Shown piece by piece: positions 1 to 64,000 of a stretch of 64,000 nt of DNA (positions within the stretch are counted from its first letter, which is position 1; every line of letters starts with the position of its first letter). A program made the position numbers and the translations under genes. Source of the DNA: Bryum argenteum (Eukaryota; Streptophyta; Bryopsida; Bryales; Bryaceae); the NCBI GenBank assembly GCA_037043015.1, contig CM073322.1, positions 20,736,364 to 20,800,363 of the forward strand, read 5' to 3'. The notes beneath the pieces are model-generated. The model worked only from the letters and a program-made list of their open reading frames with translations. It was not told the origin of the DNA and searched no databases.

Positions 1-513
1 ATGGCGATGAGTTGGGGCATGAGAACCAGAGCTGCGGCAGCGGCAGCGGCAGCGGTGATAATGGTGGTGACAGTGCTAGCAGGGCAATGTGACGCGCACA
101 GCTTCAACATAACGAACGCCTGCAACAGGACCATCACACTGTCCACGGGAGCGGGCAATTGGAGCATCGGAGCAGGGACAACAGTGAACATCAGCACACC
201 GCCAGCGATGTTCTTCACGCGCATTGTGAATGTCACGCTCCCTGCCGTCAACGTGCTCATCACTGTGGGCGTTCCCGGAGGAATCGTGCTGTTCATCGAC
301 AAGCTCACTGGATTGCAGAAGCTGGTGATCGGGTGCAGCGGCACTCCTGGCACCTGCGTTACACTGACTGTTACTTTTGTGATTCTGCCGTGGTTGCCGT
401 CTGTTACTGTTTCGCTCGGCCAGATCTGCCCTCTCGAGCTGCCGCCGCTGCCGTCCATTCCGCCCATGTCTCTGCCTCCCCTGTCTGCGGTATCGCTGCC
501 GCCCATTTCGTAG
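1..513 (+). CDS. Small secreted Pro-rich protein, function unknown
   Basis: This is an uninterrupted 170-residue frame that starts at the first base of the window, so an upstream exon cannot be excluded. The N-terminus has a short basic stretch, an Ala-rich hydrophobic run and a likely cleavage site near residues 28-33 (AGQCDA), which is a classical signal peptide. The mature part begins HSFNITNACNRTITL, contains several N-x-S/T sequons and a few Cys residues, and ends in a Pro-rich tail (PPLPSIPPMSLPP). The FNITNAC start faintly recalls the N-terminus of thaumatin-like proteins, but the family Cys pattern is missing, so I do not assign it. An AATAAA-type signal lies at about 555-560, just after the stop. 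It is probably an apoplastic or cell-wall protein. Confidence 0.6.
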   Translation: MAMSWGMRTRAAAAAAAAVIMVVTVLAGQCDAHSFNITNACNRTITLSTGAGNWSIGAGTTVNISTPPAMFFTRIVNVTLPAVNVLITVGVPGGIVLFIDKLTGLQKLVIGCSGTPGTCVTLTVTFVILPWLPSVTVSLGQICPLELPPLPSIPPMSLPPLSAVSLPPIS

Positions 514-1890
514 GTGTGTGCATGCTTCCGCTGCAGCTGAAGCTGTTCAAGCTTGAATAAAGAAGCAACCGTAACCATTGAGTATGACACGATTGTGTGA
601 TGGCACAAAGTTTATGGAATCAACACGAGTCTGAATAATTTTCTCTCATTTTTTCTTGCTTCACATCGGTTCTGATTCGCTTCCTGTTTAGATCAGTATG
701 GAACGCATTTTACTCACGGCATTGGTGCATTGGAGATGATCGTTGCAAAGATAAACGAACCTTAAAATTTGTAACCTTGTTCTTTGACGATGGGAACATT
801 CGAAAATTATAAGCTTTGGAACATCCCGGAACCAATAATAATTTCCACCACCCGATCGAGCTTTTCCCTCAATACTAACATGAGTACGTTTCTTTCACAC
901 TAGCAACATACATATCAGCGTTTATAAAATTCATAGAAACGTACTTGAATCTATTTTCGATTTTAATCTCAAACCCAGATTACCAATCAGATCTCTGTTG
1001 TTGTAGTATCCTCAATCCACATGAGGAAGCCAATTCTTCAACTGGATTCATTAATCACCCGATTAACAGCAGGACCCGGTAACAGCATTTAGGTTTCAAA
1101 AGAATAATCTGATACCAGATTTGCAGAGTGTATGTATGTTACTATCAACATGCATCCAGCCCTAATTGCAATTCGGATAGAAGACTCAAATTTCTAGCTA
1201 TTGCAGCACGACAACCTTTTTGTGAAATCTGAAATGTGAAATGCAAAGAGAGCTTCAGGTGTATTTTCTATTCTTGGGTTTGATAGACGAAATCTTTCAA
1301 CAACATGCTTGCAGATAGAAGTTTTGATAAGGTACCATTTCAAGGTGCAATTATTCTGAATTTTCATGTTTATCAGTCCGGGTGCAACTCAAATGCAATC
1401 AAAACTGAATCCCCTAACCATGCCAGTGTTTTCAAGTCGGAGCAAGAATCAAACTCCTGCACAATTCCTACTGTTTTCTATCAACCAAAAATCAGAGTTG
1501 AACACAAGTCACGTATGTGGGGTCAGAAGCATTTGTCAAACCGCAAGAACAATGATCTTTCTTCACCTGACTTGCTATCTGTAAACAACTTTTTTCAACA
1601 TCGAAAAGTCTCACCTTCGAAGCACTCTTGAAAGTCTTTCCGTGCATGTTGAAATTAATATATGGACTCTGGCAACAGTTTCATTATCATGCTATTTGGG
1701 AACCGCGTCTTAGCTCGAAGCGTAATGTAGAAAAAATCGGACATATTTTACAATATGCTCTTTCCATTCCAGGAGTACTTGCCAATATTACAAAATTCAC
1801 TACATTGCCATAGCTAACTCACAGGCCCATTCTACAAAATACAGCTACATACATGATGTGGTCAAAGAATCAAGTTCTCAACATCATAAT
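514..1890. other. Intergenic stretch, no gene seen
   Basis: The first ~50 bases are the 3' UTR of the upstream gene, including AATAAA. The rest is AT-rich. The frames at 1305-1631 and 1366-1584 have no recognisable protein character. The last part (about 1800-1890) is probably the 3' UTR of the minus-strand gene that ends at 1891. Confidence 0.5.
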
Positions 1891-2673
1891 TTACTTGCCC
1901 TTGGGCATCACGTTGGCGAAGCTGGCCTTGGCAGCGGCCAAGTTCTCCTTCGCCTTCGTCACGGCGGCGTCGGCAACGTTCTGCACGTTCGAAGCTCCAG
2001 CCGACCCAGCCCTGCATCATCACAAGTCCCATTGATCAACACCAAAGCATCCGGAAGCAACAAAACCGTATTTAATATATTATACATTGCTAACCATGGA
2101 TCGATAGGAAAGGAGCTATGCATAGATTGATTGAAGAAGCCATGGCGAATGGGGTATGAGAGGAGCTTACTGCTTAGCGGTGGCTCCGGCCTTCTGCACA
2201 CCCTCAGAGAATCTGGCAGGAGAGTCATTCTTTGTGAGGCTGTCAGCGGCGTTCAACAACTGGTCGGCCTTCTGTGCAGTCTGGGAAGCGCCATCGTTGC
2301 CAGGGCCGGCCACAGCAAATGCGGGCATGCCAGAGACTAGGATCGCTCCTGCAGCCAACAGGCTCACGAGCGCCTGCTTGCCTGAGACCTTCGACTCCTG
2401 CACCACAAGAAAGAAAACCAGGTAAGCTACATCGATCACCTAACCAACTGATCAGATACGCTAGATCGATCACTAAGAAAATACCCGGTCCACCATCAGG
2501 GAAGGGGAAGCACGTCTAACCTCGGAAGAGCTAGCGCGCACGGTGACGGCGCCAGACCTCTTGATGGGTGCGAACCGGACGGAGCTGAATGCAGCGACCT
2601 TTGACGACCTGCAGGACTCCAAGAGCGAGGAGGGCGCGACGATGGAGCTTGCGACTGTGGTGGTGGACGCCAT
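1891..2673 (-). CDS. Plastid-targeted, thylakoid-lumen-type small protein (3 exons)
   Basis: On the minus strand I join exons 2673-2521, 2397-2171 and 2011-1891. All junctions are GT-AG with phase preserved, giving 166 residues. Residues 1-50 are Ser/Ala/Arg-rich without acids (MASTTTVASSIVAPSSLLES and on), typical of a chloroplast transit peptide. They are followed by a hydrophobic span ending in PAFA, which matches a thylakoid-processing A-x-A site. There is no twin-arginine, so Sec-type or spontaneous transfer is more likely. The mature part (VAGPGNDGASQTAQ and on, ending NVMPKGK) is about 90 residues, Ala/Lys-rich and predicted helical. It does not match PsaN, PsbTn or any lumenal protein I know. 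The high GC of the exons contrasts with the AT-rich surroundings and supports a real gene. Confidence 0.75.
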
Positions 2674-4209
2674 TGCAAAGAGAATGTACGATTGCAGAGG
2701 ATTGAAGGATTGATGGATTGTTGGGGGCGTGATGGAATGGAATGAGATAGTAGGAGGGTTGCTGGGTGATACATTTAAAGGAGGGATCGGGCCGACTTGG
2801 CGGAAGCTAGGGTGCTGCCACTTGGGCTCGATTCATAGATTGGGAGGATTGCATGGAGGATTGGATAAAGTGGCACCCGGGGTACGTGGCGGACGGACTC
2901 CTTGCATGCAGGTGTCGACCTCGGATTGAGCCGATCGGGTGGGCCGCAGAATGCGTTCGTGCTTTTCAGTTCGATCTCGACTCGAGTGCCAGTCGATCTG
3001 CAGCCTCGATCGATCGATCCATTCTCATCGATCATCCGATTGAAGCGCTTGCCTCGGTCCCTGCACCAATCGTCTGGACACCCAAAACCCATTTCCTTAC
3101 AGCGTGCTCTCGTACTGCATCTTCGTGAGGTATCTTCGCCTTCTAGTACACCACCACCAGGCTATCTTGTATCTTGTACTACATCTTCTTCGTGAGATTT
3201 CGAGGACTTTGATCACGACATGATGTTATTGTTAATGTATATTGACTGTCAATATTGTCTCTAAGTAACTTGGTTCAATGTGATCGTTTTTCTAGTAGGA
3301 TGCAAGCTCGTGGCAAGATAGGAATGGCGAAGTGTGATGAGGGCTAGAAATTGATCCCTTACTTATCTTATCAACCATGTGAGGTTAATGTGAAATTTTA
3401 CATGTGGGTTTTACTATCCACTGTAAATTGCCTGCATGGGCATTAATTCATTAGAGGCCTGGAGTCCTGGGGGAGTTCCACGGGGGGCAAGGGGCGTGCA
3501 CGGCTTGGAGGGATTTATCCCATACTGTTTGGAGCCGCTTCCTCTCCCTAAAAAGTATAAGAGAGTTGGGGGCAAGGCTAGACGGAATGATATTTCAATT
3601 TTAAATGCACTCCAGGTCCCTCTGGCACTCCCTCAAGGGGGTCCATGTGGCAAAACACGCCCCCACAAGCTTCATCTTGTTAATTATATAATTCGAAAAT
3701 ATAGCCAGTGACACTATACACCTTGAGTGCCTACTACATACTATACTAATCATATAGTATAGTATATGATTGGTATTTGTTTTACAAAGTTTATAAAATT
3801 GAAGTTCAAGAATTTCAGAAAACACGATGATCCCAATTGAAAAGGTCTCCACCATGCTTTGCACTTCTATATAAAAATAGTAATGTACTTGGTCACTTCC
3901 TAAGTGAATGTGAGATGTAGATAGATTTTGGGCCATGATTTCCTTTACTTCTTCATCACTTACGAGTGCATATTTGGTATGACTATATTAGATGAGTAGA
4001 CCTTAAATGGGCAATTTTGTTATATTGAGACTTTTTGACCAAAAAGAGATATTTTTTATAGAAGAATGTATGAACAAAAGTTACAATTTGAGATAAAATT
4101 ACAGTTGAGATTGCTAAATGTCTCAATTTAACAAAATTTGTCAATACAAGTTGCACAGTCGACGCAAGCTTGCGTTTACTATACTATCCATATACTCAGA
4201 CAACATATG
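2674..4209. other. Upstream region of the minus-strand gene and intergenic DNA
   Basis: About 2674-3190 is GC-rich and probably holds the promoter and 5' leader of the lumen-type gene, including GATC-rich runs near 3005-3035. About 3450-3680 is a G/C-rich patch in otherwise AT-rich DNA and could be an eroded repeat. No gene is supported here. Confidence 0.4.
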
Positions 4210-4525
4210 CACTGTGTAAGTGTTGTTACTTAGTGTTACGTGAAGATTAGCGTTCTTTACCAAAAGTTACCCATTACACTATATCTAAATTTTTTCAAGA
4301 TTAGTGATCACTTTGGGCTGCCTTTGCATTCACTGTTGCTTGTCTTCTCTTCCACTCACCAATTGCATCGATTCCAATACAATTCTTCCACTTGCAAAAA
4401 ACTTTACATGTTCTCACATTTAGTGTTATATTTTTGAGTGTTGCAACACTATGGTGACGTGTGACATGTAGTGGTATGGTTTGTAATTAACAATTGTAAC
4501 ACTAATCAACAACTCTTGTGTAGTG
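4210..4525. mobile_element. MITE with CACTRYRYAAG termini, copy 1
   Basis: The left end (CACTGTGTAAGTGTTGTTAC) and the reverse complement of the right end (CACTACACAAGAGTTGTTGA) form an imperfect terminal inverted repeat of about 30 bp around a ~316-bp AT-rich body. A second member with nearly the same right end lies at 39886-40198. The element has no coding capacity. The CACT start recalls CACTA elements, but I see no clear 3-bp target duplication. Confidence 0.55.
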
Positions 4526-5071
4526 AATATTCGAAAAATATTCGAAAGCCAAATAACTGATTTCAAATCGACCGCAATCAAGACCACAATCAAGGAGCAA
4601 CATTTGGATGAATGAAGATCGACGCCTTTAGATGAAGCTCACGAACGTTCATCCTGAGCACACTGAACGAAATCCGCTTCAGAGCCGACTGCTCTCTGAA
4701 GCTCTCGACACTCAAGCTCACAATAATCTAGGCAGCACTGCAGCACGCCCCCGGCCACGATTCCGCTACGATCTAGCCCAAAACCCACCATCAAATCTTT
4801 CAAAAGCCCGTTCAAAATTTGCACTTTGTAGCAGATTGTCAGAGTTACGTTCAGTTTTCTTCTCTTATGATTCAATTGTGGGCAATCATGCATTATTGAC
4901 GACAGTAGTAGTTCTCTTCTAGCTGCTGCCTTGAAGGGATGAGCACTCTAGTAGTTCGCAGCCACACTCCGATGATTCTCTCGGTTATCCAGCCTCTAGA
5001 TTTGAGAGTACCTACACGACAATACGGGCTCCATACATACAGCGAGAATTAGGGCTTGCGATCGAGAATGA
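4526..5071. other. Leader/promoter region of the following gene
   Basis: This is moderately GC-rich DNA before the start at 5072. The frames at 4632-4922 (+) and 4639-4893 (-) overlap each other and show no protein family. I read it as promoter plus 5' UTR. Confidence 0.4.
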
Positions 5072-7273
5072 ATGGCGCTCGCTCGCAGGGTGCGATGCTC
5101 CTGCAAGCATGCCACTCTGGTCGTTTGTTCTGCCAATTTCTTGATGGTGTTGTATATTTTACATTGCCTACTTGTTCCCTTTTATGTACCCGCCTCCGAA
5201 TTGCCTCTCGTGCTCACTCGCCAACCTGATGGTAAGGTTCTTGACAACATGAGTCTTGCTTTAGGTCAAATTCGGCTTTTGCGTCTGATATTTAGGGCAA
5301 ATCTAGTACTAAGAACTGTGAGTTGCAGGTACTCTTGTGCCACTAATGAAGGTGGACTTGCAAGAGCAGACGAAGATTGCAAGAGAGGCCAACAAGCTTG
5401 CCCGACTTTCGGCGAAGCCAATCAAACTTATTGGAAGAGTAAGATTGGCATGCCTTTCAAACCATTAAACATTTATTTTATACATGTGCACTCATTTTGT
5501 ACAAACAGAATGTCCAATCTGGCGTTTTAGTGTAATCAACACTTCATGGTAGAGTATGTACCTAGGATGAAATGCCTTCTTCAAAATGATCAAATCTCAC
5601 CGGGGCCTCGTCTGGGTACTTTGGGTTTGAGCGATAAAATTCTCGAGCAGCAGGCATTTTGCATTCTCTACAAGTGTGTAAGTGATATGCGCTCGTCTTG
5701 TCAGGTGAAAGAGATACAAGAAGAGGCTCTTGTACAGGATGTTAGTTCTGTCAGTGATAAGCAAACTCAGCAGCGGCAAAGTGAGATTTCCAAGCGCATC
5801 ACTGGACTCAAGTTTCAAGGTAGGAAAACCTTTGACGCTGTTAGTAGTCTTTTTATCTTGTATCTAACATCATTGTGTATCTAGAGACTGTAGTTCATGA
5901 ATGTTGTACAGTCAAGGTCGATAATGCAAGCGAAATATTCAAATGTTTTGTATCAAGCAGGTTTAGACAAATGGAGGAGGGAAAAACTCAAACACGCTCA
6001 GAGCCGGGAAGCAGCGTTGTTAAAGACTCAAGAAAAAGGTTGATCATTTGTTGGATATCAGTGACTGTTGCATAAATATGACGATTGCCTGCATTGCATG
6101 CCTGCTTTACAATCCAGATTATTTACATAGACGCCGGTGGGCCGGAAACATCGTGATAGGGTTCTGTAGCATCCCACTCATACATGTTGATTTTGCGAGC
6201 TGCTGAATTGCTGGTGCTGTAGCTTCCAAAGATATTAAGGGTGGTCAGTCATTGTGAATCTCATTGTTGTGCTGCAGACAAGGCACCTGTCGAGGAAGAA
6301 CTGATGCCTGATGAGGTGGTTAATGTTCTTGACCAAAGCGAAGGCAGCGGTAAATTGCAAGATGGAGCGGAAGTCGGTAAGCTACTTATATAGTTCTGAA
6401 ACAACTGAACCTTGCTTTCGAAATCTTTCCATCTTCATCAGAAAACATAAAATTGAAAATAAAAGATGAGGGAAAGGATGATATATGCAACCCGTTCAGT
6501 GTTTTAACACCATTAGACGAAACTCCAGCCAAGATCCTCAATTCTTATTTCCCAGTGCACGATTCGATTGAATGGAAGTCGATCGACGGAGGACCGAAAT
6601 CTAACTTGTACTAAGTTGCATCAACAAGTGATGTCTGCTGTGTTTTTTTATCATCTTTGCTGTGTGTGTGCTTTACTGATTCCGCTCCGCATTGGAGGTA
6701 CGGTGCAGAGGATGGGATTATTCCTGGAAGACTAGTGCCTGAAATTTGTCACGCAGAGGCGCACACCGACTATGGTGGCACGGCAGTGCGATGGGGACCC
6801 CATCATCATGTGGAAAGTGCAGCTGATTGTTGTGAAGCATGCTTGAAGCAAGCTCGAACTGCCAAAAAAGGTGAGAAGCGGTGTAATGTTTGGGTGTTCT
6901 GCCCAGCGGAAGGAGGCTGCTTCTCTCCTGACATTTATGAGCACAAGCACCAAGAATGCTGGCTCAAACAGGTAACTATCATATCATATCATCCAATTCC
7001 TCGATTGCTTTAATTTTCATACTAACAATTTACTGCACAACCTCATTGGATTGTTTGTTGTTTTCTTGCAAGTCTGTCAGTACATAGTTGTTACCTTATT
7101 AAACAGGAAACTAGTATCTAATCTTGCCTTTGACTGATTATTGGTATATTTCTGAGATGCAGGCAGATGTATTGGAAGTCAACTTCAAGGGACATTATGA
7201 TGCAGAATACCGGCGTGCACATCCGACTGCCCCTGTAATTGTGCCCTGGGTGTCTGGATTAATTCAATCGTAG
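5072..7273 (+). CDS. Membrane-anchored Cys-rich (PAN/apple-like) plant protein, 8 exons
   Basis: Exons are 5072-5231, 5329-5438, 5705-5819, 5961-6038, 6278-6376, 6442-6607, 6698-6971 and 7163-7273. They total 1113 nt (370 residues) with consistent phases. Residues ~17-40 form one hydrophobic signal-anchor, followed by a Gln/Lys/Glu-rich, probably coiled-coil stem. The conserved C-terminal half contains YGAEDGIIPGRLVPEICHAE, then a Cys-rich module with a CC pair and five more Cys (ADCCEACL, CNVWVFCP, GGCFSPD, ECWLK), and ends VPWVSGLIQS. This matches a plant-conserved uncharacterised family with an apple/PAN-like Cys pattern, as I remember it. The topology suggests a secretory-pathway type II membrane protein. 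The donor after exon 6 (GTACTAAG) is unusual but is the only one that keeps the frame. Function is unknown. Confidence 0.8.
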
Positions 7274-7330
7274 CTTACTAAGATTCTTTCTGTGCACAAT
7301 CTTGAGCTTTAGTAAACCCTAAACCCTAAA

Positions 7331-7429
7331 TACTACACGAACCTGAGCATGTTCTTTGAAGCGGGTGTTTCCTTCGAGAGGTTGGAGGAGGCTGCCAATG
7401 AGTTGGGATACCGATACCGGGTGGAAGCC
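7331..7429 (+). pseudogene. Orphan coding-like fragment beside the minisatellite
   Basis: A 33-codon open stretch reads YYTNLSMFFEAGVSF and continues ERLEEAANELGYRYRVEA. It has amphipathic, well-formed protein character and higher GC than its surroundings. It lies just after TAAACCCTAAACCCTAAA (about 7314-7330) and breaks off exactly where the 40-bp repeat begins. It lacks a start and a stop of its own. It looks like a piece of an exon from some enzyme that I cannot name. Confidence 0.35.
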
Positions 7430-7430
7430 A

Positions 7431-7830
7431 ATTTTCTCCATGTCAAATTTTTGGTATCATATTGAATAGCTTTTTCTCCATGTCAAAGTTTTGGTATCAT
7501 ATTGAATAGGTTTTTCTCCATGTCAAATTTTTGGTATCATATTGAATAGGTTTTTCTCCATGTCAAATTTTTGGTATCATATTAAATAGGCCTTTCTCCA
7601 TGTCAAATTTTTGGTATCATATTAAATAGGTTTTTCTCCATGTCAAAATTTGGGTATCATATTAAATAGGTTTTTCTCCATGTCAAATTTTTGGTATCAT
7701 ATTAAATAGGTTTTTCTCCATGTCAAAATTTGGGTATCATATTAAATAGGTTTTTCTCCATGTCAAATTTTTGGTATCATATTAAATAGGTTTTTCTCCA
7801 TGTCAAATTTTTGGTATCATATTGAATAGG
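7431..7830. repeat. 40-bp minisatellite, exactly 10 units
   Basis: The unit TTTTTCTCCATGTCAAATTT + TTGGTATCATATTGAATAGG repeats ten times over 400 bp. Variants are few: ATTGAAT/ATTAAAT, AAATTTTT/AAAATTTG and one CC for TT. Spacing stays exactly 40 bp. The order of variants suggests local amplification of two-unit blocks in the middle. Confidence 0.95.
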
Positions 7831-9954
7831 GTTGTAATTTCTTTGAATGTTGTGAACTTGTACAACCTAAAAAGTGTTCTTCATATGCAATTTTGAAAGG
7901 ACCATGGTAATGGTCTATTACTTTTCGTTCATGTTCGAGCGGTATTGGGGGGCTGGAAGTTATAATTTCAACTCTTCGAAAGTCTGTGTTACATGATGGG
8001 TGATTCCTAGTTGATTGAAAGTTGGTGAAACGCAAGAAAGAACTGCATATTAGGTAAGTTGTCTTAGACTTAAATAAATGAAACACTTTTGGTGCTTAGT
8101 GACAAAATATAGTGTCACACATGATTACATTGTAAACAATGTAGACATTAATTTTTGTCAAATCTTACTATACCAAACATTATGTCAATACTTGATCATT
8201 GCATGCTGACTGTTTTGGAATACAAGATGTGGAATCTCTTAACATTCCCTCTTTATCATTGTTAAGATTTATCATATAAATGTTCATTTGTACATGCTTT
8301 TTTACTTATGAAGTTTCGACAAAGATTTTGTGATTCGGAAAGTGCATATATGACCAAAGTTCCCTCTATGCCCATTTTTTGGCATAAAGTGTTTGGGCTA
8401 ATATCCAAATCCAAGAACCCTTTCTAGTCAATTAAATTATGGAAGTTACTAATATATAGTTTGGGGTTTAGTATCTAGCACTCCTATTTGGGATTGGAAC
8501 TAGCAAGGCAACAAAGGTTGAATTAAACCATGTTGGAAACATTAAAGGTTAAGGGTTTGGCTTATATTAATTAACATAATAAAGGTGTGCTTCCCAATAG
8601 TATGCTAGTGGCTATGATTCAATCAATAACAGTCAACAAATTAGACGATTTCTTGATCCTTGTTTTATCCTTATATGACCTATTCTCTCCTAATTGTGCT
8701 ACACGGAGAATATAGAAGGGTCAAGTTCTACATTTTAAACCCACGTTAGGGATCATACATATTAATGCTATTTGTTTACACTAAACCTTTTTGATACTAC
8801 CATTCAGCGTTGGAGAATTCCTAATCAACACAACATAAATCTCTCTTGTATCCTCTCTAAATGAAATCATTAACTTAACCATGAAGGCTTCCTTATAGTT
8901 TTGAGGTTGTTTTGTGATATGAATGTTAACTTCTGAAGAGCTTTCAAACAACAATTATTCCTCAACCACGGTTCAAAAACATTGTTGTTTGGTCGTTGAG
9001 AAACATGTGCCTTTATATGATGTTCAAGGTCAAATATTTCAAAAACCTATGTTCTTTGCAACTTTTTAAACACCCAAAACGTGCCATTTAGCAAAGCCAT
9101 TTGAACATAATTAAGGTTCATTGTATTTCAAACAACTTTGTACAATATTCACAGAATTAATGAGATAAAAGAAATCCATGATGGCTTTCAACTTTTCTTA
9201 AATCACAAACACAAATTCAACGTAGAAGCTCAAACACTTCTAGTATAAGAGACTACGCAACAACCTCAAAACTCTTGAAAGTCAAAAGAGATAAATACCC
9301 TTGTTGCTTGCATTCCACTAATATATACCTCTTTGAAGTCAAATCCGTTTGATTCTATGTGTTTGAGTACTCCATTGCAATGTTGCGACCAAGCACGTGT
9401 CTTATCATGCTCATTACAAGGTGGTTTGCTTCATTACTTACTTATCTTGAACTTTGCACAATAAACACTCTATTATGATTTACTAAAAACAAAAACATAA
9501 AAAATTATCTAAAATTGTATGATTTGAAATTGTAGTACCTTCGTATCTAGAGTATAAAGCTCTATTATGTTTGTAATCTACATATACAATGAAGACTTGA
9601 TATGCTTCATAGCTCCGGATCCATGTGAAATATGACATAGTAATCACATATGTATGCTTTCGCTACCTCAAATTGTCTAGCATTAGAACATTTGCAATCT
9701 AATTTCCTCAAATGCTTCATCCAAGGGGTATTTGATGGTCACCTCTATCAAATTTATGCTTGCATGATGGCAAGCGTACACCTCCAATACATGGTTCCAA
9801 CTATACTCATATAAAATTGCACCAGATTCCAAGTAGTCGCATACGACACAAGAAGAAAATTCCTACAACTTTATCTCTTCTTTGCACTAAAGTGCCTTCT
9901 TTTCTCCTCTTCATTGCGATGCATCGTTTGCCATGACCCTAGCGGACGTTGCTA
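7831..9954. other. AT-rich intergenic DNA, no gene seen
   Basis: No frame above 100 codons and no recognisable domain on either strand. I see no clear inverted-repeat ends. It is probably old repeat-derived DNA. Confidence 0.5.
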
Positions 9955-11241
9955 GTATGCGAGCGTAGAGCGTAGAGCGGAGAGCGGTGAGCGTACATTT
10001 TCAGAATTGCGAGAGGAGATTTTTTATTATTAGTAAAACAAATACTAAAAATAAAAATAAAAATAATAAAATGAGGATATTCTTGAGAATATTTGTATAT
10101 TCCTGACCCATGACCATGGAACTTGGTATCCATTACCGTGGAATTTAGGGTAGTATAATTCAAAGAATCCTTCAAATAATGCTCAGATTGAGATTTTTGG
10201 AGCTTAATCTAAGGGAAGGTCAAATTTTGTGTCTTAGACGGTTTTATTATGTAGATAAATCAGTTGATGATTTTTATGCAAAAGTTTAGAAATTCATTAC
10301 GTTTTTTAAACCTTAAACCCTTAATGCATATTATTCTCTAAAATAATGTCAAGAAATAATGTTAAAACATGCAACACAATGTCTGTATATGGTTTAGGGG
10401 AAAAATTAACAATTATTAAATATCCTTATGTATTTGTAATTTTAGGCATACTTTTAAAAATAGAATTCCAAAATCGTGAATTTTAACAAATATTGAAAGA
10501 CTTTCATTTGGAGAATCACTTTCGACATGTGATATTAGTATTGCTATTTTGAATAGTGCCAGTGCGCTACAATTCAAACTGGAAGTCTTTTAATACGGAA
10601 AAAATGACACTAACCCCTATTATATCATTATGTGCATTAAATGATGTTGGAGCTAATATAGACCTTATTCTTTATTAAACAATATTATTAGGCCATTATG
10701 TGTTGTCCCCCTGATTATGGGCACAGTTCTTGTATATTTTCTTACCAAATATAAATCCTACATTTTGTATTCGATTTTATTTTTTTCAAATTTCCTTAAA
10801 CTTGTAAGCTTCAAATTATTATTAAGATTATCCCTTGCGAAATTGGGCATGTAACCCTCTGTGAAGAGCCTATGTCATGAAACTAAAACCCAAAATTAAA
10901 TTCTTGCCGTCACACATACAAAATGATGACGTCAGCCCTAAATTGTAACAAGTTCTTACAGTATAAGGGATATTAAATAATATTTGAATGTATTTAATTT
11001 ATAACGTCAGCCTCAATTTTTTAAAGCAAACTACTTAGGATTCATTTTATCAATACATTATATCTAAAAATCCACGGACTTAGGACCCATTTGTTTTGAA
11101 AAAAAAATTAAATTATTATTTATTAAATAATATTTTTGGTAATAGGCTATATTTCTTTTTATATTTCCACAAAATACTTTGAAAAAATTCCTCACCGCTC
11201 TCCTCTCACCGCTCTCCGCTCTCCGCTCTACGCTCACATAC
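9955..11241. mobile_element. Non-autonomous DNA transposon with GAGCG-rich inverted ends
   Basis: The left end reads GTATGCGAGCGTAGAGCGTA followed by GAGCGGAGAGCGGTGAGCG. The reverse complement of the right end reads GTATGTGAGCGTAGAGCGGA followed by more GAGCGG/GAGCGGTGAG units. The GC-rich, internally iterated termini enclose ~1.2 kb of very AT-rich DNA without coding capacity. Iterated subterminal motifs are typical of hAT- or MULE-type transposase binding sites. I see no convincing target-site duplication, so the superfamily is open. Confidence 0.6.
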
Positions 11242-11259
11242 GTGCATTCCCCAGTTTTC

Positions 11260-12075
11260 TAGCCATCTATCAAGACCCATTGTTGGAAATGGAGAGAGAA
11301 ATTTAGCATTTCGAAGAGGATCATCTTGCACTTCAATGGAAACAAGGCAAGAGGGAATTGTGATAAGCGTGCTAGGAGTGTAGAGAAAGAGTGGAGTGCA
11401 ATCAAACACGATATTTTGAAGTTTGTGAGTGCTTTGAACAATGTTTCTAGTGAATCTCGTAGCAATTTGGAGGATTTGATAGAGAGGGCTTTAGATTACT
11501 ACAAGGAAAGAAACCCTAAACAATAAGCATCTACATTCCACTACTGCAAGTTGTTAGGAGACGTATCGAGGTGGTGAGATTCTTCACTAGACATACAACG
11601 TCGAGTGAGTGGGTGTGACGGTGGACCAAGTTTTCCGAGGATGAGCATGAGGAGGAGAAAAACGCAAGGAGGTTGGCGCAATGGCACACGTGGTGGAAGC
11701 ACTGATGGAGGTGCACCAACAAATGAGCAATTGGCCGAGCTCGTGAGGGGAGGGGCTACGAAGAAGAGCACAAGTATTAGCTAAGAACGAAGGCTGATAG
11801 ATTGCAAAGCGGCAAAGGTCGAGGCAACTCTGAGAAGCATACAAAAGCTAGGCTATGACTAAAAGATAATTTCAGCGTGTAAAATGGCAAATGCAAACAT
11901 GTGCCTTGCTGAAGTAATGGCGGACCATGGAGGAGTTTTGTTCTTCAAAACAATACTCGATGCTATTATGGATGTAGGAATAAAGGATCACTTTTTATTA
12001 CATCATACGAAAGAAATGGAGAAATTCAAGTTGCATCGAGACAAAGGACCGTCAACGCTGCTCTTCATGTCGTGA
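11260..12075 (+). pseudogene. Decayed transposon-associated Myb/NAM-C-like ORF
   Basis: The stretch at 11326-11526 reads KRARSVEKEWSAIKHDILKF and on to LEDLIERALDYYKERN. A frameshifted continuation reads ASTFHYCKLLGDVSRW. Together they follow the plant pattern 'S-x-x-x-W-x-x-I-x-x-x-V-x-K-F ... A-x-x-x-Y ... F-x-x-x-x-C-W-x-x-L-x-x-x-x-x-W' of transposon-linked NAM-associated C-terminal proteins. There are stops near 11524, in the 11.5-11.8-kb part and at 12073-12075. A later piece (11884-12075, MANANMCLAEVMADHGG) may be the 3' end. It starts immediately outside the inverted-repeat element and could be part of a related autonomous element. Confidence 0.4.
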
Positions 12076-12709
12076 ATTCCAACTAAAACCGACAGAGTGA
12101 TTTGGCATTGAAAAGTTACCCGAATAATATGGCGGGTCGAAAGCTCATTGCGAAAAGTTTAGTTTGAATTGGTTAGAATGCGTGGAAATCCTGATAGCTT
12201 GCCTTTTGTCAAATACATTTAATAACATTTGAGGTGGAAAAGATATCTTGGACATGAGCATCACTTTCACTCATGGTAGTCTATGTCGTGCACCACTACA
12301 ACTTGGGGGTTTGCAACTCTTTAGCGAGCGTAGCTCAAGTGAGGTATCGTTTTCGAACTTCCTTTAGCATCATTTTCAGAAATATAAGCAACTTTGCCAT
12401 ATCACCAAGCAAAATTACTTACTATTTCTTAGATTTGAAGTTGTTTCTAGAGCAAGAACTGGTGTTACTAGACTTGAGCAACGTTTACAAGAAAGCAACA
12501 TAAAAACGTTGCAAACTCCCCTCTTTTCAAGTACTTGAAAGGTATGTTTGAGAAATAATATCTCGTCCTATAGGACATGAAATCAATAGTGATTTTCATC
12601 AATTGATAGCTTCTAGCCGTTTTCAAGGTTGCTTTTATTGAACGCCTCCTCAATCATAAGAATCTAGCTCACAATCAATTAAATCAATTGTAGGATAAAT
12701 CAAGTAACA

Positions 12710-13332
12710 GGGTGATAGTCTGGTTGGGGTACCCAAAAAGGTTGTCCTATGAACAATTGCACTCTATGCTGGTGTGACAAACATATCCATTTTTAAACTG
12801 TAATACAATAAGACTTCATTAGATGTGGTTTTAGTTGTCTATACTTATAATGTATCAAGAAAAAAAATTAAGAATTAAAAAAAATATTTTGAAGTAATTT
12901 TATTTGATTTTTTAGTTGAAAAAGTAAGTCATGTCCCAATAATCTAAAATCCATTGAATCAAGCAAATGGAATATCAACCATTTTTATTTTAATATAATT
13001 TTTGAATATGACCTACATCTTCTTGTATAGAATACAAAATAATTTATTTAATAATAAAAAAATTAATTCATTGTGCACTATAATGCCTGAAAATCCCCAA
13101 ATTCAACACTTTTTCCCTCATCTATGAATGGATCCAAAAAAAATAAAAAATCTAAAAGAAAATCTATAGGCATATATACTTTGATTTCAGTGAGGTGCAT
13201 GATATTTTATTTTCTATTTTAGGGTCTTTTTACTTGATTAAAATGACTAAATTAGACAAACTTTGGAGGCTTTCAATAAAAATAACCTAATTAGTGTGTC
13301 CAAAAAGTGATACCCCAAGCTTACCATTGCCC
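12710..13332. mobile_element. 623-bp TIR element, copy 1
   Basis: The left end GGGTGATAGTCTGGTTGGGG and the reverse complement of the right end GGGCAATGGTAAGCTTGGGG form an imperfect ~24-bp inverted repeat. The body is AT-rich and non-coding. It is flanked by AACA on both sides, a possible 4-bp target duplication. Two more copies of the same length lie at 14089 and 54988. Confidence 0.8.
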
Positions 13333-13375
13333 AACAAAACGTACCAAATATGGGGGTTGTGGACGGTCCTCAAGT

Positions 13376-13510
13376 AGGTTGATGCCCAAGCAGGTTGTAG
13401 ATGATCAGCGAGCACATTGTATACGATTGGCAGATGATTGGTGAGCAAGTTGAGCTCGTTGTAGATGATCAACGAGCATGTTGTAAATGATCGGCAAGCA
13501 GGTTGGGCCG
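13376..13510. repeat. Degenerate ~22-bp tandem repeat
   Basis: Variants of GTTGTAGATGATCAGCGAGCA recur about five times (GTTGTAGATGATCAACGAGCA, GTTGTAAATGATCGGCAAGCA and others). No coding role is supported. Confidence 0.6.
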
Positions 13511-14088
13511 CACACATGAGGCCGAGGGAAAGCTCATGGAGGGCTTATCAGCCTCCCGTGAGCCTTCTCCGCTCGCAACGCGATGAGAATATTGCTAGCC
13601 CTAGGGCTCATCAACCAAGTCGGGCGGCAGGTTGCCCTAACTTGCCCAAACATCAAAAAAAGAAATGTGAATCACCATTTGTCATCACCCTTTGACTAAA
13701 CTTACCCCCACCTCTATGACCCAAACTTCCTTTACTTTTCTTCTATCTATTCCCCTTTATTTTTTACTTTCTCTCTCTTCTTCCACATCCACCATTATAT
13801 ATTCCCTTTTCACTAAATAACAACTAACATTTTAATATTATTTTTGCTTTGAGTTTGAATTTGTGTCAATCAAATGACAATTATGCCACTCGTCCTACTC
13901 ATTGCCTTATTTCAAAATCCCATCAGATATATTCAATAATCATTTTTTAAAAATTGATATCATAATTATTAATCTTATCCTTTCAACTAATTTGGAATGA
14001 ATTCAAGATTAAAACAAAAATTTAAACATAAAATTAGTACTATTGAACATTTTTAGTCATATGTCCACTATTTTCTTAGATCGGTTTA

Positions 14089-14711
14089 GGGTGATGGTCT
14101 GGTTGGGGTACCCAAAAAGGTTGTCCCATGAACAATTGCACTCTATGCTGGTGTGACAAACATATCCATTTTTAAACTGTAATACAATAAGACTACATTA
14201 GATGTGGTTTTAGTTGTCTATACTTATAATGTATCAAGAAAAAAAATTAAGAATTAAAAAAAATATTTTGAAGTAATTTTATTTGATTTTTTAGTTGAAA
14301 AAGTAAGTCATGTCCCAATAACCTAAAATCCATAGAATCAAGCAAATGGAATATCAACCATTTTTATTCAAATATAATTTTTGAATATGACCTACATCTT
14401 CTTGTATAGAATACAAAATAATTTATTTAATAATAAAAAAATTAATTCATTGTGCACTATAATGCCTGAAAATCCCCAAATTCAACACTTTTTCCCTCAT
14501 CTATGAATGGATCCAAAAAAAATAAAAAATCTAAAAGAAAATCTATAGGCATATATACTTTGATTTCAGTGAGGTGCATGATATTTTATTTTCTATTTTA
14601 GGGTCTTTTTACTTGATTAAAATGACTAAATTAGACAAACTTTGGAGGCTTTCAATAAAAATAACCTAATTAGTGTGTCCAAAAAGTGATACCCCAAGCT
14701 TACCATTGCCC
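14089..14711. mobile_element. 623-bp TIR element, copy 2
   Basis: Nearly identical to copy 1 and in the same orientation, 1.4 kb away, with the same two ends. The flanks differ (TTTA on the left, GACA on the right), so no target duplication is visible. This suggests rearrangement next to the element after insertion. Confidence 0.8.
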
Positions 14712-15641
14712 GACAACGACATCATCGACAACAACGACATTACCGATCGACAACGACACTACCCACGACAACACTCTGAAGACTCCGCGCGGCCATCTCG
14801 ACACAACAATCTGACTGGACTGAACGGCATTCAGTACCCTGAAATCGGCACTCAGCTCCACTGGAGTATGCAATCGGCAATCAGCCCGATAACCCCGATT
14901 AGGGTTTCCTGCAACAACACACCTGCATCCATCGACCGTAGCCAAACGACACCTGCAAGCGACACTCAAAACAAAAAGTAAGCGGCACTTCTGCTTACCC
15001 CGACTTCTACTTACGGAGCAAACCTCCAACTTCTGGATCGCGTCTGCAGTTTTCACCGCAGCATCGAGTTTAGAACTCCGCTTCCAAAGCGTACCTGCAC
15101 TGTCATTTGAAACCGGGAGTACTAACAACACAAAAGTCGCCAACAGCAACGTACCAACAACATTGATACCGCCGCTACTCACGTCCCCAACAACAACGCA
15201 CCAACAACGTCGATACCACCTCTACTCACGTCGCCAACAGCAACGCACCAACAACATCGACACCGCCGCTACTCACGTCGCCAACAGCAACGCACCAACA
15301 ACAGAGCGTCACCAGCCTCACTACCTGTGCAGCCACGAGAAACCTTGATCGAAGTTGAAGGCGAGAAGAACACCTTGCTGCTCCTTGTGACTGCCCGCAT
15401 TCAACTACGCTCTGTCTAGGGAGGAAAAGGTTTGGAAGGTCATAATTTGTCCTTGTTTGAAGAAAATCAGCCCCGGCACAGTAGGTAAGGTACATGTTCG
15501 TCCCTAAACACTTTTGCATTACATTACATTTATTTGGACAGTGCATTATCCTTAAAAAAACTGTTCGTGTATTTGTGTTGTTGGTACCAAGCATAGTTCT
15601 CCCTCCTTGTGTGTTAGGTATTGGCCTTAAAGTACTGAAAC
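14712..15641. other. CAACA-rich leader region before the 539-residue ORF
   Basis: The sequence changes sharply to CAACGAC/CAACAAC-rich DNA right after the TIR element. Frames here (for example 14700-15182 on the minus strand) are low-complexity shadows. The part up to 15641 could be the 5' leader of the ORF at 15642. Confidence 0.4.
15136..15303. repeat. 47-bp tandem repeat, 3.6 units
   Basis: Units start at 15136, 15183, 15230 and 15277 (partial) with consensus GTCGCCAACAGCAACGCACC + AACAACATCGATACCGCCGC + TACTCAC. Unit 2 carries several substitutions. Confidence 0.9.
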
Positions 15642-17261
15642 ATGGAACAATCTAACACCCAAAGGAACCTCATTTTTGATAGAATGGACATAGAGACACC
15701 TGTTGAGAGCCTTAAGAGAATCCACAATGAAAAGAACACCAAAGGTAAAAAGAAAAGAAGTACTAATGAGCTCAATGCAAGCCCCTACTCTTCTAACCCA
15801 GAAGTGGAGGGATTTAAATTTTGGTTGGGATTCCATGTGATGGAGTCTTTGGCCAAAGAGGAGGGCTTGGAAGAGCTTCTATGGGAGGAGCCTATAAAAG
15901 ATATGATTACAAGAGGCTTTCTTGAGAAAGAGGCAAAAGAAGCAAGATCGGCAAGAATGGCGTTTCCAAGAATCCCCCAATTGCTCTATCCAAGCACGTG
16001 GAGTGGGGGTGAAGGGCAACACTACAACATCACGCAAGTCCCCCAAGATGTCATCACCAACATAAACACCGGTTTGTCATTTGATTTTCATATTGCAATT
16101 CATTTTGACCAACCTAGAACTCCTATACTATATGATCAAATAAAATACATGGTTCTAATGAGACTCAAAGTTATGGACATTGCATTAGGGGAGGATCTCA
16201 TTGAACCCCTCAACATTGTTTGTCTTAGTATTAAGCAAGGTGGAAGGAAAGGGGTGTGGGCCGAGATCATTAAACTACACCTACTAAAACCTGAAATAGA
16301 TGGCATTGCATTGTTGAAGGGCTTAAGGCCCTTCATTCTTGTTCTTGATGAAATGCCAATGATTGGGAAAGTATGTAAAAGCTTCCATAACATCTCTACT
16401 AACTCTAATCTAAGTGTGAAGATTAAGGGTGAGTCTTTGAAGGGATTGTTGGCGCCAAGTGTTTTCAAGAAAGTCCTTTGGAGTAGCTTCAAGAGAGGCC
16501 ACATGTTGGAGATTACGGGAGTCCAAAAAGGCAAAGAGGAGAGCTTTGCCTTCTTGATGACAACACCATTACAAGCTAAGAAGATAGAAGAATTTCAAGT
16601 GACATTGGGAAGCGAGATTGTTGAGACCAAGAGAGCTACTATGGGAGAGAAGATGACGGAGGAGACAAAGGCAAAGAAGGATGCCTTGTCTCTCACACTC
16701 TCTCACCTTCCTATCCTCATGAAGGTAGAGGAGACAAAACAAGCCATTGAGAAGGTAATGGGCATCGCCAATGTTGTTTCAATATGGTTTCACAAAGAGG
16801 ATGGAACAAGGCACAATGGGAGTGCCAATGTGCAATGTTCCAACCCTATTGTCTATAGACAATTTGTGAATAAAACCCTCCAAATTGGAGGGTTTTTTGT
16901 GGAATTTGTTCCACATAGGAGAAGCTTGGAGGGGGTGGAGCCTCCAAGCTTGGAGCAAATTAAGAGTTTTGGGTTCCAAGATGTGAATGTTGCAATGGTA
17001 AACACCATTGAAACATTCAAGATGCTTGAAACTCAACCACTAACTAAGAAGGAGATTGTTAGTCTCATGGAGGAGGTTGTGGAGGAGAGCAATAAGAAGA
17101 TGAGAATCGAGACAAGGGAATTGGTGGAGGAGAAGCATGAGGAGTTGACGCACCAAATTCAATCCATTCAAGAGACCCTCATGATGACCTTATCAAGTAT
17201 TCAACACATCATAGGGAACAAATCCCCTCTTTTTATTGACAAATCAAAAAACGTGGATTGA
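15642..17261 (+). CDS. Intronless 539-residue protein, unknown, probably mobile-element-linked
   Basis: A single long frame begins at an ATG and is compositionally normal. Residues 1-55 are Lys/Asn-rich. About 60-320 form one globular region (for example ILYDQIKYMVLMRLKVMDIA and LKGLRPFILVLDEMPMIGKV). About 360-465 form a second, possibly RRM-like region with VVSIWFHKEDGTRHNGSANV, VYRQFVNKTLQIGGFFVEF and PHRRSLEGVEPP. The C-terminus (about 465-525) is an acidic/basic helical stretch, EEVVEESNKKMRIETRELVE and on, likely a coiled coil. I see no zinc knuckle, catalytic motif or transposase triad. The lack of introns in a genome whose genes have many, and its place between transposons and just upstream of a LINE on the same strand, suggest a mobile origin, for example an ORF1-type RNA-binding protein. 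It is not G-poor like the LINE, which argues against one common unit. Confidence 0.6.
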   Translation: MEQSNTQRNLIFDRMDIETPVESLKRIHNEKNTKGKKKRSTNELNASPYSSNPEVEGFKFWLGFHVMESLAKEEGLEELLWEEPIKDMITRGFLEKEAKEARSARMAFPRIPQLLYPSTWSGGEGQHYNITQVPQDVITNINTGLSFDFHIAIHFDQPRTPILYDQIKYMVLMRLKVMDIALGEDLIEPLNIVCLSIKQGGRKGVWAEIIKLHLLKPEIDGIALLKGLRPFILVLDEMPMIGKVCKSFHNISTNSNLSVKIKGESLKGLLAPSVFKKVLWSSFKRGHMLEITGVQKGKEESFAFLMTTPLQAKKIEEFQVTLGSEIVETKRATMGEKMTEETKAKKDALSLTLSHLPILMKVEETKQAIEKVMGIANVVSIWFHKEDGTRHNGSANVQCSNPIVYRQFVNKTLQIGGFFVEFVPHRRSLEGVEPPSLEQIKSFGFQDVNVAMVNTIETFKMLETQPLTKKEIVSLMEEVVEESNKKMRIETRELVEEKHEELTHQIQSIQETLMMTLSSIQHIIGNKSPLFIDKSKNVD

Positions 17262-17540
17262 AGAACAACCAAAGGGGAGTACTTTTTAACTATGTGGAAT
17301 TGAATGGAAGTAGTATATTCTGGAGTATCATTGATAGACTTTATAGATACGGTATTTCATACATATATGAGTACTTTATGCTACCTACAGTAGAGTATTT
17401 TATACGGTATACCACCGTATGTATGGCTTTCCAATACATATTTTTTCTAGTATACTTATATACTAAATACAACTCTATGTATATTTGTATGACCACATAT
17501 AAGGATACAAATACAAGTACAAAAACAAATACAAACAAGA

Positions 17541-17819
17541 CAAATACAAATACAAATACAAATACAAATACAAATACAAATACAAATACAAATACAAATA
17601 CAAATACAAATACAAATACAAATACAAATACAAATACAAATACAAATACAAATACAAATACAAATACAAATACAAATACAAATACAAATACAAATACAAA
17701 TACAAATACAAATACAAATACAAATACAAATACAAATACAAATACAAATACAAATACAAATACACATACAAATACACATACACATACACATACAAATACA
17801 CATACACATACACATACAA

Positions 17820-17856
<37 letters not shown>

Positions 17857-18166
17857 TACAAATACAAATACAAATACAAATACAAATACAAATACAAATA
17901 CAAATACAAATACAAATACAAATACAAATACAAATACAAATACAAATACAAATACAAATACAAATACAAATACAAATACAAATACAAATACAAATACAAA
18001 TACAAATACAAATACAAATACAAATACAAATACAAATACAAATACAAATACAAATACAAATACAAATACAAATACAAATACAAATACAAATACAAATACA
18101 CATACAAATACACATACACATACAAATACAAATACAAATACAAATACAAATACAAATACACAAACA
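17541..18166. repeat. (TACAAA)n hexanucleotide array with TACACA blocks
   Basis: About 104 consecutive hexamers. Most are TACAAA. TACACA variants are clustered at about 17761-17860 (alternating runs) and 18100-18125. All three plus-strand frames are open (TN, YK and IQ dipeptides), which explains the long false Thr-Asn and Val-Phe frames on either strand. Confidence 0.97.
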
Positions 18167-18635
18167 TACACATGAAAATAAAAATACATACACAATTATA
18201 AATACAAAATTTTTTGTCCTTGAACTTCTTGGGAACCCCAAGCTCATACTATGGCTACTAAGGAATCCCAAGTTTATACTTGGGCTACTTGGGGATAACA
18301 CATTAAACAAAACAACAAGAACACAAATCTACACATTACACCAAAAACAAACCTATCTCCCCCACAAACCAAACGGAGCTCGGCCTCCCGGCCTCGCCAA
18401 AACATTAATACACCAAAACACACCCTATCTCATAAATAATACAACAAAAACCAACCCAACAAAACAAGATAAATACACCAAACAAAAGGAAAATTCTAAG
18501 ATACACAAAACAAATTGGTCCCCCTCCCAAACACAATCAAAACCTAAAAATCCCAAAATACCCAATCCTAAAACAAACACCATATTACATCTTGGCAGAC
18601 CAAAATCCAAAACTCCCAAAGGCAAATTCATCCCA

Positions 18636-18689
18636 AACTATTTATTTCTCCTACTCTGCGGTGACGTCGAACCAAACCCAGGCCCCATG
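18636..18689 (+). other. 2A-like ribosome-skipping motif in the LINE
   Basis: In the frame of the endonuclease ORF the codons read NYLFLLLCGDVEPNPGP followed by Met (ATG at 18687). The core D-V-E-x-N-P-G|P is the canonical 2A/2A-like signature, and the upstream Leu-rich, Cys-Gly context matches cellular and LINE 2A-like peptides. The family makes the ribosome skip the Gly-Pro bond, releasing an upstream peptide and continuing translation from Pro. Similar motifs are known in trypanosome and animal non-LTR elements. The Leu-rich run could also act as a signal-like segment. Confidence 0.85.
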
Positions 18690-19937
18690 CCAAATATCCT
18701 ACACACCCACCCCGCCAAGCATAGACGACACAGCAACACATACTTCATTCCCAGCACAATCATATTGTATCCAGAATACAAACCCCTCGCAAAAATATTC
18801 TCCTCCACAATCCAAACCACACACCCCGACCACCCAACAAGTATAAACAAATACCCATGTCTAACACGTTACATACATAACCACCCCCAATACCCACCAC
18901 CAAATTTTCTATACGCACTAATTACCACCATTGGTCCTCTATTAACAATGTGTGAACAACATATATTATCAAACCCATCTCCTGATTGGACTACATCATT
19001 ACTCAACAAACTTTCCCGTTTACCAAACATCCCCTCCCGTCACTTAAATAATCCTCACCCCTACACTAAATTTTTAGAAACACACCAACACAATATTACA
19101 CCCTCTCGCACCATACACAAAGAATTATATAATTTTATCACAAACATAAACAACAATGTACATCTACAAACATTAATGGTTGAATTCCCATACATGCCAA
19201 AAGAACTACTAATCGAAGCCTTAAAATGTAAAACACACATTCCCGAGTACTCACACCCACCACCACTCCCGCCTACCCTCCCTCTTCAACCCCAACCCCA
19301 AATTACTACATACCAAAGCACACTTATGATTACCTGGAATGCAGCTTCACTCAATACTGCACTTCCCAACATCCACCAGCTCGCAGATAACCTTCCCCCC
19401 ATCATTACCATACAAGAAACAAAACTCACTGCAAATAAATCCACAAAACACATACAACGCATGCTACCACAATATAAATTCATCTTCAACAATACACATG
19501 CCTTCACTAGATGTATACAACAAAGATTAAGATACACACCTACTAGAGGCGGCCTTCTCACCCTAATCCACTACAAATATGCCTCCCCAGGAAATGTCAC
19601 CAAGATCCCAACACCAGCAAACATCTCACCATATGTACAAATCATACATATTGCGACCAAAACTCTCATACCATGGATTCTTATCCATCTCTACATGCCG
19701 TCCCATCCCGAAGATATAGGACTAATCCCCTCCATTCAGCAAACAATTACCACTCAAATACAAACACATCCAAATCACACCCATATTCTTTGTGGTGATT
19801 TTAACAGGGACATCGCACTCATAGGCAGACAAAATGAACATACCACAACACCACCACAAGACGAAGACATTCAATGGCGCACCTTCACCGATAGTCTCAA
19901 TCTAAAGTACATTCCTACAAATGTACCCATTCTCTAG
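18687..19937 (+). pseudogene. LINE segment: N-terminal region and APE-type endonuclease
   Basis: The ATG follows directly on the 2A-like Gly-Pro. The same frame is also open upstream to the hexanucleotide array, without another ATG. Residues ~150-190 contain LQTLMVEFPYMPKELLIEAL, which resembles a CUE-type ubiquitin-binding helix set. The EEP/APE fold starts near residue 214 with MITWNAASL. The catalytic Glu is in TIQETKL and the Asp-Asn motif is LCGDFNRDI (about 19790). A TAG at 19935-19937 interrupts the frame, probably a changed Trp codon. The domain continues in the same frame past the stop with SLIDGYYI and SDHSPV (about 20050-20065), the usual C-terminal D-H motif. All catalytic positions look kept apart from the stop. 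Confidence 0.8.
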
Positions 19938-20728
19938 ACACAAGGGGATACAACTATACTGAGATCGAGCCTTATTGACGGTTACTACATAAATTCCACC
20001 AATCACCATCTTTTCACCTCGACTACCAACCACACACAAAACCTTAACTCAGACCACTCACCAGTAAATCTTCACATACCTCAACAAACACTAATAGCCC
20101 GCCCTCCACCAATATCAATTAAAACAACCCCTCGTATTCTAAACCCCATCCCCCAAGCCAACTTAGACTCATTTAATACTGCATTCTTTGAACAAAACGC
20201 ACTCTCTATTAACAACCTTACGACTATTTTAAAACAAGAACAACTCACTCGCACTGAATGGACCACTGCATGTACACAATTAGACCTCCTCATAAACTGC
20301 ACCACAGAAACATTGCTAAAAACTTTTACCGCCCCCCCTATCCCCACTCTCACACCACAAACTAACCATCAGGGTGGATTTCTACCAAGAAAATCACAAA
20401 AAGACTGGAAGAGACACCTCTCTACATACCACTTAATTCGCAAAACAATCTACATAGCCAACAACAACGACACTTGGAGAACACACCCAATAATACAAGA
20501 AACACAACAACACACACATGCAAGCATACCACCCCCCCCCCGGACACAGATGACACTAAAAAAGATTGGCTAAACACACTAGCAGATTTAGCCAAAATCG
20601 CAAACAAAAAAGCAAGGGCCATTACCACGAAATACACCCGCCAATCCATCAAGAAGGCCATAACAAAATATCGACAACTTTATAACACTAGCCCCAAGAA
20701 AATAACAACCGTGTCTTCAAAAACCTAG
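19938..20728 (+). pseudogene. LINE segment: end of endonuclease and linker to RT
   Basis: The same frame runs on from the stop through SDHSPVNLHIPQ to RKSQKDWKRHLSTYHLIRKT, a helical linker typical between APE and RT in LINEs. At a run of ten C residues (about 20530-20540) the frame changes, and DDTKKDWLNTLADLAKIANK continues to about 20695, where a second change leads into the RT frame. Replication slippage in the C run is the simplest cause. Confidence 0.7.
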
Positions 20729-22276
20729 AGACCCCACCACTAGACTGCATTACCACTCACAACAATGAAATCCTGACTAGCCCAGACGACATAGCCCAAG
20801 AAATCTTCTTGCAACAGTCCATCACCAACCGCCCAACCATCCCAACATGCTATTATCAACCAGAACATCCCCAAAACTGCACATGCGCAGTCCACCAATA
20901 CCCCTGGCATGATTTAGATGGATTTATTCTTGAAAAGAGAGGTACTCCAGAAACTCCGTTACACACATACTAAAATCGGGAAACTTTTGACATCTGCTTA
21001 AAAAATCTCTCACAAAACAAAGCTCCCGGCCCAGATAAAATCCCTAACTCCATTCTCAAAAATATGCCTGACTCATTCCACACCCTTCTACACCTCTTCT
21101 TCTCCCAATGCTATAAACAAAAACAAATACCTGCATCTTGGAAAACCAGCCTTACTATACTTCTTTACAAGAAAGGTGACCCCTCACTTCTCCCCAACCA
21201 TAGACCCATTGCCCTCGCTAATATATACAATATACAAACTCTTTACTAGTACCCGTACATTCATTCTATCAGCATACGGCGAACGCCACCAAATCCTTCA
21301 TGACAGTCAAGAAGGCTTTCGAGCTGAAAGAAGTACCTCTAGACAAATCCAACTTCTTACGGCCACACTTGAAGATGCTAGAATCACAAACCAAGACATT
21401 TACATAATGTACATCGACTTCAAAAATGCATTTGGATCCTTAGACCATGCTAGACTACTAGCAATAATGGCTGACCTGGGCTACCCAATAGATGCTGTTG
21501 CACTAATTGGAAACATTTACTCACATTCCACCACCATATACACTGGAGAGCACTTTGGAAAAACGAAACCAATACCAACCCAACGGGGCACCATCCAAGG
21601 CGACACACTAAGCTCATATCTTTTTATCATATTCCTAGAACCCCTTTTGAGATGGCTACAACTAGGAAACCATGGTTACAAATTTGGTACATCAAAATCA
21701 ATAATTAACACTGCTGCATATGCTGATGACCTAGTTGCTCTCACTGATACCCTTCAAGCGCTACAAACACAAATGAATAAAATTGAAAAATTCAGTGATT
21801 GGACTGGACTCGAAGTAGGTACACAAAAATGTGCAGTTACCGGCTGCCCAAACAAATCCAAACTCACACCCACCGCCTTCAAAACCCTTCTTCAAACACA
21901 AAACATCAACTACAAAAATGAACCATTACCAACACTACACCAAAATGAAGCCTACCCCTACCTCGGTATTCAAATGGTACCAACTCTCAAGTGGAAACTC
22001 CAAACACACATAACCACCAAAAAACTTACTGAACAATGTCAAAAACTCTCTAACTGCCCTGCCACAATGAAACAAAAAATCAATATGGTGGATACAGTCA
22101 TACGCGCAGGCGTTGCATATAGCTTCTATGCAGTACCCTACTCACTACCAATGATCAAAAAACTAGACAAGAAAATCACCAGCATCCAAAAAACAATATG
22201 TGGGCTTCCTAAATGTACGGCAAATGTTATTGCACAATTACCACATGAAGACTTTGGCCTTGAAGCTTTCTCTTAA
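20701..22276 (+). pseudogene. LINE segment: reverse transcriptase
   Basis: Classical LINE RT blocks appear in order: NKAPGPDKIPNSIL, then LTILLYKKGDPSLLPNHRPI (frame change near 21230), EGFRAERSTSRQIQLL, MYIDFKNAFGSLDHARL (catalytic Asp in block A), RGTIQGDTLSSYLF, and AAYADDLVAL with the YADD catalytic pair at about 21712-21741, then YLGIQMVPTLKWKL. A TAA at 20971-20973 and the frame change disable this copy. The block order and the APGPDxI block fix it as a non-LTR, not an LTR, polymerase. Confidence 0.9.
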
Positions 22277-23320
22277 AAATGCTTACCTCAAATGCATTGG
22301 AGACCAACTTACAAATGCACTAAATGACAAAGGTAAACTTGGCCCAATCTACCAAGGTCTCATTCAACACATACTAGCAAAATATGGTGGATCCCAAGAA
22401 ATCCCCCGAATAAAATACAACGATTGCATACATTCCCCAATCACAAGAACAATCTTCCTACTTAAAGAAGCCGGTGGACTACACCTCAAATGCACACTTG
22501 ACAACTTCCAACTCCAAGCCACCGAATTAGAAACGCGATGGGCGACCTGCATCAATTCTCCTACCCCACCTAAATCCCAAAGTCTCCCTCAAATTATTAC
22601 ATAAACTACTACTTCTCAAAATAACCAAAATAAGCCACCTCACACTCCCAAATGGAACCACTCTCATGTCACCTATAGATTTCAAAATATACTATAAAAA
22701 TCCCAGTAAATTAGAACGCAGCGCTCTCAATCTTGCTCAACAACTATTTTGCCAAAAAATATGCACCCCCGAATGTTCACAACCGTGCAACTCACACTCA
22801 CCATCCCATCTTCTATACAACGAATACATAACACATGACCACGAAATATCCCCACCTACTCCTCCACTTCCAACACATTTAACCTTCCCACCACCTACAC
22901 CAACAATACCCCCGCCCAAACAAATCATCAATAACCCGATTGACTTCCCCATACACCACATATCCGCACACAAAATAGACACCAAAAAGACAAATACAAA
23001 ATCACGCACTCCACAAACAAATACATGTGCCACTGAAATAAACAATCAACTTACATACCACACTTGGTTATCCCCAAAGAACTATTCCCACTCAACCATC
23101 CAACCGTCATACAAAACAACCTTAACCTTCTAACCGAATACTACACACAACAAAAACACACATTATATAAACACATCATCAATACTAACTTCACAACACC
23201 ACAATCAAGAGACACCCGATTCATCCCACCCCAACAAATATACCCCTTACGCAAATCCATCTACAAGATCGCAACCCCGACAAAGACATCCTCACAAACT
23301 CCCCTACAATACAAATCCTA
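22265..23320 (+). pseudogene. LINE segment: thumb/connector region, frameshifted
   Basis: Three frame pieces follow one another: SLKNAYLKCIGDQLTNAL to about 22560, then VSLKLLHKLLLLKITKISHL to about 23062, then ELFPLNHPTVIQNNLNLLTE to about 23275. They contain helical segments, a Cys pair (CTPECSQPC) and a Pro-rich stretch. I recognise no domain. The length of this connector between RT and RNase H is greater than usual for LINEs. Confidence 0.6.
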
Positions 23321-25696
23321 AATGAAACAGCACATTTATTCGATAAAAATGGCCACTTTCTCCTTACCATCCCTACATCAAGACTCAAATGGTTATGGAA
23401 ACAATACCACACATACCTTAACACTAACCACGGTCTAACTCCCCAAACCCAACCCTTTGAAACAGAAATCATCCTACTATATAAACGATACCACCACACT
23501 CTCTCAGAACGCAATCCCAAAACAACAGACCACCACACGCTCCCCACAACCATTATAGACACTCTCATAACATCATTCCGCATAACACACACGTATTTCT
23601 CCTCCCCAGTAACATGCCCCTTACAGATCACCAAATACTACTTTACATTCCCACGTGACAAGATATTTGGCTCCAATGGCCCTGCCTTTCATTATAAATG
23701 GGAAGGAATTGGTTATGCCCATCCACACAACGACGAAACTGCGCAACAAAGTATTCATTGGGCCAGGTTAGCCGCACAACATAACCCCAATGCTATAACC
23801 ATTGTGGTCATGCCAGACAAGCAATGGTTCCACAATCCAACCCCATACTCAACTGAGTTTCCAGATACACACGTTTTAGCACACTTTGCTGCTGACACAT
23901 TAACATACGAACAACCCACCGTCCCCACTGACCACAAAAAACCCCGCACCGAACCAAACACAATCCAAATCCTTTGCATCCACCACAAGCAACACCATCT
24001 CACCACCACAGCAGACACACATAATCTCACAACCACTCTTAGAAATCTATCTATCACCCAGTTCCACCTTCAAGAAATTCCCCCCACACCTGAAAACACC
24101 AAAGTCAACAAAAACAAAAATTGGACCAAACTCCTATATCCCCCAACACATACACCCAACCTCTCAAGCGCACCCCCACTCCCACAATACACCACACATC
24201 TTCCTATCAAATTCCCTCAAGAATATAGCTATTATACAGATGGATCCTTCATACCACCACAAAAAACAACAGCGGGCTATATGCTCCCAGAAACCGCCGG
24301 TTATGGCATTTATAACCCAACAAAACGAGAAATACAAATATCAAAAAGACTACCGGGCTTACAAACCATATTTAGGGCGGAACTTATGGCCATATACAAA
24401 ACACTCAAAATCCTCACAACTAGGTACATAGACGAACCCGCATACATATTTACAGATTGCATAAACTGCTTGTACGTTTTACAAACACACCTAACACATC
24501 CTACTCTACAAAACAACCACCCCGATCTAAATACTCTCATCGCCATTACAAATATGCTGAAAATACGTACACAACCCACCATGTTCCACAAAGTAAGAGC
24601 TCATGTTAACATATCCGGAAATGAAAAAGCAGATAAGCTAGCAAAAGCAGGAAACGAAAAAAACTATAAATTTGCCCGAAAAAACCACGAATTTGCACAC
24701 ATCACCCCTTTCTATTACCAAAAAGATATATGGCCTGGACCGCACCACAGACCAGATAAGGGACCAATTAGAAACCTAGCTACATACCTTACCAAATACG
24801 ACCGTGAAAACAACCTCACAATTCTAGCACAAAACTTTCCTAACATAAACAAATGGACCTCCAATCTCGATATACATGCAAAATCTTCAAATGCCTTCTG
24901 GAAAAATCCAAAAATTACAGACTCCCAAATAACTAGCATACTAAAATTCCGCACAGGACAATACATGGGTAACGCACGAAAACAACTATTCTTTGGACAT
25001 ATACGATTCCCAACAAAAACATGTCCTATCTGCAACTCCACAGACGTAGACACATGGCTACACGTCTTACTTAAATGCCGACACCCAAACATCCACGCAC
25101 TTAGAGTTACCAGGCACAATCAGGCAGTTAAAACCATTAAACAACTCATCATGTCCAACGCCAAGTCTAGATGTTACACACTTATAAATGCCGGAAGGCA
25201 CCTCAGCGCACCCCCAGATAACACGGTACCCAGTTGGCTCCTCCCTTACACTTGCGACACACGTAGATGTCACTGCAATGCAAGATTTCGGCCTGACTTA
25301 CTTTGTGTAATCGGCCTCCCACACCAAGGCACACCTCCACAACACCCCAACAACAGTATTGCCATTCAATATATTGAATTCACATACTGTAACGACAGAT
25401 TTCCACTAGAAACCATCACAAATAAAACCAATAAATACCAACCATTACTCGACTCAATAGCTGCCCGTGACTGGAAAGTCAACCCCCTCATAGTCATTAC
25501 TTCAGGTGCTAGAGGCACTACTCACACACCATCAATGACCTCATTGGAAACTTCATTCAAACTAACCAAAAAACAAATCAAAAACGCATTCAAAACAATT
25601 AACATGATAGCCATACAACACGCAGCATTAATCCTCTTATACAAACGCAAACTAGAAAACCACCAAACCCTCCCCACCAATCTCGAACCACCATGA
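23270..25696 (+). CDS. LINE 3' ORF: Dam-like segment, RNase H, CCHC finger, RLE nuclease
   Basis: This ~808-codon frame is intact. (1) At about 23640-23840 FPRDKIFGSNG, YAHPHNDETAQQ and ITIVVMPDKQWFHN resemble the Dam-type N6-adenine methylase layout, with HPHN in place of the catalytic NPPY. (2) RNase H at 24220-24660 has all four acids: YYTDGS, FRAELMAIY, FTDCINCL and NEKADKLAK. (3) A CX2CX9HX4C finger, CPICNSTDVDTWLHVLLKC, lies at about 25020. (4) A restriction-like endonuclease at 25290-25540 has FRPDLLCVIG, IQYIEFTYCNDRF, K..KYQPLL and LIVITSGARG, the order seen in R2/Dualen RLE domains (CCHC, PD, acid, K..KY). It has no start of its own and was the 3' part of the long ORF. Confidence 0.8.
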   Translation, partial: RNPDKDILTNSPTIQILNETAHLFDKNGHFLLTIPTSRLKWLWKQYHTYLNTNHGLTPQTQPFETEIILLYKRYHHTLSERNPKTTDHHTLPTTIIDTLITSFRITHTYFSSPVTCPLQITKYYFTFPRDKIFGSNGPAFHYKWEGIGYAHPHNDETAQQSIHWARLAAQHNPNAITIVVMPDKQWFHNPTPYSTEFPDTHVLAHFAADTLTYEQPTVPTDHKKPRTEPNTIQILCIHHKQHHLTTTADTHNLTTTLRNLSITQFHLQEIPPTPENTKVNKNKNWTKLLYPPTHTPNLSSAPPLPQYTTHLPIKFPQEYSYYTDGSFIPPQKTTAGYMLPETAGYGIYNPTKREIQISKRLPGLQTIFRAELMAIYKTLKILTTRYIDEPAYIFTDCINCLYVLQTHLTHPTLQNNHPDLNTLIAITNMLKIRTQPTMFHKVRAHVNISGNEKADKLAKAGNEKNYKFARKNHEFAHITPFYYQKDIWPGPHHRPDKGPIRNLATYLTKYDRENNLTILAQNFPNINKWTSNLDIHAKSSNAFWKNPKITDSQITSILKFRTGQYMGNARKQLFFGHIRFPTKTCPICNSTDVDTWLHVLLKCRHPNIHALRVTRHNQAVKTIKQLIMSNAKSRCYTLINAGRHLSAPPDNTVPSWLLPYTCDTRRCHCNARFRPDLLCVIGLPHQGTPPQHPNNSIAIQYIEFTYCNDRFPLETITNKTNKYQPLLDSIAARDWKVNPLIVITSGARGTTHTPSMTSLETSFKLTKKQIKNAFKTINMIAIQHAALILLYKRKLENHQTLPTNLEPP

Positions 25697-25799
25697 CAAA
25701 CAAAAAAGGGGGGTAGTGGTACAAACCACTGTTGTTAACAGCACACTGTTTCAGTCTCAGCTTCTCGGGTAGGGGCCGGGTGGTTGATTTATTTTTCCT

Positions 25800-25925
25800 G
25801 CCATATACTCAGAGACAGCCCCAAGCCATGCGAACTGCTCAAACGAGCCCGACAAGGTTCGAACTCGGACCAGCACGATTACAAATGTCCTACACCTCAA
25901 CCACCCTAGGACTCCATGGCCTGGT
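25800..25925 (-). mobile_element. tRNA-derived SINE (or tRNA pseudogene) head
   Basis: On the minus strand the sequence GGTGGTTGAGGTGTAGGACA fits an RNA polymerase III A box (TGGTTGAGGTGT). About 35 bases later GAGTTCGAACC fits a B box (GTTCGAACC is a perfect GWTCGANNC). The anticodon-arm region is not a clean tRNA, and a ~60-base unrelated tail follows. This is the layout of a tRNA-derived SINE inserted antisense in or beside the LINE 3' end. Confidence 0.55.
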
Positions 25926-25950
25926 GACCTTGAACCCATCCAAATCCCAA

Positions 25951-26880
25951 TTAACCCCTAAAAATCCAGGAAAACCGATTCGGTTTTCTGAGATTTCGGG
26001 CAGCTCATTTTAAGCATTTAAATTGATATTTTTGCCTAAGATTTTTATTGGGTGCTCCCCATACAGTAATGTGTATGTGGTAAAATTTTCAAAGTCAAAT
26101 TTTAATTTTATAACCTTCACCTAGAAATTTTAGGTTTCAAGTCCTAAACGGGCAGTTTAAAATATTTTTTTTTAATATTTTTTTTTAGAAATATGTTCAT
26201 TACCAAATTACTATTCAAATTCCAAAGTATCCGAAGTCAAAAAGTTTACCAATTCTACAAGGGCAGCCTCCAAAACTTTCAAAAACAATCTTCACAATTT
26301 CTAGTAATTTTACAATTTTTTCTTTCAAAAATTGCCAAAATTCGAGATTTTGGATTTTTTCCAAGATTTTTTTTTTCAAAATTCACATTATCATAAATGC
26401 ACCTTCACCGTCGAGATTTTTCTCAAACTAAATATATCATACGTAGTGCTTGTTTTACTATATGGTTGTTTTTAGACCTTCTTTCATAAAATATTTTACG
26501 TTAAGGTCAAAAAGTGGAATTGGTCTCTAAAATTTTGCATGAGCATACCCAACTTGATTACATACATGAAAAAAAATGAGGGAAAAATATTTGGAATAAC
26601 AATCATCAAGTTGCCCTTGGCACCATTTAGACAATGCCTCTCACGCAGCGGCAAAAAAAAGTGTTGGTCAAACTTTGATTGTTATAATCTCACAAATGAC
26701 AAACATCCAACGGTTGAAATTTTGACCAGTCCTTTGTATACAAGTTAGGTACAAGATCTTACGGTTCAAAGTCTAAAACCGGAAAAAAAGTTTCTCCATT
26801 TCCCCATTTCCCAACGAAGGTGAAAAATGGCAGTTTTTGGTTCTGGAGGTCGAGGAAACCCCTGGATTTTTAGGGGTTAA
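25951..26880. mobile_element. TTAACCCC-ended MITE family, long member
   Basis: The ends TTAACCCCTAAAAATCCAGG and its inverse CCTGGATTTTTAGGGGTTAA are a perfect 20-bp inverted repeat around ~890 bp of AT-rich DNA. An internal block (about 26670-26735, TGATTGTTATAATCTCACAA) is shared in inverted form with the members at 27427 and 38654. A TTA target duplication would fit Tourist/PIF-Harbinger elements. No transposase is encoded. Confidence 0.75.
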
Positions 26881-27426
26881 AACATTCATTTGCCAAACAC
26901 TCGCAACCTAAATAGTTCTATCTTTGCTACTTTAGTTTAGTCTGGTCTCGGTTACTTTGTGTAGTCAGTTGCGTATGTGTAGTTTAGTGTCTATTCCCGT
27001 AAGGGGTGAGTAGTTTTGTTCTTTTACCTCTTTGTCCTGTGGCCATTGAGGTAAAGACATTACGAACAGACGCTGTATTCACGCCAATCTCTTATTGGAG
27101 ATTGGAGTTCTTATATATATATTTTAAAAATTTAGTATACTTTATGACAGTATTATAAGGTATCTCAATTTTTACTCAATGTTAAAATATTACTCGTATA
27201 AGTTAATTTTATTTCTATTCCTATTCTACCTTATAGTAGGCATTTATGTGTTGATGTGAAGGTAATTGTTTAGGTGAGTATTTATTTTAACGTATCCAAA
27301 GTTCACTACTTGCAAGGGGAAAGGGATTTTATATTGAAACTATATTGCTACGTACTGAAACTATCAAATTATATATCTGAGTGTTTTTTAATAGACTTTA
27401 TTCGATATGACAAGAACTTCAGCTTC
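26881..27426. other. Intergenic DNA with a small hairpin
   Basis: AT-rich, no gene. A perfect stem-loop CCAATCTC-TTATTG-GAGATTGG lies at 27084-27105, followed by TATATATATA. It could be the end of an older retroelement. Confidence 0.4.
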
Positions 27427-27696
27427 TTAACCCCTAAAGGTCCTTGATACAAAATTGTTTAAATTATCAAAAAGAACCTTCTTTCTACTTCAAGTGCAAA
27501 GAAACTCAATCTAAGCATTGATTAGAAGATCCAACCGTAGGATCTTGAAGTTAACTTGACCCTTTTCTCGAGTGTCAAATTTGAACCGTTAATTTTTCTC
27601 CAATTTTGAGATTATAATGGTCAAAGTTGGCTGAATTTTTCTTTCTGCGGAAATTCCAAAAAGCGATTTCCGCTTTCTTGAACCTTTAGGGGTTAA
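27427..27696. mobile_element. TTAACCCC-ended MITE, 270 bp
   Basis: The ends TTAACCCCTAAAGGTCCTTG and the inverse of GAACCTTTAGGGGTTAA match each other. The interior GAGATTATAATGGTCAAAGT is nearly identical to the copy at 38654. Confidence 0.75.
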
Positions 27697-28664
27697 CTAA
27701 GTAGGTTTGTAATACCTTTTTTTATATGCTTTTATATGACTTTGTATTATTGTGAAAAGAGTGGAGTTTGATAAGCTTTTTTATCAAATCCACTCAATCT
27801 TTATTTATACCAATATTTATGAGCTAAAATACTTGTTTGCAATCAATTAATAATTGTACGGCTAATGATTTATTCAATTTCTTGCTCCAACAATCATAAA
27901 TATAATGTAAACATCAAATTTATAATTTTTGGATCAAACCCCGAATCTGTTACAATCAACGCGCAATTAAGCAATTATGCACCCGGCTATTTAAAAGTGC
28001 ACTTGGGTACTACGATGGCCATTTCTTGCAAAAATGGAATTTTTTATTTTTAAACTTGATTTTTTCTGGAAAAAAAGGTGTTTTGCAAAGAATGTTGCGT
28101 ATTGTCAGAAGTGGTAATATAAAAAGACTTCTAATGGCATTGTGAACATATTTTTGGTATAAATCCATGTGAATATTACAAATATTTTTGTCCAGGGATA
28201 TTTGAAATGCTTAGTATATGCTATAAATTGTGTAGATTATAGTTAATATATTTTTGGTGAGCAAAATGACGCGAGCACCAAACTGTTAATAAAAGTAGGC
28301 ACCAAATTGTTCCAATGGACATTTAATAAAAATATACTCCGTATTGTACTTTGTATATATGTGGTAGAAAAGTATCTAAAGACACAGATTCTAAATGTAT
28401 ACCAAGTTGTGTATATAATTGATAATACAACTAAATTCAACCCATATGTCCATCGCAACAACACGTCTGAAAATAATCCTTGCGATCTTGTACTATCTAG
28501 TACGTATATACACTTAGAAACACCATGTGTACACAGGTGATTAACAATGACTATCATACAACAAAATTGCTATAATACAGCAATAAAAATACCCTTGATT
28601 AGACATCCATCAACTAAAAAATGACATAAATTTATAATAAAACAAAAAAAAACAAAAAAAAAAC
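27697..28664. other. AT-rich intergenic DNA, no gene seen
   Basis: No frame with protein character. The stretch ends in an A-rich run AACAAAAAAAAACAAAAAAA (about 28640-28670) that leads into the next hairpin. Confidence 0.45.
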
Positions 28665-28856
28665 AAAAACAAAAGAGGAGGTGGTAGAGGTGTTCGCCCG
28701 GACACCGACGCGGCATTGGCACAGACACCGCGTCTGTGCAAACACGGCACGCCTTAGCGCGGCGCTTGTCGCCTCGGCGCGCAGGTCAGCCCGCCAGCAA
28801 GGCAGGGGCTAGGGGGTGTCCGGACGAACACCTCTACCACCTCCTCTTTTGTTTTT
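28665..28856. repeat. Long GC-rich inverted repeat (hairpin of ~42-bp arms)
   Basis: The left arm AAAAACAAAAGAGGAGGTGG + TAGAGGTGTTCGCCCGGACACC pairs with the right arm GGTGTCCGGACGAACACCTC + TACCACCTCCTCTTTTGTTTTT. There is one mismatch in the core 36 bp. The ~108-base loop is very GC-rich (GCGCGGCGCTTGTCGCCTCG) and unlike the flanks. It resembles the terminal region of a repeat element; no coding potential. Confidence 0.8.
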
Positions 28857-28893
28857 CATCTGACCTCCCCGCTTCTAATCTTCTGGCACACTT

Positions 28894-29033
28894 GCCTTTT
28901 CTTCCTCCTCCGCTCTTGCTCGTGTTCTTCAAGGTCGTTGTTGCCATTTCTTCCTCCTCCGCTCTTGCTCGTGTTTCTGCAGGTTGCTATTGCCTTTTCT
29001 TCCTCCTCCGCTCTTGCTCGTGTTTCTGAAGGA
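28894..29033. repeat. 49-bp tandem repeat, 3 units
   Basis: CTTCCTCCTCCGCTCTTGCT CGTGTT recurs at 28901, 28950 and 28999. Shorter GTACCGAATCGCTGCTTGCT-type repeats follow at about 29125-29215. The whole 28.67-29.54-kb block has its own base composition and may be one element. Confidence 0.8.
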
Positions 29034-29509
29034 CGCTGCTAGGACGATCTGTAGAGCACTAGGAGAGTTTCGTGACTTGTTGCAACCAAAAATCTTTTTG
29101 CCGATTCTCCTTGCCGCTTGCTGCTGTACCGAATCGCTGCTTGCTCTAGTACCGAATCGCTGCTGCTGTTGTACCAGATCGCCGCCTGCTGTTGCAACCG
29201 AATCGATGCTTGCTACTTGCTGATCTTGTTGTTATTCCTCATTCCTATCATTGGTGTTGTTGCTACTGTTGCGGCGTGCATTTTGGGTTCTTGTTCGCTC
29301 TTGTACAAATACGCTACTATTCAAGTTGTCCACTTTGTACTCGATATGTTAAAATCTTTGTCTTCCTCCCTTCATCCTCTTTGTGGTCTTTGTTGCAGCC
29401 ATGCAGCCGCCACCAAAGCCACCAAAATCCCAATCTTAAAACCTTAAACCCTAAAAAAATTTATGAATCTTTAAAAAATAGAAATAATAAAAAAAGTATC
29501 AGAGATTGC

Positions 29510-29535
29510 AAGGGGTGTGCGCGCGCACACCCCTT
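29510..29535. repeat. Perfect 26-bp palindrome
   Basis: AAGGGGTGTGCGC is followed directly by its reverse complement GCGCACACCCCTT. It lies in AT-rich DNA at the right edge of the repeat-rich block that starts with the hairpin at 28665. Confidence 0.9.
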
Positions 29536-30407
29536 GAAACAATCAACCAAGTGAACTCCAATAAACATCCCATTTACTAAATTAAAGCCATTTCAAACGT
29601 CTGATACCCGCCCATGAGGGATACCCGCCCATATTGATACCCGTCATACATTATAGTTACTTGCTTAAGAACAAGAAAAATGAAAACATTTAGCAACACA
29701 TGATAGTAAAAATATTAATGTAGATATTGTAGAACTAACATCTTTCACATACAGTCGTTTGAGACTAAAGAATATTACCTTCTTTTACGATTCCAAATTT
29801 CTAAAATTGTCTTCACTATAAAAAGAGCATTTAACCCCAGTCAAACATGTTCGCACATTTTGGTCAAGGGAGAGAAAAAAACCACTATTTTCTACATAAA
29901 ACCTATAGATCTTCATTTTTTTTAATTTTTTTTTTCTAGCGAAAAATTTATGTGATAAATAAATTCTTATCAATCATTTTGGATTTTCATTCTAAAGCAT
30001 GTTGAGTTCACAAAAGAATAAAATGTGGCATAAAAGTTTGTCAAATAATTTCAATCTCGATCCTTTGCATATTTGTTTTGAATATGCTACACTCCTTTTC
30101 CATGTCTAGAAATTGGTTTTAAGGTAACCAACATGATCATGCCAATCATGATTTTAAAGAAGTTAGACCTTGTATAGTGAATTTTTTTTAAGCCAAGTGA
30201 AATTAAAGTGTGCTAGACCACTCAATACAATTAAGCAAATGAATTATTCTTATGATTTCAAATGCTATAATATTTTAATCCTTCCGATGCATAGTAGCCT
30301 AAAAAATTTGGTGGCTTTATATCAATGTTTATTTTAAGATTCTAGGATTAGAAGTCTTAAATTTCACTCTAAAACTAGATTTTGAAGCCACTTTTTGATA
30401 GTGACAG
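29536..30407. other. AT-rich intergenic DNA
   Basis: No gene. A small direct repeat of GATACCCGCCCAT occurs near 29605-29635. A possible splice acceptor (TTTTTGATAGTGACAG) ends at 30407. Confidence 0.4.
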
Positions 30408-30904
30408 ATCTGAAGGACGAGCTTGGAGATGAAGCGGATACTTCTATTCCAGCACCATACACATTGGCAAATGTACGACAGCCGCGTGAGTATGACACAA
30501 ATGTACCCTCGCCTGATCATAACTCATGTGACGACGGACTTCATTCGTCTGTGGAACCTAATGGCTTTGAGGAAGGATCAGGGATACCGAAGGTGGTTCT
30601 AGATACTCCAATTCAAATGAGACCAATGGTGCCATCCATTCCACAATCTACGGAATCAGCGGACACCATAGCTTTCAACGAGGCCTTCGCACCAATGATG
30701 ACATTTACAGACGGCTTCTACTATAACACCGATGGCATAAGGTACACTCGCCACGGTGAGCCGGGCAGTTACACGTACGAGGAGTCTGCGTCCATCAGTC
30801 TTCAAGATTCTATTGATCCCCCAGTGTCGCTGGCGGCAGTGGATCGTATGGTACATGAGGCCTATGAAGGCAGTACCGGTAGGACAATGGAGGAGGATGA
30901 TTAG
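30408..30904 (+). pseudogene. Orphan 3'-terminal exon or gene fragment, unknown
   Basis: An open frame of about 165 codons follows an acceptor-like GTGACAG and ends in TAG at 30902-30904. It has no ATG near its start; the first is at about codon 70. The protein is acidic and ordered-looking (ITDLKDELGDEADTS is close to its start; FTDGFYYNTDGIRYTRHGEP and DRMVHEAYEGSTGRTMEEDD near its end). GC content is clearly above the flanks. I know no family match. No matching upstream exon is visible in the AT-rich DNA before it, so it is probably the last exon of a captured or broken gene. Confidence 0.4.
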
Positions 30905-33900
30905 AGCATCAGAGATTTATAAGTAGCAAGTCAATATGATTTTTAGGTGGCATGTTAGGTTTGATTGATATGTTTGAGTAAAGTATAAGATGTTTGGTTA
31001 TAGTATTATGCATGTTATATTATAGTATTTACTATCAGTTTCTAAAGTATGTTAATGAATTTTATGTATGGATTTTCATATAATATAGAGCGAGATGCTA
31101 CATATTTTCTCGTTGAATAGCACATGTTGGCCTTTTATCTCTTATAAAGTATGTTTATTGTATAAATGCCAAAAATAGTATATAAATGTCATATAGCAAT
31201 GTACAACGTAGAAGTTCATAATCAAAATTGCATTGAATCTAAAAAGAAACACTATGGGAAGTTCAAGGACAAAATTGAATCTTTGAAATTCTTTAAATTT
31301 CAATTTTTGCACTCCAAGACGTGACGTTGTCCTTCATATTGATCCATTGGGATTTGTATTCCAAAAATTTATATGGTACACAAAATAATAAAATAGATGT
31401 TGGCAATATTTGGATATAATAATTTGGTAGTATTTACAAAGCAATAAAACATGATTTAGCAACAAATTTGTTATTAAAAAAATACTATTTCTCATTAGTT
31501 TAAGTTTAGTGCCTCCACATTTAAAAATTTTTTTTGTGTGGAATTTTTGTTGTTTTTTTTCATTTTGGAGGAAAATGTTGTTGTTTTCACATGCCATTGA
31601 GTGCACTTGGCAAAGTGCATAATTGCTTAATTGTGTGTTAATGGTATTATTCCATTTGCCATTTTGGCAAAATGTTGATGTGTCATTTTGGCCGAATTTG
31701 GTCCGTTCTGAAACATGCCATTCTAGAGGCATATTTAGTTGAACCACACACATATGACACGCATTCTCTATAATATCATTTGATTTTTGTAATATCACCA
31801 AAAAGTCTCTTATATGACACATTTTAATGGTACTTAAGTTGTGTTTCCAATGGCATCTAAAACCTTCTCTTATTTGTTACATTTGTAAAACAAACCTTTT
31901 CTTATTTGTTACATTTGTATTACTTTTAAGAAAAAACGCCACTTTAAGGGAATGTAGGTTAACATTTCATTTAAAGAAGTTAAAGTTTAGACCTAGCTCA
32001 AACACAATCTTTACAACTAAAAGACTATCTTCATTACACAAATCCAATAGAAAACGTTATAAAAATAATAAATTCTCTTAATAGACTTTGTACACCCATT
32101 TTCTCCCAAGAACCAAATAAAGAAACAAAAATCCAAGGATTTCATTGAGATAGAGATTTTTTTTAAATAAAAAATAAAAAATCCCTTGAGACTTATATAA
32201 CCCTAGAAAGAGGTTGAAATTGTTAAAATTCTGCAAGCTTTCCGAAAGCGCACCACTACCCTTCCTACTATAGTGGTCACACTCTTGAGCTACCTCTCTA
32301 TACCAAGACAAAAGTGAGATAACTAGAAACAGTTCTTCTTGAGGGACCCCTCTATACCAAGGCAAAGGTAAGACAAGAACAAACCCTAGCACCGAGGCTT
32401 GGTTACAAGCATTGTGGTGATGTTGAACGGTCCACTAGCATTGCACTCCGACGCAGCCCCTCTTCTAAATCATGAATCTACAAATACCACAAAATTGATA
32501 AGAAGCTCCGGCGCACTCATCTTTCGAGCATTTCTAATATTAATATAATCTAAAATGAATGACTAAATGACACGGAAGAGCACTTTGATTCATACCTCAC
32601 GAGCTTGCCTTTTTGACACGTAAAGACTTCCTCAGCACTTCATGCAACATCAAGCATCAACAACATGCTTGGGTGCCAAGTGCCTAAGCTCTCAAGAACG
32701 TTATGGTAATTTACCATATACAATACATGTATTACAAAGAAACGTTTCCAGAATTCATCAATAGTTTACTTAAACTAAATTCAATACCGTTCAAATTAAC
32801 CCATGTGTAGATCATATCCACCTTTTGTAAACTATTGGTTTAATCAATAATATCACTCTTTCCAATAACTTTCTAAACCAGAATTTAATCCGTTCATGCA
32901 ACCTTTACCTTTTCCTTTCTGTCCTTTCTCCTTGCATTTGCGTCGTTTCTCTTACTTTGTATTCTTTCTACTTGCATTTATATTGTCAAAGTAATAAAAC
33001 GTTAAAAAGGATGAGTCAAGTGCAGGCTGCGATATGATCCCTGGCATGATCTAGCTTCATCAATGCCTGCATACAAGGACCGTTTCCTGCCATAAATCAT
33101 TTTTGATATCTGACATCCAGTGGTCCAATGGAAGCCTGAAGGGCGCAGGACTTCCATAGTGAAACAGACAGGTCAAAGTGAACTAAATTTTGATCAGAAT
33201 TTAGAAGAGATAAAGCAACTGTAATGTAGTACGGTACGGTTCTCTGAAACCCCAAGTAACGGCTCAGTAAGTATTTCGGAGAACATTACAAAAGTTCCAT
33301 ATCTCTCGATCACACAAGAATGACACATTCTTTTCGTGCTCTGAAACTGTCTAGTAAGGCAGACAATGCTAAATCCTACCGTCTCCTTAAACCGCACATG
33401 TCACTTTTTTCTTGATTTTTGAAGTACTTCAAAAATATTAGGTCCTTAAATGCACGGTTTAAAAGTTGTCAGTAGGGATAGTACAGCGGGGTACATTGAA
33501 GAATCCAATACAATTCCATATTTACAATCAAAATTAACCTGTCCTTGCATCAGTTCCTTCGGCTCGTACTTAGATTAGCCTCGGCTTGGAAAAGGCGCTG
33601 CTTATTCAACTAAAGCGACCTCCGGTAAACACAAGAATGCAGACAGCAAGCAGATATTAACAGATATTAACTTACGAGCATCAATATTTCTGTTCAAATG
33701 AAACACACGAATCTCCAAAAAACAAGACCCACGAGCATATCTGAGCGTACGGCCCATCGTGTTTTTTTAATCAAGTCCTGTAAAGCTGAAGCAAGTGCTG
33801 GATGAATGGGAATCGAAAACACAGAAAAGAACAATAATTACAAAAATGCCTAGTCCAGCTCAAAGCACAGTGAGCGCTCAGTCAATCCTGCTAGAAGCTT

Positions 33901-34022
33901 GCAATTAGAAGGTGACCCTTGCCTGCCAGCTACACCTACTCGACACCCTCAACAGGTAGAGATGATTACAACCGTGTATCATCACCATGCAAGCCGTGAT
34001 GACCCAGAGAATGAGTAGATCT
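30905..34022. other. Intergenic DNA, no gene seen
   Basis: AT-rich throughout. A direct repeat, CTTATTTGTTACATTTGTA, occurs at about 31868 and 31900. The paired phrases CTCTATACCAAGACAAAAGT and CTCTATACCAAGGCAAAGGT occur at about 32297 and 32350. The last part (about 33850-34022) is likely the 3' UTR of the minus-strand gene that follows. Confidence 0.45.
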
Positions 34023-36151
34023 CTAACGGAGGGCAATGGAGCTCTCACCGCCAGGTGGTTTCTTGATGCCTCCAAGGACATCCCGGGCTCTGGGCTTGTC
34101 ATCCGAGAAGATATCATGTCCAGTGATCTCCCTCAGCTTTGCCTGGCTCAGATGGTGATGCTGGGACTTATCGTGTGATACCTTGGTTTCGTCACTGAAA
34201 ATATCATGTCCAGAAAGCTCAGCACTCTTCAGCCCCGATAATTTGTGAGTAACGCTATCAATTTCTTCGTCTGCGCCGAAGGAAATCTGACTCCGGCCTC
34301 CTGCAGGCTGCAACAGAAATCTCTATCCTTCGTTAGGCTCGGTGTTGATATGCCGTCCCATAGCAAAAGCTGTAAGTGTAACGAAATACCTCAAGCAAAC
34401 ACAGAAAGCAATCTTACATTCGAGATTTTGACTGAAGTGTGCAGACTTCGTGGTTGAGGTTGATCGCTGCTCTTCGATTCTTCCCTCATCTCAAATGACC
34501 GATTATTCTTAGGAGCGTCCGGGGGAGGAGGTCCAAAAATGTTGCTGCCAACCAACTCTTTGGCCTTCGCATTAGAAAACTGGCCGCGCCTGGCATGGAT
34601 ATCATCAGTGGTCTCTTGTGTGCCACTGAGCTCTCTTTGCTTTGCAACCTCTGGGATGGTGACTGGCTTTTTTGGTGAAGTACTTTCTTCGCCTCCGAAA
34701 GATATTTGACTTACCCCGCCAGCTGGCTGAAGACCACAAACAGAACATGCTTTATAAGCAAGCTTGATGGCACTGCGGTAAATTTGTGTTTCGACACCGA
34801 AATTCTAAAATACAATTGCTTCGCTCGCTGGGTTCAGTATTTTTAGGTTCGATGTATTTAGTCCAGAGGAACTAAGTAGTAAGGATTGACTAGATCGATG
34901 AGCGATTACAACTCTCAGGGCTCCTGGAAAGTTCAAAATATCTTCTCCTACTGTGGTGTCTTCCATACTCTAATAGACGTTCACTAATGCTCGTGTACCG
35001 AAAAAAGTACTACAAAAAGTCCATGAAATAAGTTCGCACTACGGGGACTTAAATCTATACTGACTATGCTGCTTCGAATCCTAACCTCCATAACGTCATG
35101 AGAAGGCATCCTTTGATCAACTAAAACACGGCTTACTTACGGTTCACAGACATCTGGTACTAAGGGACCACGAGAGCTTATTAATATTGTCAGTGGAGCA
35201 CAATCAAGCGGAACAGCTGAACTCTTAAGTACAGGGGACTATGGTTAGGAGTTAAGAACTAACTCCAAAAAGTCTACAAACTGGCAACGTAGTAGCCGTT
35301 AGTTCTTGAATGTAGGTGAGCAGAAAAACATAGTCGTGACTCTCACTTACATCGACGCGTGCTGTACGGCCTACTCAACATTTCAATGCATGCAGTTTGT
35401 GCAATTTGGTAAGGGCTTCTCTGATACTTATTGACCGTTCGCTATGATAAGAGGCAAAGAAATTAATCCACCTGGTGCATGCGCACTGCCGTTCTATCTG
35501 CACCATTGCCTTCGCCGTTTCTGGCGCCAGCTCCATTGAAAATACCACTTCCATGCATCTCTCTTTTCTTTAAGTCTGAAGCGGGCCGGCTGTAGAGAGA
35601 TATTATAAACAGATCAGCCATCATCTCCAGATGACAATAAATATAACTTCATAGATGGTGTGGAACTAAAACTCTTAAACTAGGATAATACCTCTTCAGG
35701 AGAGCTTCAGCTTCTTCGGCTGACATTTGCTCACCAAACTTTATCGTGCTCAAGCCACCTGCAGGCTGTGTTTCACAGCACCAGCCAATTATTAGGAAAC
35801 TAGAAACCAATAGCTCCTTAGGAAGAACTTCATCAAACAGTACTTATTCAACATGCGAAGGTCATGGGGTACTCATAGTTGATTCTTCAAGAAAATGCTT
35901 GGACATCATTACATTAGCAATGAATTGTCCATCACAAGCACCTGATGCATACGGATAGTCGGTTTAGGTTGAGGGCTTTCTTCGCATGCCGCTATGAATG
36001 CATGGCTATCATTGGTAGCGCTGTACCGCACATTAGCTGGAGTGCGAGGAGCATCGGGAACCTCCGACCAAGTGAGTTGAACTGTAGACTCCCCTCCAGG
36101 CGGCCTGTAGCCTCGGCTGTGGGCCGCTGGGGTACCATTGTCAACAGACAT
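34023..36151 (-). CDS. DUF4057-family protein, 5 exons
   Basis: Minus-strand exons are 36151-35942, 35765-35692, 35589-35472, 34726-34418 and 34307-34023. They sum to 996 nt (331 residues) with all phases kept. I chose the ATG at 36151 because the frame has no ATG further upstream. The protein has the family's repeated short motif P-A/P-G-G-x-S-x-I-x-F-G at residues ~14, 71, 135 and 238 and again at the end (PPGGESSIAL). It also has SPKKPVTIPEVAKQRELSGT and repeated 'ELSGHDIF', 'EITGHDIF' and 'ELVGSNIF' helices. This is the plant-specific DUF4057 family, intrinsically disordered, of unknown biochemical role. Each internal exon starts exactly at a PAGG motif. The promoter side (36200-36600) is GC-rich. 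Confidence 0.88.
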
Positions 36152-38346
36152 TGCACAGATCGGACTAGAACTCACTCTCTTGCGCGTTAACTCAGATCCG
36201 CTCTACCCCGATCGCAACCCCTGCCAAACACCAAATACCCCCTGTCCCTCAGCTCCAATGTCACCTCCTCTTTTAAAACAGACCTCAATAACAAGAACTA
36301 ATCACCCGTCCAAGACGATCGAGCGATCAAAAACAGAACCATTAACTGTACCAAAAGTTGTGAGTAAGGGCTCGAAAGAAGCGCAAGAGAGCATGGAAGG
36401 CAGCAACCTTGAAGGGAACGGAATGCAAGCTGTATAGCAGAAATGTAAGACACAGAACTGTAAAGCCGGTGCTCGTTGCTCAGTGGGGTGACAGGAAGGG
36501 GCGCTCAGAAAGAGGAGCAGGGCTGGACAGGGACGACAATGGCCTGGGCCGGGGCCGGGTGGACCGGTCCCGGGCCCCACCCAAGCTGCAGTTTGAACGG
36601 CGGAGATGAATTGCGGGGGTTGTGATCGCACGGTGAATGTTCTTTGAACATGGGCGGGGGATGTGCCGGGATGAGTGCCGGGCGGGAAGGGGAGATGATC
36701 GCTGCGGCGCTCTCCCGCGCGCTAAATTGGAGGTCATTAGCTCTGAATAGCCGGTCAATCTTTCCCTCCGAATTAGCGACTCGACTCTATTCGAACATTT
36801 TTGAATTCCCACTCCCCCTAACTACCGCGGCCTTGGACTTGTCATTACGAAGTTCGAGGTAATCACTCCCTCACCACACTAAATTTTACTACACTAAATT
36901 TGACAATTCGAGTTGAATGACTCATTTAGAGTCATTATTATCTTACTCCACTTTTTTTACCGCTTGCGTGAAAATGGTGTTAAACACCTCTTGTTTTCGA
37001 AACCTCATGAGGACAAATAGAAATTCTAGAATTATGAAGAAGTTTGAATCACTTATTCACTTGCATTCGATCTAGTTATAGTTAGCATCTAAATGTTTTC
37101 TATGTCATTTTTAATCACTTGATTGATAATCAAAAATAATTGAGGAGCGACAACTTATTTTTTCAATATTTATCAAAAGAGTTTTTTGACAAAAGAATTT
37201 ATAGTTGGAATTCGAATGAAGTCTAGTTTTTGTTGTAAAACATTCACAATGATATAAAGATATGGCATGCATTTTAAGTTGGGAGTGGAAATTTTGGGAT
37301 CTCCATTCATGTTTAGGATTGTCAATTCTATTTTCCCGTAATCGGTGACTAGCACAATAAAATATGCTACCAAAAATTACAGATTCCCCATTCGCCACCT
37401 AGGATGATGTTTGTTGGTTCGTGTCGGTGGTCTACGTACGTAAGGCAATACCCACCTCCTCGTCGGTCGGGGTCCACCCCCAATGTCGATGTTGTTATGT
37501 AGGCCCATCCCCCCTCGTCAAAGATTGCTATGTGTGTACCATCACACGTAAAATTTTAAAAAATTGCACGAAAATCGAGAGCGCAATCAGGCTTCCACCT
37601 GCGATGGGTTTGTTCATGTTGGAATCATAGAGAAGCTTCCAGAGCAATCAGCCAGCCGAGGTTCATGTTGGGGTCCCAATGATGCATGGGTTTTGATGGT
37701 AGTTTTGGATGATGCCCGTCGCGGCCGACCCCCATTCATGATGATTACCGTCGTAGTAGAATCATGGGTCACTTCCGTTTCCATGACCACATTGAATGGC
37801 AGCCTTTCACAAGTCCTTCTGTTTACATACAAGCAAGCAAGGTTAATTTTCATTTGTAAAATGTTGATGTTTTTCTCATCATGTTGATCTTGGCCCCATT
37901 TGCACTCGCTATCCTTGACCCCATGTGCCCTTGTTAGCGAATTCATTCCGCTCACTCATGAGCACTCATTGTCTGCGTTGCGTCAGGTGGACGTCCATCT
38001 TGGTTGTTTACGTAAAAACCAAAACTTCGCGCTCGGGAACTGTTAGTTTTGCATTGTCGTTGGTTCCCTTTACGTTCTTTTTCTAAAGTACGATAGAGAA
38101 GGCATTTGTTTGGTCAAGAACTAATCACATTTCAAGAGTCTCACTTTCAGTAGTAAGGATTTCTCCACCGTACTCTAGACTAACCCGTGAACAAACACTG
38201 GTCATGAAATGATGTTCATTTACAAAAGCATAGTAGACTTCTCCACCACAGTGTAAAAATTTGAGCAATCACCATGAAAGTAATAGTAGAAGGAAGTCTT
38301 CCATTTTAAAGAGTGATATCTACATAAAGATTTGGTAACATATTAT
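36152..38346. other. Promoter region of the DUF4057 gene and intergenic DNA
   Basis: About 36152-36850 is GC-rich, with GGGCCGGGGCCGGGTGGACC and near-palindromes (GGACCGGTCC) at 36540-36570, and is the likely 5' leader and promoter. The rest to 38346 is AT-rich. The patch 37420-37960 has higher GC, but its frames show no family. Confidence 0.4.
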
Positions 38347-38558
38347 ACAAGTCCTTATGGTGTCCTCCAGACACGGACATCAAAAAGGTTAGATCACAAC
38401 ATAGAAAAAATCCAGACGTAGGTATAATAAAGATACGAAGTTGGAGGATTCTCGAAAGGGTATAATTTAAAATTTCTTATACCTAGGTCTGGATTTTTTT
38501 ACTTTTTTGATCTAACTGTTTTGATGTCCATGTACGGAGGATACGGGTAAGGACTTGT
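38347..38558. mobile_element. Foldback MITE, 212 bp
   Basis: Nearly the whole element is an imperfect inverted repeat with ~80-bp arms. Left: ACAAGTCCTTATGGTGTCCT, then GGACATCAAAAAGGTTAGAT, then AAAAAATCCAGACGTAGGTA. The inverse of the right side gives ACAAGTCCTTACCCGTATCC, then GGACATCAAAACAGTTAGAT, then AAAAAAATCCAGACCTAGGT. It can fold into one long hairpin. No coding potential. Confidence 0.75.
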
Positions 38559-38653
38559 TCTTTTATAAATAGAGATATAATAAAAGCAATCACTCCTATC
38601 AAATAAATATCATGTTTTTTAAATATAAGAGACATGTTGTTCATCACTAACCA

Positions 38654-38921
38654 TTAACCCCTAACTCTCCTTGTAGCAAAACAGTCTAAGTCACAAAATT
38701 TTACCTTCTTTTAGATTAAGCTCAAAAAATCTCAATCCAAGCATTATTTAAAAGATTCAACTGTAAGATCTCAAAGTTCACTTGACATTCTTCTCACATA
38801 CCAAATTTGAACCGTTCATTCTTCCTCATTTGTGAGATTATAATGGTCAAAGTTGGCTGAGTTTTTCTCCTGCGGGAACCTCCAAAACCCGTTTCGGGTT
38901 TTAAGGAGAGTTAGGGGTTAA
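38654..38921. mobile_element. TTAACCCC-ended MITE, 268 bp
   Basis: A perfect 19-bp inverted repeat, TTAACCCCTAACTCTCCTT, at both ends. The interior is closely related to the copy at 27427 (TTGAACCGTT, GAGATTATAATGGTCAAAGT). Confidence 0.8.
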
Positions 38922-39492
38922 ATGTGTTGATGTTGATGAAACTAAACCTTGATGTAGTGTACGATATTTAGTTATTCTTGAGTATACATAACTTGCAATA
39001 TCACATGGTTATGGTCTCCGAGGGTACGGTATCTCTTAGGATTGGTATTCCAAAGTATGGAAGAATGGGTATGTGCAGGGTGAGTTATTACTCGGACTCG
39101 CTCGCGTGCAAGGCAAGTGAAATGCGGCCAGCCAGCCCGCGTTGACAGAGGGGGCTTGTAAGTCAGAACATGGGCACACACATGCGTACAGTAATCTTGT
39201 TCGCACAACATCTTCAATTACATGATTTCGGTTTTATGGACAGGATGGTACGGTTTTTGAATATCATCCTCCTCAAGCGGGAACCCACCCATACCACCGG
39301 GACACCTCTCATGAGCGTGCGCCTTTTGCATGCAAAGCTTCGAGTGAGAACATGAATTTCATTATTCGATGATTTAATCATTGATTGGCACAAGTCACAA
39401 GAACGTAATTTAGAACAATGTATAATATGAAGCCAAGGGTGGTGTACGATAATAAGGTACGTAAACTTTGAAAGTACATAAAATATTTTCAT

Positions 39493-39660
39493 ACTACTCC
39501 ATCCGTCTCAGAAAAACATCATGATTTGCTGAAAATGATTTATTTTTCTGATGATCTAGATTACTCTTGGATATGGTCTGGATTGATCTCAAATTTTTGA
39601 TATTATTGTGAGATGGGTGTTTGAACCAAATCATGGTGTTTTTCTAAGATCGAGGAAGTT
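39493..39660. mobile_element. Stowaway-like MITE, copy 1
   Basis: The left end TACTACTCCATCCGTCTCAG + AAAAACATCATGATTTG matches the inverse of the right end (CTTCCTCGATCTTAGAAAAA + CACCATGATTTG). CTCC-TCC-type termini with an A-rich start are typical of Stowaway elements of plants. A relative is at 54648. Confidence 0.65.
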
Positions 39661-39885
39661 TGATAATAAAATTAATCTACTTAAATGTGTTCATTTCCCT
39701 TTGCATTTGAATTTCTTCAAGGTTGATACACTTCAACTTTGGAAACAAGAAATATCATAGAATATATGTAGACTTTTGATTTTGGTCATCAAATTATCAA
39801 TATTAATTTTGAGCATAAATACATGAACAAAGTCAATTTTTGAAAAAAAATGTCAAACTTCAAAAAAAATTACTTAGTTATGCTT

Positions 39886-40198
39886 CACAAGAGTTGTTGA
39901 TTAGTGTTATAAACGTTCATTGCGAACCACAACACTAATTTTCACACGTCATCATAGTGTTACAACACTAATCTTCAAAACATAATATTAGATGTCAAAG
40001 CACTGACATTTTCCTTGGAAGGAAAAGAATCGGTTGGAATTTTACAATTGGTGACTTCAAGAAAAGTCAAAGAGCAGTAATTCGAGTGACTGCCCAAATT
40101 GAATATTGATCTTAAAAGAGTTGTGAAATAATTTAATGGTTGACATTCTTGTAAATGATAGTTATTTTCACATAACACTAATTAACAACTCTTGTGTG
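39886..40198. mobile_element. MITE with CACAAGAGTTG termini, copy 2
   Basis: The left end CACAAGAGTTGTTGATTAGT and the inverse of the right end CACAAGAGTTGTTAATTAGT form a ~24-bp inverted repeat. A second internal pair (AACACTAATTTTCACACGTC and following) repeats the same motif. It belongs with the element at 4210. Confidence 0.65.
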
Positions 40199-41765
40199 GT
40201 TTTATTTTTTGACTTAGATCTGAATATGATTAATTTTTAAATCATGATGTTTTCCACATTATATTACATTTTCTACTTCGGCTTATGAAAAGCAACATCA
40301 TTACAAGAGGTTTCAAGAAAATTTGCATCGTGATACCAACGGGAACTTCCCGCCTAAACTTCAAAAACAAAAAGTAAACAAGACAAAGTAATTTTATTAG
40401 GACTTGATTCTCAAAGCTACAAGGCTTGATTTCAACACTTAACTCTCAAAACCGCCCTATTTCTCTGCAAGCCAGGATTTTTCACTTTGTAATGTCTTTT
40501 GAAGATTGTAACCATAGGATTTAGTACCTAACTTGTACATGATGATGTACACCATATCTCAAACCAAAATTCCTCACCATTTCTAAGATCATTACGTTCA
40601 AAGTTGAATAAAAAGTTTATTTTTTTGTCCTATTGTCAGAAGGGAAATTATTGCTTTGGAGCCCAAAAACCACTTTGAAAGTAAATTGATTTAAGGATAT
40701 TCAAATTAATTATTGTTCTTAGGGAAGTTAGGTACACAATGATATAAGTTTTACCCTCATGCAACACATAAACCTAGAGAAAAGCTTGATTTTCCACATA
40801 GAGGTATGATGAACTCATACAAAAACCTACTTTTGACAATTTAAAAGGCATGTGAAGAATTATCATATAGATAATCCAAATAGTGAGAACATACCCAAAA
40901 AAAATCCAAAAAATGAAAGATTCCAATTTCTAGTGAATTTTTGGAGTTACTATGATTTGATAATTTTTGGGCAGAATTCTCAGCATATATGGAAGTATAC
41001 TACACTTTTGGGCAGATTTCAACATGCCCTACTAGTGTTTTCAAACTTTGAGAGTGAATATCTCCTAGAGTATGAGGAATTTAAAATCTTGAATGGTCTT
41101 GTTGGGAAGGTATGCAAAAACTCTATGATATGCAGAAGGTTTGAAACTCACACGAACTAGACATAGTAAGTCAAGAGGCTCACCAAAACATAAACCATTC
41201 TCGAAGATAGAGCAAGAGAATTCCATTGCAGTAAGAAGTGTAAGGTGCAATATAAGAAATGAAATCGAAATAAGGCTTGTTCAAGCTCTGGAGTAAACTG
41301 GACAGGTGCACTCATTAGCCTCAAGGAATAATGCATAAAACGATCATGACTGAAGTGTGCTTGCATTCTAGTATACAGCTACATGAGCCTTAAATTGATA
41401 ACGACATAACCATTAAAGCAGCAAACCCCACTTTCCTACTGTACCACTGCCAGAAGCCCAGAACCTTGGCAGATATGCTTGCTTCAGTCAAACCATGGCC
41501 TCTACTTGCCAGAGGGTGAGCATTTAAACGATTCTACACTTCTAGAATAGGAGTAGCAAACTCCTATTCTACCACAGAATGCTGTGTCAGGAAATTAGTG
41601 GTGGGATTCAAGTTTGGAACAAATTTCACCTCCTCAACAGTGATGGAGACCTTTAAAGTTCTTGTCGCACTGAGGTGCTCTTGCTACACAGATTGATTAG
41701 CTACCTGCTATCGTAATATATGTACAAGCGATGTAGGACAACTAAGCGGTCCGAACTACGTGAAA
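40199..41765. other. Intergenic DNA with a ~270-bp dispersed repeat
   Basis: About 40869-41140 is a diverged copy of about 45110-45390, in the same orientation (shared blocks TTTTGGGCAGATTTCAA, GAGTGAATATCTCCTAGAGT and GGTATGCAAAAACTCTA). About 41420-41765 is probably 3' UTR and downstream DNA of the minus-strand gene. No gene is seen. Confidence 0.5.
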
Positions 41766-44649
41766 TCAGAAGTTCGCATTCGGAGGGCCTGGGTAGGCTG
41801 GAATGGTTTGGATACGCCTATCAATCGTGGGAACTCCTACAGTAAAGTGATAGAGGCTGTGGAACTTGTGGTCTTTTATACCCAATACTTGATGCACTGC
41901 GTTAAAACCAACACAAAGAAGAAGTATTAGCTTCCTGTTGAATATATACCTTGTTGAGATATGCGTGGGAAAGAGAGTCTTGTTCACCTGGGTCATCAAA
42001 AAAACATCCAATTCCTGTAGCTGAGACGCCGAATGCATGCGCTTCCAGGTACAAAACTTGACCGATCAATCCTGTCTCCCAAAATAAGCGAGGATACATT
42101 GAAGGGCCAAATTCTTTCAATGCAGGCTCGAATCTTGCCAACATGCCCAAGCTGAAAAATCCGTCTCCCGCTATCTCCTGAAAATTGCACAACTCTGAGG
42201 CTTCAGTGGAATCTCCCTACAGGATTTTGACTCTAGGGTCATTCATTGAGATGCTGCAACGTTGCAAGAAGCAAAGCAAGAGGTGTTTGAAGCCCTAATT
42301 TAGGTGGCTGTACTGAGAGCAACTCACTTGATCACAGGAGAGGCGCTGAGCCATTTCTTTAGCATCGCCATATTGAAGTGCGTAGAGAGGTAAACTAGGA
42401 GGGCACTTCGGAGGCTTCTCCCATACAAAATCCTCCGACAGTGCCTTGGCGAGATCTTTAGAATGTGATTCGTTTCTAACTAAAATGTAGATGCCAGATT
42501 GCAACCCCCAAACTCGATGCACAAAGATGGCTAAGTGAACTTCGGCGTTCCAGGGCAGAGCTCCAAATGGGAGCTGACGAGGAGCACCTTGGCTTTCCTC
42601 ACCGCCAGTCGGGAGCGTCTTAGCAAGAATCTGAAAAAACACGTCCATTTGCATGCCGAAATTCCCGTCCATGCTCACAGCACTCCGACGCTTGCGCACC
42701 ACCTGCGAGTAAGCAGGTCAGACAACCATCCTCAAACTCCAGTTACAAGGTAGAAAACTTCCAAGAGCTAAGAGCCCCAGAAAGCAAGATGAGATTAATC
42801 CCACCAAGTGCCCGAGAGCTTACTTAGAAGATTCAATTATGATTTTGTTCTTAATCAAGCTTCAAACGTCCTCAACTGTGGTAGATATGCAAAAGGCCTA
42901 CTTTGGTTCATTATGTTATGAAAGAAAATGATCAGTTTATAATGATCTAGTCAAACATGTGAGAGGGTGACAAGAAACATGTTTCGTCAAAGAAGCAAAA
43001 ACAACCTGCCGCACGGTCAAAGGCTCGTACTCTGCAGATGTTATCATGGAATTAGGCAATGCGACTGAGCTCGTCAATGGAGCAGCACTTCCTACATCTC
43101 GCTTCTCGGACGCTTGGGCTGCCTCGTAGATGATGCCCCATCTCACGTGTTCCTTGCTCAAAGCGTTCATTTGCCCCTTCCACTTCACATCACTCATCAG
43201 CTCTGAGACATGGTACAATGGCTGCTCCGATATCCTTTCCCCTGATAACACACACTCGCGATCAATATACCAGTCCCAGCTACAAGGAAGAAAATATACT
43301 TCAGTAATAAAACATGCTTGAAGAATTGATTATATCCAGAGCGGATACTCACCAGAAGGGAATACTGCAAGGATGCAATCTGCGTGCTCTGCCTCAAGCT
43401 CACGAAAGACACCCTTGGCAGGGCCTCGATCTGTGCTAGTTCGCAGCTGAGGCAGTCCGAGAAGACTTGCAAGCTCGTGTCCACTGTAGCCGTCCAGCAT
43501 GCAAGTATTCCAACCCAACGATGCTGCGGCGATGGCCACTGCTCCTATTGCATGCCCCACGTCGTGATTGCAATACCTGCATGGACATGTCGATTCCATG
43601 AGATTCGATACCTCCCCCTGCAGCTCCATCAGCTCATTAAATCACCAAACCAAAAGCTCGTTTTCTTCAAACACGTTCTAACAATTACCCGGTGACCTAT
43701 TCCGGACACAATCACGATTACCCTTGCAGCTCCTTCGAGCTATGACCAATTGTGATACTCACATAATGCGAGATGATGAAGAGAACATATTGAAGGTGCG
43801 ATAAGTTTTGCTCTTGTCATCAAACACTGAAGCATACAGTAAGTTAAAGAAAGCGTAACTTCATGACTTCATAACTTCATGTTGGATTACATTTAGGTCA
43901 TCCACAGCAGCACTCAAATCACACATTCTTTATCTGCTATGTCCAACCCTTTCAAGTAAGCAGAGGAGAAGCTAAACATACCTGAAAGCACGTTCCCCAT
44001 ATTTCCAAGACTCGCGCCAGAAGATTGAGGAAAATCCGAACAAAAACGAGCCAGGAGGCAAACCACGAGACAAACGATTCCAAAGCTCCACAGAGAGCTC
44101 TGCCCTAATCTCAAGCGCATGCTCCTTGGGCGCGTAATGAGCAATGAAGGGGGAAGACGACACTCCATCAATGGCATCCGAAATCACGTATCCTTCAGTG
44201 GGATGCAAATTTCCGCTGCTGGGGTTGACGCGCAGGGACCAAGTCGATCTTCCTGCCACTTTCCAAGCAGACAGCGCGAGGCTATCGTACAGAAGCTGGG
44301 AAAGAGAGTCCCGATCGAGCTCTTTCGGAGCAACAGGCTCCTGAAAAATCACGGGCCATGGTGGATTGTTTCCGGGGTCGCTGAAGTGCTGGAGGGGCAC
44401 CAGGCGTGCGCCCGCGTAGCGCCGGAACGGATTGGGCTGATTCTGCCAGTCCAGGCCGTGCGGCCCCCGCGCGTACTTGCGAAACGAATGCTTCGTCTCG
44501 TCGTGATACGTGATCAGAGTGGCAATCTCAGCATGCAGAGCAGCACGATCTTGCTGCTCTGCCATGCCCTTGGACGATGAAGATGCTCTTGCGAATCGGA
44601 TTGACGAATTGCTCACTGGCATCCGCAGCCCTAACAAGGACGCCCTCAT
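41766..44649 (-). CDS. SagB-type double nitroreductase-fold protein, 6 exons
   Basis: Minus-strand exons are 44649-43982, 43576-43353, 43241-43006, 42702-42328, 42177-41988 and 41896-41766. They total 1824 nt (607 residues) with consistent phases. After a Ser/Arg-rich N-terminus (possible organelle-targeting peptide, residues 1-30) comes YHDETKHSFRKYARGPHGLD, as in bacterial SagB/ThcOx-family oxidoreductases. The first flavin-binding half has RVNPSSGNLHPTEGYV and YGERAFRYCNHDVGHAIGAV. The second half has GDGFFSLGMLARFEPALKEF, FWETGLIGQVLYLEAHAFG and FFDDPVHQVLGI. The family uses FMN for two-electron oxidations or reductions; the substrate here is unknown. The tandem-domain form resembles proteins of cyanobacteria and other bacteria. 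The upstream flank has a short direct repeat (TGGAAGTGGGTTGACGAGC, about 44696 and 44739). Confidence 0.85.
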
Positions 44650-46045
44650 AGCAAAATTTGTCTGTCAAGGATTGGGATTGGAAATGGCATGAATTGGAAG
44701 TGGGTTGACGAGCTAATAGGCGATTGCATGAATTTGGAAGTGGGTTGACGAGCATGCAGCGCAACGTGCCGTCGAGCTCCCTCTGGAAACATGTCTACTT
44801 CGCCATTTTGGACCATCCACTCAATCAACCTATGCATGCATTTGATATGCAATAGAGTGAGATGTAAAGGGTTTACCCTTCTTGATGTTGATTACTTACC
44901 GATTGTAAATCAATTTTAAAAGTAAATTTGAACAGTGGCTCTTCAAATTCTTGTTCCTAAGTGAGTTACGAACATGTCTATGCAATTCTTATTCTCATGC
45001 AAACTATAGAACCATGTGAGTAAACCAGAATTTTCACATGGAAGTAAACTAAAATTCAACTTCAAAGGCCCCTTTTTGATGGTAGAATTGGCATATGAAG
45101 AATAATAGTATGATAGATCCAAACGGTGAGATCTTGCCTTAAAACCTTATTTCCAAGTACCAAAAACAAAACTTGAAAAAAAGTAAAATCTGAAGGAATT
45201 TTTGAAGTTCCTGCGATCTAAAGTAATTTGGGCAGATTTTGAGTATAAACAAGCATTTACTGTAATTTGAGCAGTTTTGGGCGGATTTCAAATAGTGTTT
45301 TCAAGCTTTGATAGTGAATATCTCCTAAAGTATAGGAAGATTTAAAGCAAGAAATGACTTTTTGGAAAGGTATGGAAAAACTCTACAACCTGCAAATGAG
45401 CATATGAGAATAGCATAGAAGTCATGAGAATAGCTATGGAGTCATGAGAATAGCATTGAACAAACTTGCTTACACAAGTCAGATAAGCATGTTTCACATG
45501 CATCTCAAACACGAAGGAACCAGATATTGGAGGCCAGATGATACGGGGAAGATTTGGGCACGACGTTATCATCTGTTTAATTCATGAGCTTCAAAAGCAA
45601 ATCATGGACCATCGATTCTAAGCTTACCCCCCAATGTCTGTCTAAGCATGCATTCACATCTGAGAAAAGCAGATAAACAACAATTAAGCAGCACACCTGG
45701 TGACTACTTTTATCTTTATTCGAGGTCTCACATCACCAGCTAGGTCAGGAACACCACACACAAGGTGCTACATATTTGGTGTTACAAGTTCCTGCACAAC
45801 TCAACTAGGTACTGCTACTTATAGATCACTAACTTGACAGACAGGCACACGCACACAAACACCGTAAGCGTGCTGATAACATCTTCCCGAGGTACACAAA
45901 ACTAGGACCCATCCCATCGAAGTATACGGAGTAATACCCTTGTACTGCTACACAACCTTGCACTGCGTATAAAGTTAGCATTGCATTGCAAGCCACAATA
46001 TGGCTTGCAGATCCTTCTCACCTGAAAGTTCAAGCGAGAGCAGCA
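44650..46045. other. Intergenic DNA
   Basis: Contains the promoter side of the nitroreductase gene, the second copy of the ~270-bp dispersed repeat (45110-45390), and from about 45700 the probable 3' UTR of the next minus-strand gene. Confidence 0.45.
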
Positions 46046-49000
46046 CTACCCATACCGGAGGTTGATGTCACCTTCAACTCCCAGAGGCGCCTGTTGAAAG
46101 CCACCAGCAGGTCCCATAAGACCTGGTCGACGTCCTTCCATTCCGAACCATCTTTCAACAGCTCCTCCGTAACCGGCACCTGCTGAAGTGCTCTTGATGT
46201 TCGGCCTCTGAAACTCTGACTGGAAGGGCATGAAGGCACCAGGAGGTTGCTGATGCTGCATGAAATGAGCGGGAGGTTGTTGTTGGGGTTTGATGACATC
46301 CTGCTCTTGCATGACCATGCCATAGTGGAATTGAGGGCGCTGCAGTATCTGCGGCTGCGCCATCATATGCTGGTTTGGTGCATGACCATGGAAGCCCAAA
46401 GATGGTGGTTGTTGCGGTGCTGTGAGGGCATCGAACCCCAGATCCAAGCCTTGAGGTCTGTGAGCAGGATGAGCGAAGCTATTGGCGCTACTGTTCCCCA
46501 GCGGCCGCTGCGAAACCATGTGGTGCATTGCCGCTCCAGGAAACGGTTTGGTTTTCTTGACCACTGCGTCATTGTGCGTCTGTTTTACAGGCCCACCTCC
46601 AAAATGTGGTATTGCTCCATTCAGACTATCCATGAACGCATTATTCTGCGTCTTGACGGCGTCAGTGTTGCTCCATAACCCAGCAGGCATGGAAGATGCA
46701 CTGACTCCGAAATCTTCAGGTACTGGGTGAGATTCTTTCGAGAGGTGGAAACTTCCTGCTTCCACGTCTTTGCTGTCCGGCCACATACTGTTCCATCCAG
46801 GTCCCGAGCTTGCAAGCCAATCCCGGGAATCATCCATGCCACTCGAGCGTGCTATATAAACAACGTCTTCAGAGTGCGCTTCAGTCTTTTCGGGAACTAC
46901 CGGAGGTGGGACCGGGAGCTCCGGAGCTTGGAGCTCATTCATGAATGCCTTGCCAAACAATGACTCTAATGTATGTACTTCATTCACGGCAGTTCTGTTC
47001 GACTCTGGTTTCTTCCAGCTCTGGTCGAGGGGTGCATCCACCATCTCCAGTCCACCGTTAAAACTTGGCGGTCGCTTGAGGAGTAGTGCCAGTAGGTGTT
47101 GGGAGGCACTTGCAGCATCTTTGGGTGGCTCCACTGGTGCCTCCACTACTGGAGGAGCTTTAGACCTCCCAAGCTGAGGGTCACTTCCTGCAGCTTCAGC
47201 TAGCATTGCCTGCTCAATGTCTTCACACGTCATGAACATCTTAGGAGGTAGAGTCGAAGGCGGCTTGTGATGAGATATGAACCCATTTTTGGGAGCACCG
47301 TTTGGAGCTTCTCGCATGGCTGTCAAACCTCTTTCGATTTCCTCTAAAGATGGACCCACAGGCATAGGCAGTGCTACACTAAATCCAGGCTTGATTGTGG
47401 AAGCAAGTCCACTGCTGCTCTGGATGTCTTTCTTCACGGGAAGCGGTTTGTCCGCAAGCTCATTGCTTCCGAACAACGACATCAGATTTTTTGCACTGCT
47501 TGTCTGGCTTGTTGTGAATTTATCTTCTGCAATATTTAGGTGTCATACCGTAAGAAAACATTTAACAGAGAGCGTTCACGTATAAACAACACCACTTCGG
47601 ATATTATAATCAACAACGAAATACTTACAGAATCGCCAACATAAAAGCGTGTGTACAATTTTGAGAAGCTATGGTCAGAAGACATGAGTAGTAACAATTT
47701 CGACCATACCTTCAGCATTGAACCAGTGAGCGAATTTAGATGTTTTTGAGAGGCTTCCTGACCAAGTATCTTCAGCTGGAGCTTCTGTAAGAGGCTGTCA
47801 CGTCACAAATGACATATCAGGAACAACTCACAACCCCTAAAAGGATGTTTTCTGCAAGGTATCTTTCTGATTTCTTTACATTAAATCACTGAAAAGGAGA
47901 AAAACAGTCATCTGATGTCACTCCAACCGCTAAACGCACAATACTTCCTCAACAGCAGCAGTATATCCTAAAATCGAAAACAAAACTACCTCTTGAACTA
48001 TTACAGGACGTGTCTGAGCTAAGCATTGCACTCAGGATGCATATAAAGAGAGTATCTTCAGTTGGGTACAAGAAAATTGCTGAATAGCACATGAATGACA
48101 GCGTACTTCGAACAGTCCCCAATCAGTAAAGAAAAAGAATAGACAATAGATGTCATGCAGAATGTAGAGTACCTCATCCCTAAGCAGATCAGAAGGAAGG
48201 ACAACATCATTAATGATTGTTGGTGGGGCACTTCCAAAAAGCTTGTCAAGCAACGAATCTTTCCGAACACTACCTGCATCCTCGGTGGACTGAATATCAC
48301 TAATTGAATCTCCGTCCTGACCCTCCAGACTAAAACTCCACATGTCAGGAACTCCTACCATCCTCTTCCCACTCAAAATTTCTCCAGAAGAACGGGAACC
48401 ATTGCCAACAATCTCTTCTTTGCCCTCAGTAACTACTACACCTTTCGTTTCAACAACATCCAGCTCTATGATAATCTCCTTGGCAACCAGTGTTGCGCAC
48501 TTGACTTCTTTAATGTCAGCTAAACTACTACTGGAATGAGCTGATGATGAATCATCTGTCTTGTCGGAATCCAACAAAGCCTGGTCCCTGACCAGAGCAT
48601 CCTTTGAAAGAGGGTTAGAAGAACCCTCGGCATCATCCTCCTACACAACAAATACAGTGATCAACGATACTAAATGCCTCAGAGTAAGATTCCACACCAA
48701 CATTTCCAGGTACTGTCTTACGGAAATCAAAAATACTGAAGGTTAGGTTATCAAATGGCATGAGCGTTGCAAAAGATGAGATTAATCATCCGAAGCAGGA
48801 AATTACTGTGTAGGCAACTCGTGTACCTGTTGCAGTGATGATTGATTTGCATTGAACCGAGGCTGAACCACTTTTGAAAAACCGGGTGGCACAGCAGGGC
48901 GAGGAGGCGTGGGGACAGGAAGAACAACAGCAGTCTTGCCAATGGGTGAGAGGGGAGGAGACTGATGAGATGGATTGTCCCAAAGACTATTCTCATCATG

Positions 49001-50338
49001 CTTGCGATTAAGTGAATTCTCCGACTTAACTGGATTTTTTTGCTCCTGCAGCTGCTTGTGCTGCTCTTTTCGCATCATCTCAAAGGCTTCTGCACTCGGT
49101 AGTAAAACTCTTCAGATCGAGAATAGAATTACGAATCGAGACAAAATGACGAATGTGAAAACCAGTAGGATAGTAAAATTTTAAGCACCATCCAGACTTC
49201 GCACGCTGCAGGTCAGCAGTTGTCCTCTTTTTAGTGTAGACTCCAGAGAAACTAGAACGGGAACATGCTAGTATCCCTAAGCTTGCAAGCTCAGATACAT
49301 TTGAAGCAAACAGAGCAGAAGTGGGAGGCCGCAGTCACTAAGAAACTACTGAAAAAAGACAAACTTCGATGTAGTGGCAACTCCTTATCGAAGGTGATAT
49401 AAGAGGTTGTACTTACCACGACGCTTACGCTCCTGGTCAGATCTATCATCAACAGAGGATTCTAAAAACCCAAATGTTTCATCATTTACGATATCAGTGT
49501 CTTCTCGACGTCCATACATTGGTGTCTGCAGCATAGCAAGGACCCGTAAAAACATAGCATAAAAACATGTATTCGCCATTAACAGATATCCACATATACA
49601 AATGAATACATGCCTAAACCTACCGATGACAAAGAAACGACAACGAGGATATACACAACAAAACTCTAGATGCAGAACGGACTAGAAACATGTATATTGA
49701 TAATACACCTGGGAAAGCACACACGAACAGACAACAGAAATACTTGCAAACACATATCTGCTGCTTGTGAACAGTCAATCACTGACCTTGATAAGAGGAC
49801 GTGAAGGCAGGTAGTTGTCAGCTGGTCGGCCACCGCGGGCATGGCTTGGTGGTGGTGGCCGATTCCCACTCCCAAGTAAACCATCGCGTTCAACCCAAGG
49901 CCGAGGGCCTGGCTCTCCTCTACCTCCCGATCCTGCAAGGTTCACAGTATCAGTCTATGCTTAAGACGCCCAAGGACAAACTTTACAAACAGGAAGAAGC
50001 TAAGGACGCATACCTCCTTCGTCGGCTTCCCAATCTTGTGCAAGGCGGCCATTGCGATCCCACCTGCCTGGAGGCCCATTAGGGCCAGACCGATCGTGAG
50101 GTGGCCTTACAGGGCCGTTCTGCTCAACCCAAGGCCCAGTTGGTCGCGGTGGATAACTGCTGGCAAAAGCATTTCCCACAGGCTCTTCTTCGTAAGGTTT
50201 GCGACGCGGACCCGTCTGTAAAATAGCACCTCCGCCATTCGGTCTCCTCCATTCAGGAATATCGTCAACCGGAGATTTACTGTAAGCCACATCACTGCCC
50301 AACCACCACATACGAGGCTCAGAATCTGGAGTTTGCAT
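46046..50338 (-). CDS. CBE1: CBE1-like eIF4E-cap-complex-associated protein, at least 7 exons
   Basis: Minus-strand exons are 50338(ATG)-50014, 49932-49787, 49525-49417, 49089-48827, 48640-48173, 47794-47710 and 47526-46046. They give 2877 nt (958 residues) with consistent phases. Diagnostic stretches are RPWVERDGLLGSG, NDETFGFLESSVDDRSDQER, AFEMMRKEQHKQLQEQK, then TWSGSLSKTSKFAHWF and a long Pro/Gln/Met-rich C-terminus. These match the plant family of Arabidopsis CBE1 (At4g01290), a cap-binding-complex partner related in layout to animal 4E-T. It likely acts in cytoplasmic mRNA regulation. A further in-frame exon at 50862-50779 (DSITSDVVERNIAIP and on) joins via AG|A to the frame before the ATG, so the true start may lie upstream. 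I do not see the family's Y-x4-L-phi eIF4E-binding exon. Confidence 0.78.
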
Positions 50339-53003
50339 TATTCTCACACAAAGCGTTGATGATTCAACCAGGATCTGAGTGGCAAAGTTTTCTTTGAGCT
50401 TCCTAAATTACTGGGTGGTCATTAATAATAATCGACTTCCTTCTTTGATATCTCATCTTCAAGAGTTACATCAATCCTCAGAAGGTATTGCGCATGAAAC
50501 TGGTGATCAATCCTAATCCCCTGGCCCAATCACAACAACCCCTAAAGTCACCCAATCTTTGAACTCAAAGTGAGGTTTCTTTCTGTGCATGCTTAGCTGT
50601 ATGATCACCAAAAACACCAAGCTGATACTTGATCGACTGTAGAATCAAATGCCAGCCAGTACCTACACAAATTATTGACTGCAGAAAATTCCACAGGCTC
50701 AGATGCTCAGGGACTCAAAGTAACCAACTCAGCTGATCGCAGATGCACTTTGTCAAGAGGACCGCAACAAAGTCTCACCTATCTCTCCGAACGAGACCTC
50801 GGGCAGCCGGCACAACTGGAATTGCAATGTTCCTCTCCACCACGTCGGAAGTGATCGAATCTCTGTGGTGCACACGAAAAAACTGATGAAGAAGACTCAC
50901 GCAAATGTGTACGCACAATCAAATGGACGACGAAAGAGCCTACCAAACAGAAAAGGTCGTAAAAGCACAGAATAAATCACTATATCACATCAAACTGGAG
51001 TATATAAGAACCTGGTGACCTACAAAAACCTTAAATGTAACCTTCCAAACTTCAATGTTCAGCATCACAAATGCTCAAACAGAACACCAAAATCTTAAAA
51101 GAAGAGCAATTTTGCAATCCAGAGAACGATAACTAGAGCCTATGATCACACGAGAACTCGTGACAAGAGACGAATGTGCACAGATGAAGGAGCAATTACC
51201 TCCATAGACAAGGGTCTATGCCATCGGGGCGAGGCTGACAACTGGGCAGGCTGGCAAAAGCCAATAAGGTATCCCTCGTGTATATGTACATCTTCTTGGT
51301 CGTCATACTGTGATTGCGAGCACCAAATTATCAACCCTAATAGATCTACACTAGCTGAGACTGACGATGTTATGAAGTAGCACAAGACATGGCGATCGTT
51401 CAAAAGACGGGCTACAAATCTAACCTACAACTAAATGCTTCATGTTCAATATACATCACTGATATATTTGGAACCTACTTTCTTTTTGTTCAGGAATGAC
51501 CTGAGAGGAATGCATACAGCAATTTTGCATCTCAAGCTAGCATGGGTTGAAACTCGCAAAAGCGCTTCAAACTGACGCGCATCCGGAACCTTGAGCCAGA
51601 TGTAATTACAGAACTCGAAGACCTATATTTTTCCACAGATCTTTGCGTCGCAATCTTTCAAAACGAGCTTCTCGATGTCGACAGAAGCTACAGAAGGTTT
51701 GGAATTCGGTTGAAGAGCAGGTCACTGAGGTTGAGAGCAGCGCCGGCGACGAAATCAAGGTGCTCGCATAATCATCGGCCAATTCAAACTTAGCATCGAA
51801 AGGTAGGATCGAACGACAGGTGCCTACCAATGTGTAGACAGCGAGATCCCAAAGCGCAAACACAATGATGCACAGAATCACAGCAAGAGACTGAAGGGAA
51901 ACTCAAGCGAAGGACAAGCACTGGGGTTCAATCTCTCGAACGCTTCCAGAGGCGAGAACTTGCGAGCAACAACAACAACGCCGGAGGTATCATTCCTTCC
52001 GGCTCTCTCATCGGCCATGTCTTCTCGAACACAAGAAGTGCGCGACCATCCTTCCGCTTGCTTACGTCCGTAACGACGCAACGCCCCTTCCCCTGTACGT
52101 TACTCCAGCCCGCGGGGACCTAATCCTTAAGGAATCCCAACGCCCCTTCACCCCCGCCCGCCTACCATTGCAAGTATCCTATCCCTAAAAGTTGAAAACG
52201 AAACACGAATCTTCCATAGTCTGCAAGTTTGCGAGCAAGTTTGTTTGTGCGCTGCGAGTGAATGCGAAGGCTTTGCGATGAGAAAAGAATGCGAGTTGGG
52301 AACACCCACAACGAAGACCTTCTCTTTCTCTCCCTTTCCGCTCTTGTCCCACTTGCTGTCTAGGACGTGACGGTGCCCCATCTTTTTCTTTTTCTTTTCT
52401 ATGTCCATCTTTTTCTTTTTTCTCTCCCAAGTCTATCTTTAAGATTCCCCTGCCTTTCCGGCTTTTTGCTTGATACTCCCCCCTTCAAGTCTACCCCACG
52501 CTCGAGCTTATCTTCGAGTTCAAGTTCGATTTTCGTCGTGTTTTCGCAGTAATTCGCCAGATCTTCAACATAACGAGGTTGGTGAGAATACGATGAAAGG
52601 CTCCAACATCTCAAAACTATAGAATTTTTCGTTCAGGTATCAATACATGTTCCAATTATGTCTCGTCATTTATACACTAGCATTAGAAATGCGTGAGAAA
52701 TGTCAATTTATTGCTTGTAAGGCAGAGACCTGATCATCGTGAGGCATCTCAATGCTATTTCTGGGTGTAAGGGACTAAGCGAAAGCAGTAGCAACATTTC
52801 AGGTGCCCATCATTCACAAACTGGAACGAATCACCAACATCCCAGACTGAACTGAACTAAGCAAATTATCGATAGCTTCGTGGCCTGGTATGTAGGGATT
52901 TGAATGAAACCACACTTTCTGGGTGTGCTGTTATCGTGATGCAACTTGAAGAATCGCGAGCTCGTGTTTGACGTTAGATGATGTTATTGCAAGAGTGAGA
53001 ATG
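50339..53003. other. 5' part of the CBE1-like gene and intergenic DNA
   Basis: Includes a probable extra exon at 50779-50862 (minus strand) between good AG and GT sites. Frames at 51606-51881 and 51878-52081 (minus) do not join it in phase, and the second could be an upstream ORF (MADERAGRNDTSGVVVVARK). The plus strand is T/C-rich at 52320-52450, so it is GA-rich in the gene's sense. 52600-53003 is the 3' side of the next minus-strand gene. Confidence 0.45.
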
Positions 53004-54114
53004 CTATGAACTGTGCTGTGATTCTCCGATTTGCAACTTCTTCAGAGTTTGCTGGCGTTTTCTTTCCTGCTCTAGAGCACGCCTAGCAGCCTCTTCAGCA
53101 CTTAGCATCTGAATGGGAAACCAGTCAGGCAGGCTCCAAGAGTTGTTGCCGTCGTCTAGTTTCTCCACCTTAACATCCGCAGGAGGCTCCTCTATCAATG
53201 ACTCTGACTCAGAGGAAAGAGAACTTAAGAAGTGACGGATTCGGTACTCTCTGTATTGGATATACCCCTGCTGCAATCCAGTGCCAACACCGGCGAACAA
53301 AATTCCCATCGGAAGTGCTCTTGCTCGTCCTCCTATACAAAGCGCAAGATCGTCAACTCATATCAAACTGAGTACTCTAAACAACTGCAGATTTACACTG
53401 CGATTGACGCCTTAGATGAGATGCTGATCAGTTGGACATGGACTCCAGAATTCTGATACAAAAGAATCTTCAAAGCAGATCAGATTTTAATTAAGGATAG
53501 TAATAGAACCTTGAAAATGTCCAAGCAAGGCACCACTAGCAAGTCCTCCTATAGCACAATCCAACCAATGCTCCGGCTCAGAGGCTCGAAGCTCTCGTGA
53601 AATTTCTTGAGCACCTGAAGTCATATTCATATATGGAATGTCAAGCACCTCTGCTGAAAACTAGTAACATATAATATTGCAATACATCGACAATTATTAC
53701 CTTCAAAACCCTAAATGGACTGTGGGACCAATTTTGGTTCGGTACTCAAATTTGAAAAACAGAGGCAGCCAGAAGAAGAAGTACCGCCAAAACAAGTCGC
53801 TGCAACCAAGAAATTGGTGCCCACCGCCACTCCGAGCCGGAGAAAAGGCTGACCCCGCGCTGCTCCGATCAAAACCCCTGCTACGGCACCAAAACCACCT
53901 ACAACCAACAAAATCACGATTCTCAAAAATCCTCGAGCATGGACCATCCTCTGAGCGAATAGCAAATTCTGAACATTAGAATCTGAAGATAAACTGCACC
54001 TGCTGCAAGGGATTTGGATATAATGCGAGAAGCCCAGCCTTCGCTGCCACGGTAATGGATCGGACGACCACCAGGACTCAAAACCTTGGTCGGACTCTCC
54101 CCTGCTCCTGCCAT
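53004..54114 (-). CDS. Small Tim17-like Gly-rich membrane protein, 4 exons
   Basis: Minus-strand exons are 54114-54000, 53898-53785, 53614-53510 and 53332-53004. They give 663 nt (220 residues). Three or four hydrophobic Gly/Ala-rich segments follow one another: GGFGAVAGVLIGAARGQPF and LGVAVGTNFLVAATCF (residues ~39-76), LDCAIGGLASGALLGHF (~95-111) and GILFAGVGTGLQQGYIQ (~121-137). The linker ISRELRASEPEHWLD and the GxxxG spacing resemble the Tim17/22/23-type fold of organelle inner-membrane proteins. The C-terminus is soluble and charged (WSLPDWFPIQMLSAEEAARR). An organelle inner-membrane role is an inference; no exact orthologue name is assigned. Confidence 0.75.
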
Positions 54115-54647
54115 CCTTGCCTCTTGATCACTTCCGCATCCTCTCCGCCGCGATCAACGTCAACAGATTCCCCACCCAAGAATCTTGACGTTGCATTCGA
54201 TGAAGGCAATCGAGCTAGTCTGATCAAAACCCTAAAACAGGAATGCACCCAACTCGCTTCTCCGGACGAGAACGTTAAACGTTCTCCGTAAGAAGTTCCA
54301 AAAGTTGTGGTTTGATTGTAGATTATAGTAAGATGTTCAGTAATGGCTCAATTTTTAACACACAATTTTTATAGATGTTACCCTTGCAAGCAATTTTCCT
54401 CCATGAGAGGAATTTTTAGAAAGATAGAGCAAGTGGAATCATCCTTTTTGGATTTTTCCACAGTGAGTTATGAATTTTTGAAGTTGGACATATAGGTGTT
54501 CCTCGAATGGTGCCCTAAATTGACACCCTATGATGTAAACAACAAGTACATGGTTCTATTGCATGGAAAAGGTGGTATGTACAGTACATCGAAGTGAAAA
54601 TTACTAGGGCTCCATTATGGAACCTCCTCCATTCTAAACCACTATGC
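54115..54647. other. Promoter side of the Tim17-like gene
   Basis: About 54115-54300 is GC-richer and likely the leader and promoter. The rest is AT-rich without genes. Confidence 0.4.
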
Positions 54648-54840
54648 TACTCCCTCCAAATCAAAAAAATACCTTGATTTGCTTGAAAAGCTTGTTTGTG
54701 AATGATACTTAGATTTGATATTAATGAGTAATCCAAACCATCAAAACCATATTTAACTGTATCGATAAGTAATCTAGACCATCAGAAAAATTAAACCATT
54801 TTCAGCAAATCATGGTGCTTTTTTTGAGATTGAGGAATTA
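54648..54840. mobile_element. Stowaway-like MITE, copy 2
   Basis: The left end TACTCCCTCCAAATCAAAAA + AATACCTTGATTTG pairs with the inverse of the right end (AATTCCTCAATCTCAAAAAA + AGCACCATGATTTG). It is a diverged relative of the copy at 39493. Confidence 0.6.
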
Positions 54841-54987
54841 TAGGTTTTAGCAAATTGAGCATGTGTCAATTATGTATTAGTAGATATTTATGTGGAGTGC
54901 ATTGAAGAGCGTGCATTGAGCTAATGTGAATATCACAAAGGTAACCTTGGGAATTTTATGTAATCGGATAAATTTTTTTAGGTCTAT

Positions 54988-55610
54988 GGGTGATGGTCTG
55001 GTTGGGGTACCCAAAAAGGTTGTCCCATGAACAATTGCACTCTATGCTGGTGTGACAAACATATCCATTTTTAAACTCTAATAGAATAAGACTTCATTAG
55101 ATGTGGTTTTAGTTGTCTATACTTATAATGTATCAAGAAAAAAAATTAAAAATTAAAAAAAATATTTTGAAGTAATTTTATTTGATTTTTTAGTTGAAAA
55201 AGTAAGTCATGTCCCAATAACCTAAAATCCATAGAATCAAGCAAATGGAATATCAACCATTTTTATTTTAATATAATTTTTGAATATGACCTACATCTTC
55301 TTGTATAGAATACAAAATAATTTATTTAATAATAAAAAAATTAATTCATTGTGCACTATAATGCCTGCAAATCCCCAAATTCAACACTTTTTCCCTCATC
55401 TATGAATGGATCCAAAAAAAAATAAAAATCTAAAAGAAAATCTATAGGCATATATACTTTGATTTCAGTGAGGTGCATGATATTTTATTTTCTATTTTAG
55501 GGTCTTTTTACTTGATTAAAATGACTAAATTAGACAAACTTTGGAGGCTTTCAATAAAAATAACCTAATTAGTGTGTCCAAAAAGTGATACCCCAAGCTT
55601 ACCATTGCCC
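54988..55610. mobile_element. 623-bp TIR element, copy 3
   Basis: Same length, ends and orientation as the copies at 12710 and 14089, with only a few substitutions. It is flanked by CTAT on both sides, a possible 4-bp target duplication. Confidence 0.85.
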
Positions 55611-56476
55611 CTATGTGGTATTTAAAGTTTTATGTTCTTTTATGTTGCAGTTTTTAAAGATGGAGATTAAAGTATGATTACAATTTGAGGTCTATTTTAC
55701 CCTGAGATGGCTTTTTCTTGTTCTCAACAACTTAGATGAAAGGTCAAATCAAATCTATGGGTCGTTAATTTGGCTTAAGTGTGGTTACACAAACAAGGGT
55801 ATGTCGTAATTACACCCTTAATATATGAAAAGCCAAGTTTTACCGCATATTTTATTTTTCAAACCCAACTCAAACAATATGTAACTTTCTTTTTTCTTCT
55901 GATCCTTCGTTTTGTAATATCTTTATAACCACTTACCTATCCGAAACTCCACGTTGTCCAAGTTCAAACTTTTACCAATCTACAAGAGTAGGCTATAATA
56001 TTCATGGCACCAAGCTTCAAATTTATTAGGAATTTCACAATGAAGTTCACTAGAAATTGTCAAAATTAGAGATTTAGCGATCATTTCAACAATGCTTTGC
56101 TTGAAGATTACTAACTTATATAAGAGACTTGAATAGAGTTCAAAATTTCGTTTAACCAAACACAAGTGAAATGATACATGTTTTACCATGTTAAGATAAG
56201 ATATCTTCTTAGAAAGTAGATCTAAAATACTTCCTATAATAAGTATTGGTGAATAAATTTGGTAGAATGATAACAACAAAATACAACATTCAAAAGAACT
56301 TGTATAAAGATCAATACATCAGCACAACCTCTCTCTTCTACTTTTACTTTTCCACCATCCAAATATTCCTTTTCTCATCCCTACTACCGAGGACCATAGG
56401 TCATACAAACAAATAGAAGACCCAAAACAACAGTTTTTCCCCAATTCCTTTTTCCCTTCCTCTCATAGAGGATTTC
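55611..56476. other. Intergenic DNA before UTP13
   Basis: AT-rich, no gene. The frame at 55980-56279 (minus) has no family features. The last ~200 bases are probably the UTP13 promoter. Confidence 0.45.
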
Positions 56477-56578
56477 TAGGGTTTAGGGTTTAAGGTTTAA
56501 GGAAGAGAGCGAATAGCAGAGTCACTTCCTGGTAAAATTGGAAGGAAAGAGGAGCTCTGGGTTTTGCCTCTAGGGTTT
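56477..56578 (+). promoter_or_regulatory. Telo-box motifs in the UTP13 leader/promoter
   Basis: TAGGGTTTAGGGTTTAAGG at 56477-56495 and TAGGGTTTAAGGG at 56571-56583 are reverse-orientation telo-boxes (AAACCCTA). They lie 220 and 115 bases before the ATG. Telo-boxes near the transcription start are established features of plant ribosomal-protein and ribosome-biogenesis genes. Confidence 0.65.
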
Positions 56579-56696
56579 AAGGGTTGATTGCATCACAGAG
56601 ACTCACGAACTGAAGAGAATATGGATCATTCATGCGCTGCAAAGATAGTGGGCTAGGAGTTTTGCAGTCTCAGTTTTCCAAGAGCTGGCCGCGGCC

Positions 56697-59600
56697 ATGG
56701 CTTCCGCGTTGAGCTACAAAAAGAACTTCAAGGTGTCGCCCGCGTTGCAGCTATTTTACACCGGAGGTCCTGTAGTCGTCTCTCCGGATGGCCAATTCGT
56801 GGCTTGCGCTTGCACGGATGATGTCAAGGTTGTGGAAATCGCAACTGGGCTTACACTCAAGACTTTGAAGGGCGATACAGAGCCTATCACCGCAATTGCC
56901 TATTCCCCCGATGGAAAGACGTTGTTCGCTGCTAGTCGCAGTCTTCAAATTAAGCACTGGGATTTAAGTTCCGACTCTTGTCTCCGCACTTTTAAGGTAC
57001 TAGCCGTGAATGCATCAGGCATTTTATCCTTAAACCCTAAACCCTCAAAGTCTGAGCTTATTTGATCATCCTTATTAGCGAGGATAAACCTCATATTGCA
57101 AAATTTGTTGCTTTTCAGGCACATGACGCCCCTGTTGTTGCCATGGCTGTGGATGCCTCGGGTGGATTGCTAGCAACAGCTAGTGCTGATCGAAGAGTAC
57201 TTGTTTGGGATACAGACGGGGGTTTCTGCACACACGCGTTCAAGGGTCACACAGGAGTGGTCTCTTGTGTTCAGTTTCATCCTGACATTCATCAACTTTT
57301 GGTACGTCGGGAGTATGAGAGATTTTCGTTTTTCGAAACAGGCTACTTGATTATTCGTTCGATTTTTGTAATCGAGTGTCGGATTGCAGCTATTTTCAGG
57401 AAGCGACGACGGAACTGTTCGAGTCTGGGATCTTGTTACAAAATCATGTGCTGCAGTTCTAGATAAACATTTCTCAGCTGTGACAAGCTTATCTGTGTCA
57501 ACAAATGGTTGGACTTTAGTGAGTGCCGGAAGAGACAAGGTAATGAAAATGTGGCCTTTCCTCTTAATTAGGTGTTCGATCGTTACTACAGTGAGTTTCT
57601 GTTCTATGGTGGGAGTTACATTTGACTTGTGTTAAGGATGGGCATATGAAAATTGGTTATCTACTACTCTGTGTCTACAGGTGGTGAATGTATGGGACCT
57701 AAGACAATACAAGCTACATACGACTGTACCTATATATGAAGCTGTTGAAGCGATTTTTGTAGCTCCAGAAGGATGTGGCTTGCCCGGGTGCAGTACAGCG
57801 TCCAAAGAGGTGAAGAAGAGTGGTCCAGCTTCAGTGAAGTTCTTGACAGTTGGAGAACGAGGACTTCTTCAAGTGTGGAACTCTGAAGGGTAAGTTCATT
57901 CCTGATACACAAGCTTGCTTGCAAAATGCTCAACATCTAGATGCAGAAATCAGTGTTTTACCGATAGGAAGGCTTTACAGTACGTCGTAACCTGGAAAAT
58001 AGTAGTGTTCTAGTACCTTTCTGGAGATGTAGCTTCGATGAGCTGGGGTTTACATGATGGTGTGAGTACTTACATCGGCATACACTGGTTTGGTGCAGCG
58101 CTGCTTGCTTGTACAAGCAAAAAGTATCAGACGCAACTGTGAGCTCCAACAAGGAAGATCTCAAGGGAGGTTTTGTGGCAGCAATGTGGCTTCCGGCTCA
58201 GGGACAAGTTATGTGCGTAACCGCAGATCAGCGTCTGCTGTTTTACGTGACCGAAACTTCGGAAAGTGGTGAGAAGGATTTGAAGTTGGTGAAGCGGTTG
58301 ATTGGATACAATGAGGAGATCATTGACCTGAAATTTGTGGGCCAGGGTGATAGCTCACTTGCTGTCGCTACAAACTTGGAGCAGGTACCCTTACATACAC
58401 TTCTCCTGTATGTTAAAATCGAAGATGTGTCTACGATGTGTAGTTTTGTCTCTGTTTTGGCTTCTTAAGCAGCATAACGCTCTAGTTTCAAGAAACTAGA
58501 ATGCAGCAGTGTCTGTGTAGAGCACTCGCTCTTGGTAAATCTTCACTCATGTTTCTTTCCACTATTGCGGATAGAACGTAGGAAAGCTACTCTTGCATGA
58601 TCTAAATGCAGAGTTCGACCGCGCAGGTCCGGATATATGACATGACAACTATGACATGTCAGCAAGAACTGGCGGGACATACGGACATTGTGTTGTGCCT
58701 GGATTCTTGTGTAACTGCATCAGGTGTACCCCTTTTGGCGTCTTCAGCAAAAGATCACTCGGTAAGTTATATCTCCTCTAAATTGTTCGTACTATCTTCT
58801 TCAATGTTCCGAGTCTTTCCATTGCCCCTCATTGTGAACATACTTTGAATGTGAATGCTAATGTCAATCTGCAGGTGAGGGTCTGGAATGCTTCAACCGG
58901 GTCGTGCTTAGCTGTGGGATCTGGGCACATGGCAGCAGTTGGCGCTGTTGCCTTTTCCAAAAAGAAGAAGAATTTCGTCGTCAGTGGTAGCAGGTGCAGA
59001 TTTCTATCATTGCGTTAACGTCTTATATAAGTCAGGCAGCTTGCTAGAGCAGAAAGCTGTGAATAGAACATACAAGTTTTCCTTTTGGTATTGAAATTGT
59101 TGGATTTAGTAGTTTACAATGTAAGAGAGTAGCATCGTTTGCACCTTTCGTAATCTCAGTTTGTTTTTGTACCAGTGATCGGACGATTAAAGTCTGGAAT
59201 ATAGAAAGTGTGGCTGGAAGTGGACATGTTGAGGAGACTGTGAAACTCTCATCACAGGCGGTTGTAGCAGCTCATGACAAAGACATCAATTCTCTGGCTG
59301 TTGCTCCTAACGATAGCCTCGTATGCAGTGGCTCACAGGTGCGTATGAAGCTACGTTCTGTTCTAGGGCGTGCACGTTCTTTGCGATTGAATCTGTTCTA
59401 GTATCGTAGTGGTATCCGGGGTGGGAATTTGAGCTCACGAATTTTTAAGGTTGTCAATCAGATGTTTTTGATGTGATTCTAAGTAATCGCTGTCGGTGGT
59501 CTCCTCAGGATCGAACTGCTAAAGTGTGGAAGCTTCCTGAATTAACTCCAGTACTTACACTGAAAGGCCACAAGCGAGGTGTATGGTGTGTGGAGTTTTC

Positions 59601-61475
59601 TCCTGTAGACCAGGCTGTTCTTACAGCATCAGGAGACATGAAAATCAAGATTTGGTCTCTTACTGATGGCTCGTGCTTGAAAACCTTCGAAGGCCATACT
59701 GCAAGTGTATTGAAATGTTCTTTTATTACTCGAGGAACACAGCTGATTTCAGCAGGTAATCGCTTGAGCTTTATTGTGGACGTTCTCTTGTCGAAGGTTT
59801 CATGTCTGAAAGGCCTCATTGTGACTGTAAACTGTCGTCATGTGATTGTCACTTCTTTATGGTGGTAATCGAACATATATGGGCTAGGATGTTGACTTTC
59901 AGATTGTAAAACTCGAAATTGGCAAGTTTGCAATAGGAAGGCTAAGTTGTTTTGACTTCAATTTGCAGGAGCTGATGGTCTGGTGAAGCTCTGGACCATC
60001 AAGACCAATGAATGTGTGAACACTTTTGACCATCATGAGGACAAGGTGCGCTTCCGTCCTTGAACGTGGAGTATAGTGACTTCTTGTGTTGTTATTTTAA
60101 CACTGCTGTTTCTTTCGAATTTGAGTCGGCTGGTTATGAACTATCGTTTGGAATCGGCAGTCGCTTATATAGCAAATTTCTCTTCAGATCTGGGCCCTAG
60201 CCGTGAATTCGGAGACAGAAAAGGTGGCAACTGGTGGCGGCGATTCAGTGGTTAATATGTGGACGGATTGCACGCTTGACGACGAAGAAGAAGCTATACG
60301 TCAAGAGGTGAGGAGTAGTCATCGTTGTCGGTTACATTCATTGTCTTTACTCTCGTCAATATCAGCTTCTCAAACTTTCACTCACATGCAAGTTTTTCTA
60401 TCCTCTGAGATACTGAAATACTGCAAGTTTGTTATCTACCGAGACTGCATGTTCTTGCAGGTCATCAAGCTAAGAATCTCGTCTTTTGTAAGGTCTAATA
60501 TCTGTGATGTGTTGTACCAGGAAGAGGAGGCTTTGAAAGACCAAGACCTATCGAATGCTCTGGCAGACACAGACTGGGTCAAAGCAGTACAATTAGCTTT
60601 CGAACTTCGACGTCCTTTCAGGGTTCTTAAAGTTTTCACAGATCTATTAGGGTACTTTCTCCCACATTCTGTTAGCATCGTTTTTATCTCCTCTCATGGG
60701 TGCTCAGAATACAGGATTTTAACTTGACATGGTATATTGCAGCAGACTAGACTACAGGTTCTTACATGATATGATACAATTGCAGGAGTAACGACGCCAA
60801 CGTGCAAATCCGACAGATATTTCAATCACTTGACAAGGACTACTGGAAGCTTTTGTTGGAGTACATACGCGACTGGAATGCAAAGCCTAAATCCTGTCAT
60901 GTAGCACAGCGTGTTCTGAACGAATTTTTCTCTGTGGTTCCTGCGTCAAAAATCGTGGAGGTTCGTGCCCTTCATTGTCAAGTCTTCAACCTCTTTTATT
61001 TCATCAGAAGAAAGAGTCTATAGCTGACCCTTTGGCAACTACCATGCAGATACCTCAAGTACGAGAGCTCATGGAAGGAATAGCCCCGTACACGAAGCGA
61101 CATGCAAGCAGAATCGATAGGTTGTCTCGCAGCATTTTTCTGCTGGATTACACATTGGCTCGTATGAATGTGCTATTGCCCGTGAGCGAGCCAGACGCAG
61201 CACTTCCACACCAGGCAACCAGTTGGCCAACTATTGGAGCTCTGGATGGAGCAGATACAGATATGGCAGATGCAAATGACAAAAGTGCTGCTGCTGACAA
61301 TAATGGTGGCGAAGAGGCCGTCGAGCCCGTCTCTCCCGAAAAGGTCGTGGAAGAAATGGAGGAGGAAGAGCCTGTGGTACCCAAGGAAGGGACGAAGAAG
61401 AGGAAGAAGAGTTTAGGTGGGAAGAAGAGGAGAAAGTCGGGGTTGGACATGAGAACTGTCTCTCCTGTTAGGTAG
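56697..61475 (+). CDS. UTP13: UTP13/TORMOZ WD40 protein of the small-subunit processome, 14 exons
   Basis: Exons are 56697-56996, 57119-57301, 57390-57539, 57681-57889, 58099-58384, 58627-58761, 58875-58993, 59176-59338, 59509-59755, 59969-60045, 60188-60307, 60521-60651, 60786-60960 and 61050-61475. They give 2721 nt (906 residues), close to Arabidopsis TOZ. Around a dozen WD repeats span residues ~20-650 ([68 protein letters not shown]), the expected double propeller. Residues ~660-820 form the Utp13 C-terminal domain ([35 protein letters not shown]). An acidic stretch and the basic tail [15 protein letters not shown] look like a nucleolar signal. In the family it binds U3 snoRNP and is needed for 18S rRNA processing. 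Junction positions near 59176 and 59509 may be off by a base. Confidence 0.93.
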
Positions 61476-61752
61476 CTAGAGCTAGTCAGTAGAAATGAGC
61501 CAAATTTTGATTTCTTTACTGCTGAATGAGGATTTACACGGTTCGAATGTATTTCTCCTGGGTACAGAATGTATACAGAAGTGACTGACGGCTTATTTTG
61601 AGATATGGATATGTTTTGAGTATTTTATACGATTGGTAGATATTGTTGTCACTTGATGTACAATAATTGTTATGGATATTTATGTATCAGTATTTCTCTA
61701 CAATCTGAATACTGACACCGTAGCTCTCTAATCTGATAAACTCTGTGATGTT
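61476..61752 (+). other. UTP13 3' UTR
   Basis: AT-rich DNA directly after the stop with no other gene. Poly(A) signals are not distinctive. Confidence 0.4.
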
Positions 61753-62183
61753 TTAACCCTTAAATGTAAACGTCTAAGGTGACCCGAGGGGCTCTTTTCC
61801 AACATAATCTCCTCTGTAGCTCTCAATGTATTCAACTTTTCACTTATATTTTGATGTCAAACTGGTCACCTTCTTTGTGATGTATTCAACTTTTCACTTA
61901 TATTTTGATGTCAAACTAGTCACCTTCTTTATGATGCATTCAAAAAGTGAAATTTTAGAGTTCAAATCACAATCTGTATGAGTGATTTTGTGCTTTGAAA
62001 GAATTGTGGTAGGTAGGTTGGGGTTGTACATAACCTTGTAGGAGGTTGCAAGCTCATCATTGATTGGATCATTCATGATGCCCAAGTTCAAAAAGTGCAC
62101 TATTCATGATGCCCAAGTCCAAAAGATGTTGTGATCCAATTTTGGGCTGCCCCAATCCGTATAGCTAGACGTTTAAGGGTTAA
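61753..62183. mobile_element. TTAACCCTT-ended MITE, 431 bp
   Basis: The ends TTAACCCTTAAATGTAAACG and the inverse of the right end TTAACCCTTAAACGTCTAGC form an imperfect inverted repeat. An internal ~53-bp direct repeat (ATGTATTCAACTTTTCACTT and on to ACCTTCTTT) occurs twice at about 61825-61930. Confidence 0.6.
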
Positions 62184-64000
62184 GATACTTGTTTGGAATA
62201 AAATCTATAGTCGAACTGAACTATACCCTAAGTATATGCTACCGTTGGAGTGACTTTTGTTAAGTGACTAGTTTTATCTTCTAATAAGGAGTGTATCAAA
62301 ATTTTCAAACCCAACTAAGTTCACGACAATGTCAAACTTCTACAAAATCACCATTGTTCGGAAAGGAAGAAAGTAGGATTGTTAAGAGAAGCATTTTTGT
62401 ATTCTAAACCAAAACAAAGAAGAAAATCTCAATATTTTCAAAATGCAATTTTTTAAAACCAAAAAAATCAAAGGTATTTGTAACATGATACTTGATCATG
62501 GACGGTGGGATGGACTCTTCTACGATTAAAGCCCATGATAAGAGTTCAAAGTACTTGACTTTTGGTTTAAAATTGTTGAAGTGATTGTGGCCATTACCCT
62601 ACGTTGCTTAGTTGTGTGCGTTGTGTCAAGATGTTTACTAATATCTTTGACTAAGCAATGAAGGGTCTCTACTTATGGTAGGTCATTTGCCGTTGAGAAA
62701 AGACCCTTTGCAACCTTCTTTTCACCATGTAACTTGTTTTTTGTCTTTCACCCTTTCACCAAGTGCCCACTTTTTAGTCCAAAATTACAAATATTCTTGT
62801 AAATCTAAAATTAAAATGAGATGGATTTCAAATTTTTACCACATAATGTCCTTTCCATTGTTTACACATAGTAAAAACAATGGAAACTTCTCATTATCTC
62901 TAATCGTTTGAAAGGTTGCCCAAATGTCATGAATCTCCAACTCGTTTTACAAAAGTCTAGGATTTAAATACAATAAATCAAGCAATGAACGTAAGTGTGA
63001 AGAATATTATGAAATACAAGCATACAAGAGAAGGGCCTACGCAGAAAAGTTCTATTTATACATGACCAAGGATTACATCATTATTACTCTAAGTCATTGT
63101 AATTCACTTATATAGATCCAAGATTCAAGATATTGTCAAACTAAAATTGCCAAGAGATGATGGAAACATGTGTTTGTCCTCGGTTTCTATAAATGCCATC
63201 ACCTCTCAAATGATACACTAATCACATTCTCCAGTAGGAGTCTTGTTCTCTAACAATGACATAAAACCATCTCTTTGTAAATGCACCACATGTTGAAGTG
63301 CAATCGTAAGTGGTTGGGCCTCCTTCAATGTTATATCGGAAATCAAAGTGGTAAGTTTGACCAAGTTTATCCCTCATCTTTGCCTATATCAATGAAACAA
63401 CAAATTTGGATCTAAAGGTTTTCTACAATCTCATTAAAGAAGGCAAGTGAGGCATTTCTAGCTTGAGCAGAAATTGTTGTATTTGAGTCTATTGCCAAAA
63501 GTGTGACTTTGAAGAATATGAATGATGTCATTGTAGGGGTTTTCATGTCCAAAGCAAAGACACTTCCATATTGAAATTTTATTTAGAAATATGCGCAATG
63601 TACACAAAAAAAACCTTGCACTACTAAATAATTTGAACATATACATTTGACCATGCTCAATTGCACCACTCCTATTGATTTCTAGTCAAGCAAACACAAT
63701 TGTGTGGAAGAATGAAAGCTACCTTGAGGCAAGACGCAATGTCTACTAGCAACACCAAGAGGTACAAAAACCTGCAAATATAATGCAATAACAATGGATC
63801 AGTAGAACTCATATGCAAAGACGCAAAGCACAAGACTTACTTCATAGCTATAACCCTCGACGTCCCAACCTATATACGGTATAGCCCAAAAAGACATTTC
63901 CAAAATAAGTGTCATGTATGTAATTGAAGTTATCTAGAAGTCAACCGTACAATCTTGTTGTAGACTTATTTTAGGTTTATCTTGTTGTAGACTTATTTTA
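62184..64000. other. AT-rich intergenic DNA, no gene seen
   Basis: No frame with protein character and no clear repeat ends on either strand up to the window edge. Confidence 0.5.

What the first reader, a model, noticed from the sequence alone, without database searches (positions are those of the whole stretch)
18687..25696. Dual-endonuclease LINE (APE plus restriction-like nuclease) with RNase H: a Dualen/RandI-like element in a land-plant genome
One element encodes APE motifs (TIQETKL, LCGDFNRD, SDHSPV), LINE RT (YADD), RNase H (four acids), a CCHC finger and a C-terminal RLE (RPD, IEF, K..KY). Only the Dualen/RandI group is known to carry both nucleases, described from green algae. Joined to a 2A-like motif, this is an unusual combination.
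Basis: partly seen in the sequence, partly recalled or inferred. Interest (0 to 1): 0.88.

Follow-up and report, generated by a model that had tools for sequence, protein, structure and literature searches.

The report
Plant retrotransposon with two DNA cutters
A land-plant genome carries many copies of a large jumping gene that appears to encode two different kinds of DNA-cutting enzyme plus a domain related to an mRNA-cap-modifying enzyme, a combination close to an odd group described mainly from green algae.

Summary
Window 18687-25693 encodes APE, LINE RT, RNase H, a CCHC finger and RLE-type motifs, preceded by a 2A/StopGo motif. This copy is broken by frameshifts, but its 259-Mb genome holds at least 150 scored relatives. 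Long-frame copies of one subfamily and copies of a second carry the same domain order, so it is one element. It is larger than reported: about 14711-27122, with an intact ORF1 upstream and a covarying 3' hairpin followed by short-repeat tails.

New here: between RT and RNase H lies a PCIF1-family (cap m6Am methyltransferase) domain. It is as constrained as RNase H and RLE (median dN/dS about 0.10), but the catalytic NPPF is replaced by A-H-(P/T)-(H/Y) in 54 of 54 copies read. The 660 nt before 2A stay open in the ORF2 frame (1 stop against 80 and 86 in the other frames, 8 copies) although poorly conserved between subfamilies.

The RT lies on the R2 side, apart from the genome's own L1s. It works like Dualen/RandI, but clade membership could not be tested (no Dualen sequence at hand) and the RLE fold was not confirmed. 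Best filing: new variant of the dual-endonuclease LINE kind, in a probable land plant.

The parts
14711..27122 (+). whole element (copy with broken ORF2); 5' end approximate, 3' end at the short-repeat tail
   Evidence: two other copies start matching at 14711 (only 40 of 820 candidates scored, so an extension upstream is not excluded); most copies stop at 27122, a few at 27085-27140
14711..15641 (+). 5' untranslated region with 47-bp tandem repeats at 15136-15303
15642..17258 (+). ORF1, 539 aa, intact, no Pfam or PDB match of note
   Evidence: DNA of its 3' third recurs upstream of the ORF2 start in 18 of 25 loci, window included (hand count)
17493..18656 (+). variable stretch open in the ORF2 frame without any in-frame ATG in this copy; holds the (ATACAA)n array 17505-18208
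18657..18686 (+). 2A/StopGo core CGDVEPNPGP, directly followed by ATG
   Evidence: present in 8 of 10 long copies examined, window included, with synonymous codon changes
18687..19328 (+). N-terminal domain of ORF2, no family match
19329..20066 (+). APE-type endonuclease (Pfam match 19329-19811; SDHSPV motif at 20046, after a frame change)
21016..21970 (+). reverse transcriptase (NKAPGPD, QGD, YADD; frame change inside)
23420..23818 (+). PCIF1-like (cap m6Am methyltransferase family) domain; the NPPF position reads AHPHN at 23717-23731
24221..24652 (+). RNase H
25022..25078 (+). CCHC finger
25283..25693 (+). restriction-like endonuclease motifs (RPD, E, K..KY) and C-terminus
25955..26876 (+). 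nested 922-bp repeat with 20-nt perfect terminal inverted repeats and TTAA (not part of the element)
27084..27105 (+). conserved 3'-terminal hairpin, followed by AGTTCTTAT and an AT-rich tail

Best explanation
It is a high-copy autonomous LINE of the dual-endonuclease kind in a probable land plant, active recently enough to leave long-frame copies. Likely mechanism: the RNA encodes ORF1 and, after a 2A skip site, a protein of about 2336 aa with APE, RT, a PCIF1-derived domain, RNase H, CCHC finger and RLE. The protein recognises the 3' hairpin of its RNA, nicks target DNA, primes reverse transcription from the nick through a short-repeat tail, and RNase H removes the template; one nuclease cuts the first strand and the other may cut the second. 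Shown: domain order, conservation, covariation of the 3' hairpin, repeat tails, one 5'-truncated copy with an 11-13-nt target duplication. Inferred: that the RLE motifs form an active nuclease, the division of labour between the nucleases, hairpin recognition, 2A activity, and that the PCIF1-like domain, lacking NPPF, binds the capped 5' end of the RNA rather than methylating it.
For: Same architecture in group A (L031, L032, L033 with frames of 2334 aa or more) and group B (L036 with a 2157-aa frame, L038 in pieces). Copies: 951 first-look candidates, 54 scored; PF12237 over Pfam's cut-off in 150 of 150 scored of 209 candidates. RLE residues in 34 copies: D 33, E 33, K746 33 (R in 1), K749 34, Y 34, RHN 34; E-to-K spacing 16 against 17 between Asp1009 and Lys1026 of R2Bm (passage of PMC10499050). 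Median dN/dS: PCIF1-like .102, RNase H .102, CCHC+RLE .111; RT .075 and APE .106 (from the 14 and 10 of 45 pairs that were not saturated). RT: vertebrate-type R2 chains 112.3-119.6 bits against 68.1-70.1 for L1; tree joins it with R2 against human and own-genome L1 at 98/96. 3' hairpin: 9 pairs, 5 with changes on both sides, 9 of 144 cells broken. Target duplication in L037.
Against: No structural proof of the RLE: no PDB match at E 10 by profile; single-sequence models failed. D-to-E spacing is 27, against 13 between Asp996 and Asp1009 of R2Bm, so an insertion must be assumed. R2Bm itself scores no better than L1 (63.4-67.4 bits). APE passes Pfam's cut-off in two of the four long proteins and falls short of it in the other two with one or both models. 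No Dualen sequence for a tree; the RT tree has long branches and no outgroup. No target duplication beyond chance for the window copy.
Confidence: 0.77

Rival explanations
1. An independent dual-endonuclease lineage: an R2/R4-like RLE element that gained APE, RNase H and a PCIF1 domain separately from Dualen/RandI.
For: RT is closer to vertebrate-type R2 than to L1; a PCIF1-like domain is not in my recollection of the Dualen description; Dualen RT could not be compared.
Against: The joint presence of APE, RT, RNase H and RLE is the Dualen hallmark (APE plus RLE: passage of PMC4640811); short-repeat 3' tails as in RandI (Table 3 of PMC3747384).
Confidence: 0.17
2. The C-terminal region is not a nuclease (degenerate or another zinc-binding domain), so the element is an APE LINE with RNase H and a CCHC tail.
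For: No sequence match to any PDB chain at E 10; no Pfam match over the region at E 5; longer D-to-E spacing than R2Bm.
Against: CCHC, RHN, RPD, E and K..KY in R2-like order, nearly invariant in 34 copies with median dN/dS .111; RT on the side of an RLE element.
Confidence: 0.12
3. A chance nest of two or more elements.
For: The window copy is broken and does contain a nested 922-bp repeat.
Against: The same order in single open frames of 2334, 2613 and 2941 aa at other loci and in a second subfamily.
Confidence: 0.01
4. A plant L1 with decorations.
For: The genome has plant-type L1s (113 zf-RVT matches).
Against: RT 25-27% identical to L1s, QGD instead of QGC, separated at 98/96; no zf-RVT match in the element.
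Confidence: 0.02

Closest known systems
Dualen/RandI non-LTR retrotransposons (Kojima and Fujiwara 2005, not held, recalled; described in PMC4640811 as encoding both APE and RLE, passage read)
   Same: APE, RT, RNase H and RLE motifs in one element; RT outside L1; 3' tails of short repeats rather than poly(A)
   Different: probable land-plant host; a PCIF1-like domain; a 2A site and a variable translated stretch before ORF2; no recognisable cysteine protease (a Dualen feature that I only recall)
R2 (RLE LINE)
   Same: CCHC then RHN, RPD, E, K; QGD in RT; best-scoring solved RTs are R2
   Different: has APE and RNase H; RT only 29-30% identical; the 3' flanks printed look unrelated rather than one rDNA site
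Plant L1
   Same: APE plus RT; RNase H is known from plant L1 (passage of PMC4640811)
   Different: RT clade, RLE motifs, 3' tail, PCIF1-like domain
PCIF1/CAPAM cap m6Am methyltransferase
   Same: Pfam PF12237 above its cut-off; PDB PCIF1 chains 6irx E 0.0021 and 6irv E 0.0071
   Different: NPPF, needed for catalysis (APPA mutant inactive, passage of PMC8452764), is A-H-(P/T)-(H/Y) in 54 of 54 copies read
2A/StopGo sequences of APE-type LINEs (Odon 2013; only its title seen in a reference list)
   Same: fits (D/G/C/N)(V/I)ExNPGP (abstract of PMC12846837)
   Different: in a dual-endonuclease element of a probable plant, with ATG directly behind NPGP

Membership tests
Dualen/RandI | APE domain upstream of RT | tested here: met
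   (over the cut-off in the window copy, P0001 and P0004; P0002 and P0003 just under it)
Dualen/RandI | RLE downstream of RT and RNase H | tested here: inconclusive
   motifs conserved in 34 copies; fold not confirmed
Dualen/RandI | RNase H | tested here: met
Dualen/RandI | RT monophyletic with Dualen RTs | not testable with these tools
   no Dualen sequence held; scans of viral and genome contigs found no relative
Dualen/RandI | RT between RLE-only and APE clades | tested here: inconclusive
   13-row tree without outgroup: with R2, apart from L1
Dualen/RandI | cysteine protease (recalled from the 2005 abstract) | tested here: inconclusive
   no Pfam match at E 5 in four long-frame proteins, but two large regions match no family
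Dualen/RandI | 3' tail of short repeats | tested here: met
   mostly (ATCT)n or (AT)n tails; RandI (ATT)n, (CTATTT)n in Table 3 of PMC3747384
Plant L1 | RT inside the L1 clade, zf-RVT C-terminus | tested here: not met
R2 | no APE, rDNA target | tested here: not met
   APE present; unrelated 3' flanks (by eye)
PCIF1 methyltransferase | PF12237 match | tested here: met
PCIF1 methyltransferase | catalytic NPPF | tested here: not met
   0 of 34 and 0 of 20
2A/StopGo | (D/G/C/N)(V/I)ExNPGP in frame | tested here: met
   8 of 10 long copies; the other two are L033 and the 5'-truncated L037
2A/StopGo | ribosome skipping | not testable with these tools
   needs a translation assay

The most novel reading that the evidence does not exclude
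A LINE captured a cap m6Am methyltransferase (PCIF1) domain, lost its catalytic NPPF, and keeps it under strong purifying selection as an RNA 5'-end (cap) reader inside a dual-endonuclease protein. That would let the enzyme hold both ends of its own RNA, while a fast-evolving but always-open stretch and a 2A site couple ORF1-side translation to ORF2.
Probability: 0.35. Interest if true: 0.82.

Novelty: new variant of a known kind. Interest (0 to 1): 0.72.

Why it matters
The place of Dualen in the RT tree is the ground for the view that APE elements arose by replacing the RLE (passage of PMC4640811). A high-copy land-plant family with long-frame copies makes it testable which nuclease does what. 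A conserved PCIF1-derived domain in a LINE was not in the lists (8 of 8 papers listed; 20 of 33; 20 of 30). It suggests a new way to capture the 5' end of LINE RNA. Natural 2A use in a plant element would also be notable: PMC12846837 (abstract and one passage) found no evidence of it in plant viruses.

Tried and rejected
Nested-fragment reading: rejected by single frames of 2334-2941 aa elsewhere. Plant L1: rejected by RT. Known RNA families such as ribozymes: no Rfam match at gathering in seven loci. Relatives in viral and in bacterial or archaeal contigs: none confirmed. Read-through from ORF1 into ORF2: the window's relative frame is shared by 6 of 16 other copies, near chance. An intron joining ORF1 to the open stretch: no good donor in phase. 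Target duplication of the window copy: its 10-nt match is within chance. The genome search with the ORF1 protein was tried ten times and never answered, so ORF1 was not tested for selection. Papers not held: the 2005 Dualen paper, a 2016 adenine-methylation review, Odon 2013.

Rows left out: one search used the window, L002-L030 and L036-L039; L031-L035 are longer fetches of L008, L028, L005, L025 and L006 and were not counted again. The first hairpin run had 13 of 16 distinct sequences; one search repeats it with all 16 of those found. Seven further loci (L035, L002, L006, L010, L020, L021, and L030, which was added by hand) did not fit the search expression.
Full report
What was checked. ORF2 of this copy changes frame several times, so it is a dead copy.

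One element. The window lies at C2:20736364-20800363 of a 258.8-Mb genome in 25 contigs. The 835-aa frame at the end of ORF2 gave 951 first-look candidates, of which 54 were scored (56 match rows at 72-100% identity, the window itself included). Several copies keep long frames: 2941 aa in L031, 2613 in L032, 2334 in L033. A second subfamily (L036 with a 2157-aa frame from the APE on, L038 in pieces; 61-62% protein identity to L031) has the same order of domains. Four long-frame proteins give the same families: RT 4.4e-27 to 1.1e-28, RNase H 8.3e-12 to 5.5e-14, PCIF1_WW 5.4e-11 to 3.3e-13, and APE, which passes Pfam's cut-off in two of the four and falls just under it in the other two. A chance nest is therefore excluded.

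Extent. Most copies stop matching at window 27122 (a few at 27085-27140, and L006/L035 lose the match at 25803), just after a hairpin and at a short-repeat tail, mostly (ATCT)n or (AT)n, with different DNA behind. The hairpin covaries: 9 pairs, 5 with at least one change on both sides, and 9 of 144 cells broken, in 16 distinct sequences. Inside the 3' region the window copy carries a 922-bp insert with 20-nt perfect inverted ends and TTAA; the insert has 4311 first-look candidates, and the 40 scored are 97-100% identical, the window included, plus two short pieces at 74 and 78%. Upstream, DNA of the last part of the 540-codon frame at 15639-17261 recurs 0.9-2.1 kb (start to start) before the ORF2-start match on the same strand: by hand count 18 of the 25 loci, the window included, have such a match; the other seven may pair with ORF2 copies outside the 40 scored. 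Two other copies match back to 14711, where the window has the end of a 623-bp repeat that occurs twice (about 12710-13332 and 14089-14711). Only 40 of 820 and 40 of 1052 candidates were scored there, so a stretch of the element upstream of the repeat pair is not excluded. As it stands the element is about 14711-27122, some 11.5 kb without the insert.

The PCIF1-like domain. In the whole genome 150 of 150 scored candidates (209 first-look) pass Pfam's cut-off. A profile of four copies finds solved PCIF1 chains first (6irx 0.0021, 6irv 0.0071); phmmer with the window copy gave 6irx at 0.0043. Median dN/dS between copies (34 copies, pairs with dS 0.1-1.0): PCIF1-like 0.102, RNase H 0.102, CCHC+RLE 0.111, the linker between PCIF1-like and RNase H 0.205. 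The domain is as constrained as the enzymes around it. Yet NPPF, which PCIF1 needs (APPA mutant inactive; passage of PMC8452764), is absent at its place in 34 of 34 and 20 of 20 further copies; A-H is invariant in all 54. Strings like NPPF did occur somewhere in the six frames of 14 of these 20 stretches, none at the aligned motif. So the fold is probably kept and the known chemistry probably lost. Cap or RNA 5'-end binding is my inference.

RLE. In 34 copies the residues are nearly invariant: D 33, E 33, first K 33 (R in one), second K 34, R, H and N of RHN 34 each, C612 33, C615, H625 and C630 34. R2Bm uses Asp996, Asp1009 and Lys1026, the lysine on a helix (passage of PMC10499050); here the first spacing is 27 against 13 and the second 16 against 17. 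Against this: no PDB chain matches the region at E 10, no Pfam family at E 5, and the AlphaFold model from one sequence is worthless. I rate the RLE likely, not proven.

RT. In PDB, three R2 chains score 112.3-119.6 bits, human L1 chains 68.1-70.1, and R2Bm only 63.4-67.4. A 13-row tree joins the dual elements with two R2 against human L1 and three L1 of the same genome at 98/96, with long branches and a midpoint root. The element has QGD as R2, the L1s QGC.

2A and the stretch before it. The motif D(I/V)ExNPGP is present in 8 of 10 long copies, the window included, with synonymous differences between copies, and ATG follows NPGP in all 8; L033 lacks it and L037 is truncated. In the 660 nt upstream, the ORF2 frame has 1 stop in total over 8 copies; the other frames have 80 and 86, and base shuffles gave no open frame in 2000 tries per copy (the window's stretch includes part of its microsatellite). 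Between subfamilies most matches begin only about 50-150 nt before NPGP, with a few scattered 70-85% blocks further up, while close relatives share much more (L036 with L038; copies of the window's own subfamily). Two of the 8 copies have no in-frame ATG in 270 and 398 open codons. Unsaturated pairs give dN/dS about 0.28 for the 37 codons or so before the motif (7 pairs). So this stretch looks translated but is loosely constrained; the (ATACAA)n array of the window copy, with a unit of six, fits that. How ribosomes reach it is unknown: the window's ORF1-ORF2 frame relation holds in 6 of 16 other copies, and no good in-phase splice donor was seen.

Integration. L037 is truncated at its 5' end just before the APE domain and has ATGACACTCTATG at both junctions; the first AT may belong to the tail, so the duplication is 11-13 nt, as expected from target-primed reverse transcription. 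Of the nine copies looked at this is the only one with such a match; for most of the others the 5' junction may lie outside the fetched DNA, and the window's 10-nt match is within chance. Flanks of copies look unrelated, so no strict target site is visible; this was looked at, not measured.

Host. 28 exon-wise matches to the NAC domain and 113 plant-L1-type zf-RVT matches point to a land plant. About 15 NAC genes (my estimate from exon pairs) and 11 large contigs would suit a moss, but that is a guess.

Literature. Passages read: PMC4640811 (Dualen encodes both APE and RLE), PMC4438587 (Dualen/RandI listed for green algae only, 2015), PMC8226300 (Dualen in core Reinhardtinia), PMC12747079 (LINE/Dualen labels in cryptophytes), PMC3747384 (RandI tails), PMC10499050, PMC8452764, PMC12846837, PMC4981915. 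Searches for Dualen or RandI and for PCIF1 with retrotransposons or transposons showed no land-plant Dualen and no PCIF1-bearing LINE in their lists; searches list only part of what they found, and the library holds open-licence papers only. The content of the 2005 Dualen paper, including its cysteine protease, is recalled.

Verdict. What raises interest is what it did not see: a constrained PCIF1-derived domain without the catalytic motif, and a translated but loosely constrained stretch before 2A.

Noticed in passing
25955-26876: 922-bp repeat with TTAACCCCTAAAAATCCAGG inverted ends and TTAA target, 4311 first-look candidates and 97-100% identity in the 40 scored: looks like a very recent piggyBac-like MITE burst.
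   Followed up: partly
12710-14711: Two 623-bp direct repeats (TG...CA ends) around about 756 bp with no frame of 150 aa: looks like a small LTR or TRIM element. The repeat has 820-1052 first-look candidates, those scored 97-100% identical; no matching 5-bp target duplication was seen.
   Followed up: partly
15470-15620: Seen by eye: the 5' region of the element has a near-consensus splice donor (AGTAG/GTAAGG, about 15485) and a possible acceptor before ORF1; a 5'-UTR intron in a LINE would be odd.
   Followed up: no
17505-18208: A 700-bp (ATACAA)n array lies in the stretch that is open in the ORF2 frame; the unit of six keeps the frame.
   Followed up: partly
60173-61475: Host gene fragments match the Utp13 WD40-associated domain.
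   Followed up: no
G000 genome: Five-unit TTTAGGG runs give 834 forward and 119 reverse exact matches, overlapping ones counted; the places listed on C1-C3 include many far inside contigs, so there are interstitial telomere-like tracts.
   Followed up: no
L046-L048: Three plant-type L1 copies with frames of about 1400 aa in the same genome, cut by the ends of the fetched stretches.
   Followed up: partly
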